NCBI GenBank assembly: GCA_037893225.1
Contig: JAZGUH010000375.1
Span: 1,674,001 to 1,738,000 of the forward strand
DNA length: 64,000 nt
DNA from: Hippasteria phrygiana
Lineage: Eukaryota > Echinodermata > Asteroidea > Valvatida > Goniasteridae
Reading direction: 5' to 3'
Under the pieces are notes generated by a model. That model saw nothing but the letters and a program-made list of their open reading frames with translations, did not search any database and had not been told where the DNA came from. The translations under genes were made by a program, and so were the position numbers. Each line of letters starts with the position of its first letter. Position 1 is the stretch's first letter. Positions 1-64,000 of this stretch are shown one piece after another.

Positions 1-900
1 GTTTCTATGCATGTGGGTCTATATCTATTGTGAAGCCAACCGCCCAAGTGCCAAGAATTTGCAACACAATACAGTGCAATACACAGCATTCCGGGACCTC
101 TTCAACTTCGTTTGGTTTATTTCATCAAACCTCCCAATATAGAAGCATGTTTTTTTTTCTGTAGAAATGACCCTACGGTGCGGATCGTATAGAAAGTATT
201 TATAGGTCAATACAGCTGTGGGAAAAATAAGCATGGGAAGTTTTGAATAAATGAAAAAGGAAGTGTAATAAATTGAACAACCCAAAGCAAACGTTAATAC
301 AAGACATTTCCAACTGCTACAAATATTCTTTTCTTTCAATAGGCGGTCACTGCATGTATACACCACATTGCCTGACAACACAGTTGATATTTTGTACGAA
401 TGTTAATCTTCAATGGTGTTTTGCACTTTACTTCTTGGTCGTACGTATACAACAGTTTACAAAAGGTAATAACACGGAGACCGTTTCCTGGTTTAAACCT
501 GGGACTTTTGAGGGGAACAATCATCGTGGATATATGCCTTTATTTCCATTACAATTACTTCCTCCTTTCATCAAGTCATCAGATAAACATTGAACTGGGT
601 TTTGAAATGAATATTCTGGCTCTATGGCTTCCTTTCCTAGATTATACAAACAGACTTAAGTTTCACAAGTGATCAAAACTGGTTTTGTCAACAACATGGA
701 CGAACTGAGCTAAATTAAATAGCACCGTTAAGAGGACACCCGTACAAAGGCACCCAAAATATGAAACTCAAGTGGTTATGCGCAATTTCACTGCATTAAG
801 ATGCTGTATAAGTAGATTGTTTGTGTAATTTTCATACATAAACTAAAACATATAATATAGGCCTACAGCTGCATAATAATAATATACAAAAAATGAATGT
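1..900. other. AT-rich sequence without a recognisable gene
   Basis: The short reading frames here overlap on both strands, have no family signature and no splice context. I see no transposon ends. Treat as intergenic. Confidence 0.5.
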
Positions 901-904
901 TTGA

Positions 905-1027
905 GTGCGATGGTAAGAATAATTTCATGAAGCGACAGATTGAATGTTCCATTCCACGAGGCGAAGCCGTGTGGAATGGGACATTCCATCTGTCACCGAA
1001 TGAAATTATTCTTACCATTGCACGAAT
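905..1027. repeat. Palindromic repeat (hairpin), copy 1
   Basis: The outer arms 'gcgatggtaagaataattt' and its complement near 1003-1022 bracket a second inverted pair around 'ggaatgttccattccacgag'. The whole block can fold into one long hairpin. A related block, missing most of its left arm, lies at 27592-27690 in the opposite orientation beside the second copy of the neighbouring element. Confidence 0.75.
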
Positions 1028-1046
1028 GTGAAACATTCATTATTAT

Positions 1047-1614
1047 TTGTATACAACGCCTGAATAAATCCGACAGATTGCATGCATGGATTTCTTGGTG
1101 TACAATGTGCCTTTTACCTTCTCAGTCCCGCATAAAACTGCGACAAAAAGTGGTCTAGTTCCGAATCAGTTAAAGCTTTAATTGTTGTTCCTGCGTGTCG
1201 TGCAAATTCCTCTAATCGTTTGACTGCATATTTCATTTGTCTCTTTGTGTTAGCAGCGTCAGCATCGCCTACGAGTTCCAATATTTCGTCGTCTGTTAGG
1301 AAAACAAACCGCGGTTCGGAAACACCGTCCGCCATTTTGTGTGAATGACAGTCTAGACTGGTTCCCGGTCCCCGTATGTATATAATATACATTTCAAGTC
1401 CGAAGGACAACGGAGGGACATGGAACCAGTCCAATGACAGCCGTGTTGTGGCGGCAGGGAAGTTCTATCAAACGCGTATACCGTTTGATAGAACCATGTG
1501 ATAGAACGTTTTTGGCGGTGCGGGGACGCGTCGTGCGATGGGACAAATAATTCAATGCACGTGATCGACGATCCACCAATCGGATGGCTGGAATTTATTC
1601 AGGTGTTGTATAAA
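1047..1614 (-). mobile_element. Small DNA transposon with recombinase-like fragment, copy 1
   Basis: The termini are inverted, 'caacgcctgaataaatcc' on one side and 'ggaatttattcaggtgttg' on the other, and both sides are flanked by TATA. An inverted sister copy lies at about 27027-27583. The interior carries a 73-codon reading frame (1335-1114) and a hairpin around 'ctatcaaacgcgtatac' near 1465-1510. The family is non-autonomous as seen here: no complete transposase or recombinase is encoded. Confidence 0.65.
1114..1335 (-). pseudogene. Tyrosine-recombinase-like N-terminal (core-binding) fragment, copy 1
   Basis: The 73-residue frame begins at an ATG in a good context (AAAATGGCGG). It contains the pattern TKRQMKYAVKRLEEF followed by LTDSELDHFLSQFYAGLR. 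This resembles the SAM-like core-binding region of eukaryotic tyrosine recombinases (Crypton and KIAA1958/QRICH-type proteins), here recognised from memory of the family. The C-terminal catalytic domain with the R-H-R-Y residues is absent. After the stop, another frame continues the expected family pattern (NGKLYTKKSMHAI) before the terminal repeat cuts it off. That suggests a frameshift, or a splice donor at AAG/GTAAAC, followed by truncation. A near-identical copy lies at 27299-27520. Likely a captured or decayed gene fragment inside a non-autonomous element. Confidence 0.6.
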
Positions 1615-1899
1615 AAAAATAGTACATAGATTACGCCTATCATTGCAATATTATATGCTCCCAACATGGAGGAAATAGAACCGAGCAAATGGTTGTATTC
1701 CTGTCGCTTTGTGACAAAAAAACGAGGACATAACAAGGACATACATGAAACACACAACAGTGACAACAAAACCAAATGTGACGAAGCTTTCTAAGTATGT
1801 ACATAAAAAGTATCAGTTGTTAACGACAGCGTTATGAATTTAGGAAGATTGCTTAAGTGATTTAGCTTCAGACTTGGTGAAAGGATGGAATTTACGTAG

Positions 1900-2420
1900 G
1901 GGATGATGTAAATTGAGCCCTTTTAGCACCACAGCCTCTCAAACCGGATTTAACTCAAACCTTGACGAATCCGGGGCCGCCCCCGGATTGAGTTCAGAGT
2001 TTTTGATTTGTCAACCCCGGGTTGAGGTTTTGATTTTTTCAACCCCGCGCTCATCTCTGCGTAGTTTTACATTTAATTCGTGCAAACCGAGCTTATTTCG
2101 CTCCGGGGCGACTTCAACCTGGAGATGAGCATGAACGATTCACACTTGTGCGCATTATGCTATGACCTTTGAGCTCCACAACGGGGAAAAAATCCCACGA
2201 CTCCCAACCCGGGGCGAACCCAACCCTGCTTTTTTTCACAGTGCCGATTTGACCCTGGGGCGAGAGTTTTAACCCAGGTTAAAACAAATCTAAACCCTGG
2301 TATGGAGCAGGGATGGGTTCAATCGCGGGGTTGGCGCTGGATTGTGAAACGTCGCATATTTTCAAACCCCGCGTCAAGCCCGAGATTTGTCTAGTGTGAA
2401 TAGGGCTTTAAAAAAGAAGA
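1900..2420. repeat. Dispersed repeat rich in CCCGG words
   Basis: A run of short related words (accccgggtt, accccgcg, aacccaggtt, aaccctgg) in both orientations fills this stretch, which is much more GC-rich than its flanks. It looks like an old MITE-type repeat. I cannot assign a family and no protein is encoded. Confidence 0.4.
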
Positions 2421-2445
2421 AGAGATTTTTGCCCTTTCCCGACTT

Positions 2446-2694
2446 AAGGGGTTTTCGAAACGCTGGCTTCGGCTTGGCTTCGGCTTCGTTTCCGACTTCT
2501 GAATAACTGAGAAGCAAACCAAATGGAAATATTCTACATTTTGGTGCATGTTCTGCTTTAGGAACATTAATTCGGTTGATTATGAAAGCAAAAATTAGAA
2601 TTCCTACTTACATTTTGTTTTGTTTGCTTCTCAGATATTCAAATATCGGAGACGAAGCCGAAGCCAATCCGAAGCCAGCGTTTCGAAAACCCCC
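2446..2694. mobile_element. MITE with TTTCGAAACGCTGGCTTCGG termini
   Basis: The ends are inverted: 'ttttcgaaacgctggcttcg' on the left and 'gaagccagcgtttcgaaaac' on the right. The centre is about 200 bp of AT-rich DNA. A relative with diverged ends (ctcaaaccctggcttggg) occurs at 28877-29105 and 51556-51775. There is no coding capacity. Confidence 0.75.
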
Positions 2695-2744
2695 ATAGTG
2701 TATGAAGCACTGTTTTCTCAGTACTTTTCGAAATCCCGTTGGGA

Positions 2745-2945
2745 AAATCACAGGCTAACTCGGGTAGGACTCGAACCCTCGAATCTAATGTAGTAGCGGG
2801 TACCGCGTCATCAGTAAAATGATGGAAATTGCGCCGGGGATGATATAAATTAGAAATATTTGGATTCGCGGTGGTCGAGTGCATGGTTATGTCTTTGCAC
2901 TGGTAAGCAGGAGGTCGTGGGTTCGAGTCCCACCCGAGTAAGCCT
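2745..2945. repeat. Two tRNA-derived SINE fragments in inverted orientation
   Basis: The plus-strand part (about 2866-2945) has an A-box-like GTGGTCGAGTGCATGG and a perfect B box GGTTCGAGTCC. The minus-strand part (2750-2815) has a B box GGTTCGAGTCC with the same downstream 'agcctgtgaattt' word. Neither folds into a complete tRNA: the acceptor stems do not pair. These are therefore SINEs, not tRNA genes. Confidence 0.65.
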
Positions 2946-4004
2946 GTGAATTTTTTTCTCCACCGGCTCTACAGCATACAGTACTTTATACACTACGGTA
3001 CGTCGGAAAAGGACAACAATCTTTATAATTTACCTCGAACACGTAGGCCTATTATATGTTTACGTGTATTGTGGGTGTCTCAGTTCAGTTTATTCACAGG
3101 CTCGCATAGTGTACTCGTACAGTATAACTATAAGCCGGGTCTTTTGTGGCTACGACTTCGAATTTTGCCATTGTCGGGCTACGGTGAAGAGCCTTAGCCA
3201 TTGATAACAATGTCTGTGAGTCTTACATCGGGATGCCAACATACTGTACAGACGATACAACACGAAAAATTCAAATTATATTTTATGAGTTTTCCGTTAC
3301 ATGTACCCCAGAAATATATGTGCAAAATAAGTTTCCCAAGACGCATTAAAAAATCAGGCATGCAAAGGTCTTTTTTAAAGTTATACTAATTGATTCCATG
3401 CAAAATTGTCAGATAATGTCAACATTAGATAGTATCGATTCTTGGCATATTTCTACTGTGATTGGTATCGATATGATTAAAAGCTATTGGATTATGCATT
3501 ATTCGAATATCACCGTGATCGCTTGATCAGATAATCAATTGCTGTTACAGAATCGAAGCACAGCCTACACCGGGTTTCAACTCGTGAATATGACCCAAAA
3601 AAGTATTGTGCACTAATAAACATATTAAGTGCAAAGACTCGTTTAAATCTATCCTTAGAACACTCAAAAATACCACGTGATATAGATTGTTTGTAGATTT
3701 GATGCTCGGTTGTAATAAATATAAAAACTGCTTTTTGATGAACCAAGTGTATTTTCCCCTCACCTTCGTCTAAATCCCTTTTGTCCCTCTTTCATTTTTG
3801 TTTATACAAATCGCCCATCACAAGCCCAAAGGGCACTCGAGGTGTGGGCTACTTAAGAAAGTGGGAAAGAACCAGCCCCTCGCACTGAAACAAGACAAGA
3901 TAATTATCTGATCTCTTCACAGTATGAATAGGGTCGGGATGGGTAACTAGTTCACTGCAAGGCATTAATAATGCCTCCAACAATATTAGACGTACGTAGA
4001 AGTG

Positions 4005-4100
4005 TCTTAGCCCAGGACCGGGCTCGAACCCACAACCTGCAGAATTACCCGCAAACCACGAATTTATCAGTGCTCCAAACCACTAGGTCACGGCACTTTC
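4005..4100 (-). repeat. tRNA-derived SINE
   Basis: Read on the minus strand it has an A-box-like GACCTAGTGGTTTGGAGC and a B box GGGTTCGAGCCC about 50 bp further on. The paired arms are too irregular for a functional tRNA. Confidence 0.55.
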
Positions 4101-4809
4101 ACAAATAAATCTGTACTAGTGTGTTTTCAGACTTGTCAGTTTATGATTCTGCTAGGATCTGAACGTGGCCCTCGAAACTTTTATCATTAATATTTCCGGT
4201 CTTCCAGTTGAAAATCAGTTTGCATGCAGGTAAGCAGTATATTATTTTTTTGACAAATAATAACTTGTGATTAATTTTTTTTCCATATTTATAAAAAGAT
4301 TGTTGCCACTTTCAGTTGCCCGCTATTGTGGTTTGTCAATATCCAATCCAATCAAATCAAATCATATTATACGACGTGTTAAACTTCTACTTTCTAAGCA
4401 GATAGTGCTTCATAAAACTATACTTGTATACGCATGCGTGGTTTTCCAATATGAAACAGTTATGAATACGATATATAGGTAGGCCTACCGTATATGTTGT
4501 GTACATTTTTTAGGAAAATATGTGAATATATATTTCACTATTTCGCTATTCACTATTTCAAGTAAACAATCAATAATTGATTATTTTCATAACAATTATG
4601 TACTAAGAGAACAGTTTGAGTTTCTACGTGAATAAAATTAACTTATAGGCCCATCCATAGAACTCCAGCCATATTTTAATATAAACAAACGCATGCTTTA
4701 TAATGCCGTTTGAATATTATCTTCGTCTTTTGTTTTTAAAATACAGTATCGTTATGTTGTTATAAATTAGGCAATACCGGCACAGTGGCATAACTGGGGT
4801 GAAACGTCG

Positions 4810-4966
4810 GGGGGGGGGGGGGGGGGAGAGGTGCACCTGGGGATACACATTTTTTTTCAACGGGAACTGAAAGTAAATGACCTGCTGCTTGTATTTTTTC
4901 TTGTGCATTTCAAGATTTCAAATGGGGCTGCACCACCCGGGCCCGCGGGGGGCACAGACGTCAGCT

Positions 4967-5001
<35 letters not shown>

Positions 5002-5002
5002 G
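4810..5002 (+). repeat. Poly-G tracts flanking a GGGGCACAGACGTCAGCT word
   Basis: Two G homopolymers (about 4810-4826 and 4970-5000) bracket a sequence homologous to the locus at 19200-19600 in the second duplication copy. Here there is a single GGGGCACA unit followed by GACGTCAGCT. In the other copy the same word ends a 41-unit minisatellite. Reading frames that run through the G tracts are artefacts of composition. Confidence 0.8.
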
Positions 5003-5433
5003 GGTGGACGTGCCCCACATAGTTCCGCCACTGTACCGGTAGCATTGTTCCCAATGTTATTCGGCTTTTGCACGACCCGGTAGTGCTGGAACTTAATACC
5101 ACGTCAAATCATTTTTAGTTAACGTTGACAAAATAACGTGCTATGTGCACGCATTTCAGTAATGAAAAACAACCAAACCCGCATATTGTACACCCCCAAA
5201 ACCTTTAACAGAGCCTATACTATTATTAGTGCATTTAGTATGTAAATTGGTCTCCATCAACTGTGACAACCCCGGATAAATAGTCCACGCGAATGCAAAC
5301 GTGAAGTGAATTTTAAGCCGTCGGCAATGGTCCGTTAATTATGACGTACCCCCCGGTACCATGACGAATGTGCTTTGCTTTCAAATTCCCTTGGATAAAA
5401 GCAAGAGGTTTTGTTCCGAGTAGAGAGTTAATC

Positions 5434-5457
5434 CCCCCCCCCCCCCCCCCCCCCCCC
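5434..5457 (+). repeat. Poly-C tract
   Basis: An uninterrupted C run lies downstream of the first GPCR gene. The corresponding place in copy 2 (about 22051) has only a short C run, so this tract has expanded or contracted since duplication. Confidence 0.85.
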
Positions 5458-5584
5458 GCCGTAAAATCGATGCTTGCACGAGCAACGATTTCTGATTTAA
5501 AGTGGATGAGTTGACATAATACCCAATTGCCAAAACTAGTGACGTGTGTTACCTTATGTTGTGTAATTGATCGATTGATTCACA

Positions 5585-6769
5585 CTATTTGCTTCGTCGC
5601 AGGGCCTTCAAGAACCCGGACGGTTCCGGGATGCTCCCCCACTGCCGACGTATGATTCTGCCGAAGATCGCCCTGAAGTCTCGGTGCTTGGTCGCATATA
5701 TCATGGGGTTGACGCAGCTGTTGAACACCAGTACACTGTAAAAGTACGGTCGGACCTCCCTGTTACCCAAGAAAACAACCACTATGTAGGGGGTGAAGCA
5801 CAGCAGGAAGGCACATACGATGTAGAACATGTTCTTAGTGATCTCAGTCTGACGGCGGCTCAACTGATTTGGACGGGCTGCCTTCACGGTGCTGGAACGG
5901 GTAGCCGTCACGGTGCTGGAACGGGTAGCCCTCACGATGCTGGGACGGGCGGCCGTCACGGTACTGGGATTGGCTGCCGCTGTCATATGCATAGGCACAC
6001 CACCGCTATCAACAGAGGTGGATGCAGTTGTGGCTTCGCTTATCGTGGGCTCGCTCGGTTCCTCTCTGGAGCTGAGGATCATTTTGGTGTGGCGGGTGAG
6101 GTACCTCCAGATGAGCACATAGGAGACGATGATGGTGATCAAAAGGCCCGGGTAAAGTATCCCTCCTACAAGAACAGCGAAAAATGTAGACCGGGGATGG
6201 GAGGAGGAAGCCCCACATAGGTGGTACTTGGAGTCATAGGTCAGGTCACCTACCTTGATGATTGATGGTAGGACGGTGATGATGAGTGGGACCATCCAAG
6301 AGACTACCAACCCCACGGCAACCTTCTTTGGTGTGTACATTCTCCGGTAGCTGGCTGTCGGTCGCGTAATGAGCAGGAGTCGGTTCAGGCCGATGGACGC
6401 CAGGGTGATGATGCTACAACCGATGGATGAATTGAGTGCGACGGCAGCCGTACTGCATACCCACTCGGGAAACGGAAGGCCGTCCTTTGAGAGCAAGGCT
6501 ACGGCGTCCCACGGGATGGCGAGGCAGGTCAGCAGGTCTGCGACGCTCAGGTTCACCACCAGTGCGTTGGTGGCCGTGCGGACCTTCTTCGAGAGGAGAA
6601 CTGCCAAGATCACCAGCGTGTTCCCGAAGGTTCCAAGCAAGGAGACGAGCAGTAGCATGGTGGCCACGATGACTCTGTGGGTGTAATTGCTGAATTCAAA
6701 CGGCGGGCTCTCGGTGGAGTTGTACATAATTCCCTCATCAGTTAGCACTCTGCCGGTGTAGACTTCCAT
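5585..6769 (-). CDS. Rhodopsin-type (class A) GPCR, melatonin/moody-like, duplicate A
   Basis: A single-exon gene of 394 residues, starting at an ATG in context AAAATGGAAG. The N-terminus carries N-glycosylation sites (NST, NYT). Seven membrane segments can be placed: TM1 with GNTLVILAVL, TM2 with NLSVADLLTC (the conserved Asp), TM3 after the disulfide Cys in PEWVC, TM4 with VVSWMVPLIITVLP, TM5 with LYPGLLITIIVSYVLIW, TM6 with FLLCFTPY, and TM7 with NSCVNPMIYA (the NPxxY motif). The DRY triplet at the end of TM3 is replaced by LNR, and the CWxP of TM6 reads LCFTP, both seen in melatonin-like and moody-like invertebrate receptors. The third intracellular loop is long and contains tandem eight-residue repeats of the type STVTATRS, encoded by 24-bp DNA repeats near 5880-5960. 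A short basic tail follows. The ligand cannot be inferred. The reading frame is intact, so the gene is likely functional. Confidence 0.9.
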   Translation of the reverse strand: MEVYTGRVLTDEGIMYNSTESPPFEFSNYTHRVIVATMLLLVSLLGTFGNTLVILAVLLSKKVRTATNALVVNLSVADLLTCLAIPWDAVALLSKDGLPFPEWVCSTAAVALNSSIGCSIITLASIGLNRLLLITRPTASYRRMYTPKKVAVGLVVSWMVPLIITVLPSIIKVGDLTYDSKYHLCGASSSHPRSTFFAVLVGGILYPGLLITIIVSYVLIWRYLTRHTKMILSSREEPSEPTISEATTASTSVDSGGVPMHMTAAANPSTVTAARPSIVRATRSSTVTATRSSTVKAARPNQLSRRQTEITKNMFYIVCAFLLCFTPYIVVVFLGNREVRPYFYSVLVFNSCVNPMIYATKHRDFRAIFGRIIRRQWGSIPEPSGFLKALRRSK

Positions 6770-7479
6770 TTTAGTACAAAGTTTGTCCGATGAAATTTGT
6801 TGTGTACTGGTGTACAGTATTCTCGCCTTTGTGTTGCAGTTTTCTTTTAATAGAAAGGTTTCTATCTGTGTCGATTAACTTGTAAAGGTAAACGATCAGT
6901 ACTTAAGAAGAGTCGTAGCCTGCGGAGAGAATACACTTTATTTAGTTTTGCTTGCAGTCGAAAGTGTACATGCATCGCAGTCCTGTATAATTCATCCCGA
7001 AGCAGTTTAAATGATAATACATAGGGCCTACATGAAAAATGGCCTTTGAAACATAATATTATTGATATACTGAGAATTTGTAACAGAAAAATCGCAAGAA
7101 ACAGAACAAATTCAAGTTCAGGAACAACATCCAAGCTATAATGAATAGGCGTACTTTCAACTGCAACTGTAGGTTATAGATGTACACAACATTACTGATA
7201 TAGGCCTAAACGTCCGGAAAGTCTTAGATATATTTTACCCAAAACCATCACGTGTTAACTATTGACCCCTACTTGACCTTTGTCCCAAATCTGTTTTCAC
7301 CTGAATGGACTGTATAGGCCAAGACCCCTTCCAAGTTTGACCAAATTTAGCTGTGCACCCCAACTTGGGGCTCTGGTCAGCGTCGAAGTATAAGTATTAC
7401 TTTTGTTTTTATTGTTTCCAATGTAACAGGTCCTTTGATCCTAATGAACATTCATAGCCATATCTGGGTCAGACTTTCT

Positions 7480-7670
7480 CTTTACAAGGAGTCCATCAGC
7501 AACTCTGTCAACATTTTACTCGATTTTAGGACTCAAATGGCACATTGGAGAGTCACAAGCTACTCCTGTTGTAGAGTCATGGGGACTCTCACAACTTTTA
7601 TTGAAGAGTCATGATGACTCCTTTTTGGGGTTGAACTCGCTTAACGAGTCACGACGTTTCTTATAGTAAC
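7480..7670. promoter_or_regulatory. Cluster of GAGTC/GACTC words upstream of GPCR A
   Basis: About ten GAGTC or GACTC words, several extended to GAGTCA or TGACTC (AP-1-like half-sites), lie within about 190 bp, some 0.8 kb upstream of the minus-strand receptor start. The same cluster is kept at about 24100-24280 upstream of the paralogue, despite substitutions and indels around it. A regulatory role is inference; a decayed tandem repeat is the alternative. Confidence 0.35.
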
Positions 7671-8849
7671 ATACATCTAGTCATGACGCATTATCAGTCA
7701 CTTGAATGTTCCACGTATAGTTAAGTTCAAATTACAACTTGCAATACATGTATAAGCATTTATATGACATTTTGCATGTGCTTTTTGAAATATCATGACT
7801 CATACCGCGGTACAAACACGCTCATGTTAAGCCATTTGACACGTTGACTGTCGACAGGCGATGTCTTCGCGGTTGTCTCCTTTAACAAGGGCTAACAATC
7901 GAACTACAACTTCCAATCAATGAAATTGCGAGTTACAAGGTATCACGAAACCTACAAACCACATGCACTGACCTGCTCGAGAATTGTGATGCATACTTCC
8001 TTGAAAACAAGTCAACTTTTAACCTTACTGAGGCCTACAAGGCTTGAATCGTCCGATCAGCAAGCGAGAGGATGGCGGCCAGTACAGAAAACGTCGTTTG
8101 GAGATCTCGAGACCGGCTGTTGTTAGAAGAGTCAGTGGCCGCGGCGCGGGTCAAGTGACTTTATATCGTAGTCTCATGAACTCTCTCCGAAAGCAAGGCG
8201 CCATAAACTCCATCTGAAGAGTCATTTGAGTCCGATTTGGCTGTGAGTACGAGTGAAGCCTGTGTCTAGTTTTCATGTGGCCGGTTTTCGCGAAATGATT
8301 GGCTGAAGCGTTTGTTAAAAGCGCACCATGGCAAAGAGCACATACCTCGCGTAACGCAACAGTGTATCTCATCAACAGCAAAGCTTGCGGTTCTTTAAAT
8401 CATCGGATTATGCACCATATTATTGTCACCCCCATACACCTGCCCAGTCCAACTGGGCCCTTCTTGTTGTGCCGTCAGCATTTGCGGGCCTTTGGTCATG
8501 GTGTACCGCTCATGTTTCCATACAGAGTCCTAGCGCTTTGGTCATGAAAACATGCAGATAGCAACAATCCACATTGTGCGCGAGGTTATTGCCACTGTAC
8601 ACAGGAAAATTGACATTTTCAGAAATACCAAAAATATCTGTGTCGCCATGTCGGACGGCCGCGGCCCTGTCGGGTGTTAATGGAAACGCTATCAACAATA
8701 ATAGGCTAATTCTTTCTGTATTAAAAAAGTATCACTCACCGTTCAACACACCGTGCAATCGTTCCGAAACTTCAGCGGTAGTGTTGGCAATACTGTCTCA
8801 CATACAGTGGAACGTAACTCATGCGGAAATTGTCAAAGCATTAAAGGGG

Positions 8850-10060
8850 CTGTGTCGTCACGATCATAGCAGGCTTGCGGCTGTACACTGAATCCCGAAC
8901 TGATGAACGCAGATGAACCCAGTAACTGCAAATAATACCCCACGACCGCGCGCTGACCCACAGGGCGCGCGAGCCAGATCAGATTACAATTGCAATGACT
9001 GCTGCATGCATGATCCTGTAGTTATGATACATACTGCATGTACAAGTATTTTGTATGTGTTTGTGCCACCAAAAATATACGATAGGCCTACAGTCGAACA
9101 TAGTCCGTGACACCCCACCCGCCGGCCAAACGCCAAAATGTACCATGACAGAACCAAACGAAAATAAGTAAATAACTAAATCTGTATTTATAATTGTAAA
9201 ATAAATAATGCACCAGCTCCTTCCTATACAAAAATAAAGTTGTAGGCCTATGTATCGAAATAAATTTTGACTAAAATCGGCTGTGCGTGCAATGATGAGC
9301 AAATCAAAGTAAAACAGCTATACTGATGGCGATATTGAGTCCACGACCTTGTGTTACATTTGACGGCAGGACTTTATGGAAAGTTACATCATAAGAGTTA
9401 TTTCAACACTATCAAATAATAAACACAATAATAACAGTTATTACCAATAATTAATATACGCCAATGAAATGAGATTTGTGGCAAGTAAATCCGTGTCAAA
9501 AAGTGGGGATGATTATTGAATTTGTCAACGAAGTACTGCATCTTGAACTTTTCTCAACGGGGCATACCCCCGCCCCAAACACCGCTTGAAATTTGAAACA
9601 TCACTTTGTGTACAATTTCCCCTTTTTAGATTTATGACATGAACAATTCACATACCGAGTACATGGATCGGATGTACTGTAGGCCTACATGTAATGTATG
9701 TACTGTACATGTTGACTATACATTACATGTAGACTTGATGTGCGGAAATATTGTTTCATAATTCACACAGCGAGTTGTTGACAAGTGCCATTGGAATAGC
9801 GACCAAGTGAAGTTGTTTCAGCTCCATCTATCAACTGTAAAAAAAAATGTACTTCTAAGTTCTAGATATTAATTATTTGTTTTCGCTGCTAAAGAACTGT
9901 CTGCAGCCACTACCCCTCTTTTAGTAGCGTGATAATTTTGTTATTGAAGTGACGGGTCAAAATAAGCCTGAAGCTTTTTATCGACCTAAGTTTGCAAGCA
10001 AGATACGAACAAGATACATCCAAATGAATGTACACATAATACATAGACCCTTTTACGGAT
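8850..10060. other. Intergenic DNA without recognised elements
   Basis: Several short frames, no family signature, no clear inverted ends. A palindrome-like 'tgtaatgtatgtactgtacat' word lies near 9690-9735. This interval has no counterpart in duplication copy 2. Confidence 0.4.
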
Positions 10061-10305
10061 ACCCCGCCTGTGGGATTTTGTGTACAAAATTTAGCGCGAA
10101 CTGTCTCACAGCGACAAGACACGTTGCAGTTTTGCTGTGCACATTTACATGGACAAGCACCACCCCGTGTGCCGAGTCGTCCTCTCTGGCAAGAGTTTCG
10201 GCATGTACATGTCATAGGTTCTCCAGCGTAAGGTTCTACTTCTATATCGCCAACCTCCAATTCTATGCAACTTTCAGACAAATATTCCATGGCACTTGTG
10301 TACAT
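10060..10305 (-). CDS. Possible exon encoding a cysteine-rich CXC-type domain
   Basis: The minus-strand frame contains a compact Cys array: CTCRNSC, a Gly/Arg-rich spacer, then CPCKCAQQNC and CNVSCRC. The pattern CxCx3C...CPCxC...Cx3CxC resembles zinc-binding CRC/tesmin-like domains, including those in transposon-associated proteins of marine invertebrates. About 35 acidic residues precede it (SESCIELEVGDIEVE). Beyond the Cys array the frame runs into sequence that looks non-coding. No partner exon was found nearby. It could be an exon of a larger gene, a transposon remnant or chance. Confidence 0.35.
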
Positions 10306-11189
10306 GTGAATGAAATTTTATGAAATAAACAGATGAAATTTGAACGTTTTTTCTAATAATCTTACTCTTAGAGAACTGAGTGCCACGATGTGTGCTACTT
10401 GTTTATAAGTATATGTGTACACGTATGTGTATTTCAGTACACAGACGCTGGACATGCGTGCGTGTTCCAGGGGGTGTAGTTTCCAAAAGCCAATTCTCAG
10501 AACAGCCATAACAAACGGATGGAAGTTAAAAATAGCACATAACCGAAATGAAGCGCAAGGGGGCGCACTCCAATATTTGATTCGTTACCGCGAGATGGCG
10601 CGACGACACAGTACAGCCCCTTTAATGTGACATACTTTCAGTGCTGACCTATTTCCTTGTAGGAACTCAATGGCGCTGGCCTGTCGCGTGATAGGTACTT
10701 GACTTGTTCGACAACCCCTTTTAAACGTTGATTTGGTATCGATACCGACTCCAGTCGGCATAGCCAAGTTCATTCTTTGTGCAATGCGAACTTCTGCGCG
10801 CGTATTAGCAAGAGGGCGGTCGGGCAACTGGCGTTTGTGCAGGAAGAGAATCAAACGGTGGATTTCGAAAGAGGTAAAAAGGGTTGCCGGCTATTGACAC
10901 AAAACTAAAGATACCTTCAATGCAGATTTTTTCTGGATGATTCCAACAGCAATATCCATCCCTCAAATTTCTGCAATCCATGCTACAGGAAACTGGTTTA
11001 CGGGAACAGGAAGGTCTACATTCAAGTTGTTCGAGAAGCAAAGGAAAGCAAGGAGACTATACCAAAGGTACGAACTCGGGGTCAATTCCGCAAGCATTCC
11101 TAAAGCGGCGGTTCGAAAATACGACCACTAATAGAATATTCACCACTGGCGCCACTGTGTAGGAAGCTGTTCTCGCTTATTGTGCATCG

Positions 11190-12027
11190 TAGTGCATACC
11201 CTTATGTCACAATAGTCGAGTGGGTTTTTCGGATAGATTCTTGCCGAACAGTTTTTTTCTACTTCGTACACCATAAAATTATCAAAAATTGTTGTTGGCA
11301 TTCTTTTGGCGGCCATCTTGGTATAATGGCGGCCATCTTGAAATCTGATGTCAAAAAGCTCTATTTTGTTCAATAATTTGCTTTTCTTTTCCCTATTTTT
11401 GTGTGAATTTGTGTGTGTGTGTGCTCTGACAACTCTTTAATATATTAAATCAACAACTCATAACCCAAGAAAGTTTGAAAATATATCACATTGAACAACC
11501 AGCCTATATTAAATCAAGATCAAGTGCTGAAATATATAGAAAAGCACGTGGCAGCCATTTTGAGCTTGGTAGCCATCTTGAAGCATATTTTAATCAATGT
11601 AATGTGCATATTTGACTGAGATCATTTATTATAACAAAGTAATGAGGTAAAGAAATTTAAAATATTTAGACAAATCAGATTTTTGGATGTTAAAACTACT
11701 AACATTTGCCGCCTATTTGAATTTGGCAGCCATCTTGGTAATGATATAGCAGCCATTTTGAATTCAGGAACCATCTTGGGTTATGAGTTGTTGATTTAAT
11801 ATATTAAAGAGTTGTCAGAGCACACACACAATTATTTTCACAAAGAAATATGGAAAATAAAAGCAAATTATTGAGCAAAATAAAGCTTTTTGACATCAGA
11901 TTTCAAGATGGCCGCCAAAAAAATGCCAACAACAATTTTTGATAATTTTATGATGTACTAAGTAGAAAAAACTGTTTGGCAAGATTCTATCCGAAAAGCC
12001 CACTCAATTACACAAGGGTATGCACTA
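11190..12027. mobile_element. Long foldback element with repeated GCCATCTTG words
   Basis: The outer ends are 'tagtgcatacccttatgt' and 'acacaagggtatgcacta', and the two arms (about 11190-11470 and 11775-12027) stay complementary over roughly 250 bp, including 'gttgttgatttaatatatta'. The central third is not paired. There is no open frame of note. The element interrupts copy 1 of the segmental duplication and is absent from copy 2, so it inserted afterwards or was lost from copy 2. Confidence 0.85.
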
Positions 12028-12339
12028 TTGAGGGCGTATCGGTACCGGTATGTGACGTACGACATGTGGAAAAGAACTTTTGCCTATACTGTTTCATGGT
12101 TATTTGATCGAAAAACGGCACTTGTCATACGCCTGTCATTATCGAATATTTTGCAAGCTTAACACGGTTTTATGGTATGTGTTAGCTGCTCGGAGTATTG
12201 GAAGGTGATAAACTCGTGTCCGAGGCGCCGACAGCCTGTTTATACATATGATGCACGATATGGGGCAGAGGGAACCCCACCTCTTTTGTGTTGGTCATTG
12301 TGTTCCCGGAATCTCAGGAATTCTTTTCAGATCTCTAGC

Positions 12340-12367
12340 GGGGGGGGGGGGGGGGGGGGGGGGGGGT
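12340..12367 (+). repeat. Poly-G tract
   Basis: An uninterrupted G run (about 26-28 bases). The frames reading through it have no other support. Confidence 0.85.
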
Positions 12368-13069
12368 GTTAGGTAACAGCAGTCTGGAGAGTGTATAGGG
12401 TATAGGGACAAAAGGGGGGTACCCCTCTGCCCCATATCGTGCTGGGTATATGTTTCTTGTATACCATTTAGTTACCATTATTTGTGATTTCTGGAGCGTA
12501 TAGACAAAGAAATGCAACGAAGCATTTGAGGTATAAGTCCCCGCGTGATATTTCCGTGACATCGCGTACGATAGTTCCGTGGACCCCCTCTCCTTTCAAA
12601 TATTATTTTGGCGGAAATAAATCGGGCAACTTTTTAAGTTAAAAAAGAAGCCAAACATGGTGGTACCCCATGAAATTATTTTCACTACGCAACTTGTAGC
12701 TGGTGTGTACATACCGCGTATTGAACAGTAAGCGCACATAATTGCGAAATACAAATACTCGTTTATTATTTAAATTACATGCTATATACCAGATATCAGC
12801 TAACTCAATAAAGCGTAACTTTTAGCAGTCTCATTATCATTAACCCTAACAGTCCTAAATTTCCACACACCCTACGGAGTTAGGGTTAAAGAAACGATAC
12901 GATTCCCACATAATAATACAGCTGCAAAAAAATGTAATGTTTTGAAATTATTCAGGTAAGTCAATTATTTTGTCGATATTTACAATACAGATATAAACAA
13001 CGTTTCTTTTACTTTATTTAAAACGTAGGCCTGCACGTACAACACATGTAGAATGCAGGAACATAAGCA

Positions 13070-13300
13070 GTGTTATTACACCTTCTAAATATTCATGAGC
13101 TGATGGTACCAATTCATTGGTCAGTGTACAAATACTACATGGTTAGAGGGGAAATAGGGCAATCTATTTTCCCCGAGGTAGTGGCTCCAGGCCTACCACC
13201 CCGAACCCGGCCGGTGAGGGGTGGTAGGCCTGTAGCCAGTACCGAGGGAAAAATGGATTCTCTATTTCCCCCGACACAAACCATGCAGTATTTGTTTCAT
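13070..13300. repeat. Palindromic repeat (empty-site copy)
   Basis: Arms 'gaaatagggcaatctatttt' and 'aaaaatggattctctatttc' flank a central inverted pair built on 'ggcctaccacccc'. The outer word 'caccttctaaatat' recurs at 13308, 13707 and, inverted, at 14125. This copy preserves the uninterrupted sequence 'gccagtaccgaggg' at 13235-13248, the pre-insertion form of the site occupied at about 14196-16345. Confidence 0.7.
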
Positions 13301-13329
13301 TGCACCTTCTAAATATCCATTCTGCTTCA

Positions 13330-13517
13330 GTGAATTAGCATAAAACCTGCCCAGCAATTCGTCCAGTTCCGTGTCTGACAGCGCATCCGAGACGTTTCTC
13401 TTCACAATATGCATTCAGCAGCTTCACCGATTTGTCTATAAATGGAGCATGTATTTCGGTGTCTTTATCGTAAAGAGAAGCGAATCGCGCGCGGTGTTGG
13501 ACGCGGCCATCTTGCAT
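13330..13517 (-). pseudogene. Second tyrosine-recombinase-like core-binding fragment
   Basis: On the minus strand, a frame containing LSDTELDELLGRFYAN matches the LTDSELDHFLSQFYAG pattern of the fragments at 1114-1335 and 27299-27520. Upstream, another frame (FIDKSVKLLNAYCEEK) supplies a helix of the expected kind, so at least one frameshift separates them. No catalytic domain follows. A more diverged and decayed member of the same family. Confidence 0.45.
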
Positions 13518-13571
13518 TTAGTTGTTATAGGATCGATATCCACTTCCCGTTTTTCCGTGCAGCACCGTGTG

Positions 13572-13840
13572 TATTAAAATACGTACACGATTGGATTTTG
13601 ACTCCGAGGGATGAGGTTGTAGGGAAAATAGTAAAAAATAACACCCCGGGAGATAGGCCTTTTTTGAAACAGCTAAATTTGTTTTGGCTGCGTCATTCTT
13701 GATTATTACACCTTCTAAATATTCATGAGCAACCCAAACAAATTTCGAAAAAATGCCTATCTCCCGGGGTGTAATTTTTTTTACTATTTTCCCTACAACC
13801 TCATCCCCCGGAGTCAAAATCCAATCATGTACGTAGGCCC
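13572..13840. repeat. Foldback repeat
   Basis: The arms 13572-13665 and 13753-13838 are reverse complements around 'accccgggagataggc' and 'ttttgactccgagg', with a short AT-rich centre holding 'caccttctaaatattcatga'. It is nested between the two copies of the surrounding palindromic repeat. Confidence 0.75.
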
Positions 13841-14212
13841 TATAGGACTGGGCCACAGCGCTACGAGTACAAGTATGAGAAACACAAACACGTTCAATTT
13901 CTACAATTACAACGTGAAAATTCACCAGTAGACTCCTAGTAAAGAAAAAGAAAACTGTAAAATATGTTGAATTTTTTCGGATATTTCCGTTTCAGTTATT
14001 GAAGGAAGTTTAACTGCATTTGCATGAAAAATGGACTAAAGTTGGACATGGAATCTAAACAGGTAGGCCTAAGTCATATTTTTTTTTTTACATTTCATAA
14101 TTGGTACCATTAGCTCATAAATATTTAGAAGGTGCAATAAAACAAATACTACATGGTTTGTGTCGGGGGAAATAGAGCATCAATTTTTCCCTCGGTATAG
14201 AGTACCGAAGTC

Positions 14213-16221
14213 TAGTGCTGTAGTCGAGTCCGAGTCCGAGTCCGAGTCCTTGGGTTTGAGTCCGAGTCCGAGTCCCTAGGGTTCGAGTCCGAGTCCGAGT
14301 CCTTGTGTCCTGGTCCGAGTCCTTTTGTGAATCTCAAGTACATGTACAGTGTTCTCGTTGACACCGAGACAGTACACAAATACTACACAGCATGGTTAAA
14401 AAGGGTATTTACGGTAATAAGAGGCTTAGAGAGACTTTTAACACCTATGCGCCTATCAATTGCTTCCCCCACCCCTCCCTCCCCCCGGGCTGCCCCACCC
14501 AAGATGTGGGGATTGTCACTTTTGAAGTGACCAAATCCCCACCCCTGGGGCAAAATGTTAGTGACAATCCCCGACATATATGGGTGGGGCACCCCCACAT
14601 CATGGTTTTAACTTCTGATGATGGGGAAACAATGGCAAAATGAGTGACCAAAATCCCAACCCTGGGGCTTGAAAAACGTGACCAAACCCCCACATAAGAC
14701 CTGGGGCAGCCCGGGGGGAGGGGTGGGGGAAGCAATTGATAGGCATTATTGAATGACATTTAAATATAACCTATAAATAAAGTCCATACATGACAAACAT
14801 ATGTATGTGATTTGGGGCACATAAACACCTGCAAATATTGTCTAGTACTTTACTCAAGCGAAAAATCCCTGAAACAAATTGGATTTGCACAGTAGTTTGA
14901 GAAACTTCAAAGGAACCTTGCCGTGACACAACCTTGTGAAATTACTTTCAGTCATTATTATTTGAGATTATAAAGAAAAACTAATGGGCTTTGTGATGAT
15001 ACTGAACTATCCCAGTACCAATTTGAAAATATGACGTCAAAGAAATAACACCTACTGCAACCGTGCAGAGAACATGTTTAAAAAATAGCTTTGAACAAAA
15101 ATCACGCGTTGCATGTGCCTCTAACGTCACCATAAAAACGTCGATTTTTTCAACTTTATCTGTCTTTTTTCTAAACCAAAATTGCCCCTGGAGATTTAAT
15201 TATACTGAAAAATACAAAAATGTATTCAACCAGATTTGTTTTACTTCAACCAATGATTAGTTTGATTACTCAAAAACTGGTATTGAAAAAACATTCCTCT
15301 TTAGCAGGGCTGTAGTCGAGTCCCGATGTGAGTCTGATGACAAGTAGTAGGTCAAACTTTAGCTTTAACATAATTTTGCAATGATTTTTATTTAAATTGT
15401 AATACACGAACTATTTTAGCAGACAAAACAAAATATGAGAATGTTTCTATGGTGCAGAAATTTAAATAAGTACTTCACAATTTTGAAATGTAGAAGATTA
15501 ATGATGTCATGAATATCAGTTGGGAAGTATTGCTAGTACAAGCCTACTAGCGCGAAATAGATTTTTGTAAATGAATCACTTTCGGCCAATCAAAACGTGT
15601 ACGCGCACTACATTACAACCGGTATTCCGTCTTCCGTATTCGCAAGTAATGGACGTCGAGCACCAGCCACATGACGTTGCGGCTCGACTGGCAACTACAC
15701 GACCGCGCCTTCGCGCATGCATGCAGCGCATTCGATCGCACACACACGTACGTACAGCGAGCAAACGGCGAATTCATGCCATGTTTAATCCGGTACAGTC
15801 TCCGCGCGTCGCTGTTGGACCGACGTCTCGTCAGGCAAACCGTCCATACCTCACGTACTGAGCTCGTATACGTGTACTCACCTCGTCCCCAGGGTCTACT
15901 TTCATCCTCGTTCTGGAAGCGTATTGTTCGAACACTATGGGGACGAGGTTGACGCGTACTGTACTACCGAATTAAGTACATGTGTGTGCAGGCTACTGAC
16001 GGGATTTGCGAACTAAACACTCCGACTTCGTTACAAAATTGCGGTAAAATTTAAGGTAAAAATCGGCTTTTTGGGCCGGACTCGGGCCGAGTCCTCGAGC
16101 TGGTCGAGTCCTTATTGTCCGAGTTCGAGTCCAAGTCCAAGACCGAGTCCTGACTGTCCGAGTCCGAGTCCGAGTCCTTGAAAATCGGGAATCGAGTCCG
16201 GACTCGAGTCCTCCAGCACTG
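14213..16221. mobile_element. Non-autonomous hAT-type element with GAGTCC arrays
   Basis: The inserted segment begins TAGTGCTGTAGTCGAG and ends CTCCAGCACTG. It is flanked on both sides by the 8-bp duplication CCGAAGTC (14205-14212 and 16222-16229), the hallmark of hAT transposition. Both subterminal regions carry arrays of 'gagtccgagtcc', a common place for hAT transposase-binding repeats. No transposase is encoded, and another palindromic element (14448-14745) sits inside. Confidence 0.88.
14448..14745. mobile_element. MITE with GC-rich inverted ends
   Basis: The ends are 'gcgcctatcaattgcttccc' and 'gggggaagcaattgataggc', continuing as 'cccgggctgcccca' and its complement. The interior repeats 'tgaccaaatccccac' words. 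It lies inside the hAT element and is the innermost layer of the nest. A partial relative occurs at about 48295-48350. Confidence 0.85.
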
Positions 16222-16394
16222 CCGAAGTCTGACGTCAGTTGCCGCGGCAATGGTTCCAAACACATGCAGTTTAGAATGTATTCTGGTTCCAAACATTGCA
16301 TTGATTGACGTCATCACTTCGGTACTCTATACTGGCTACATCAGCCGTAACACCCCTCACCCTCCGGGTTCGGGGTGGTAGACCTGTAGCCAGA

Positions 16395-17130
16395 TATATA
16401 TGATTTGTCATAATTACCGGGACTCTTGCCAAGAAATACAAATAATGGCGTTTCTATTATTTACAAATTATACACGAATTTATTATTTCAGTTTAATTCC
16501 TGCGCTTCCATTTTTACAACTAGGAATTATCGTCCAAAATGTCATTTCACATTCTAAAACGGTCTTAAATTTCACTCTAATGTAGGCCCTAATCCTGTCG
16601 TTGGATATATTTACTTGATTTCTCTAAAATATCTCGCAAGCCATTAATTAGTTCTCGTATTCACATTAAATGCATCTCGGAATTCCAATTCCATTCATTA
16701 ATCCCATATATGCAATTCCAGTATCTAAAATATCCAACATTAAGGCCTGATTACATACAACTGGCAATAAACATTCAAATACTTGTCTATTTAGTCAATT
16801 GAATTAACATAGAATAATCCGACAACTTCCTTAGTTTTTCACGGCATTAAACAAACGAATTAAACAGTCATTCTTTAAAAACAATACTACGGCACTAATC
16901 ACCAAAGTTTCTTAGCGTAAATCGAATCAAAACTATAGAAATTCATAAACTTGGATATTCAAGGTGCAACAAATACAAAAACGAACACGAAGATGCATAT
17001 AAATCGGCACTCAAAAATACATGTCAATCGACACTCAAATTTACTTGTAAATAGACACTCAAAATTACGTGTGAATCCGCACTAACATAATTATACGAAA
17101 ATGATTCAATGTAAAATTTCAACAATACTT
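16395..17130. repeat. AT-rich stretch with four ~30-bp tandem repeats
   Basis: Between about 16990 and 17085 the word 'gacactcaaatttacttgta' recurs with variation at roughly 30-bp spacing. The rest is AT-rich intergenic sequence with no recognised gene. Confidence 0.5.
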
Positions 17131-17149
17131 ATATGGTCTTGCTAAATAA

Positions 17150-17710
17150 TACTACTCAGATGCTCAGTTCACCCCGCCTATCAAGATCATCCACACCCAG
17201 GGATAAACCGATCCAGGCTAACTGGTCACGGCGTTGCGAGATGCGGGTTGCGGTAAACGGAGCCTACCCGCCCGGTGAGCTAACGATGAATAACCAGCGG
17301 CGTCCAATTACCATCCGGATCCAACCGTTTGACCAGGGTCCGGAGCATCACTGCCGCCAAGATCAGTTTATGTAAATCCATAAAGTGACATAGGGACCAT
17401 GACTGTCATTGTCACGCCGACATATGCTTGTCCGAGCCACACCCAAGAAGCCTCACAGAACTGCAGTTTCCTGTGCTGGTGGCCAAGGGATGGCACAAGC
17501 TGCCAAAAATGGCTTTGCCAGCATGCACTCCAACCACACTGTTCATTCTGAAACAGCTTTAGCAAAAACTCCCTCACACCTACTTATTCCATCCTTATGT
17601 AAGTCCACACCTACATTCAGTACATACTGGGAGTGCACTCAGGCACGCCCACCAAATTCCCAGTCTAGGCTGGGGCTAAATCACAAAACACAAGTATACA
17701 ATTGTTAATA
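17150..17710. other. GC-rich island of unknown nature
   Basis: Base composition changes sharply against AT-rich flanks. The short open frames on both strands show no family signature. I see no rRNA, snRNA or transposon hallmark. It may be a decayed retroelement or a foreign insert. Confidence 0.3.
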
Positions 17711-18259
17711 ACAATCATGGTCCCACTAACCCTCTGGTAAAAGTGAATAACTTTTTAAACAGGTGCCTTTCACCCAAACTCGGCTGTAACAAACTGCGTA
17801 GGTAAATTTAAATACCTCCCCAAAGTGAACAAAGAAGACTGGCGGAAGCGAGATTCGAACTTACGACCTCCGAAATACCTTCCACCCAAACTTAGCTGTG
17901 ACATGATTGTTTGTAGATTGTTGTTCGGTTGTAATAGCATTGGATCAAACTTTTGTTTTCATATTTATAAAAATTGTTACCAATTTCAGTTGCCTGCTAC
18001 CGTTTACATCGCTCAGCAGCGAAGGGGTTTGTCAATATCCAATCAAATATTTCGTCACCGTTTTCATTTTGAAGAAAAGGCGTTTTCGAGATAATCGCAA
18101 GGGAAGTTTCTTCTATTTTCAAACTGCAAAAAGTACTACTTTGCAACAACTTTGTGCAGTAAGGAAACATTCACATGATTCTATGAGAGGTGAATTTGTA
18201 CGTGAACCCAGTAGTTAGAATTAACACTGTGGTTAATTAGCCTAAATTAAATAGTAAAG

Positions 18260-18680
18260 ATGTGTGTCCCTTCGTAAAAAACGCAAATTCAGGTTTTCTT
18301 ACATTGTGGCCCTTTCTGTTCAATGTGTTTTTCCATATGGAAGGGGCGCACTTGTTTACGTGCGCGCAGCTGAGAATGTAACAGAGATGTGTGTCTCTTC
18401 GTGAAAACGAAAATCTCGGTTGACCTACTTTTACGCCTTTCCGTGCAATATGTTTTGTACGCGTTCAAGGGGCAGGCATCTTTGCGTCTCTTCGTGAAAA
18501 CGCAAAATGCAATTATCGAGATGTCTGCCCATTGCATAATTAATGTAATGTTTTAATTAATGATGTTTTGCTTACAGAAGCATGTCAACATGGTTAAGTA
18601 GAGTGTTTTAAAGCAAAATAGTGAAAAACATCAAAATCGAATAAATTGTCATGTGTGTCTCTTCGTGAAAACGGTGACGA
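18260..18680 (+). repeat. Four dispersed copies of TGTCTCTTCGTGAAAACG
   Basis: The word occurs near 18264, 18390, 18484 and 18655, three times nearly perfectly, separated by about 95-170 bp of unrelated sequence. It is not a tandem array. No known motif is assigned. Confidence 0.6.
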
Positions 18681-18916
18681 TTTAGCATATGGAATAGCCG
18701 CTTGTGCAACGCGACGATGCAATGCGACGGATATGATACTCAATCTATCAAATCTTAGACGAGGTGTTGATCTGCTGTCCTGTTTTATCTAAACTACTTA
18801 TATACGCTTGCGTGGTTTTCTAATAATTATCAAATAAAGATGAATACACCTAAACATTAATCAATCATTGATTATATTAAACAATTATGCATCATAATTC
18901 TGTTATAAATTTGGCA

Positions 18917-19133
18917 ATACCGGTACACTGTAAAAAGTTGGTCAAAATGGGTTGATATTTTTCCCAATGTTGGACAACATATCAACAACCCAAAATCTTG
19001 GGCAAATTCTTCCCAATAGTTGGTCCATTTTTACCTGAATTAACCAACAATGTGGTAAATTAATACCAATGTTGGCTGAATAACACTTGCCCAAATATGT
19101 TTTACCTAACGTTTTTACAGTGTATACAGTGTT
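18917..19133. mobile_element. MITE with CACTGTAAAAA ends
   Basis: The ends are 'acactgtaaaaa' and 'tttttacagtgt', and the interior has several short inverted words (ccaacattg, caatgttgg). It interrupts sequence that is continuous near 4775 in duplication copy 1, so the insertion followed the duplication or was lost there. Confidence 0.75.
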
Positions 19134-19212
19134 GTATAACTGGGGTGAAACTTCTGTGGGGGAGGTGGGTACCCGGAGGTACTTACATTTTATCAAGATT
19201 TCAAATGGGAGG

Positions 19213-19540
19213 GGGGCACCGGGGCACCGGGGCACCGGGGCACCGGGGCACCGGGGCACCGGGGCACCGGGGCACCGGGGCACCGGGGCACCGGGGCACC
19301 GGGGCACCGGGGCACCGGGGCACCGGGGCACCGGGGCACCGGGGCACCGGGGCACCGGGGCACCGGGGCACCGGGGCACCGGGGCACCGGGGCACCGGGG
19401 CACCGGGGCACCGGGGCACCGGGGCACCGGGGCACCGGGGCACCGGGGCACCGGGGCACCGGGGCACCGGGGCACCGGGGCACCGGGGCACCGGGGCACC
19501 GGGGCACCGGGGCACCGGGGCACCGGGGCACCGGGGCACA
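19213..19540 (+). repeat. Minisatellite (GGGGCACC) x 41
   Basis: Forty-one consecutive 8-bp units: forty are exactly GGGGCACC and the last is GGGGCACA. They are followed by GACGTCAGCT. Because 8 is not a multiple of 3, all six frames stay open and encode a repeating octapeptide, which explains the spurious long frames here. Perfect homogeneity points to recent expansion. The paralogous site in copy 1 has one unit. Confidence 0.97.
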
Positions 19541-19679
19541 GACGTCAGCTAGGGGCGTGCAACCTCCCCCCCCCCGTAGTTACGCCACTGTACCGGTAGC
19601 ATTATACATTATATTCCAATTGGTATTCGACTTTTGCACAAGCCGGTAGTGCTGGAGCCCGAGCCCCAAGATATGCTTT

Positions 19680-21150
19680 CACGCCGTGGTTAACCGGGGC
19701 TTTTGAAAAGCTTGCCTAAATGAGACTGTGTTTTCACATCTCAAAACAGTTACTCCTTTTTCTTTTCAATCAAATACAATAGGATTTCTCGGCCAATTTC
19801 ACCATGTTTTCGTTCATTTAACGCGTGGCTCATTCAATTTAGATTCAAATTAAATGATCACGCAGATCGTCATTCTACAATCAAAATAAATCATTCAAAT
19901 TCACTATCCGAGCATTCTATTTTCTTTTGGCTTCACTCGTGCCTTTAAAAGATGCATTCAAATTGAAAGTATCGTATAGGCCTATTGTTCCTTCAATTTC
20001 GTCTGGAGCATGCAGCAGTTAAGGGGTTGATCGGGCACTAATTTTCATTAATGGGCAGACATATTTCCCCTTTTTTTTCAAGCATCTTTTCCTGCATGTC
20101 CACATTCCTGCATGTCCGTATATTCCTATAAAAGTCTGAGTTACCTCAACGTAAATCATATCTGACGTCTTCAATCCGTAGAGGCACACCTCTCTTACGT
20201 AACGAAGTCTTTAGACAGATAAGATGGCGAGCCTACGGGAGGAGAGGTGTGATCGTCTGATGGAATCGGCCCACGAAAACAAATTACCTAAGAGAAGTGT
20301 TCCCGATGGTACAGCCATTGCCAAACATACATGCCCCAATGTCTTGCACATGAAGAGATCGATGGGTGAATCAGAACGAAAAAGAACGCTAAACAAAGTT
20401 AAAAAGTTAAGGGATTCATACACATACAGATGCCCATAAACTTTTTGCTCAAACTTGGAAACAAACAAAGATCAACAGCGAAAAAGAAAATTCCCAGCGT
20501 TTTTTAATTTCATTAGTTCGTTACATCATCCATCCTACATATCGGTTCAGATGTTACACTATAAATGTTTTAAAAATGTCCATAATTTATGTTTACAAAA
20601 CCCTCAGAAGACAATAGGAAAATATATCAATTAAAAGATCTTATCAGTTTGAATGAACATTTTAATGAAAATGATTGCCCATAAACGAAAAGAAAAGCAT
20701 GGCTATACGTGATATGCACACCGACGTTCGCTAATTTGAATGCTTCAACCGTCAAAGGATGTCGCAAAACTCAATGTAAGAATGCTACAAGTGAAGTCTT
20801 GAATCCACCAAAACGAAATAGAATACCCCTAAACGAAAACGAACATTGGGAACAAATCTTGGGTGCTTAAAATTGAAATTAAATGCCCAAACAGTGAAAA
20901 GGAAACCTTAATTTGATCAGATGTGTAAAAACCACGCGAATTTGAATGACCAAAAACGAAAATTATCAGAAAAATTCACAAATTGGCCGGGTAAATTTAG
21001 TACACAGGTGAGCAAAGTTTAAACCTTTGTTGTGATATTTATAGTGTGCAAAGGCTATTTCCGCCAATAAAAAAGAGTCGTAGCCGAAATGAAAAGTGTC
21101 CGGTTTGGACACGGCCTCGTAGCCTGAATTGTGCTGTGTTCTTGGAAGTA
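19680..21150. repeat. Copy-2-specific insertion with degenerate inverted AT-rich arms
   Basis: Short words such as 'cattcaattt', 'aaaacgaaaat' and 'ggccaatttcacc' recur inverted towards the two sides (for example about 19790 against about 20980). A related stretch is at 32890-33250. A 71-codon frame (20224-20439) in the centre starts at ATGGCGAGC but resembles nothing I know. Best read as a large, old non-autonomous element. Confidence 0.4.
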
Positions 21151-21364
21151 ACTAAAGATAATTATATATACTCGCGTTAAATATTTCTTTTTTATATTAC
21201 GTATTTATGTTATGTTGACAAGTTAAGACATTTCAGTAATTGAAAAGAACCGCAATGTGGGTTTATTTTAAACCATCGCGATACATCCCTAAATTTGTTT
21301 ACATACTACATGTACATGTATTATTAGTGTCATTTTTTTGGAAAATCTGTGTCCACTAACTGTA

Positions 21365-21855
21365 TTTAAAGGCTGTGTACATGCATGATTGGTCATTGTT
21401 TGAATTTTCAAAAATGGGCGGATTTGGGGATTAGTATGTTATAGGAAATATCGTTCCACTCACCTGTTCAAAGTTTTGCGTTGTTGGATGGCGAAAAAAC
21501 CGAGAGAAAAACGGCGCTCGTTTTCAACCGTCGGGCGGATGATAGCCTTTAGTCAAGGTGCGTGTGGCTACCAGCTGGACGCGCCCTGAATGCCAGCATG
21601 TCCATCCAGCGCGTCACTCGTCCGGGTAGTAGCCACGCGCACCTTGACTAAAGGCTACAGGGCAGTTTTCCAACGATTTCCAGCTGGAAATCGTTGGAAG
21701 ACGATATCAATTTCCACTTTTCTTGACAACGACAGCACACCTGGTGCCATAATTTCACAGCAGGATTGAGACTACTATCAATACAGTCTAGTAAGGTATT
21801 TCGTAATAATTCAGTAAAAAATAATTGAGAATTACCAATCGTGTACACTACTTTT
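21365..21855. repeat. Dispersed repeat family R1, copy a
   Basis: The left part (21370-21535, 'gaaatatcgttccactcacc', 'aaccgtcgggcgg') matches 31303-31475. The right part (21668-21845, 'cgacagcacacctggtgcca') matches 31893-32070, 36345-36480 and, inverted, 38935-39000. Between them is a separate palindrome (21544-21656) with ends 'agcctttagtcaaggtgcg' and its complement. Confidence 0.7.
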
Positions 21856-22178
21856 AACCCAGGGTAAAAAACTCCACGCTAATGCAAACTTGAAGTGAAT
21901 TTTATGCCGTCGGCAATGGTCCTTTCATTACGACGGTCCCCCGTTACCATGACGAATGTGCTTTGCTTTCAAATTTGCCTTAAATGTGAACCGGGTTTAA
22001 AATCTACTATAGATAAAAGCAAGAAGTTCTTTTCTGAATAGAAAGTTTATCCCCCGCCGTGAAATCGATGGTTACTCCCAGCAACGATGTCTGATTTGGA
22101 GGAGCTTGCGTAATACCCAATTTCAAAAGCCAGTGACGTGTGTTACACAATGTCGTGCAATTGGTCGATTCATTAACA

Positions 22179-23348
22179 CTATTTGCTTCGTCGCAGGGCC
22201 TTCAAGAACCCGGACGGTTCCGGGATGCTCCCCCACTGCCGACGTACGATTCTGCCGAAGATCGCCCTGAAGTCTCGGTGCTTGGTCGCATAGATCATGG
22301 GGTTGACGCAGCTGTTGAACACCAGTGCGCCATAAATGTACGGACGGACCTCCGTGTTACCCAAGAAAATAAACACTACGTGGGGGGTGTAGCACAGCAG
22401 GAAGGCACATACGATGTAGAACATGTTCTTAGTGATCTCAGTCTGACGGCGACTCAACTGATTTGGACGGGCTGCCGTCACGGTGCTGAGACTGGTAGTA
22501 GCCCTCACGATGCTGGGACGGGCGGCCGTCACGGTACTGGGATTGGCTGCCGCTGTCGTCTGCATAGGCACACTACCGCTGCCAACATAGGTGGATGCAG
22601 TTGTAGCTTCGTTTGTCGTGTACTCGATCGGTTTCTCTCTGCAGCTGATGATAATTTTGGTGTGGCGGTTGAGGTACCTCCATATGAGCACATAGGAGAC
22701 GATGATGGTGATCAGAAGGCCCGGGTAAAGTATCCCTCCTGCAAGGACAGCGAAGAATGTAGACCGGGGGTAGACGGAGTAAGCCCCACATTGGTGGTAC
22801 GTGGGGTCATAGGTCAGGTCACTTACCTTGATGATTGATGGTAGGACGGTGATGATGAGTGGGACCATCCAAGAGACTACCAACCCCACGGCAACCTTCT
22901 TTGGTGTGTACATTCTCCGGTAGCTGGCTGTCGGTCGCGTAACGAGTAGCAGGCGGTTCAGGCCGATGGACGCCAGGGTGATGACGCTACAACCGACGGA
23001 TGAACTGAGTGCGACGGCAGCCGTATTGCACACCCACTCGGGAAACGGCAGGTCGTCCTTTGAGAGCAAGGCTACGGCGTCCCACGGGATGGCGAGGCAG
23101 GTCAGCAGGTCTGCGACGCTCAGGTTCACCACCAGTGCGTTGGTGGCCGTGCGGACCTTCTTCGAGATGAGAACTGCCAAGATCACCAGCGTGTTCCCGA
23201 AGATTCCAAGCAAGGAGACGAGCAGTAGCATGGTGGCCACGATGACTCTGTGGGTGTAATTGCTGAATTCAAACGGCTGATTCTCGCGATCGGTGGAGTT
23301 GTACATAATTCCCTCATCAGTTACCACTCTGCCGTTGTCGACTTCCAT
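22179..23348 (-). CDS. Rhodopsin-type (class A) GPCR, melatonin/moody-like, duplicate B
   Basis: Paralogue of the gene at 5585-6769, single exon, 389 residues from the ATG equivalent to the paralogue's start (context AAAATGGAAG). An in-frame upstream ATG at 23465 would add 39 residues, but that extension has no counterpart in the paralogue, so the downstream start is preferred. All landmarks are kept: GNTLVILAVL in TM1, NLSVADLLTC in TM2, Cys in PEWVC, LNR in place of DRY, LCYTP in TM6 and NPMIY in TM7. The C-terminal tail is the same. Differences cluster in the N-terminus, the extracellular face and the third intracellular loop, where this copy has fewer tandem repeat units (no equivalent of one TATRSSTV-type unit). 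The frame is open throughout, which suggests selection to keep both copies. Confidence 0.9.
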   Translation of the reverse strand: MEVDNGRVVTDEGIMYNSTDRENQPFEFSNYTHRVIVATMLLLVSLLGIFGNTLVILAVLISKKVRTATNALVVNLSVADLLTCLAIPWDAVALLSKDDLPFPEWVCNTAAVALSSSVGCSVITLASIGLNRLLLVTRPTASYRRMYTPKKVAVGLVVSWMVPLIITVLPSIIKVSDLTYDPTYHQCGAYSVYPRSTFFAVLAGGILYPGLLITIIVSYVLIWRYLNRHTKIIISCREKPIEYTTNEATTASTYVGSGSVPMQTTAAANPSTVTAARPSIVRATTSLSTVTAARPNQLSRRQTEITKNMFYIVCAFLLCYTPHVVFIFLGNTEVRPYIYGALVFNSCVNPMIYATKHRDFRAIFGRIVRRQWGSIPEPSGFLKALRRSK

Positions 23349-24099
23349 TTTAGCAGGGATGAAGTTTGTTGTGTACTGCACTGCAGTATTCTCGCCTTTG
23401 TGTTGCAGTTTTCGTTTAGAAAAGTTTCTATCTGTGTTTTTCAACTGTGTAGTAAAGGTGAACAATCAGTACTTGAGAAGAGTCGTAGCCTGCGGAGAAA
23501 ATTAGCCGTCTTTAGTATGCTTGCAGTTGCGGCCGAAAGTTTACATGCACCGCAGTCCTGCAAACGAGTTCATAATTCGTCCCAAAGCAGTGGAACAATT
23601 AATGATAATCCGCACATGAGAAAGGACCTTTGAAACAATTATATTTATATACATGTATTGAGAATTTGCAACAGAAAAATCGCAGGAAACGGAACAAATT
23701 GAAGGAACCATTCTTAGGAACAATATCCAAGCGTGTGAAACTTTCAAATTCAACTGTAGGTTACAGATGTATACGCAACATTACAAATTACCGATATCAA
23801 CGTTTGGAAAGTTCTAGATTTACCCAAAACCATCACGTGCTAACTACTGACCCCTACGTGACCTTTGATCCAAATATGTATATACACCTGAATGGAGTGT
23901 AGGTCAAGAATCCTTCAAAGTTTGGCCAAATTGAGCTGTGCACCCCCAACCTGGAGCTCTGTTCTTTCGGTCAATCTTGCCGAAAATTAGCGCCGAAGTA
24001 TAGAAGAATGTCTTTGTTTCTATTGTTCTACAATGTAACAGGTAATGACCGATGTGTGCCCTATGATCCTATATAATGGACACTCGTAGCCATATCGGA

Positions 24100-24280
24100 G
24101 TCAGACTTTCTCTTCATAAGGAGTCCAGCAACTCTGTAAAAAATTACCCCATTTTAGGAGTCAAGGGGCATTGGAGAGTCACAAGCTACTCCTATTGTGG
24201 AGTCATAGAGATTCTCACAACTTTGATTGAAGAGTCATGATGACTCCTCTGGGGGTTGAATTGACTACACCAAGTCACAA
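24100..24280. promoter_or_regulatory. Cluster of GAGTC/GACTC words upstream of GPCR B
   Basis: Counterpart of the cluster at 7480-7670. Words such as GAGTCATGATGACTCC are retained although the surrounding sequence has diverged by substitutions and indels. Function is unproven. Confidence 0.35.
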
Positions 24281-25099
24281 CGCTTCATCATTCCCTTCAA
24301 TGTTCTTCGTAAATTAGATTACTTTCAAAGAAATCACGAGTTGCAATGTAAGCATTTCAATGGCATTTTGCATGTATCACCACGACTCATACCGATACAA
24401 ACATAGCACGGTCATGTTAAGCCATTTGGCACGTTGACTGTCGACAAGCGATGTCTTCGTGGTTGTCCCCTTTAACAAGGACTAACATCGAATTAACAGT
24501 GTCATTCAATTAATTTGCGAGTTACAAAGTACCATACAACCTATACAAACCACATGTACTTTCCCACTCGTGAAAAGCCTACTTTCAACCTAACTTACAA
24601 GTCTTGAATCATCCGATCAGCAAGTGAGAAGATGGCGGCCAGTATACAGCTACGTAGTTTGGGGATCTCGAGGCCGATCGTTGATGGTAGAAGAGTCAAT
24701 AGGCCACATACGATAGCAACGCGCACTACACGAGAGAAACCTCTGTCAAATTATGCGGGCCTTGATCATGCATGGTACCGCTGATGTTTCCAGAGGCCTA
24801 GCGCTTTGGTCATGAAAACATGCAGATAGCAATGTCCACATTGTGCATGAGGTTATTGCCACTAAAATGGAAAGTTTCAGAAATACCAAATATCCGTGAT
24901 GTCGGACGGCCCTGGCGGTTGTTGTGGGGACATTAATAATAATAATAATAATAATAATCGGCGCATGATTTCTATATTTGAAGAAATAAATTCACTTCCT
25001 GTTCTCCGTGCAGTCGTTCTTCAACTTTAGTTGTTCTGTTGGAAATGCTGGTACGGTCTCACAGCTGAACGTAACTCGTGCGGAAATTGTCAAATTGTC

Positions 25100-26230
25100 C
25101 ATAAGAATAATATTGACGAGGACCCTGAAATTTTTGTTAACCGGCAAATTATAGTGGCAATGTACTTATTTTGGCTCTACCTACCTCCCATAAAAGTTCA
25201 ACCAAAATCAACCTTAGGGAAATATGTTAATTTGTTGAAAAACAAAAGGGATGCACAATTTATATTGAAAGGCATGTATTTCCGACTCCTAAGCTAAATC
25301 ATACCCTTTGAAAGATTGGGAAAAGGGTCCTCGCAAATGTTCAACTTAAATTAATACAAAATGGAAAATGCGAAAACTTAATGAAGATTATGACCAAAAT
25401 TATCAGGAGAAAAGAGTATTTTAAGGACGTCGTCGTCGTCGTCATTGCATAATCATTGTCATCATAATCAAAGTACAAAACGGCTTGTGCCCACAAAAGT
25501 CTTCAAGATTTTCGGGAAGAAATTACCTTAACACGTTCACTGCCGACTACAAGTATTCGTAGTGACGGGTGTACCGGATTCTGCCACTACGAGTATACTC
25601 GTAGTGAACCAAACGCTATTGTTGGTAATTGATACTCTGGCATCACCGAAGACGCATCAAATACGCTGATGGCAGTATGAGTACATCAATGTATGGAATG
25701 GTTGTGATCGATAGAGACAGCTTGAAAGCAAAGATCATCAGTATGGACGCATGCGCTGTATGTCCAGATTGCACAATGGCAATGTGGTGGCGCCCTATAA
25801 ATTATAAATTATGGCTGGCAGTCAACGTGTTAATAGATATTGAAAATGTTATTTCAATTGCCGTTTTAGAGTGGTGTAATGGGTGCAGGGGAATTGTGTC
25901 ACTCCATTTATAGGCCTTTCCCCCTCCAACACTTCCTACCCCCATCCCATTAGAACTTTGGGAGAGAAAGAAATGCACAGCAGCAAAGAAATTGGGGTAA
26001 AACTTTATGGAATTAGCCGTATTGAGGGTAATTTGGTGGTTTTTTTTACAGAAATGTAAACTTTTCTAAAAAATGGCATAACACCCTAACATCAGACATC
26101 AACTAAAGACAGATTTTGTCGGCAAGTTATTTTATTTGGCTGCAAAATAATATAAATCCGGTTAATAAAATCAGTTCGGTTAAAATTTGGCAATAACCGA
26201 GTCTGTGATCGAGTAAAATAAAAGTAACAA
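25100..26230. other. Intergenic DNA between duplicated blocks
   Basis: It holds a (GTC)n microsatellite near 25425-25440 and an inverted word pair 'cactacgagtatactcgtag' near 25550-25615. No gene is recognised. A 94-codon frame at 25629-25913 has no family signature. Confidence 0.4.
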
Positions 26231-26734
26231 CTTAGCTTTTGCAATGCGAACTTCTGCGCGCGTATTAGCAAGAGGGCGGTCGGGCAATACTGGCGTTTGT
26301 GCAGGAAGAGAATCACATGGTCGATATCGAAAGAGGTAAATACGGTTGCCGGCTACTGACACAAATTAAAGAAATATTCAAGTCAGATTTTTCTGGATGA
26401 TTCCAATATCAATAATCCTCCCCCTAATTTCTGCAATCGATGCTACAGGAAACTGTTTCATGGGAACAGGCAGGTCTGCATTCAAGTTGTTCGAGAAGCA
26501 AAGGAAAGCAGGGAGACTATACCAAAGACATGAGGGGCACCCCCATAATATTTTACTACTCTGCTTATATAGCTGGTGCATGCATACCGCGTATTAAAGA
26601 GCATTACAGAATTATATTGGGAAATACAAATACCCGTCTATTATTTAAGTTACAAGCTATACCAGATATCAAATACCTCAATAACACGTCACTTTAGCAA
26701 TCTTATTAGGAAAAACATGAATCCCACACTCTAA

Positions 26735-26877
26735 AAACGGATTGGTTGAAAACATCCAATGTATTGGTAGGATTGGTGGATATGTCCAACCAATCCAATT
26801 GATTGGACACGTATCAACCAGGAATTGGTTGTTTTAACCAATATATTGGTTATTTCAACCAATCCGTTTTTAGAGTG
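26735..26877. mobile_element. MITE with CACTCTAAAAACGGATTGG ends
   Basis: The left end 'cactctaaaaacggattggt' and the right end 'accaatccgtttttagagtg' are perfect complements. The interior is filled with alternating ATTGGTT and AACCAAT words. There is no coding capacity. Confidence 0.9.
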
Positions 26878-27026
26878 AAAATAATGCAGCAGAAACATTT
26901 TTTAGGTTATGAAACACAGTCACTTAGGCTGTTTTGTCGATATAATAGTTATAAACAAATAACGTTTCTTTTACTTCATATCAAATGTATCCGTACAACA
27001 CATGGAGATTAGGAGCATATATTATA

Positions 27027-27583
27027 CAACACCTGAATAAATCCCAGCCATCCGATTGGTGGATTGTCGATCACGTGCATTGAATTATTCGTCCCATCGC
27101 ACGACGCGAACCCGCACCGCAAAAAATGTTCTATCACATGGTTCTATCAAATGGTAACGCGTTTGATCGAACTTCCCCTCCGCTACAACACGGCTGTCAT
27201 TGGACTGGTTCCCGGTCCCTCCGTTGTCCTTCGGACTTCAAATGTATATTATATACATATGGGGACCGGGAACCAGTCTAGGCTGTCGTGCACACAAAAT
27301 GGCGGACGATGTTTCCGAACCGCGGTTTGTTTTCCTAACATACGACGAAATATTGGAACTCGTAGGCGATGCTGACGCTGCTAACACAAAGAGACAAATG
27401 AAATATGCAGTCAAACGATCAGAGGAATTTGCAAGACACGCAGGAACAACAATTAAAGCTGTAACTGATTCGGAACTGGACCACTTTTTGTCGCGGTTTT
27501 ATGCGGGACTGAGAAGGTAAACGGCAAGTTGTACACCAAGAAATCCATGCATGCAATCTGTCGGATATATTCAGGCGTTGTAT
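27027..27583 (+). mobile_element. Small DNA transposon with recombinase-like fragment, copy 2
   Basis: Inverted sister of 1047-1614, with termini 'caacacctgaataaatcc' and 'ggatatattcaggcgttg' flanked by TATA. Inside is an 80-bp inverted pair 'actggttcccggtccc' / 'ggggaccgggaaccagt' (27205-27280), related to a small MITE also seen at 53260-53310. Together the two copies bracket the duplicated GPCR region in inverted orientation. Confidence 0.7.
27299..27520 (+). pseudogene. Tyrosine-recombinase-like N-terminal fragment, copy 2
   Basis: The 73-codon frame has the same pattern as 1114-1335: TKRQMKYAVKRSEEF then VTDSELDHFLSRFYAGLRR. The few amino-acid differences between the copies and the shared stop show that both come from one already truncated ancestor. 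No active-site domain is present. The conserved open frame may simply reflect recent transposition rather than function. Confidence 0.6.
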
Positions 27584-27591
27584 AAAACAAA

Positions 27592-27690
27592 TGTCGGTGA
27601 CAAATAGAATGTCCCATTCCACTCGGCTTCGCCTCGTGGAATGGAACATTCAATCTGTCACCTCATGAAATTATTCTTACCATCGCACCC
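27592..27690. repeat. Partial palindromic repeat, copy 2
   Basis: It matches the hairpin at 905-1027 in reverse orientation but has lost most of one outer arm. The inner stem 'ggaatgggacattc'-type words remain. Confidence 0.65.
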
Positions 27691-27699
27691 ATAAACATT

Positions 27700-28640
27700 C
27701 ATTATATACTATACAGCAGTGTTTGTCTGTTTTTTTTTCTTTTTCAAAGAAACAGATGATGTACGAAGTTCAGTCGTCCCGGAAAATACGCGGGATACAC
27801 ATATATCACAGGATGAATACGAAAAGTGTGCTTTAAGGCCAAGTTACACTTTCTCACAAGTTATACTTTCTAAATATACGCAACTCGATGAGATGGTCTA
27901 TGTTTCCATTTAATAGGCCATTTAAAACGTTCAGAAAGTGACCTCCGTTGGACTAGTTGGGAACTAGGTTAACTCGTACGGTTTTTCTACTCAGTTTGAT
28001 GTCCTGAAAAAAAATGAAGGTTTTCAGCGGCATAGAGCGGAACATATCCGACGGATATTCAAAAACATGACATTTACGAGAAAGTTGGACTCGCATGTAG
28101 ATCATCGGGGGCCGCTATATATTTCTATTTATACACTGACTTTTTGTGCATTTAAAAGAACGCGCGACACTGTAGTACGATAAAGTAGCCTAAATTGTCT
28201 AAATTGACCTTTCGAATGTCCGTCACTATATTCGTGGATTGCATTAGATGAACTGCATGTATCTTGCGAGCAGGAGTGGAATCAAAGATGACGCCTGAAC
28301 ACATCCCAGGATAACAAAGGCTGTTCTGTAGCTACCGAAGCTGTCATAAATCAAACCTGAAAGATGGAAGAGTAATGAAAATATATTAAAAATGAACCTT
28401 CATCCAACAAAAGCATTGGAAAAATAGGCAATTCGACGACTCATTGAGTGATCCCCACACCGCTGTTTCCAAGTTTATATCGGAAGTTGGTGCATGATCT
28501 TATTGTGGGTTGATGACCCCAAATTAGAACGCCCCCCAAACACGAATAAGTGCACGCATGTAGCTTATGAAATACGTGCCCATTGGCAGTGTTTGCACAT
28601 GCCTAATGAAAATAATTAGGAGGGTTTTCCGGTCACGTGA
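27700..28640. other. Intergenic DNA without recognised elements
   Basis: No gene or transposon ends were identified. Confidence 0.4.
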
Positions 28641-28745
28641 GAGGGTTTAACCAATTATGGGGAAAAGGAATCCGATTGACACTGGCAAATTTGGGAGACC
28701 GCCCTCAGGTCGCAGGTTCAAATCTCACTCCTGCCAGTTTTCTTA
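28640..28745 (+). repeat. tRNA-derived SINE fragment
   Basis: It contains a B-box-like GGTTCAAATCTC near 28715 followed by 'ctcctgccagttttctta', the same tail that appears inverted at 51230. The A-box region is eroded. Confidence 0.5.
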
Positions 28746-28876
28746 GTTGGCTCTGAAAATTTCAAATGAATCCGTGTCTCTCTAGAGGAATCCCCAATTG
28801 ACGAAAATAACATCGATCTGTGCCCTTCCTGCTTTGAAAGCGAGGATCTCAATGCTAGGTAAACAACCTACAGGGC

Positions 28877-29105
28877 ATTTCTCAAACTTTTGGCTTGGGC
28901 TCGGGGCTTCGACTTCGCGTAATTTTATGTCCCCCACATTTGGCAAGATCTTGGACACTGTTTTTGCTTTGTACATCAAAATCTTATATATTAATACAGA
29001 GCCTGAGCCTGTTTATATATTTACGTATTCAAGGCTTCAGATTGGCAATGGGGCTGGGGAATAGTTGGAGACGAAGCCCAAGCCCAAGCCAGGGTTTGAG
29101 AAACC
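28877..29105. mobile_element. MITE, CTTGGGCTTCG family, copy 2
   Basis: The left end 'tttctcaaacttttggcttg' pairs imperfectly with the right end 'caagccagggtttgagaaa'. It is a near full-length relative of 51556-51775, sharing 'aattttatgtcccc' and 'ttggcaagatctt'. Confidence 0.8.
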
Positions 29106-29109
29106 AACT

Positions 29110-30070
29110 AAGTATGCTGATCGTGTGTCGAGCTGCCATTTATGGCGTGATTCATTAATTCATGCATGAATGAATGTGTTGAATAGCACTGTGTTTGTAA
29201 AGCACCGAGAGTCTCGCATTCCACCCGGAAGTGCGCAGAAGGGGCTAATGTGAAATTTGTCTATGTACAGTATGTAAAGGGACGTAACACGCGTTGAAAC
29301 CAAAAACAAATTACATTCAAGAAACAAAAGTAATGTGTCAAATACCGAATTTTCATTTGTCGTGAGTCATTTTGTCGTATCAATTTTGCCACAACTGATG
29401 TTACGTTGTGTTACATTTTCAGATGTTTATAATACAAATTCCGGTTTTATAACCGAGTTAAATTTTCAACGCTGGGTAACTGGTCCATTGGGTACCCGTA
29501 ACTGGTCAGATATCTAAGTTTTCAGGGGATTTCTAGCATGCTGCCCTCTGTATATCAAAGTGAACTATTTTGACCTTTGACATGATCTACCACTTCACTT
29601 TTCTCGGAAGAATTGACAAGTTTTACAAAAAAATGTAAATGCTCGGGATTAATTTTGAAAGTAATAAAACTGGGCTCTCTCGCGAACTTTGTTTAATTAA
29701 TTCACTCTGAATGACATTTGAAAAAAGTTAATATCTTTCCTGTGCCATTTTGTATCGTATTATGTCTATTTTGATTCTGTGATCATGTTGGACCCCTTTC
29801 CCCATAGGTGGGCAATTAAGTGGTCCACGCAAATGGACATTTTGTAATTAGAGTTAATTAGATTATTCAAATGGCATTATCTCCATCAACACTTCCCCTT
29901 TAAAGATGATTGTATGTGCCATCTGACCATAGCAATTGTGAAAACTACAAGTCACAAAGCATACTTTTATTCCACAAAAAGGCTTAGATGGACTATTGTT
30001 CTATGCAAAACGATTATTTATTGTTTGATTATTTTTGTGAAAATTTGTATTTTTGTGTGAAATTAATAAA
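29110..30070. other. DNA downstream of the broken transporter copy
   Basis: I looked for the last transporter exon (the counterpart of 50963-51081) on the minus strand here and did not find it. Otherwise AT-rich, with no recognised gene. Confidence 0.4.
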
Positions 30071-30074
30071 TTAC

Positions 30075-30903
30075 CAGGTAGGAAGCCCAGGGTAAACCGT
30101 AATACCGCGGTATGAATCCCCATCCATCCGTAGGCTCCGGCCAACAAGTCCACTCCAAGCAACTGCTTGGCTAGGACGTCATTCAAGCAGCTGGTGAATC
30201 CCTCCGCGATTAGGATAAAAAATGCTGATGTCATGATAGCCCAATAAGAGGCCAGCCAGGGAGTTGCGCAGTACAAAGCACCACTCACACCGAGAGCCAT
30301 ACACATCAGAGCCCAATGCGAAATCAACCCTCGCTCTACGATTAATCCTTGAGCAACTTTCCCCGCCAAACCTCCAAAACCCGCAACCGCTACAAACGTC
30401 GCAGCATCCTCCAGAGAGAATCCTTGCGATATGGCAGTTGACACAAAATAGATATTCCACATGTCGAAGACATACTTGCCATTGCAGTAGACAATGGCTG
30501 TAGTCCAGTAACGGATATTGCAAAGTAGTTTCAAATCTAAATCGTCCACGATGCACTTTCTGAGGGTGCAAAGCAGATTGGTTGTAGGCATACATGTAGC
30601 CGATGACGGCTTACCCCCACGGATTTCCTGATGTCCGTTGATACAAGGTTGGATGTTCGAGCGATCTGACGTCCGCATAAGGGCACCACACACCGTCATG
30701 AATGAAAAGATAGCTCCCATGAGCAACATAGTTCCTCTCCACCCGTACGTAGTCAGGAAAAGCTGAACGAGAGGCGCACATACTATCAGCCCAATGGACG
30801 ATCCAGTCCGAGCAATGCCGATTGCTGTTGCGTGGTTCTTTTCAAAGCAACGGCTTTTCAACCGCAACTCTGGAAAGAATACGCGATATCCCCAATGCAG
30901 GAC
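30075..30903 (-). pseudogene. SLC16-like transporter paralogue, exon 3 (frameshifted)
   Basis: Counterpart of exon 3 of the gene at 38630-51081. The acceptor 'ttgttgttcccag' and the donor CCTG/GTAATT are in the same places and phase. The family motif is present as ATAIGIARTGSSIGL. Near 30845-30860 this exon has four extra bases relative to the paralogue ('gttgaaaagccg' region), which shift the frame and create a stop about 20 residues into the exon. Downstream of that the frame is open. Total length is 829 bp against 813 bp; the other 12 extra bases are in frame. With only exons 2 and 3 found, this is probably a truncated duplicate pseudogene, unless the 4-bp difference is an assembly error. 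Confidence 0.75.
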
Positions 30904-31077
30904 CTGGGAACAACAAAAAAGTGAACATGCAACGGTGAAAAATATAAATGACAGGAACTCCATACATGCTAGCTTTCACTTGGGCAAAGAACGATGACGT
31001 ATTGATATAGAGTACTGAAATGTGCTCTAACCTGTTTCTGGCGATTTGTGCCACTGCTCATGCACTAGCGGGGAACG

Positions 31078-31107
31078 GGGGGGGGGGGGGGGGGGGGGGC
31101 GGGGGGA
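31078..31107 (+). repeat. Poly-G tract
   Basis: A G run interrupted by one C. It lies in the intron between exons 2 and 3 of the broken transporter copy. Confidence 0.85.
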
Positions 31108-31302
31108 CATTGCTCCCGCCACTTTTTCCCACTTGGGGGAAATGCCTCCCCCCCCCACACTTTTGGCAGTTCCGCATAAAGAAAAAAATAAAAGGCCAGC
31201 AGCCGGCCTTCACCGGCGCTGCTTTGGACCCCCACATTCAAAAGTGTTCCGCCGCACCTGGCATGCAGGGACCAGGCAGTCGGATAAACTCTTTTTCTAA
31301 AC

Positions 31303-32075
31303 GTAGTGTACATGATTGGTCATTGCTTAGATTGGTCATTTTTTAGAAATGGGCGGATTTTGGGGGTTAGTATTTTATAGGAAATATCGTTTCACTGGCC
31401 TGTTCAAAGTTTTGCGTTCTTGGATGGCAAAAAAAAAGAGAGAAAAAAGGCATTCGTTTTTAACCGTCGGGCGGCAGTTAACTGGATTTGTTAAAGCGCC
31501 CTCTTGTAAAAAAAGCCCAATTTTTGTAAATGGGATTGTTTTCGAATTAGTCACACAACTACGCGAGCCGACTGGTTACAACCCGTCGCTTCGGTACAGT
31601 AAGCACTTATCCAGAACCACCAAAATGACATCGTCGCGCGCATCGCGCCTTGTGCCTATTCAATAAGGCCTAGTGCATTTTCAGTAATACATGACGATGT
31701 CATTTTTGTGGTTCTGGATAAGTGCTTACCCTGCGGTACACTACGCGACACACACTAGTCTTGTACTATAATTGCAACCTTGCGCCCGTTTTCGGATTGT
31801 TAACTCATTTTAGACGTAACTCGGATTAACTACATTCGGTCAATAGAGGGCATTATTTGAAAAACTGTTATTCTTTTAACGATTGTTACGCGGAACAATC
31901 GTTGGAAAACGATATAAATTTCAACTTTTCTTGAAAACGACAGCACACCAGGTGCCATCCTTCCACAGGATGATTGAGAATGCAGAGATTGCTATTAACT
32001 TACAGTCTAGTAAGGTATTTCGTAATAATTCAGTAAACAAATTTGGAGGATTACCAATTGTATACATTACCTTTA
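31303..32075. repeat. Dispersed repeat family R1, copy b, with inserted palindrome
   Basis: The ends match 21370-21535 and 21668-21845. The middle is interrupted by a hairpin element at 31601-31731 whose arms are 'gtaagcacttatccagaacc' and 'ggttctggataagtgcttac'. Confidence 0.7.
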
Positions 32076-32323
32076 AACTCCTTATTATGTACGAAAGCGC
32101 ATAGGATATCGGTAAAAAAAATATTCCAGATCACTAGTCCGCCCAGCCGGAATACTAGCCTTTCCATGACGACACGTAAAAATGGTCTGTATTAGACATG
32201 TACCAGACATGATCTCTTCAAGGCGGTCCACACTTGGCATCGTTTACATCTAGCCCTGTTTTGTCACGTGGGTGGAAATGGGTCGAATTGTATTTAACAG
32301 ATTTACAAGTATCAGCAGCTTAC

Positions 32324-32467
32324 CTGCCACGAGGGTGTACACAATGGCCAGTTGGCAAGCGGTGACCGTAAAAGACCCAATGATGGAAGCTGTACTAATC
32401 ATCACACCACACGCCATGATGACGACACCGGATCCGAACCGTCTGCCTAATAGCCCCACGAAAGGAC
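32324..32467 (-). pseudogene. SLC16-like transporter paralogue, exon 2
   Basis: 144 bp, exactly the length of exon 2 of the intact gene, with acceptor 'ttattatttgcag' and donor GCAG/GTAAGC, both phase 1. It encodes the FVGLLGRRFGSGVVIMACGV stretch, corresponding to the segment after TM2 and into TM3 and TM4. This exon is intact by itself. The gene is broken by the frameshift in exon 3 and by missing first and last exons. Confidence 0.75.
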
Positions 32468-32574
32468 CTGCAAATAATAAGCATTTTGGAAATAGCTCAC
32501 TTCATGCTTCTCGTTATCCCTTTCCTTCATTTGATCAAATGTTGTCAGCCGATTTCCTGCGACGACCCCGTATA

Positions 32575-32715
32575 TTTGATTTGATTTGGATTTGATTTGA
32601 TTTATTTTTTCCATTCATCACAACAAATGAAAAAATGCAAATAAATAGCACAATACACAGGGTGATGCATGGAGGATACCTGGCAGAAGCAAAGGCTTAT
32701 ACGAGGCCAGGCTCC
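32575..32715 (-). repeat. 3' tail of a non-LTR retrotransposon (CR1/L2-like)
   Basis: On the minus strand the sequence ends in 'aataaatcaaatcaaatcc', a short simple repeat, preceded by 'tgttgtgatgaatgg'. This is the usual layout of CR1/L2-type 3' ends that terminate in short tandem repeats rather than poly-A. No coding part remains. Confidence 0.5.
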
Positions 32716-32889
32716 TTTACAAATAATTAAACGTTACTTTCTAAATAAATATAAATAATTTTATTAAGGAAAAAGTTCCAGAAAATGAATGTAATTAACA
32801 GTGAAAAAACATAATGGGGAAATACATTTGGCATTGATTAAATACAAATATAATATTGTTGACTATATTTTTCCGGAAATAATATAGGT

Positions 32890-33840
32890 TTTCCCGGTCA
32901 ATTTCGGCAAAAGAGCAGCCAATTTAATTTTCATGCGTTCGAATTAGAGCCATTTTTCCACTCAAGTTTTTACTGTGTTTCAAGTTCGGAATTCAGGCAT
33001 TCAATTTCGTTTTGAGCCATTCGGATTCCTTTAACAGTGTGTTGAATTTAGGATAGCGTCGTTCTTTTTCGTGACGCACAATCGTCATTCAATTTAGCAA
33101 AGCTGGTTCGACTGGACATTTTTGTTGATTTCCTTATTTTCAATTTCGTAAAGAGGCAATCAATTTCGCAAAATGAAAATTCAAATTAAAGTAAGAAAAG
33201 AAATTTCAGAAACAAAACATAACAAAACAAAACGAAAACAAAATCAACAAATTAACTGAAATAGACAACTTTTGTCAGTCAAATCTTGTTTTCTTTATTC
33301 CTGTCTGTTTCCCGTATATTTTGGACCTATTGGTCGCTGTCTTCTTTATTTCCATTTTTTTTGGAGGGGGTGGGCTTTATATCGTAAATTGACGAATTCA
33401 TATTTTGTTTCTGTGATTGTGCTTATGAAACATTCTGTTTCCCAAATTGTTAGGGGTTTCTTTATGCTTTATATTTATCCTGGTTTCCTATTTTTTGTCT
33501 ATGTTGTTTCCGTCTTCCTCAACCATCAATCTGTTGGCGTACCAGACATCTTGGCATATATGTTTGGGTGTGGTTATATACCACTGCATGTACTTCAATT
33601 GAGTGATAGCATCAACGTTTTGAATGGCTGCTTGCTGAAGTAGATCGCACCTCCACTGCTGCAGGTTCATTCGTGCTTGCCTGGCAGCATGTCTGTCTCC
33701 AACACGTCGTTGCCACTCCGGTAACCCCAGGGTGCGTTTAACTGCACTGCACTGCACTGCCAATTCCTACTGTCAAGGTGACACTGCCTGCTTCCTTTGG
33801 GGAAGCATGTGCTTGTAGCGAACATGTATATACCTTCGAC
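32890..33840. other. AT-rich repeat relative, then DNA without a recognised gene
   Basis: 32890-33250 resembles parts of 19680-21150 ('cattcaatttcg', 'gcgttcgaatt'). A minus-strand frame at 33763-33488 is open for 91 codons but I do not recognise it. Confidence 0.35.
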
Positions 33841-33844
33841 CAAT

Positions 33845-34608
33845 GTACTAGTCTTGGTTCCAAGACGTTCTTAGCGGTGCGACGTATAGCGCGCACGGCC
33901 GGCCGAAAGCGCCCTCTCGCTACACACACACACGCCACGGCCAAATCGCTAAGACCGTCTTGGGAATTTCGCAAGTTCTGCTCGCGAAATCGCGTCATCA
34001 GATCAGTGTCATTCATCAATTTGTACGTGGCCATGATTTGTTTGTTTATTTACCAACGGGATTTGGCAAGAGTGTAATTTTCAAGCTGCTCCATTGGTCT
34101 TAGATTTCTTGATACTTCCTCCATGCTTGAACGAAGCATGGAGGTGTTTCCTACCTCCATGAACGAACCGAATGCAAACAGGAGAAAGCGCTGATTATTG
34201 TCGTTGTGCCATTGAAAGCTCTGGCCGTTGATCAGTTACATCGTGCTGAACATCTGGGACTGAAATTGGCAGAGATAACGTCTGATATTCCAGATCACAT
34301 TTTTGGAACAATCCGAAGATTTCTCAATCCTGTTTGCCAGTCCAGAATCACTCTTCTCAGAACGTTAACTGACTAGTAAGTTATTACTTAAACATGAGTT
34401 TCCTCCAGTGCGCAAGCGCGATTATTCGTTTAACCCGCCTGTTAAATTATGCATAAGCAGGTCGCGCGCGCTCCCTTGCGAAATGCCCAAGACGTTCTTT
34501 AGCGATTTGGCCTTGGCGTGTGTTTGTGTGTAGCTAGAGGGCGCTGCCGTGCGCGCTGTACGTCGCACCGCGCTAAGGACGTCTTGGAACCAAGACTACC
34601 AATATCCC
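33845..34608. mobile_element. Foldback element with ~135-bp arms
   Basis: Left arm 33845-33985 and right arm 34470-34608 are inverted copies ('gtcttggttccaagacg' near 33850; 'gtcttggaaccaagac' near 34583; both include 'gagggcgc' and 'aagacg' words). The right arm abuts the DIRS fragment. The centre contains the perfect hairpin 'cctccatgcttg' / 'caagcatggagg'-type at 34118-34144. Confidence 0.7.
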
Positions 34609-35012
34609 TGATCACACTGGTTCTCACGAAGATAGAACGGGAACCTTGCAGAATACTCCTCATCGCCCCGTTCTGGCCTCGACAGCCATGGTTCCCGAGT
34701 CTAATCGATCTGCTAGTCCACGAACCACTTGTCCTCCCACGTCGTCCGGACATTCTTTTTCAGCCAGACTCGAACATCACTCACCCAGCTCCCGAGAATC
34801 TTCACCTGACATGCTGGGTATTGTCGAGCGATCGTTCCGACCAGCGGGCCTTTCGGCGGATGCTGCCACGTTTGCAGCACGCAGCCGCAGACCATCCACT
34901 CGGAAAGTCTACAACAGCCGACTTCGACATTACTATAAATGGTGCAGACGAAACGCTGTTGATCCGGTCGACGCTACTTCACCTGCTATGGCGCTCGAGA
35001 AAAGAGGAAGCT
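34590..35012 (+). pseudogene. DIRS/Ngaro-type retroelement fragment (RNase H tail and tyrosine recombinase start)
   Basis: Two overlapping frames are recognisable. The first (about 34590-34833) has LLIAPFWPRQPWFPSLIDL and HLTCWVLS, the pattern seen at the end of the RT/RNase H polyprotein of DIRS-like elements. The second, in another frame (about 34790-35010), has FAARSRRPSTRKVYNSRLRH followed by YYKWC, the N-terminal core-binding part of the DIRS tyrosine recombinase. Overlap of these two frames is normal for DIRS elements. The recombinase catalytic domain and the rest of the element are missing, so this is a truncated remnant. Confidence 0.7.
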
Positions 35013-35589
35013 AAGATGGCGGGTGAGCCGCAGGGTACGGTGGGTATGCTCTTGTGTGAACTCTTAGATGATGTATTGCGCCCTCTAGGGAAATATGCAT
35101 TAGTAGTGGCTCTACGGGTAAGTATTCATTAGTAGACCCCTCCCACACGACTGTGGGGGGAGGAGTTTACCCTACAAGACGAAATAAATCACCTAAACTC
35201 GAACATGTGCTGGATTTGCAAAAAACAAATTCACCCAAATTACTCGTGTAATTGTCAGTGTAACGTACCAGAAGAACCCGATATGCAAAAGGAAACAGAC
35301 AGAGTCTGTCTTAGCTGTCTTAGCTAGTCTTAGGCAATATTTTTTATACTGTACAGTAATTTTCTTGTCCACTTTTTAAAACTTTTGTTCTCTTGATCGT
35401 TTTATACCCAGTATTGCATGGAAATGTATCTCTTTCGTATAGTATTTCTTTTGCTTAGTTGCATTTTAGTGTAAACGGCTTGCCTGGATTAAAATAATAG
35501 ATGTCATTAATATTATGTTCTCAGGTATTTTTTCTATCTATCTATCTATATGACAGTTTTTATAAACTTTTGTCTGGACCAGGACATTA

Positions 35590-36270
35590 ATGGAATTATT
35601 GTCCGAAGATATAAATAGAGAAGATTACTCGAACGAAAACAACAAGGGATACGTCGAGAAAAGATGTAAGATTAACAAATTTCGAAAAGTCAGAGATCAC
35701 TGCCATATCACTGGTAAATATCTCGGTGCCACGCACGCTTACTGTAATCTTAAATTTCGAGTACAACCTGGTATAACGTCAATACCAGTCATCTTTCACA
35801 ATTTAGAGAATTACGACGCACACTTGATCATGCAGGGCATTTCCAAATACAATAAAGACAATTAAATACATCCCCCAAAATTCTCAAAAATACATTTCAT
35901 TCTCGGTAATAGCAAATTTAGATTTATCGACTCGTTCAATTTCATGGCCAGATCCCTAGACGAACAGTCCTAGTAAAATCTTGTCCAAAAGAATCTTTTA
36001 CTTTACTCTTAAAACATTTTGGAGAAGAGAACGTAGACTTGCTATTAGAAAAGGGTGTTTATCCGTACGAGTATATGGATTCGTTTGAGAAATTTGACGT
36101 GCCTCGTCTACCACCTGTCTACCACCAGTCTTTTTACAGCAGTCTAAAGGACGAAGACATATCAAGCGAAGACTATGAAAGAGCGCAACGAGTGTGGGAA
36201 CAATTTTGTATTAAAAACTTGGGTGAATATCACGACTTGTACGTGACACTTTGTTACTTGCTGGCGTGTT
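35590..36270 (+). pseudogene. Maverick/Polinton-type protein-primed DNA polymerase B fragment
   Basis: The first open piece (35590-35865) has the Cys/His motif RDHCHITGKYLGATHAYCN and then IPVIFHNLENYDAHLIMQGI, the exonuclease-II-type motif of protein-primed family B polymerases. The next 170 bp continue the family pattern (FIDSFNFMARSL) in other frames with stops. The second open piece (36039-36240) has KGVYPYEYMDSFEKFD, DEDYERAQRVW and NLGEYHDLYV, typical of the same region. A further frameshift near 36240 separates this from the following aspartate-containing helix. No palm-domain catalytic motifs remain. Several breaks make it a dead remnant. It is outside the 40765-46629 element and has no visible terminal repeats. 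Confidence 0.85.
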
Positions 36271-36344
36271 TGGGATATTCCCTTAGACAAAACGGAACAA
36301 TTTATAGACGTCAGGGAATTATCAGGTCGGCGAACTAGACGATT

Positions 36345-36480
36345 GTCGGCCGACTATCGTTGGAAAACGATATGAATTTTAACTTTTCTCGAAAGCGACA
36401 GCACACCAGGTGCCATGATTTCACAGGATGCTTGAAACTGCTATTTACTCACAGTCTAGTACAGTATTTCGTAATAATTC
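36345..36480. repeat. Dispersed repeat family R1, partial copy c
   Basis: It carries 'cgacagcacaccaggtgcca' and 'gtatttcgtaataattca' as in 31893-32070. It directly abuts the polymerase fragment, so it may mark the junction where the rest of that insertion was lost. Confidence 0.65.
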
Positions 36481-37400
36481 AATGTTTTTTTTTTTATGTT
36501 TGCAACGATATGCAGTATGGATGCCGTGTGCATATTTCACTTGTGATTGTAGCACCTATCTCGACTAGAATATCTTTGGCGTAGGCCTACTACAATTTGA
36601 AATCAAAAGCGTATCATTAGATTTTTCATCCTATTAAATCCTATTAGAAGTGGAAAACGGTACCCAATCATCCAACTAATCAGCACTATGCATGCAGAAA
36701 TAGAAACAAAAATTGGAAAAATCTATTTAAGTATTTAAGTAAATATCATGGCATAATTACTCGACCAGCTTAGTAGTTCACAATTGGAAGTAATTACGCC
36801 AAAGGCAGCTGCACGCGCTATTATATGTTAAAGAGAAAAGAAAACCAATTTGCATTTTTCTACTTTAGTGGCTTTTCTGAGAGCTTAGGCCTCCCCAAAC
36901 CTAACAAAGTAGGTTTGAAGAGTTTATGCATGGATTTGGCAATTTTAGAGAAGTTTTACTTTGGAGTCTCTTTCGCTCAGAATCAGAAAAGCTCGGGGTC
37001 AACCGCGTGTTTACTATCCAATCGTGTGACGTAGCTGCGTGGGGATAGATGACGTCACTATGCGAGTGCCCATTGTGTTTGCGTGCGTGCATGTGTACTA
37101 TGTGTTGGTTTTGTCCTACTTTTATTGTTCCTGGTGGTGCATTATTGCATGAACGTTGCACTGATGAGTTTTTCATAATTTTTTTAATGAGGTCTTTGTG
37201 GAGCAGGAAGCTTACTTGTGTCTTATTCATCCATATTTTGGCACTGAAATTTGGGTTTGGAATTTGTGTGGATGTGTGGATTAGTGTGTGCGCGCCGCGA
37301 ACATAGTCTGGTAACTGCATTGTATCTATCTCAATGAAATGAAAACATCACAGTGACGTCGCAGTACGTACAGACGTACACGTACTTTTATCGGGCGGAC
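36480..37400. other. Intergenic DNA without a recognised gene
   Basis: No transposon ends seen. A minus-strand frame at 37320-36901 is open for 139 codons but is of mixed composition and unrecognised. Confidence 0.35.
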
Positions 37401-37415
37401 TGGGCTGACACTTAC

Positions 37416-37756
37416 ATGGACTGGGCCGGCGGTAGAACGGATTGAGCCTGCAGCCGCTGAGACTACGGTCCAGCGGAAAGCTGGGCATGGTGCCTTCAGC
37501 GTTGGTACTGCCCAAGGTTTCAGCCGGAAGGGTACATTTATCCCGAGTCTGGACTTCAGTGCTACAATTTCATCTTCACAGTCTTTCGTAAAATGTTCCT
37601 TACATTCGTCAGCCTAAAGTCAGATCGCGTTGTTTCCACAAACCGGAGCCACTGCCGTCGTTTTTTTCCATCAACTTTGGGGAATCTTAGAAAAGATAGG
37701 TTCGGATTTTTGTCCGTATTTCTTGTGCAGCCACCTACCACACACGTTCTCGGCAT
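37416..37756 (-). pseudogene. THAP zinc-finger domain exon with one frameshift
   Basis: Starting at ATG 37756, the frame opens with MPRTCVVGGC (first Cys pair of the C2CH finger), then SFLRFPK and RRQWLRFV, all standard THAP landmarks. Near 37606-37617 the frame must change. In the next frame come CKEHFTKDC (third Cys and His of the finger) and LKPWAVPTL (the AVPT box that closes the THAP fold). A GTAAGT donor follows at 37410-37415. The domain is thus complete except for one small indel, so this is either a recently broken THAP gene or transposase, or a sequencing error. THAP domains bind DNA and occur both in host regulators and in P-element-type transposases. No other exon was identified. 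Confidence 0.75.
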
Positions 37757-37759
37757 AAT

Positions 37760-38318
37760 ACTTATTAACTTTAATACATTCGAGCTCCGAATAACTAAAA
37801 AAGTAAGCTAGGAAGGCCGTGAATTCGGCAAAAAATGCCAAGAAAGTACGACCAGCTGACGACGAAAATGTCATAGCACACACGTTGATGATAGTACCAA
37901 CACGCTGCAGACGTGGAGGCTGCACGGCCGGGTAAGCGCACACACGTCATAAGGTCATATGCATACATTTGCATCCCTAATGACCTTTGCAGGAATTGAG
38001 ACCAAACGCTCACTCCATGGGGCAATTTTAGTAATTTGTTTTTCAAAGCAATAAATTGTAATCGTTCTTTACCAATTTGTATTCGGTTAGAAGAATATAC
38101 AAGCTATCAGAAAAGCCAATAAAGTGGAAAAATGCAACTTGTTTTTCTTTCCTCTTTAAACACCAACCAACCAACCACGAAACCGTAGTATCATACCGGT
38201 ATAGTGGGCTATTATTTCATAGGGTTGCCTATCGATGTGCAGTAATGTTGTGTTGACTGTATAGTCAACACAACTGACGAGGACCCAGATATTTTAGTTA
38301 AAACCCCTTGCGGATGAC
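37760..38318. other. DNA between the THAP exon and the transporter
   Basis: No recognised gene or repeat. If the transporter promoter is close to its first exon it should lie within this stretch or the repeat at 38319-38520. No convincing core-promoter element was seen. Confidence 0.3.
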
Positions 38319-38520
38319 GCCAATATGTTGTCAAACAAAAAGGCCGGATGACGCCATTTGCCGCCGTTAGTGCAGTTTCAATCCATTGTTGGATTATTGT
38401 TTATGTTACGCTTGACTGCACAAACACATTGTAGCGGTTCGCTTGGCTGCCAGAACCGCCGCGACACCCCGACGTCTCCCGTAAAATACCGTGCTCAAGG
38501 GGTTCAGACAAATTTCAGTG
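38319..38520 (+). repeat. Dispersed repeat R2, copy a
   Basis: It matches 56380-56565 in inverted orientation, sharing 'gcttgactgcacaa', 'cattgttgga' and 'gcggatgacgcc'. It lies just upstream of the first transporter exon. Confidence 0.7.
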
Positions 38521-38629
38521 GCAATTTGTTTATTGGGACACCGTGACATATACACCCGCGTATATCAAGGTGATATAAAGGACTGTACACTGTATGTATT
38601 ACTAGGTCGCCTGTAGATTCGGCCCAGAC

Positions 38630-38828
38630 ATGGAAACATCACGAGGAGGGGAATGGAGCCGTACCGGATTGATAACCGTCATCACAATGTGGACTAGGTT
38701 TTTCATCTGGATTGGTTTCATGAAAGGACTCGGTTTGATGATTCCTATATTGCAGGACGAGTTTAGGACGGCAACTTGGGTTGTTGGCTGGATTGCGGAG
38801 ATGATAAACGTTTCCTCCGGTTTCGTAG
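38630..38828 (+). CDS. Transporter exon 1
   Basis: 199 bp, ATG to donor GTAG/GTAAGC, ending in phase 1. It encodes the N-tail, TM1, and the start of TM2 with TATWVVGWIAEMINVSSGFV, where MCTs typically have a Trp-rich helix with a following Gly-Pro or Gly. Confidence 0.82.
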
Positions 38829-41800
38829 GTAAGCACACACTAGGAGTAAACTTCATGGAGCCGTTAGAGGTAGTATACAACATTTGCAAACATAAAAAAA
38901 CCTTACTTGACTGTAAGTAAATAATAGTCTCAATTAAGCATCCTGTGAAATGGCACCTGGTGTATTGTCATTTTCAAGAAAAGTGAAAAAAAAGTTTCCC
39001 AACATCTATGCACACAAAACTTTAAACAGGTCAGTTATACAGTATTTGCTATAAAATACTAACCCTTGAATCCATTCATTTCTGAAAACTACAGCAAAAG
39101 CAAATGTTATATGCTAACTTTAAGCACAAACATTTGTTTACCATGGATTGACCACATTTTTATGTGATGTATATTGTTTGATACCCAAGTGTTTTTTTAG
39201 CATGAAAATCACATGGAGTTTTGGCTGGTGACCTGTTTTTAAATAAGCAAGACTTTTTATGGTTAGCACTTTTTGTCTGTTGAGCAGCTTCATAAAATTA
39301 GCCCCGGTGTCATATGAATATCCGACTCCCATGATTTTCCGACTCTTGGCCACGATGCATTGCAACAAAATTGTGCTTTTATAATGTAGTAATTAAACCA
39401 CGATGGGTGGTAACTGGGGGTATTGAAGGCCTGAGCCGTCAACGGGTTCCGGGAGTTATCCCAGGGGAAAGGAGGACGAAAAGACCATGGAGACAACACA
39501 CGGTTGTGGATGCCACTGTTTGTATTATTGTTCCTCTCCAGTAAATATACCCCTGCAAAATTACACATTGACATGTCATATGTAACCAGAATACACAGCA
39601 ATTAAACTGAAAAGTCCTGTAGTTTGTTGAATAATAATAATTAAATTGTACAAAAATGTACACACACTTAATGACCAAAGCGTCGTGTGCCCGGCAGAAG
39701 GGCATAAAGACGAAACATGGGTCAAAAGGTCTAATTCAGGTTTTGGGGGTAATCGAAAGAGTATTGGAGTATCTTCATTTTGATATACATTTTGTATCAA
39801 GAGGCTACGTCATTCTGACGTAATTAACAAAATGAAAAGGACATAAGGGGATTTTGCATTTTTTGTTCCCGGCAAAAGGGCATTAGCGTGTAATACCAAT
39901 GTAACAATACATGATAAAAGTGCGTTCACCTCTGCACTTCAGTGGGGCATAAGCGCGCTTAGAGCAAATTTTGTTCCCGGCAAAAGGGCATTAGCATTTC
40001 ACATGCCGCTTAAGCGCACGTTTATGCCAGAATGACTTCCCGGCAAAAGGGCATTAGCATAAAGATGTAAATAACTTTAAAATTAAGCAATATTTTTATT
40101 TAAAAATGCACAGCATTATTGGAAATATCAATAATTTTTATCTGACAAAAAAATCAACCGTTTGCGAGTTTTAATTTAGAAATGCCAACACATAAACCTT
40201 AAAGTTGATTTTCCCGGAATGTGTAATTACGCTTCAATGCGTTCTATATGCCCTTCTGCCGGGCACACCACGAAAGATGAGAAAACAGAAATGTACGGTG
40301 TGCCAATCATGTACATGTACATTGTAATTCTATATGTGATGATCTAACTCACCCAACACTTGATCTGTCTAAGTTGCTCTAATGCATGCACCCATATGGC
40401 AATACAGCTAATCTCGGATTAGGCTAACCTCAGGGCATGAAAAAGACGATTCTTAATACGATTCTAAATAAAATATAGTCAGAATCGGTTGATAAAATAT
40501 CCACCAGGCCGGCACAACATAGAGTTGTCTTCGAGAACGGGCCCACCATAACACTGTACATTGATGACAGCGGCCATGGCCGCGCAACACAATGCATAAT
40601 AGTGTGACTACACGTAATGCAGCAATACGTGGACAATGCACAATACACAATACACATACATGACGCTCCATATGATTATCGATCGACAGAAACAACCCAA
40701 AACTATGCAACATAAACACTATTTCTCCGGCCCCTCTCATAAGTTAAATGATCATCAAAGCCCAAGTAGTAGGGGAGGGCCGATCCTAGACATATCTAAA
40801 ACCCCCCTACCCCTATACGACAAAAATTTCAAAAACCTATAAAAATCGAAAACTGAGAAAAAGCTTTCTCTCTCTCCTCTCTCGCTCAGCCCAAAAAAAA
40901 TGATAATATTTTTAATCGAGTCGTATAGTTATCCAGCAAAATTCGCAAAAGGATACTGACAAAAAATAATCCCCAAATTTCCCCATAAAACCCCGAACCA
41001 TATAATCAAATTTCCAGAGTCAATTCCCCGAATAATATAACCTAACTTCTCAAGCCACATAATTCTCAGAAATCTCAAATCCCGAGTCAATTTTCAAGTC
41101 ACATAATCTCAAGTCATTTAATCAAATTCAGAAATTCCAAAAGTCCCAAAATCCCGAGCTGTACAACCTCTCGAAGCCAAAAAATGTCGCAGAGGTTGGT
41201 CGACTTTACCCTATATACTATCGTCGTATATCTATACTAGTTGTGTAAATTACAACAGATTTTTAAAAAATTGCACCATAAAACACAGTGTGGGAAGGAC
41301 GTGTATGCAGGTATAGCTAGCTGATGAAGGTCACCTATCCTTTGTCCTATTTACTCATCACAGTTTTGTAAAGGTGTTAGAATAATACGAAGCCACTATA
41401 CATACAAATCAATGAACCTTGATGCTTTTGAGTTTACAGAATATACAGTACGAGTTATGCTATTTACTATGGCGATTGCAACAAGAATTCCACTGTATCT
41501 GCGAATCAGAATTATATGACAGGCCTATGCTGAACATAGCTCAGACTGCTTTTGTTGTGTTGTTCTATTGTAAAGATAAAAGTAGTTTCGATCAATGTCT
41601 CGATGAAAATGACGCGGTACCTTTGGAAGAAAGATCTAGAATATAAAGATTCTAAGAGACGTGCCTTATAGTAAATTGTTGATAAAAATTGATCCTCCAG
41701 TTTGCTGGAAGCTAGTTAACAAGCTGTAAATTTGCTGGAGTTTGCTATAAATTTGCTGTAATTTGCTATAAATGTGCTGTAAGTTACTACGCAACTAGCG

Positions 41801-44800
41801 TATAACTAGCTGTAATTTGCTGTAAGTTACTACGCAACTAGCGTATAGCTAGCTGTTTTTTGCTGTATAGCTAGCTGATAGATGTAAAATTATCTAGGTA
41901 TTATATAATATGATAGAATATATAGACGTCTTGCTAAAACTCGTAATAGCCGTCAACTTGTGTTTAATTTCTTACGAGTATATGACATGTAAAATTAAGA
42001 TAAAAAATACATGCTATTTATAAATGAACAACTCGATAGAATCTCTAAGCACATTGTCTCAACAACCGATGCAAGTAGAAACCCCTAGTGGAGTTCCAGA
42101 ACACAAAAATAGACTTTTAGGAGTAGTTGCTTCCGGTGATTCGAAGAAATATCTCGGTAAAGAATACTCCGTTAATGAAGTCGAAAATTTAGACTCTGTA
42201 AAACAAGAGAAACTATACAAAAACTACGAAGCTAAACTAGGTAAAGAAATGATTGTAAGTTTGGGTAGTTGCATGCTTAGTCTTTACGCAAAAGCTTTAG
42301 AGGTGACTTTACCACTGGCTTCACCGTTTGGTTATAAACTTTGTTTAGACTCTGAAAAATCTTTTACCAACGACTTGGAAAATGATCCAGTTATTTCTAG
42401 CAGTATGGCTAGTTTACTTTGCGAAGTGTACTACAACTACGGACTTTATCTATCTCCTTTGGTAGCTATGTTGATTACGACTAAACATTTGAAAATAGAC
42501 ACGAATTATAATAATAGTAGTTTTATTATATAAGATGGATCTAGAAACAAAAGCGGACCAAGTAGTAGAGTAGACACAGCCAACGCAGGAGACGAAGGAG
42601 ATGACGCAGAGGGTAACAAAACCTCCGGCTAAAAAAGGAGTAAAAAAACCTAAAAGAGTAGAGCAGGGTAAAAAACTAGCCGAAAGAAACAAAAAGATGA
42701 AGGAACAAATAATAATGATGCAAAGTCTGTAGACGATAAAACACCCAACCAAACACAAACCGTCACGATAGACTGTATTCCTAGCTGGGGGTATGTGGTA
42801 GTCGGCTTGGCTGTTTTAGGACTCGGATATCTCGTACTTAGTAAAAAGAATGTTGTAGTTAACGATACTTTAGGTAGTTTACCTATACCCCCACCAACAC
42901 CAGAGCCACCAAAAGAGGAAATAGAAGACATCTTAGAAATGGACTAATAAACGATTAAAAAACATTTTAAACATTTTATTAAAAATAAGATGTTGTCGTT
43001 GTATAAATAAAATGGATACTAAGAACGTTGCAAATACTCTTTATCACGGTGCTGTGTTGAGTTTTTTGACTGTAGGTTATACCATGTTGAGTAAAAAACT
43101 TTTGAAAATGAAATCTGCCGATCTCGGAAAATTAGATGTAGAAGATACCGTCAAAATTACCGCTACGGTAGGTGGTGCCCTAGCTACGCAGTCTTGGTTA
43201 GTGAGTCAAGGTATACTTCCTCAAAATGTAGTAAATACACCCTATTCCTATTAATCAATTTTCTAAAATGGCTTATATACAAGAAACATCGTTTATCGAA
43301 GATCGTGGTGATATACTTACTCAATTTACAAGAAGGTTGGTAGAAGAAAAAGTAGACAATATTTATGAAGATATTTATGATAATACTGGATATAAACCAG
43401 ATGTTGTAGATCCGACCTATTTTAACGTTGACAAACTCAGTGGGCTTTATGTAAAATTTGAAAATAAATTGATTAGATTAACGTATAGAAAAATCCTGAA
43501 AATGTTTTAAATTTAGAAACTATTCGAGGTAAAACTAACGTAAAATTTATCAGACATGATCTTGATTTGAGCGATTACGAACCTCGTAAACTGAGTAGTG
43601 AAGCTCAACGAAAAATAAGTCAGATACAACCCGAAAATATCGAGTTGAGTGAACTTCCAAAAGCAGCCGATGATGTTAGCGATATCTTGGAAGAAGTAGT
43701 AGAGACCCAAACGCAAACTGAAAGATTAAACTACAGAGAGCTTGTTGGTTTAGACAAAGCGCTACAAACGCTAAAAGGTAATTTGGAATTGAATTTAGCT
43801 GAACTTAGTAAGCTAGACGATGAAATTTATCAAACAAAAGTGCAATTAGATGAATTAGGGAGCGGCGAAGACAACGAGATGGAGATACAAGAATTAAGAG
43901 ATAGATTAAAAGAGCTAAATAATGAAAGATCCGCTAGAATGACGGTGGTGCTAGAAAATGAACGAGGACTCAAAAACCAAATCGCTAGAATCAAAGAAAC
44001 GATTAATAAAATATTACGAGACGATACCTCGTTAGCGGAAAAGATTAGAACTCTGTTTCGAGAACAAGGCGTAACTATCATTAGTATACTAGCCGCTTTT
44101 AGTTTAGCTACAAGTACGATCGTGAGTTCGATAGTAGCAGGTGTAAGAGGTGTAGCGACTCCAATGCCAACTCCAGTTCCTCCAGCGCCTAAACCCGGCG
44201 GAGACTTGAAATACTGGGTTAAGAATCATTTTAAAAATTTAGCCAATTTACTAAAAAAGCTCGGGGGTAAGCTGTTGGTCGCCTTGCCGGGTATTTTGGG
44301 GAGTATCGCTAGTTGGTTGTTTAATTTATTAAGTAAGAGTGTCGGTTGGTTGGCCGAACATGTGTGGACTCTATTGATTGGAGTCGCGACTTTGATTTTC
44401 GTATACTTGCAAAAACACGTTTAATTTTTAATAAATAGATTTTAATCGTTTGTTTAAATAAAATGACTAATATATATATCCTAAATTACCAGATGTACCC
44501 GATGTAACGGACAATACACGCGTCTATAGATTAAATAAAATCGAGCAAGTACAAACCGAGATAACGACTGAGAGAGACAAGCGAGAACAGTTGTATAAAC
44601 AATATAACAAAATTATTACTTGATTATCAAACGCGGAGACTGCAGCGGAATGTTTTGGAGCCGCATCAGGCGCTATTGGCATCGCTGGAATTGTCGGTGT
44701 CATTACTGTACCCATCGGTGTAGCGTTAGAAGGTATAGCTATAGGCTGCGTCGGTGTGAGTTTAGTCTTGAAATACTTTAGCAAAAGGTTTAGGGGTAAA

Positions 44801-47800
44801 GCCAAGAAACACGATGAGATTAGAGTGTTGGCTGAAACCAAATTGATTACGATAAATGAACTAGTGTCTCAAGCTATAGACGATTGTGATATCAGCCATG
44901 AAGAATTTACTCTGATCACTAATGAGCTAACAAAGTTTAACGGAATGAAAGAAGCTATTTGAACTCAAACAAAGGCGAGGGAAGAATCTGATAGAAATCA
45001 AAAAGAAATTGATGATGAGGTTCAAAAGCAAGTGATCGAGAGAATGGAGAAAGAAAAAAAAGACCTTATCACAAAACTTTCTGCTTCAAACTAGAAGTAA
45101 TTAAAGAATACGATAGTAATTTACATAATGATAATTTACATAATGATAATTTACCACCTAATTGTAAGAGTATACAGTCTAGGCCTAGCGCTCCGTACGA
45201 AGAATAGTAGGTAGTTATACGAGACAAATAAAATAAGCCCTCAACTCTACTAGAGAGTTGAGGGTTCATTTTTTGTTTGTTAGACTCAGTTAGAAGCACT
45301 TATCAAATATTTGTATGTACGGCATCATACCATCATCAATAATAGCTTGATCGACCTTGTATCTGACTAAAGCGCCGTGAGAGGTTTCTCTGTATGAACC
45401 CCAGCATATATCAGTAACTCTAACTACTAATGTTATATAACCCACTCGATCGATATAATCCGAAAGATCGGTAATTTCTTGCACAGGTGGCCCCCTTTCG
45501 TATAGTTTTCGTATCATTTTTACATCGTTTCTAATTTGTATTGTGTTTAATAAAATACACATATTTTGATCAGTGTCTTTTGCTTTTGAAAATAGAGGTC
45601 TAACGACATAATCAACTCTATTTTCCTCGGTTAAGCTATCGTAAAAAGAATTAAAGGTTGATATAGACAAATTTGACGAGTTATCTTGGATAAATTTATA
45701 TACGACTTTGTCAAATTTTTCGAGACAACTAATAAGATATTTTTCATTGTCTAGTGTAGGCGCCATATTATAAAATAATTGATATCGATCATCAGAAGCT
45801 TATTCCTTGTTAATAATCTTGTTTATTCCGAAATAAAAGTTTCTCGGAAAATAAAACAAGAGGTTATATTTTTCCTTTTTTATGTTTATACAATATGTTT
45901 GAATAAACCCAGTTTGTCAAATACGTTAGCGGTTTTGTTGTAGGTTCTTTTATTATAACCTTACTCGGATCAAAGTCACCATAAATGATATGTTCTGTAC
46001 TTGCGTATTTTTCGTGGTTAAAAACTACGACGTAATTTTTGTTGCTGACCATTTTATAATAGATGATTATTTTATTTTATTATTTTATAAAAAATTTCTT
46101 TCTTTTTTTACGCGATTTTTTTTTGGACCCGAAATTTTGGGGATTCCCCTTTTTTACTTTTGCGAATTTTGCTGGATAACTATGGGCTCCGTGCGCCGTC
46201 GAATGAGGGCGCTGTCCTCATAGCAACCGCACTTCCATGGGGAGTACGTCGCTGGTATTACGCACTGCGCTCCTCGTTCATTTGATACTCGTATACCAGT
46301 GGGATTGCTTTGTCTGTTCGCTGACTCTCGATAATTGCTTTTTCAATAAGAATATCACAGCGGGAACCAGACACTTAAATTGAAGTCAGGTAAGATGGCG
46401 TCGATATGAGCCCCCAACTCGCCTTTTCTTTCCGCTGAGGGGGTAGTTGTGCACGGAGCTCATACGACTCGATTAACAAATTGTCATTCTTTTTTTGGAC
46501 AGAGCGAGAGAGAAGAGAGAGAGAGAGCTTTTTCTCAGTTTTCGATTTTTATAGGTTTTTGAAATTGTTGTCGTATAGGAGGGGTAGGTTTTTTTTAGAT
46601 ATGTCTAGGATCGGCCCTCCCCTACTACTGCCCACCTACATGACAAGTATTGAATAACAGAAGACCCCCAAACCCACATATTTATCAACTCATTGGATTT
46701 AGGGACAACAAGCGAGTAAAATTACCCCTCACCGTGAAGGCCGTTTGCTCCCGTTTGCGGTGACGCTGCAAGAGGCCGAGTCACTGTTTACTACACATAA
46801 CATCTTTACAAATCTAACAAAATCGTGGAGCCCTCGCTATATAATAGAACAGTTTATGCTAGCAGTGATTAATTCCCATCATAACTTAATATGAGGGAAT
46901 TAGATAGAAATTAATACATGGAAAAGGCTATGTAACGGACGATTTTCTAGGGCCTAACTTCTAAAGCGCACGTGCACACAGTCAGCTCATACGTTGTGAG
47001 GCTCTGCACAGAGACAGGGCACACTTAAAGGGGCCGCCTCCCTCAACTTTAAAGGAACCGTCTGTTACTATAAACCCATATCCCCACAATAATGAATACT
47101 AAAAAAACAATTGCCAGTGACATAACCTTTAACCTCATTCCAACCCTAACCCTAACCCTAACCCTAACCCCAACCCCAACCCTATTTCTCACCCTAATCG
47201 TCACTCTCGCCCTTACCTAATGTTTCTCATTGTTTGCGTTTTTGTATACGGGGCGTGCTGATCATGCGCAGTATAACCAACAAGTCAGATTTTCTTAGGC
47301 CATCCTTGAATGGAATCAACTTCACCCCGACGTCCTCTCTGCTCCTGTTAAGATTTTCAAATTGGCCCTGGACAAGTCACAACTTTAACATCCAAGATTT
47401 GATGTCTAAAATCCAACTCAGAATTTAGTTGCCGCACACCTGACCCTGACCAACGAAAACTGTAACAAATTGCCCGTGAAATTAACGGTCGAAAGGCGTG
47501 CAGCAAGTTGCCACCCGTCTACCGTATTCTTTTTTTTTTACGGTCGAACCGTATTTAAATTTACCGATAAACCGTATTTTTTTCCGTGAAAAGTGTGTAA
47601 ATACTGCCATTTTTACGGGGACCGTTTGTTTTTTAAGAAAAACGGAAAAGGTAGTACTGGAAGCTAGGATGCCATTAATTAACTGCAAATTAACAGAAAT
47701 GAATGAAGTGGGAACCAGACTCAACGGAAGTAACTTATTCTACATTACTATGAGAGTGTACAAATACTACAATAACCTATAGCTAAACACTACAAACTGA

Positions 47801-50800
47801 ATGATCAGCTTATCCCACCATAATAAAGTCATGCATGGTTTTCCCATGAACAATGTCAATATTTGAATACGAAAGGAGATGTAATGAGAATCTTCACCTA
47901 TGTTTGTAAAAAAAAAATCAAAATTCTATTATTGAATTATGGTCAAGAAAGTGTATTTTTGGACAAAACACTGCAATTTAATCGCGTCTATCGCGTTGTA
48001 TTAGATGGTGGACAGCACATGCAGCAGTATGGATTTCGCGCGAATGCGAGTGGATGGGTTAAAGAAATTTTGGACTAATCGGGGAATACCTTGTGCGGGA
48101 AAGAAGATAGAGGAGTTGATAGATTTAGCGGAGAAAGGGTGTAAGAAGTTCGGTCGATGCATTAGCGATACCCACTTCCGGTTTTGCGATGTCGACTTTT
48201 TCCCATGATGCACTGCGTAATTTGGCCTTGCCGCTGGCGGCGCACCGAGTTGTGAATCGACCGAATTGCCTGATCTCGGTAGAACTATGCACTTATGAAT
48301 TTTCTCCCACCCTTCTCCAGGCTGCCCACCCCTAATGTTAGGATTGCCATTTTGTAAGAGACTAAAAAAAAATACTCCCCGAGGCACGACTCTCCCGTAC
48401 AAAAGTAAGGACCAAAGTCCTCTCGGAACTTCCAAAAATTTCAGACAAATCAACATAACCGCGCAAAGTCCCACAGCGGTGTGTGAAGAGTGTAGTCAAC
48501 TTCAAAAACAGCAATATGTCAATTGGGTGATTTAGTTATACTGCCCTGTCTGTCCAGATAATTGCGCAGCAGGGGCGGATCTAGCCTTTCATTTGGGGAG
48601 GGGTTGTACCATTCACCCACCAAACGTGGAACGTGCCAAAGGCACGTTCTTACTAGGGGGTCCGGGTGAATTCCCCGGAAAATTTTGAAATCCGGGGGCT
48701 TTCTCCTGCAATCTAAGGCATCTCGGGCGCCGTTTGAATCTGCATAATTTGTGGTTTTTAAAGAAGAATTTGCTCATATCACTATGAACATCTAACAAAA
48801 GAAAACCCACGCAGTCCTTTGTTTGTAACAAAGGTCTGCGTGGGTTTTCTTTTGTTAGATGTTCATAGTGTATTGGGCTGAAAAATGGCTTATCACAACT
48901 TTGCTCAGCAGCCCAAGAGGGGGGTTGCAACCCCCACCCCCCCCACCCCCCCCCCCCCCCCAGATCCGCCCTTGCGCAGTGTATTCACGGCATCTGTGCA
49001 ACGGTTTCTCCCGATGGCAGGTGTGTCGTCGCGTTTCCTTGGAAGACGACTGGGTACAGGTGCTGCCATCACTGCCTGTGGTGTGATGATAACTGCGGCT
49101 GCCATCGCTGGGTCGTTTGCCACCAACGAGATTCAGTTAGCTTTGATCTTCACGCTGCTAGCAGGTAGGTTTTCATGCAAGAACCCGGAACCCGGAGTTA
49201 TTCGTTTCACCGTAAAGCCTCTTCAGAGATTTATACGGCGCCGATCTTTTCTCAAGAGAAGAAAATCACAGGCCATTATAAATAATCTGTGAACACTTTT
49301 GGGAATTCGGAAAACCTTATAGTCTTCATATAATTTCTCTATATGTTTCGGTAGACTAAATTCTATAATTGTAAATGTTTCACATTGTCAAATGTGAATA
49401 GTTTCCTCGCAATGGTGGTGTAGGGGCCATTTCTTAAGTGATGATGCGCTTTCGCCTATTCAATATAGTCCATGACAGAACGCATGCAAGAGACCCCATG
49501 TTTTGGATTGCGTAGGCCCTATATACTGTACTTCATCTGTGTAATTTCGTCTTCAGTGCAAACAATAACCGACTTGTGGGGTCCCACACCCCACAAGGAC
49601 ATCCACTCAAGAGGTTGTCAACACACCTAGATAGGCCGGGGAACGTTGTTCTAACCGATAATTGATTCTTCTAACAATCGATTATAAATAAATAAATAAA
49701 TAAATGAATAACGAAGTGCGGCCTGAATATTTATTCCGATTATTCAAGACATTCACAACAACCGTCAAGTTTTCTTTTTCAGGTTCGGCTTTTGGAGTAT
49801 CAAGCGTGCTTTCAAAAGAGGCTGTTGGTCGCTACTTCGACAGGAACTACGCCACAGCCACCGGCATCACACGCACAGGCTCTGCCATTGGGCTGCTGGG
49901 GCTTCCGCCGCTCACACAGCTATTTCTTGACACGTACGGTTGGAGAGGAACCCTGATGCTTATTGGGGCAATCTCGGCCCACCTTGTCGTATGCGGTACC
50001 CTCATGATGACGGCAGAAAGACGCCATAAGGCCACCTACCAGAAGCTTCTCGCAGATGAACTGAACCCAGCGCACACAACTAGTCCATCCTCCTGTTGTT
50101 CGGCAAGTTGGACGAGCGTTCTCAAGAACTTAGACATGGGGATACTACACAATGCCCGTTACTGGTCGTTGGCTTTCATCTATTGCAATGCAAGGTTTGC
50201 CAATGAAATGTGGATTATTTACTTTGTGTCGTTAGCACAGTCTAAAGGATTTTCCTTGGAGGATGCGGCTACTTTTGTTTCTGTCGCTGGTGTTGGGGGA
50301 TTGGCAGCGGGGCTACTTCAAGGTTTCATCGTGGATAACGGATTTATCCCGTGTTGGTTGCTGGTGAGTGTCAGCTTGGCTATAAGCGCGGGGACGTACT
50401 GCGCAACTCCATGGCTGAATTCTTATGGCTTACTGATGACGTCAGCGTGCCTGATTATAATAGTCGACGGTGTTTTATCCCCTCTGAAGGATGTTCTTAC
50501 GAAGCAGGTGCTAGGAGTTGAGTTGTTGGCAGGTGCCTTCGGATGGTTTGGGCTCAAATCTGCGATATTGGGGTTTACTCTTGGATTTTTTCCTGGTAGG
50601 TATACACTTCCCTCATCATTTATCTACTAGAACTTGAATTTTAAAGTTGGTAATTTTCCTGCTTTTAATCTGCATAATAGTTAATAGTATTCCAAAAGAA
50701 AACAAGGCAGCTAGTTACAATTTGCTTAGTTTAAAGAAAAACCCAGTGAGGATACCCACTTGATCAACCTCAGTCCACTTTGGTGCCACAGCTGGATTCG

Positions 50801-51081
50801 ATCCAGGAGCACCTATTTTAATTAAAACTCGTTGCCGGAAAATTTCTCTGCTATCGCAATTTGCATAATGCAGCACTAAGTGTGTAACGTGTTTGCATAC
50901 ACGCATAAGATTATCATTGTCTTTTTCAAGCACTAATGCTAGTTTTAATAATTTCGTTACAGGTTGGATTTTTGACAACACCGGCAGTTATAACACAGCG
51001 TTCATCTTCATAGGTGGTGCACAGATCTTATCCACGATGATCGTCTTGGCTTTGCGGTTTTTTAAGTGTACAGTCCAATAA
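38630..51081 (+). CDS. SLC16-like (monocarboxylate transporter family) MFS protein, gene span, four exons
   Basis: Exons 38630-38828, 49021-49164, 49783-50595 and 50963-51081 all join in phase 1 with GT-AG introns and give an uninterrupted 424-residue protein, close to the usual size of 12-TM SLC16 proteins. The start ATG is followed by a short N-tail and TM1 (FFIWIGFMKGLGLMIP). The family loop motif after TM4 appears as YFDRNYATATGITRTGSAIG. TM7 onwards begins with ALAFIYCNARFANEMW-like sequence, and the last exon encodes GWIFDNTGSYNTAFIFIGG (TM11-12 region). The DGGWGW signature of classical MCTs is not conserved at TM1, so the substrate cannot be predicted; monocarboxylate or related organic anion transport at the plasma membrane is the family norm. 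Intron 1 (10.2 kb) hosts the virus-like element. Confidence 0.87.
38935..39000 (-). repeat. Dispersed repeat family R1, partial inverted copy d
   Basis: 'catcctgtgaaatggcacct' and 'tgtcattttcaagaaaagt' are the reverse complement of the core of 36345-36480. Confidence 0.6.
39190..39310 (-). repeat. Half copy of a palindromic MITE (GGGGCCAATTTCA family)
   Basis: 'aaaatcacatggagttttgg' and 'gagcagcttcataaaattag' match the right half of the elements at 53685-53950 and 61148-61535. The left half is missing. Confidence 0.6.
39681..40273. mobile_element. Element with CCCGGCAGAAGGGCATA ends and internal repeats
   Basis: The outer ends are 'gtgtgcccggcagaagggca' (39687) and 'tgcccttctgccgggcacac' (40249). 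Three internal direct copies of 'ttcccggcaaaagggcatta' lie near 39868, 39975 and 40036. It has no coding capacity and sits in transporter intron 1. Confidence 0.75.
40760..40764 (+). repeat. Target-site duplication GCCCA, left
   Basis: GCCCA lies immediately before the left terminal repeat and again immediately after the right one (46630-46634). Confidence 0.75.
40765..40985 (+). repeat. Left terminal inverted repeat of the virus-like element
   Basis: It begins AGTAGTAGGGGAGGGCC, includes 'aacctataaaaatcgaaaac', a CT-rich run and 'gttatccagcaaaattcgca', and fades near 40985. The same blocks occur inverted at the right end. The 5'-AG start is typical of Polinton termini. Confidence 0.87.
41412..41646 (+). 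pseudogene. Element gene 1 (unrecognised, probably frameshifted)
   Basis: An ATG at 41412 opens a frame that closes within 110 bases. An overlapping frame (open from 41419) carries on to a stop at 41646 with an acidic end (DENDAVPLEERSRI). The amino-acid texture suggests one small protein of about 75 residues with a frame change near 41480-41515. I do not recognise the family. Two imperfect 44-bp direct repeats (41776-41860) follow. Confidence 0.4.
41776..41865 (+). repeat. Tandem pair of ~44-bp repeats in the element
   Basis: 'gctgtaagttactacgcaac' occurs twice, followed both times by 'tagcgtat(a/g)(a/g)ctagctg'. The preceding 120 bp contain further 'tttgctgta' words. This non-coding stretch separates gene 1 from gene 2. 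Confidence 0.75.
42024..42533 (+). CDS. Element gene 2, 169 aa, conserved Polinton-type protein of unknown function
   Basis: An intact frame starting at an ATG just after 'tgctatttataa'. The N-terminal 30 residues are polar and low in complexity, followed by a Lys/Glu-rich helical part (VENLDSVKQEKLYKNYEAKL). A mixed hydrophobic second half follows, with short Leu/Ser-rich helices, ending in Asn-rich sequence. The next gene begins one base after the stop. I recall similar proteins in Maverick/Polinton elements of marine animals, but that is unverified. A structural or virion-associated role is a guess. Confidence 0.7.
   Translation: MNNSIESLSTLSQQPMQVETPSGVPEHKNRLLGVVASGDSKKYLGKEYSVNEVENLDSVKQEKLYKNYEAKLGKEMIVSLGSCMLSLYAKALEVTLPLASPFGYKLCLDSEKSFTNDLENDPVISSSMASLLCEVYYNYGLYLSPLVAMLITTKHLKIDTNYNNSSFII
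42535..42947 (+). pseudogene. Element gene 3, single-pass membrane protein, broken
   Basis: The ATG at 42535 lies one base after gene 2. An in-frame TAG at 42571-42573 interrupts it early. After a Lys/Arg-rich stretch (KKPKRVEQGKKLAERNKK) the coding signal changes frame near 42705-42715. It then continues through a membrane segment (YVVVGLAVLGLGYLVL) and a proline-rich acidic tail (PIPPPTPEPPKEE) to a stop at 42945. So: basic cytosolic part, one TM, short acidic tail, with one stop and one frameshift. It matches the style of small Polinton membrane proteins. Confidence 0.65.
43012..43254 (+). CDS. Element gene 4, 80 aa small hydrophobic protein
   Basis: Intact. It starts at an ATG directly after 'tgtataaataaa', a TATA-like promoter touching the start codon. 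Two hydrophobic patches (GAVLSFLTVGYTML and ITATVGGALATQSWLV) flank a short Lys-rich loop, which suggests a small membrane or virion protein. The next gene starts 13 bases after the stop. Function unknown. Confidence 0.7.
   Translation: MDTKNVANTLYHGAVLSFLTVGYTMLSKKLLKMKSADLGKLDVEDTVKITATVGGALATQSWLVSQGILPQNVVNTPYSY
43268..44424 (+). pseudogene. Element gene 5, coiled-coil membrane protein, one frameshift
   Basis: The first part (43268-43510) starts at an ATG after 'ttttctaaa' and carries EDRGDILTQFTRRLVEEKV. The second part is open in another frame from about 43489 to 44424. The simplest reading is loss of one base in the A-run at about 43488-43492, so the two open pieces formed one protein of roughly 380 residues. 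The middle is a strong Glu/Lys/Leu coiled coil (about 43740-44040), followed by a hydrophobic segment (VTIISILAAFSLATSTIV), a proline-rich linker (PMPTPVPPAPKPGG), and two more hydrophobic segments at the C-terminus. This C-terminal layout resembles a protein common in Maverick/Polinton elements (recalled, not checked). Programmed frameshifting is a less likely alternative. Confidence 0.7.
44463..45094 (+). pseudogene. Element gene 6, membrane/helical protein with two TGA stops
   Basis: It starts at an ATG following 'tgtttaaataaa'. The first ~45 bases are in a different frame from the rest. Then a Glu/Lys/Gln helix, a TGA at 44621-44623, a glycine-rich hydrophobic stretch (SGAIGIAGIVGVITVPIGV), a basic hinge, a helical domain (AETKLITINELVSQAID, EEFTLITNELTKF), a TGA at 44960-44962, and a charged coiled-coil tail ending at TAG 45092. 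Both TGA codons would arise from CGA by a single C-to-T change at CpG, the usual decay of methylated animal DNA. The family resembles a widespread Polinton protein (recalled). Confidence 0.7.
45237..45275. terminator. Hairpin between the two converging gene blocks of the element
   Basis: CCCTCAACTCT and AGAGTTGAGGG pair perfectly over 11 bp around an ACTAG loop (45238-45264). A T-rich run follows on the plus strand, and an A-rich run precedes it, serving the opposite direction. It sits between the last rightward gene (ends 45094) and the end of the leftward gene at 45290. A bidirectional transcription end signal is the natural reading; this is inference from position and shape. Confidence 0.6.
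45290..45766 (-). CDS. Element gene 7, 158 aa, unrecognised
   Basis: Intact, on the opposite strand from genes 1-6. The ATG follows 'ttattttataat', again a TATA-like box touching the start. The protein is soluble-looking, of mixed alpha/beta character, with ISCLEKFDKVVYKFIQDN near the start and YITLVVRVTDICWGSYRET in the C-terminal half. No TM or zinc motif. No family is recognised. Placement next to the right end, read inward, is where Polintons often keep regulatory or replication-linked genes, but nothing in the sequence proves that role. Confidence 0.6.
   Translation of the reverse strand: MAPTLDNEKYLISCLEKFDKVVYKFIQDNSSNLSISTFNSFYDSLTEENRVDYVVRPLFSKAKDTDQNMCILLNTIQIRNDVKMIRKLYERGPPVQEITDLSDYIDRVGYITLVVRVTDICWGSYRETSHGALVRYKVDQAIIDDGMMPYIQIFDKCF
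45864..46052 (-). CDS. Element gene 8, 62 aa, unrecognised
   Basis: Intact, starting at an ATG after 'ctattataaa'. It encodes VVVFNHEKYASTEHIIYGD, a proline/lysine turn and a Lys-rich C-terminus. It is the first leftward gene after the right terminal repeat and is followed by gene 7 in the same direction after about 100 bp. The promoter-like context and the match in style to its neighbours favour a real gene. Confidence 0.5.
   Translation of the reverse strand: MVSNKNYVVVFNHEKYASTEHIIYGDFDPSKVIIKEPTTKPLTYLTNWVYSNILYKHKKGKI
46130..46629 (-). repeat. Right terminal inverted repeat, interrupted by a MITE
   Basis: It is the complement of the left repeat: 46463-46629 matches 40765 to about 40923, and 46155-46182 matches the 'tagttatccagcaaaattcg' block, with the 280-bp MITE in between. 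The internal edge fades near 46130. Confidence 0.85.
46183..46462 (+). mobile_element. 280-bp MITE (TGGGCTCCGTGC ends) inside the right terminal repeat
   Basis: The ends TGGGCTCCGTGCGCC and GCACGGAGCTCA are inverted repeats. The element is flanked by TA on both sides (46181-46182, 46463-46464), and the uninterrupted sequence is available in the left terminal repeat. A second copy of identical length lies at 57901-58180 in the opposite orientation. Tc1/mariner-like by its TA target. Confidence 0.93.
46630..46634 (+). repeat. Target-site duplication GCCCA, right
   Basis: It directly follows the terminal CTACTACT and equals 40760-40764. Polintons usually make 6-bp duplications; here five bases match, so either one base has mutated or the element differs. 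Confidence 0.75.
47141..47183 (+). repeat. Interstitial telomere-type repeat (CCCTAA)n
   Basis: Four CCCTAA units, followed by degenerate CCCCAA units. The minus strand reads TTAGGG, the telomere repeat of most deuterostomes. It could mark a repaired break, or simple-sequence drift. Confidence 0.85.
48005..48208 (+). CDS. Possible exon with SAP-like helix pair
   Basis: The frame contains VDGLKKFWTNRGIPCAGKK followed by IEELIDLAEKGC, the spacing of a SAP motif (DNA-binding helix-turn-helix with RGI..xGKK). It ends shortly afterwards. In marine invertebrates such segments start many transposon-related proteins. It lies inside transporter intron 1. No partner exon seen. Confidence 0.35.
   Translation: MVDSTCSSMDFARMRVDGLKKFWTNRGIPCAGKKIEELIDLAEKGCKKFGRCISDTHFRFCDVDFFP
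48780..48870. repeat. Near-perfect 91-bp hairpin
   Basis: Two 44-base arms (starting CACTATGAACATCTAAC, ending GTTAGATGTTCATAGTG) pair with one mismatch around a three-base loop. The flanks do not continue the pairing. It lies about 150 bp upstream of transporter exon 2. Confidence 0.93.
48940..48961 (+). repeat. C-rich tract before transporter exon 2
   Basis: 'ccccacccccc' followed by a run of about 16 C, close enough to serve as part of the polypyrimidine region of the intron 1 acceptor, or simply another homopolymer expansion. Confidence 0.6.
49021..49164 (+). CDS. Transporter exon 2
   Basis: 144 bp. Acceptor 'tctcccgatggcag', donor GCAG/GTAGGT, both phase 1. It encodes SSRFLGRRLGTGAAITACGV and two following hydrophobic stretches (TM3-4). 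The same-length exon occurs in the broken paralogue at 32324-32467. Confidence 0.82.
49783..50595 (+). CDS. Transporter exon 3
   Basis: 813 bp. Acceptor 'gttttctttttcag', donor CCTG/GTAGGT, phase 1 at both ends. It encodes the family motif YFDRNYATATGITRTGSAIG, the large central loop, and TM7-10. An in-frame extension past the donor (RYTLPSSFIY) is intronic. Confidence 0.86.
50963..51081 (+). CDS. Transporter exon 4 (last)
   Basis: 119 bp, acceptor 'taatttcgttacag', phase 1, ending at TAA. It encodes WIFDNTGSYNTAFIFIGGAQ and the last hydrophobic helix. MCT-family proteins keep G-x-hydrophobic-D-x-T-G-x-Y-x-x-x-F in this place. Confidence 0.85.
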
Positions 51082-51231
51082 ATGTTTTCCTGCAAATATT
51101 CATTAGCCTAAGGATGAATACCTTCAAAGAGATCGCTTTTGGATTCAGATACATGCTTGTTATTACCTATCGTCAAACAAAGCACAAGGGAAACTGACTA
51201 AATTTGAATAAATGTTCAAAGTGAAAAAAGA

Positions 51232-51345
51232 AAACTGGCAGGAAGGGATTTGAACCTGCGACCATCGGAATACTGTACCGGTGATCTGCCAACTGAGCTG
51301 TCTTGCCCACGTTGGTGGTCTCCCAAATTGTCAGTGTCTTTGTTC
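51232..51345 (-). repeat. tRNA-derived SINE
   Basis: On the minus strand: A-box-like 'agctcagttggcagatcacc' and B box GGTTCAAATCCC, followed by 'cttcctgccagttttc'. The two arms resemble a tRNA body but the acceptor stem does not pair, so this is a SINE head. The tail matches the fragment at 28640-28745. Confidence 0.65.
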
Positions 51346-51555
51346 GGGGCGCTAGTCAGAAGTCATAAACCCAGAATGCCGTACAGCCAGCGATCACTCA
51401 ATGGGGATCACTCAATGAGGATACGAATTTTTGTCTTCGAAACTCTTTTTTTATTGGTCAGGAACAGTCACGTGGGAACGATGAAACCCGACACCACTTA
51501 CGTCACACAAATGATCTTGCGCATCATGTTGGGTAACATTATTGTCTTGCAAACT

Positions 51556-51775
51556 AAGGAGATTTCTCAAACCCTGGCTTGGGCTTCGGCTTCGCGTAAT
51601 TTTATGTCCCCAGATTTGGCAAGATCTTTGACACTGTTTTTGCTTTATGTACATCACAAAGTCCTTATGTTTTAATCCAGAGCCAGAGCCTGTTTATTTA
51701 TTTACGTATTAAAGGTTTCATATTGGCAAATGGGACTGGGGAATAGCTGGAGACGAAGCCGAAGCCCAAGCATCC
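51556..51775. mobile_element. MITE, CTTGGGCTTCGGCTTCG family, copy 3
   Basis: 'tttctcaaaccctggcttgg' at the left and 'cgaagccgaagcccaagc' at the right form inverted ends. Same interior as 28877-29105. It lies downstream of the transporter gene. Confidence 0.8.
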
Positions 51776-51796
51776 ATGTTTCTGCACAAACCCATG

Positions 51797-52230
51797 GAAT
51801 AAGCCAGTTCGGTATCTCGAAGGTCAAAGGTTATTCGGGATAAAATTGCTTAGGTAATGTCACGCGATGTTACGCGAACGCCCACTCTGATTGAATAGGC
51901 CAGTTCGGTATTTCAACTGCGCATGCACAATGACATTTTAGCCCAAATGACCCGCGTGACCGAACGCGCGTGTTTGAACGCAAAAGGTGGTCGCACAACG
52001 CGTAGGTGTTAAATTCAATCAGAATGGGCGTTCCCGTAACATGGCGTGACATTACGTCAGCAATTTTATCCCGAATAACCTTTGACCTTTAAGATACCGA
52101 ACTGGCTTATCTAACACGTTGTGCGTTGTGCGCGTTGTGTGACCACCTTGCGCGTTAGGTCACGGGTCATTCGGGATAACTATGTCATTGTGTACAGGCG
52201 CAGTTGAAATACCGAACTGGCTGTGGGCAT
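51797..52230. mobile_element. Two interlocked foldback elements
   Basis: The outer pair is 'taagccagttcggtatctcg' (51797) and 'gataccgaactggcttat' (52094). A second pair with the same core is 'ggccagttcggtatttcaac' (51899) and 'gttgaaataccgaactggct' (52204). Their arms interleave, which implies one copy inserted into another or a partial duplication. Confidence 0.75.
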
Positions 52231-53684
52231 TCGAAATTTAGTACGGCATAATCTGCGTACGGCATGCACATTATTTTGAATATCTGCGGGTAAAAAGGAT
52301 ACCATACTTTCATGACACCAAAGTGCAGCATATTTCTTTCTTTATGGTTCACAAACAGTTTATACAGATACATGATTGTTAACCGTGTTCCAAATCTGAA
52401 TTGACACATATTTTAAACTTGTCTGAAACTATTTTGAAGCGTAACTTTATGTAGCTAGGGTGTATTGACATTGGGTAGTTTACTAGTTTTTAATAATCAA
52501 AAAATTAGCTGGCCTGACGTTTCGAACTTAAGCAAGTTCTTTCTCAAAGGCAAATGACAGAGTACAAGAAACAAACATGTAGGGAACACACATGCATGAG
52601 GGGGTGGGTGGAGAAACACAAAAGAGGGATGCAAGGGAGCATGGCAGTGGGTAAACATCAAAGAGAGAGGTTTGGGTAAGGATGAATGAGGGGAGGGATT
52701 AGGATGAAGGTTGAAGCTGGGGAATTGGACAAAGGAATGTGGTTTAATAATGTTAGACCTACACTTCGTCTTTGCGCCTTTGATATAATTATGTTCATTA
52801 TGTACTACGGTGCAAGCGTTTATAAGTACCATTGTGTAAATAAAAGTGCACACCAGGGACCAGTTGCAAGGAATCCGTAACGGGTAGCGAAAAATCACTG
52901 CCAACTATAGACAATTTTGCGCTAACGGTTAGCGCATTTCACGGTTAGCAAGGAATTTTGGCTTGTCCGTATGCGTATACATACTGGAACTATAGGGATT
53001 CTGTTTAGCGCGTTAGTGCAGAATTTGTTTGGTATTTCCGTTAGCACAGAATTACAGCCGTTAGCACATAATCCAGTGTTACAGTTCCATGGAATGGGGC
53101 TCAGGCCTTAGTCGTTTTAATTCTTAATTAATTATTTATTTTGATTATTGACAATTTTGCATTAACAGCATTCATATTCTAGAGTTCTTTTACTAGAATG
53201 TAAAGTTGGCATTAATAAAGTTCAGTCATTTTCTCCATGTATACAAAAAAGTCCATTGCCATCTACACTGGTTCCCTGTCCCCCAATAATCGGGGGCGAC
53301 AACCAGTCTAATTGCTATCAAACGAAAAAAACACGTGACAATTTCCCGCGTGTAATTTCAAATAAGAGAAGACAATCTTGAGAAAGAAGGATCTGTTGTC
53401 AATCAAGCATAGGTCTTTTACTGTGCATTCATCGGTAAGAAATAGGCAAATGAAACAATGTGTATAATTATTATGGCGCAAAGTCAACTTTTTCATTTGA
53501 CGAATGAGCTTTTCCATTGAGAAAATGCTGAACTTCTCTTTACTTTCTAGTTTGAAGAAATAAGACTTTGTGTAGTATACTTTGTGCAAGAATATGTAGG
53601 GCCTACATCAGAAAACATGTAAAAACAACACGCAACAGCGAAGAAATCCAATGTGCTTCGCCCACTGCTTTGCAAGAACCTTCG

Positions 53685-53950
53685 GGAACAGGGGGCAATT
53701 TCATACAGCTGCTTAAGCACTTAAATTTACTGAAGCAAAAACCTTGCCGAGTAAATCAGATTATCAGCTAAAACTCCATGTGGTTGTCTTGCTAAGTAAA
53801 CAACAGCTAAAATATCAGTCACCCGCTCGCAATACATGTATACAAATTATGCACATTGCGTTTTGGGTAACATGATTTTTTTACTAAGCAATTTTTTGTT
53901 TGTGCTGAGGCAATATTTGTGCTTAAGTAGCTCTATGAAATTGGCCCCAG
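53685..53950. mobile_element. Palindromic MITE (GGGGCCAATTTCA family)
   Basis: The ends are 'gggggcaatttcatacagct' and 'agctctatgaaattggcccc'. Related to 61148-61535 and to the half copy at 39190-39310. Confidence 0.75.
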
Positions 53951-53959
53951 GTATAGTAG

Positions 53960-54900
53960 GTGTGTGGGTTTTAAAGGCAAAAATGAAGACGGATAGTTAT
54001 GAACGTGCTTTTGATAACAACGAAGTGGGATCATTTCGAGTGCCACTTCATTAGAGCAACTCTTGTTCAAAGCAATAAAAAATATTGTTTCAGCATTTGA
54101 AAATATTTCGTGTAATTTCACATTACAATTACAGTCAAGTCGGAGTAAATAGAAAAAGCTCTTTTAATTTTAGGAGCCAGTATATTATCTTAATAGGTTC
54201 CCTGCAGCATCCAGAAATGTTTGAAAATGACATCGGATTCCTTCATACGCCTCAGCTCTAACGCCCTATAAGGTTGCACACCGGTAAATATAGACTTCCA
54301 AGGACTCCAATGATAAATACGCCCACTTACGAAATTCAGGAAAATACCGTCTCTAAAGTGTTTGAGACACACATCAATTTAAAACTTACTTCATCATTTT
54401 TCAGTTTGTTCAGTTTTGTGGGGATTAATCGATGACTTTTTTGAGAATTTTCCATCCAGAGATGGTCACCCTAGTGACCCTATCCAAAGTAGTCATGTAG
54501 CCCATCGCCAGCTTGCAAAATTATGCCTACGCTCCATTGCGAAATAGAACACTTTTAGTGCCCAATTTCATCCAAATTTCACAATACAAGCTGGCCGTGC
54601 ACCGTTTCCAGCCTTCTCTTCTACAAACCCTCAAGTTCACGGCCCACAAAATACTGGATCTGGATCTGGATCTGGATCTGGATCTGGATCGTTATACTCC
54701 GACAAAACGGATACCCGCATCACATCAGAGTTTGTGACCTATGACCTTTGATGACTGGACCGAAGTAGAAAATATATTTAAGGTGGTTCTTCACTGCAGA
54801 TTTGAGATAATAGGAGATAATCTGAGGGCACGCAAAAATCGTGATTTGGCTCACGTAGGCAATCTTTAGCCTATTTACTCTTCTGCACCCTTAAAGAAAC
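53960..54900. other. Intergenic DNA downstream of the STRA6-like gene
   Basis: It contains a (GGATCT)n microsatellite at 54656-54690. No gene recognised. The two genes converge across 51.1-54.9 kb. Confidence 0.5.
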
Positions 54901-54901
54901 A

Positions 54902-55159
54902 TCAGGCCACGGCGTTGGGATCGTCTGTTGTTGTATCCGGCTGTTGCTCCCAAGCCACCATGCTCAGACGCATCGTCGCCGGCCTGCTTGGCTCCGGAGA
55001 TTTAGTGTCCGAATCTCGCGATATTTCAGCCTCGATCGAGACTTGATTTGGCGCGTTTTCAGCATGCGTTAAGCAAGCACAATTAGTGCGCCCCTCTCCT
55101 GCGGCTGCAGAATTATAATCCAGCTCGTCCGGTAGAGCTGTTGTTTCGTTTGCTTCTCT
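54902..55159 (-). CDS. STRA6-like last exon
   Basis: 258 bp, phase 0, acceptor 'tgtttttcacccag', ending in TGA. It encodes a hydrophilic Ser/Glu/Asp-rich C-terminal tail. Some STRA6 tails bind calmodulin or kinases in vertebrates, but no such motif is evident here. Confidence 0.72.
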   Translation of the reverse strand, partial: REANETTALPDELDYNSAAAGEGRTNCACLTHAENAPNQVSIEAEISRDSDTKSPEPSRPATMRLSMVAWEQQPDTTTDDPNAVA

Positions 55160-58100
55160 CTGGGTGAAAAACAACAGATACATTGAAAAATACTGATGAG
55201 GCTGGAATCAGTGTGCATTTGTCGAATTAAAGTGGGTCGCTTTGTAAGATTAATTAATTTTGTCGATTCAAAAGTCGTCAAAGCTAGGCCCTTGATTGAC
55301 ATAGCGAAAATCAATACGAACTCTGAGGTTTTCACCCATGCACAAACCGTCTAAATCCATCAGAATGTAATGACATGTATGTTCTTTCGTATGCAAACTT
55401 GAAAATGAATTAAACTGCTGCAAACTGAAAACTGACTGGATTGATTGACCTGAAATATACAAATTTAAGCAAGTTCTTCAACGTTTCTCGTGATATCTTC
55501 CTGTGGGACTTTGAGAAAGAACTTGCTTAGTTAAGGTCGACATATTAGGATGGCTAATTTTGTCATTTCTTGTGCAAACGACAAATCAACAAGCAATGAA
55601 AATGTGTGTCATTAAGATTCATTTGGTAGGACTAAAAATATATTTTGGCATTCATTACTGGCTCCTGTGGGCCGTCTGTTGTTGTCTGCATCCACGTGGA
55701 CAGAAAGAGTAGGGCGCCACCAAGTGTTGGCTTGTACCACACGTACCTCTTTTAACTTTGTTTTCCTCTCCCGTTCCAGCTGCTCCTTGACCTGTTGCAG
55801 CTCGGGCGCGATTCGCATTCGGTCAATGGTGAGGGCCCGGTTTCGCATCAGAGTTAGGGCCACGAACCACTTGTTGCGGGGCCACAGCTTTTTCCGGCGT
55901 CGCTCCGAGCTGGCGCTGAGGTTCATCTCAACGCTGTTCATGATGCCTACACTCAGAGAAACAGATACGGAATGACAGATTCCCTAAACGAAGTCATTAC
56001 TACACTGGGTTTTAAGACGCTGCTAATTCATGTGACCTTTGTTTCAGTACTGAACTTTGACATTAACTTAGAATCAGGGTTATCTTAAATTTACATTTGA
56101 TGTCTGGCCCCAATTTCCAGAGTTGTAATCAAGTCAATCACGTCATCACAAGTCACTTCACAATTTTGGTCTCAAGCCATGTTACAGGCTATTCAAACAC
56201 ACTATATAACAAAAGCATTACTTTGTCATTGTTCATCCCATGTAGTTACGTTTGTGAGCTGACTTGTGATTGACTTGTAATCTGCATTTTGATTTGACTT
56301 GTGATTGACTTGTTGGTTACAACTCTGCTAATTTCATTGCTTTACGGGGGTCTATAGGCAGAGTACGGTTATCGTAGTGAGGCGCCGGGGTGCCGGGGCG
56401 GCCTGTGCAGCCAAGCGAAACGGCCACAATGTGCTTGTGCAGTCAAGCGTAGATCCAACAATGGATTGAAACTGCACAAATAGCGGCAAATTGCGTCATC
56501 CGGCCTGGTGCCACTGTTTTGGTTTTTTGCGCCATTTGGCGTCATCCGTACGCAATGGGTTGTAAGCGCCACGGCGGCGCTGTGTTAATGTGCTAACACC
56601 TGCGCGTGCATGGAGATTTCTGTTGTTTCGTAAATGTAATCAAATTCTGCCTCTCGCAAGGGCGGATCCAGAACACAATTTTTGGGTAAAAAAAAAAAGT
56701 GCACAAATCAGATAAAACGGAGGGTTCTTGCTTCCCTTTGTTATATTTTGCATGTGGGTGTACGAAGTGGCTGCCTTTTTGCGACGTCAGTTAAGAAAAA
56801 TGTAAAATTTGTGTTTTTTGTTGTTGTTGTTGTTGTTTTTTTTTTTTGGGGGGGGGGTGGCCCCCTTTGGCCCCTCTGGATCCGCCGTTGCCTCTGTATA
56901 GGCTCTGAAATTAGCAATGAGCTGTTTCCGGTGCATATTGCATACGGTCTCCACGAAATGGACGGAGGTTCCGTTAGCAGAAAATTGTGTGCCTAGCAAT
57001 CCTTTGAAATTGGGCCCTGTAAAGGCAACCTTTCTAATGGCGCCAATTAAGAATGTTTTCGAAGCACTACTATGTATGGAAACAAACGGTTCTAGGTATT
57101 TCAAATGCGTACATGTTATACGCACAATGGCCGCTCTGTACGGTTGCAAACTCTTGGTGGCGCACCATTGTGAATGACCTTTGACCAAATAAAACAACAT
57201 TAAAAAGGACAGCGGGGTCGTTGCCTACGTTCCAGACCGTTGAGTTGTTGAGTAAAAAACGATGCCAACCCTTGAAAGATTCAGTTCGCTCGCAAAGAAA
57301 CTAGAAACCATCGCAGACTGATCAGTACGCAGTCACAGACAAAATTGGCAAAGTTAGACCAATTATTAGTCAGAACCAACCCTTGTTTGCCGGCTTTCGT
57401 ATCCAGAAAGCAAGAGGCGGGCTCGCTTCCCTCATGTCTTTGCCGACAGACTTCCACAAGAAATGGCAGAACGTGATCAGCACTGGGTGGGTGTGAGCCA
57501 CTTCAAGCTGCAGAAAGCCAAGGTAGGACTTGAAACCTACACGCAAAAGATTGAAAGAATATTCATTGATGAGAATAATGTATGTAGTAAATGTACATGC
57601 CATGTGGAAGAGTGGGAATGGCGTAGCGCCATCACGGTTATGTCAATACATCCTCTAAATCACAAAACACCCCTCAATCAAGACTTTCCTCTCATTTTAC
57701 ATATTACTTGTTTATCTCATAATTTTAACATTATACATGTTCTCCAGAATAATAGCCAACATTATATATTCACTTGAAAGCATTAAACCGATAATAATGT
57801 TAACTATCAGGACCCGAGTTGAATTTGGATGACAAGAAATTAGTACCACAGGAAAATCACGAATAAGTACAACTCGCAGCAATGTTATGAATAAATGCTA
57901 TGAGCTCCGTGCACAACTACCCCCTCAGCGGAAAGAAAAGGCGAGTTGGGGGGTCAATATCGACGCCATCTTACCTGACTTCAATTTAAGTGTCTGGTTC
58001 CCGCTGTGATATTCTTATTGAAAACTCAATTATCGAGAGTCGGCAAACAGACAAAGCAATCCCACTGGTATACGAGTATCAAATGAACGAGGAGCGCGGT

Positions 58101-61100
58101 GCGGATACCAGTGACGTACTCCCCACGGAAGTGCGGTTGCTATGTGGACAGCGCCCTCTTTTGTTGGCGCACGGAGCCCATACAGCCGTGTTAGTCATAA
58201 AAATAGATGTAACTTGGACAGGACCAGCTTAAAACAAAAATGTATCTGTTTTAATGTCAGTCATTAATGTGCTATCTGTCAAAGTTAGAACATTCTTATC
58301 AAGACAGAACCAAAACAGTCTACAACAGACATAAACCGATGGCGTACACGAAAATAAGATGAACCGGCAATAATCACTGCACAAAAATCCCATCTCAAGT
58401 GGAAGAGCACTGGTGACCGAACTCTTGTACTGGATGGAGCAGGGCCGAGCGCAGGATTTTTGTGGGGGTTGGCACGTATCCAAATTTTCTAGACCAAATT
58501 TTTAAAATATAAAATATTGTAAAACCTTCATCGATTTATAGAAAAAAATGGACCTTTTGGGAAATGTGTAGGGGCCCACCCCTGGCCTGTACTTGAGATG
58601 ACACACTGGGGAAATTTGTTAATATAGAACTTCTCAAGTTTCCAGTGAGCTCCTGGGCATGAAATCGGGCAAGAAGATACAGAGATACGACCGAGAATGA
58701 TTGTCTCTTCCTTACCAGGGTCCCACAGCTCCCAGCCCCTCATCAACGTGCTCCTGTCGATTCTACCGATGAAGAGAACACCGAAGAAGACTGCCTTGAT
58801 GATTCGCATCAGACACGACACCAACCCGACGATGGCGTTCAGAAAGAGGGTGATGTATACCGTCAAATGGAACAGCCGTCTGGTGGAGGCAGTTCGATTG
58901 AAAGAGACAACATACGGAATTAGGAGCGCAAGTCCGCTCTCTGAAACGATGTCTGATTTAGAGAAGTCAGTAAAACCTGGTACTTGTACTTGAGAAACTT
59001 AAGGTACTTTCCTATAATTACAATGAAAAATTCTTAATTTTTCCGATTTTTTTATATTTTATTCTGAACACACATTTACATTTTCACTATATCAACTCCA
59101 TCTTTGAGGCTGATATTTGTAAGAAATGGGGAATAAGGACAACAAAAAACACTAATCATCAAAAAATACCATTTTCAAAAGCGTTTTTCTCGCATATCGT
59201 AATTTCGAATAAACATGGCATTTTTGAACAAATATATTTTCACTGTTTTTCAATGGATTTTCTTTATTTTTGTAAGCAGAAGCATTGTTGTAATGACATT
59301 CCCAGAAAATACCATTTTTAGAAGCAATACTCTTAATATCTATTTAATTAGTCAAATGTCTTTTTAACAGTTGGTAATATTGACAATCATAGAATAGCAT
59401 TGGATTGCTGCTTTATCAGGCTTTAATTTAATATACCATTGGCCATGGTAGGTGCTTTATTTGCCAAGCTACACTTTAAAAACAATATACTCGTCGTTAC
59501 GAGCTTGTTAATTAATTTGTCTAATTATATAGCCGTATACCCAAATAAGGTAAAAGTTTTAAAGTGGTTTGCAAATGACAATCAGTAAAAAATATGGTAA
59601 AAATAAAAATAATTGTGATTTCTTTTTCAAAAAAATTACCCTAATTGTAGGAACCTTAAGACAACGCAATGAGGACATTTTCTCAGTTGAACCATCTTCA
59701 AGTGTGCCTTAAGTACTGGATGTTAGTTTCCTCTAGTTCAGAGTGCTTTATTTCGTGACTTTTGAGCTGAAACACCTTTTTAAATTTTTACACTGCAAAA
59801 AACTGTGGTATTTATTTAACACCGTGTGGTTAATTAATCTATATTGAACAGGTGGCTAAATATAGATACGACACGGTGGTAATTATACATCCCAGTTTAC
59901 CCCAGTTCACGCACGCAGACTCGTTGAAATGCTTTGTAATTCGTAATATCAAAACACATTAGAAAACGTTAAATTAACTTTCTGCCAGTACATTGTCGTC
60001 ATTTTTAATTTGATTTTTGAGGTTTTTTTGTATGGAGGGTCGGGGAATGGTTTGGATGGGGTGTATCGAAACAGATGCACCCAAGTGTGTAAACACATTA
60101 AATCGGGGACCTCCTATATTGTCCTCCTAGGACCCTCATTGGTTTTGCACACGGTTTTCAAACGGGGACCTTTCTCAACAAACTACGATCGGGGTGTTAA
60201 AAATATTCACTTGTTTACACTTTTGCTAACGCCATGTTGAGGTCCTGATTGTTTTTATGCAAGACGAAGTGAACCAAACTTAAACTTCAACCAAACAGCA
60301 ACTGATGCGAGAAAAGCACGCCCCATACAAGGCTTTGACACCGCAATCACTCGTCGGAGTGACACACCCCTTTAGTGATAGTGTTTTATTTCACTTTTGT
60401 CTTTCTCCTATAGGCAGCCCAGATTTTTGTTCCGTCCATTGTTTCTTGGTCTTCTGTTTGTCCGGTTGTCTTTTGTTTCCTTGTGTTTTCGTTGTTTGCG
60501 TTTATCTGCTGGTTTTTCATGGTTTGTTGTGCGTTTTTGTTTTGGTTTGTAGTGCGTTTTGTTGTGCGTTTTGTTGTGCGTTTTTGTAGTGCGTTTTTTT
60601 CTTTATCGTGTTATATTTTCTTTATTGTGTTATATTTTCTGTGCAATTATTTCGTAATCTGTGCAATTCCTTGTCCTATATTACTTATTTTACTTATTAA
60701 TTGTGTGATTGTGTATTTTTGTGTGAATTGCCTGAAAGTATTATAATTTTCAAAACATGGCAGTCGAGATTGAATTTCTTTTGCTAAGATTTTATTTAAC
60801 TGGCATGATCCTGATTTTTATTCAGCAGGGCATTCAGTGTCTGATTTTTTGACGGCAGTGGCCCTACCTGTTGTCGAGGCTCAGGTGCACTTTTTCTCTC
60901 TTCTTTTCCTTTTCTTTCTGCAAGAAAGCTGAGTGAGCAAAGGCGACCTGGAGATAGTAGAATACGAATCCCATAACGAAAGTCAGCCTGTAGGGAAAAA
61001 AATAGGACAAAAAGTTACAAACTTATCTGGAAAACTTTTTTAAATGCTGACTTGAAGCTCATTACATTAATTTATGCAGCTGAAATTTTTTATCACATAT

Positions 61101-63978
61101 TCTTTATTTATTTCTTGATTATCCTGGATAGCCTGACCAGTCTCCCTCAGGGGCTAATTTCACGGAGCTGCTAAGCACAACAATTTGCTCAGCATGAAAA
61201 CTCTTCCTGGATAAAACCAAGATTACCAACTAAATTTCCATGTGTTGTATTTCAAAACATGGCAGTCGAGATTGAATTTCTTTTGCTAAGATTTTATTTA
61301 ACTGGCATGATCCTGATTTTTATTCAGCAGGGCATTCAGTGTCTGATTTTTTGACGGCAGTGGCCCTACCTGTTGTCGAGGCTCAGGTGCAATCTTGTGA
61401 CTGGTATTATGCTGTTGTTTGCTTAGCCTGAAAATCACATGGAGTTTTGGCTGGTAACCTGTTTTTACAAAGCAAGACATTTTTGTGCTAAGCAATTTTT
61501 TAGCTTAGCAGCTATGTGAAATTGGCCCCAGGGCTTTATTTCAAAAAAGTTAGGAATATTCCTATTTTGGACTTTTGAAGAATAATTGTTCTTAAGTCCT
61601 GGACTTGGGAACAATTATTCCTCCTAAGTCCAAGATAGGAATATTATTAACTTTTATGAAATAGAGCCCAGCTGGTCTTAGCTTTCGAATAAAAGCAGAC
61701 AGGGACGGATTTCTCAGGACTTAGAGGCGGGAAGAAATCTTCAAGAGAACTAATAGTTCTGGAGAAAACCATGCAATCATGTAATCAGGTAAGGGCTGAA
61801 AACTCATCCCACATAATACAGTAAACAATGTGGCGTTGAATTAGCACCATGTTGTGCCTATATTGCACCGTTCGTCCTATATATGGTGTTAACTTAACAC
61901 CGCCTTGTTGTTGAGCAGTGCACCTGGATGGGAATCAGAACGAGGTCACACAGTCACGCACCATAATTGTGGGGGCACACACTGGTCGTGCGATATACTT
62001 TGTGGGCGTCAAAAACGTTATGGGGACAAAGGAATGTCTGCTTAACTCGGTTCTAAATTGCCTAACAATTGAAAATGCCTTCACTGCGCAGTTGATGCCT
62101 ACCCACCAGAGGTGGCCTGACGGACCGGAAATACAACAAGGTTTTTAGAAATCAAACCGTATAGAGTACCGAAGTCTGACGTCAGTTGCCGCGGCAACTG
62201 GTTCCAAACACATGCAGTTTAGAATGTATTCTGGTTCCAAACATTGCATTGATTGACGTCATCACTTCGGTACTCTATGGACCTCGACCCCATTACTCAA
62301 CAAAAGTTTTTGTTGGTCGAGAGGCAAAGGATCGTTATCTATAATATTTTCAACCTTTACACTTGTATATGAAGGCAAAGTATTTCATGTTACCAGTATC
62401 CCTCTAGAAATGACAGGAGCCATGATAATGGTTCTGTCTCAACTCTCGTCTCTAGCTGATGGATTACGAAATACGCCACCAGGAAAAGCAGCAACCATGA
62501 CACAAACTGGGTGATGAGAAAACCTGCGAGTTAAAGAAGGAAAATAAAATGCGAAATGGAAAATTCCATGTCACTAGAAATTTTAAGATCCTTTGTAATT
62601 TGCCCTTCTGGAGATTACGAGATTACGATGGATATGCACAAAAGTGGTGTTTCCATCGCGTTGGGTATATATCTTTTTTATTTTCTTTGAGAAGATTCTG
62701 CGTTCTAGTTGATTTACATACGAAATAATTTGGATATTTCGAAGGGATGATTTTGTAACTGTTGTTCTGCTCTTTTAACGAGGAGTTCATTATATGACCA
62801 AAAATAGCCTCTACTTGTAGGACTAAATTGGGAAAATTAATTTAAAACCATCACCATTCTTATACTTTAAGTAAAAGCAAACACTGAAATCATACTTTGT
62901 GGTTCTATGCATCGGCCTATTAGGCCTATGTGTGAAAAGAAGTTTATTTATTGCATTATTTTACTCAGGGTGTGCCCAAAGAGTTTAAAATTGGTTTTCC
63001 ATTGGGCCCTGCATATATTTTTAATTAAAAACGAATTTTCACACACATACAAAAAATTAATATTTACTCACATACAAAAATATTTCCACAAATACAAGAA
63101 TATTTACACAAATACAAGAATATTTACACAAATACATGAATGTTTACACAAATAAATAAATAAATAAATAAAAAATAAAATAAATAAAACTATAAATAAA
63201 TAACAAAACAAAAAAAATGGATATAGCATGATTCATATGGTACTTTGAGCCACGTGAAAATACACAATTCGCGTTTGAAATGTCTGGATATTAAATGCAA
63301 ACATGATGCCACATCGGGTAATTATTAACTCGAATCAACAAGCTCTGAATGACAAATACAAAACAATCTCTACGCCTTTGAAAGCAGACTGAATTCCTGC
63401 TGCGATTCATGACGGCTTATCATATTTAAGAAAACAAAAGAAAATAGAATAATATGATTACGAAATAAATAAATAAATAAATGAAAAAGTAATTATAATC
63501 AGTTTAATCAAGGGAAACCATGTGGTACTCACCCCATGCAGCAAACGCAATGGCATAGCCAGAAAAGCGAAGATTCGCAACCTGTAATGTAGTATTGATG
63601 TATGAATACATTTTACAAATATCACTGGACATGCAATCATTGAAGAAATAAATAGTTCTGTCATGATAAACAGCAATGCAGTATTTATCAGATATATTTC
63701 TATTTTGAGTAAAATATTGGTTGGGGCTATACTATGGGATACAAACTTGTAGACTGCAGCAATCAAACGTGACTGTAAATGCGAGTTAAATTTACTGTCT
63801 TAATATTTTTTTCTCTCGTAGATTTGGGATATTTAGCTGACAAATCTGAAAATGGGTACTTAACCTAAAACCCTCCTCCAAAAAAGGTACCTTTGGGCTT
63901 ACCACTAGAGCAGGCAGGCTAAACTCCTCTTTCGGGCAGAAATCCCGCACGCCTCTCCATAACAGCACGGTGTGTTCT
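54902..63978 (-). CDS. STRA6-like multi-pass membrane protein, gene span (5' end outside window)
   Basis: Eight exons on the minus strand join without a phase conflict: 63978-63903, 63581-63533, 62523-62394, 60987-60868, 58879-58716, 57536-57381, 55946-55747 and 55159-54902 (stop TGA). The joined product carries the pattern of the STRA6 C-terminal half: NLRFSGYAIAFAAWG, a long membrane segment (SWLLLFLVAYFVI), GFVFYYLQVAF, then FLNAIVGLVSCLMRI with RIDRSTLMRGWELWDPG, and LGFLQLEVAHTHPVLITFCH. A basic region with RNKWFVALTLMRNRALT and a polar acidic tail follow. STRA6 imports retinol from carrier protein in vertebrates; invertebrate homologues are known but their ligand is not. The first part of the gene, including the N-terminal TMs, lies beyond 64000. 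Confidence in the family is high; the exact first exon seen and a possible tiny exon near 63745-63774 are less sure. Confidence 0.85.
55747..55946 (-). CDS. STRA6-like exon: basic cytosolic region
   Basis: 200 bp, acceptor 'tctctgagtgtag', donor AGAG/GTACGT. It encodes RNKWFVALTLMRNRALT, a landmark of STRA6 C-termini, followed by an Arg/Glu/Lys-rich helix (EQLERERKTKLKE). Confidence 0.78.
56380..56565 (-). repeat. Dispersed repeat R2, copy b
   Basis: Inverted match to 38319-38520 ('ttgtgcagtcaagcg', 'tccaacaatgg'). It lies in an intron of the STRA6-like gene. Confidence 0.7.
57381..57536 (-). CDS. STRA6-like exon with HTHPVLITFCH
   Basis: 156 bp, acceptor 'atcttttgcgtgtag', donor AAGG/GTTGGT (a weak but in-phase donor). 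It encodes FKSYLGFLQLEVAHTHPVLI and TFCHFLWKS, the most diagnostic STRA6 stretch here. If the donor is not used the frame ends at the TGA just inside the intron (57370), so an alternative truncated end is possible. Confidence 0.82.
57901..58180 (-). mobile_element. 280-bp MITE, second copy
   Basis: Same length and TA flanks as the copy in the virus-like element's right repeat, in the opposite orientation, with ends TGAGCTCCGTGC and GCACGGAGCCCA. It lies in an intron of the STRA6-like gene. Confidence 0.93.
58716..58879 (-). CDS. STRA6-like exon with RIDRSTLMRGWELWDPG
   Basis: 164 bp, acceptor 'aactgcctccaccag', donor CCTG/GTAAGG. It encodes VYITLFLNAIVGLVSCLMRI, a membrane helix, then the Asp/Arg-containing loop RIDRSTLMRGWELWDPG, a family landmark. 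Ends in phase 1, matching the next exon. Confidence 0.85.
58890..60860. other. Large intron of the STRA6-like gene
   Basis: AT-rich. It contains part of a 'cactgcaaaaaactg'-type repeat near 59790 and a minisatellite of 'gtgcgttttgtt' units at about 60545-60600, which creates misleading Cys/Phe-rich open frames. No gene is seen inside. Confidence 0.5.
60868..60987 (-). CDS. STRA6-like exon: membrane helix and charged loop
   Basis: 120 bp, acceptor 'ttttttccctacag', donor AACAG/GTAGGG. It encodes LTFVMGFVFYYLQVAFAHSA, then a highly charged loop (QKEKEKKREKV). The last 22 bp of this exon, with the donor and downstream intron, are duplicated perfectly at 61250-61391. Confidence 0.82.
61148..61535. 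mobile_element. Palindromic MITE (GGGGCCAATTTCA family) with an exon fragment inserted
   Basis: The ends are 'ggggctaatttcacggagct' and 'agctatgtgaaattggcccc'. The interior holds the 142-bp segment 61250-61391, copied from 60748-60889. It is the largest copy of this family in the window. Confidence 0.75.
61250..61391 (-). repeat. 142-bp perfect copy of an exon-intron junction
   Basis: Identical base for base to 60748-60889, 502 bp away in direct orientation. It includes 22 bp of coding exon, the GTAGGG donor and 120 bp of intron, but no acceptor, so it should not be spliced in as an exon. Confidence 0.93.
61545..61680. mobile_element. Palindromic MITE (GGGCTTTATTTCA family)
   Basis: Left 'gggctttatttcaaaaaagt' and right 'acttttatgaaatagagccc' are inverted. 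The interior repeats 'taggaatattcctat' and 'aagtcc' words. It lies directly next to the previous element in an intron. Confidence 0.8.
62162..62277. mobile_element. Intact copy of the TAGAGTACC MITE
   Basis: 116 bp, with ends TAGAGTACCGAAGT and ACTTCGGTACTCTA and the palindromic word TGACGTCA at both sides. It is the unsplit version of 14198-14212 plus 16222-16345. It lies in an intron of the STRA6-like gene. Confidence 0.88.
62394..62523 (-). CDS. STRA6-like exon: membrane segment
   Basis: 130 bp, acceptor 'tctttaactcgcag', donor ACTG/GTAACA. It encodes FLITQFVSWLLLFLVAYFVI, then a short outer loop. Phase 1 to phase 2, consistent with both neighbours. Confidence 0.83.
63057..63200 (+). repeat. 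21-bp tandem repeats and (AAAT)n microsatellite
   Basis: 'aatatttacacaaatacaag' recurs about five times with small changes, followed by TAAA/AATA units. In an intron. Confidence 0.8.
63533..63581 (-). CDS. STRA6-like small exon NLRFSGYAIAFAAWG
   Basis: 49 bp, acceptor 'aatactacattacag', donor GGG/GTGAGT. It encodes VANLRFSGYAIAFAAWG, which joins directly to FLITQFV of the next exon. The Leu-Arg-x-Ser-Gly-Tyr motif is characteristic of the family. Confidence 0.82.
63903..63978 (-). CDS. STRA6-like upstream exon (first visible)
   Basis: 76 bp, acceptor 'catttctgaatatcag', donor AGTG/GTAAGC. It encodes EHTVLLWRGVRDFCPKEEFS and LPALV, ending in phase 0. It is in phase with the next exon found, but a TM would be expected soon after, so a further small exon may exist between 63590 and 63900. 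Confidence 0.6.
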
Positions 63979-64000
63979 CTGATATTCAGAAATGATAAGG

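Follow-up and report, generated by a model that had tools for sequence, protein, structure and literature searches.

An additional search of the rest of the genome turns what had looked like a compact virus-like element in Hippasteria phrygiana into a deletion copy. The element, 5.9 kb long (positions 40765-46629), is with a probability of about 93% a dead, single-copy derivative that has lost the interior of its parent, a long Polinton/Maverick abundant in the same genome. It lies in a stretch of 64,000 nucleotides (C375:1674001-1738000 of the 944-Mb genome), which as a whole is referred to here as the window. An earlier note on this DNA had described the element as a deleted or minimal Polinton in a transporter intron, or else as a separate small lineage. 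On the reading preferred here it is an ordinary genomic fossil, assigned from the outset to the correct family, and not a new kind of small virus.

Ends and Insertion Site of the Element

The element starts with AGTAGTAGGG, that is with AGTAGT, and ends with CCCTACTACT, that is with ACTACT (Table 1). Its termini are inverted repeats, in agreement with the repeats starting with AG that had been described: one arm of 86 nt is 90% complementary, another of 50 nt is 92% complementary, and further arms lie inside these. The right repeat is interrupted by a 278-bp insert. This insert, which neither end of the C229 copy contains (L012, L013), is probably a small nested transposon. The end motif of the insert recurs at 58166-58179 of the window. 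From position 41413 on, the left subterminal sequence resembles a fragment from the N-terminal end of a leftmost gene.

The 5-bp sequence GCCCA flanks the element on the left and on the right, as had been reported, and the left flank belongs to a dispersed repeat of which 14 near-full-length copies exist besides that of the window. The window flanks, joined with a single GCCCA, were aligned to paralogous flank copies, and all three of the copies examined (of the 14 near-full-length ones) run uninterrupted without the element. The best of these alignments is 97% over 199 bp, and the other two copies, which lie on one contig and score equally, may be one duplicated copy. Because these paralogous flank copies lack the element, its ends and its duplication are well fixed, and the empty sites show directly the insertion of an AGTAGT...ACTACT element with a 5-bp duplication. 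The duplicated GCCCA, with its empty paralogous sites, is of the kind left by an integrase-type insertion. The proposed location in a transporter intron is not supported: no exon that would put the element within a single gene came out of a motif scan, and the transporter ORFs closest to it (Pfam MFS_1) are at 30001-30963 on the minus strand and at 49704-50630 on the plus strand.

Table 1. Features of the element and of its target site duplication (positions in the window).
Feature	Position	Strand	Evidence
Target site duplication GCCCA, left copy	40760..40764	.	Flank reading; empty paralogous site
Left terminal inverted repeat, starts AGTAGT	40765..40951	+	Arms I1-I5; genomic matches
Left subterminal sequence	40952..41537	+	Matches ends of other copies; stops at deletion junction
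A32-like packaging ATPase gene, C-terminal remnant, frameshift near 41645	41538..41720	+	Comparison with long copies
Gene A, uncharacterised 169-aa ORF	42024..42533	+	ORF; genome matches
Gene B remnant, frame broken near 42725	42532..42947	+	Comparison with other copies
Gene C, 80-aa ORF	43012..43254	+	ORF; comparison with other copies
Gene D/E (probable), frameshift near 43500	43268..44424	+	Comparison with C229; hydropathy
Gene F remnant, 203 codons, two in-frame stops	44477..45085	+	Comparison with other copies
Hairpin between two converging gene blocks	45230..45275	.	I13; present in other copies
Gene G, frameshift near 45878	45290..46052	-	Comparison with other copies
Right terminal inverted repeat, inner part	46157..46183	-	Arm I5; copy comparison
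Insert inside right terminal repeat, 278 bp, short inverted ends	46184..46461	.	Uninterrupted in both C229 ends
Right terminal inverted repeat, outer part, ends ACTACT	46462..46629	-	Inverted-repeat scan; end reading
Target site duplication GCCCA, right copy	46630..46634	.	Flank reading; empty paralogous site

Genes of the Element and Their Decay

Eight closely packed genes had been counted in the element. Judged by comparison with open frames in other copies, the window ORFs are instead the remnants of about six genes, several of them with broken frames. None of the eight window ORFs has a Pfam match above the curated cut-off or a PHROGs match below E 0.019. Genes A and B form one common open frame in the C83 copy, and gene A is contained in stop-to-stop frames of at least 200 codons in many other copies. 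In the genome search with gene A, all 150 places scored (the best 150 of 884 candidates, window included) match; among 5.8 billion proteins gene A has one relative, with 62% identity, and among viral contigs no relative was found. The ORFs beginning at 43268 and 43567 are probably one gene, D/E, split by the frameshift listed in Table 1, as the C229 copy suggests; the D region of the C2 copy has a different sequence. In a simple hydropathy scan, strong hydrophobic segments occur only in the 43567 ORF of the window, where they fall in the C-terminal half of gene D/E, and in gene F of a relative. Of the accessory and membrane gene cluster that the element had been said to keep, the accessory cluster is retained, and its membrane character is supported only in part, within the window by this one ORF.

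The two leftward ORFs, previously taken for two genes, are a single frameshifted gene, G, which is open across 295 codons from stop to stop in the C559 copy and broken in the window. The genome search with gene G gave 43 matches among 56 candidates, some of which are fragments of one copy. The coordinates of the matches to the two genes put G, in convergent orientation, about 1.5 to 5.3 kb from gene A on C309, C323, C412 and C460, as in the window; elsewhere G is placed differently, e.g., close to the left end in C559. Since the arrangement of genes A and G recurs in other copies, the right half of the window element represents one of the arrangements of the family. Decay is incomplete, with genes A and C and the E part still in open frames.

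Related Copies and Their Core Genes

A genome search with the left 236 bp of the element gave 42 matches, two of which are the window's own ends (74 candidates, 40 scored), so that copies with these termini exist beyond the window. Both ends were read in six elements: C155 (1.7 kb, duplication CACTG), the window element (5.9 kb, GCCCA), C331 (9.4 kb, CGACC), C229 (17.8 kb, CAAGT), C559 (23.2 kb, ACATC) and C845 (28.7 kb, CACCT/CACCC). The 5-bp duplication is exact in five of these and agrees at four of five bases in the sixth, C845; C278 (about 10 kb), whose exact ends were not read, is left out of this count. If the element is defined by AGTAGT//ACTACT, the five exact cases have a 5-bp duplication: in the window, C155 and C559 six bases cannot be read, and in C331 and C229 a sixth base agrees only when one base from the end of the element is included. 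The C155 copy keeps mostly end sequence. The left repeat of the window is 96% identical to C1006 and 91% to its own right repeat, and that of C155 is 92% identical to C1006 and 90% to its own right end. A chimeric origin of the window element from two subfamilies was considered and set aside, as C155 shows the same repeat pattern, in which a chimera and ordinary divergence are not separable.

The long copies place the window's genes in context. The C2 copy (L036, L037) contains, in this order, a polymerase-like gene, a leftward integrase gene, an MCP-like gene, an A32-like ATPase gene and then the gene cluster of the window. Its polymerase-like ORF has 708 aa and a YTDTDS motif, which we take, together with the gene order, to mark a polymerase; Pfam gives just a weak Endonuclease_7 match for it. 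Pfam does recognise the integrase (rve, E=8.3e-9) and places the ATPase at the edge of Pox_A32 (E=7.6e-5, 22.7 bits, 0.1 bit below the cut-off of 22.8). The MCP-like label is tentative and rests on homologues: there are 1326, and among the 120 listed one bears the name major capsid protein and one has PF16903. For the best homologue (P0010) Pfam gives no match at E 0.001, no relative of the MCP-like protein was found among viral contigs or phage records, and comparison of the polymerase-like and MCP-like proteins with solved structures gave nothing meaningful. Pfam searches of 30 ORFs of other copies produced no protease or penton match.

The C2 proteins were also used in tblastn searches of the fetched pieces, which cover parts of copies only. 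Within this scope, polymerase, integrase, MCP and ATPase are all matched in the C83 and C158 pieces; polymerase, MCP and ATPase in C845, with a 23-residue integrase match, and in C229, with no integrase match; and integrase, MCP and ATPase in C932, C62 and C331, with no polymerase match. In C278 the matches to polymerase, integrase and, in part, MCP stand in a rearranged order, and large insertions or rearrangements occur in several copies. C331, to judge by these matches, carries a deletion different from that of the window. In the window element itself, tblastn with the C2 core proteins gave a sole match, to the C-terminus of the ATPase. No protein-primed DNA polymerase B, retrovirus-like integrase, double jelly-roll major capsid protein or complete packaging ATPase was matched there; polymerase-like and MCP-like genes are present in long copies. 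The earlier statement that core genes are lost is supported for polymerase, integrase, ATPase and capsid, with a C-terminal remnant of the ATPase gene, which that statement did not name, left behind.

The Deletion Junction

At 41537|41538 the left-end sequence of the element is joined to the terminal portion of the ATPase gene, of which about the last 60 of 215 codons remain, by the C2 frame. To the left of 41538 the ATPase gene goes on in the long copies inspected, whereas the window has left-end sequence. Alignments of other copies to the window begin at 41538 or 41539 in five of 17 pieces (L013, L014, L017, L021, L025; a further one, L010, begins at 41560) and, in two further sets, in three of seven (L029, L031, L033) and in one of two (L036). 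The C155 copy, conversely, matches the left-end sequence up to exactly 41537 and then departs. The parental sequences thus diverge abruptly at this point, and the junction is blunt, with no evident bases common to both parental sides.

The junction was sought in the genome with positions 41440-41640 as query, and the best 40 of 718 candidates were scored. It is spanned at one of these 40 places, the window; 38 match on the ATPase side only and one on the left side only. With 40 of 718 candidates scored, a copy with the same junction could be missed, though a full-length match should rank first. A mobile non-autonomous family, with this junction at several sites, was not found among them.

Origin of the 5.9-kb Form

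The ends and the flanking gene order common to the window element and the long copies, with the interior missing at a junction inside the ATPase gene, argue that it is a deletion derivative, as the earlier note had suggested among other readings. The comparison with full-length elements having the same ends, which that note had proposed, gave the same gene cluster after the ATPase. Because this cluster follows the ATPase in the long copies, one deletion can explain all the missing core genes. In the model that follows, a Polinton would have inserted at the site, presumably through an integrase of retroviral type, producing the 5-bp duplication. A single deletion would have taken out the polymerase, integrase and capsid genes together with most of the ATPase gene; its length would be at least about 8 kb for a parent like the C83 copy. 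Most simply this would have occurred after insertion, via non-homologous repair in the host, and the remaining right-hand genes would afterwards have decayed through stops and frameshifts. Deletion after insertion would be the simpler order, needing no extra assumption. The element is without known activity, and its ends could at most serve in trans.

The opposite order, in which replication of a long Polinton gave rise to a short genome, which was then integrated, and perhaps packaged, with the integrase, polymerase and capsid of a long copy, appears unlikely, though it retains some weight. If the deletion preceded insertion, the window element would be a trans-mobilised defective genome. Both ends and the duplication of the window element are intact, and other short elements with related ends have duplications of their own (C155 and C331), as such an origin would have it. 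Yet of the 40 places scored the window alone has this junction, C155 and C331 differ in structure from the window element, and strong left-end matches have no detected partner end at C1006, C822, C517, C62, C208 and C309, as random decay would give. It is similarly doubtful that the short element is the Polinton counterpart of defective interfering genomes, with the 1.7-kb and 9.4-kb elements as further examples.

The same junction search bears on the idea of a separate small Polinton-derived lineage, moving by itself with the gene set of the window. The compact gene blocks and intact ends gave this idea its appeal, but it is very improbable given that the junction occurs at no other of the 40 places, that the two other short two-ended copies are built differently, that an ATPase remnant sits at the junction and that several genes are broken. 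A cluster of non-viral host genes lying by chance between inverted repeats would fit the lack of Pfam and PHROGs matches, and was nevertheless rejected as extremely improbable, since in the long copies these genes come after those for capsid and ATPase, gene A matches at all the places scored, and empty sites exist. A dead deletion derivative of a long Polinton/Maverick remains the preferred reading. As such, the element is mostly a calibration case, in which a search through the rest of the genome reveals an apparent compact new virus-like element to be a deletion copy. By-products of the search are a Polinton family whose duplications have a length of 5 bp as read here, an uncharacterised gene cluster following the packaging ATPase, and several short copies bounded by terminal inverted repeats, which would allow trans-mobilisation to be tested with the help of related genomes.

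Comparison With Known Systems

Internally deleted non-autonomous DNA transposons, such as MITE-like derivatives, are a known class. The window element resembles them in that its ends are kept and its inside is lost, as in the C155 copy with its mostly terminal sequence, but differs from them in that no multiplication of the 5.9-kb form is evident among the 40 places scored. A trans-mobilised short Polinton finds no mention in the parts of the literature available to us (including PMC4028283, PMC6431247, PMC2871265, PMC12220804 and PMC8097293), from which its absence in print does not follow.

Among Polintons/Mavericks (polintoviruses, adintoviruses), (AGT)2//(ACT)2 ends are common in vertebrate Mavericks, and the AGTAGT//ACTACT ends of the window element correspond to the commonest vertebrate motif, with terminal repeats within the length range reported in PMC8097293. 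According to the same paper, the duplication is 6 bp in intact vertebrate Mavericks, in contrast to the 5 bp found here. Genes for a polymerase-like protein, an integrase, an ATPase and a major capsid protein occur in the long relatives of the window element, whereas the window copy lacks all core genes tested except the ATPase tail. In vertebrates, stops, frameshifts and insertions are reported to have eroded 96% of Maverick loci (PMC8097293), and Polinton-like elements under 10 kb were set aside as incomplete in PMC4028283. The window copy belongs with such degraded, incomplete Maverick fossils. It differs from the degraded vertebrate fossils in that both of its ends and its duplication are still recognisable, and in that its core genes appear to have gone in one clean deletion.

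Sequence Features of the Element and Its Copies

A hairpin lies between the two converging gene blocks of the Polinton element, and it may serve as a shared transcription end signal. A foldable hairpin at the equivalent place was found in six of the seven Polinton copies tried (the copy in the window being counted among the six), the piece from contig C229 of the same genome being the poor folder. As judged by eye, both sides of the stem are altered in the copy on contig C2.

The insert that splits the right terminal inverted repeat is probably a small DNA transposon. The 14-base motif of its ends occurs in the window once more, at 58166-58179 on the minus strand. To the left, the element is flanked by a dispersed repeat with 14 near-full-length copies elsewhere, of which five are on contig C299 and four on C881.

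Features located in the window
Feature	Position	Strand	Remarks
Long ORF	5585-6769	-	Pfam 7tm_1 match (rhodopsin-type receptor family)
Tandem repeat	18942-19599		Several frames read as long GAPGHR/PRCPGAPV repeat
Long ORF	22179-23465	-	Pfam 7tm_1 match (rhodopsin-type receptor family)
Dispersed repeat	40464-40764		Left flank of element
Hairpin	45230-45275		Between converging gene blocks
Insert, 278 bp	46184-46461		Short inverted ends (GGGCTCCGTGC...); within right terminal repeat

The two receptor-type ORFs resemble each other in sequence and, by eye, constitute a local duplication.

Other Polinton Copies

Three copies (L014, L016 and L021, on contigs C1006, C517 and C845, respectively) have a common arrangement, in which the right end lies about 33 bases past the equivalent of window position 45208 and the leftward gene G is absent; they are perhaps a subfamily with a right-end deletion in common. 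A 1.7-kb element (L011, C155:1643612-1645298) consists mostly of two inverted Polinton ends and has a 5-bp duplication of its own, CACTG.
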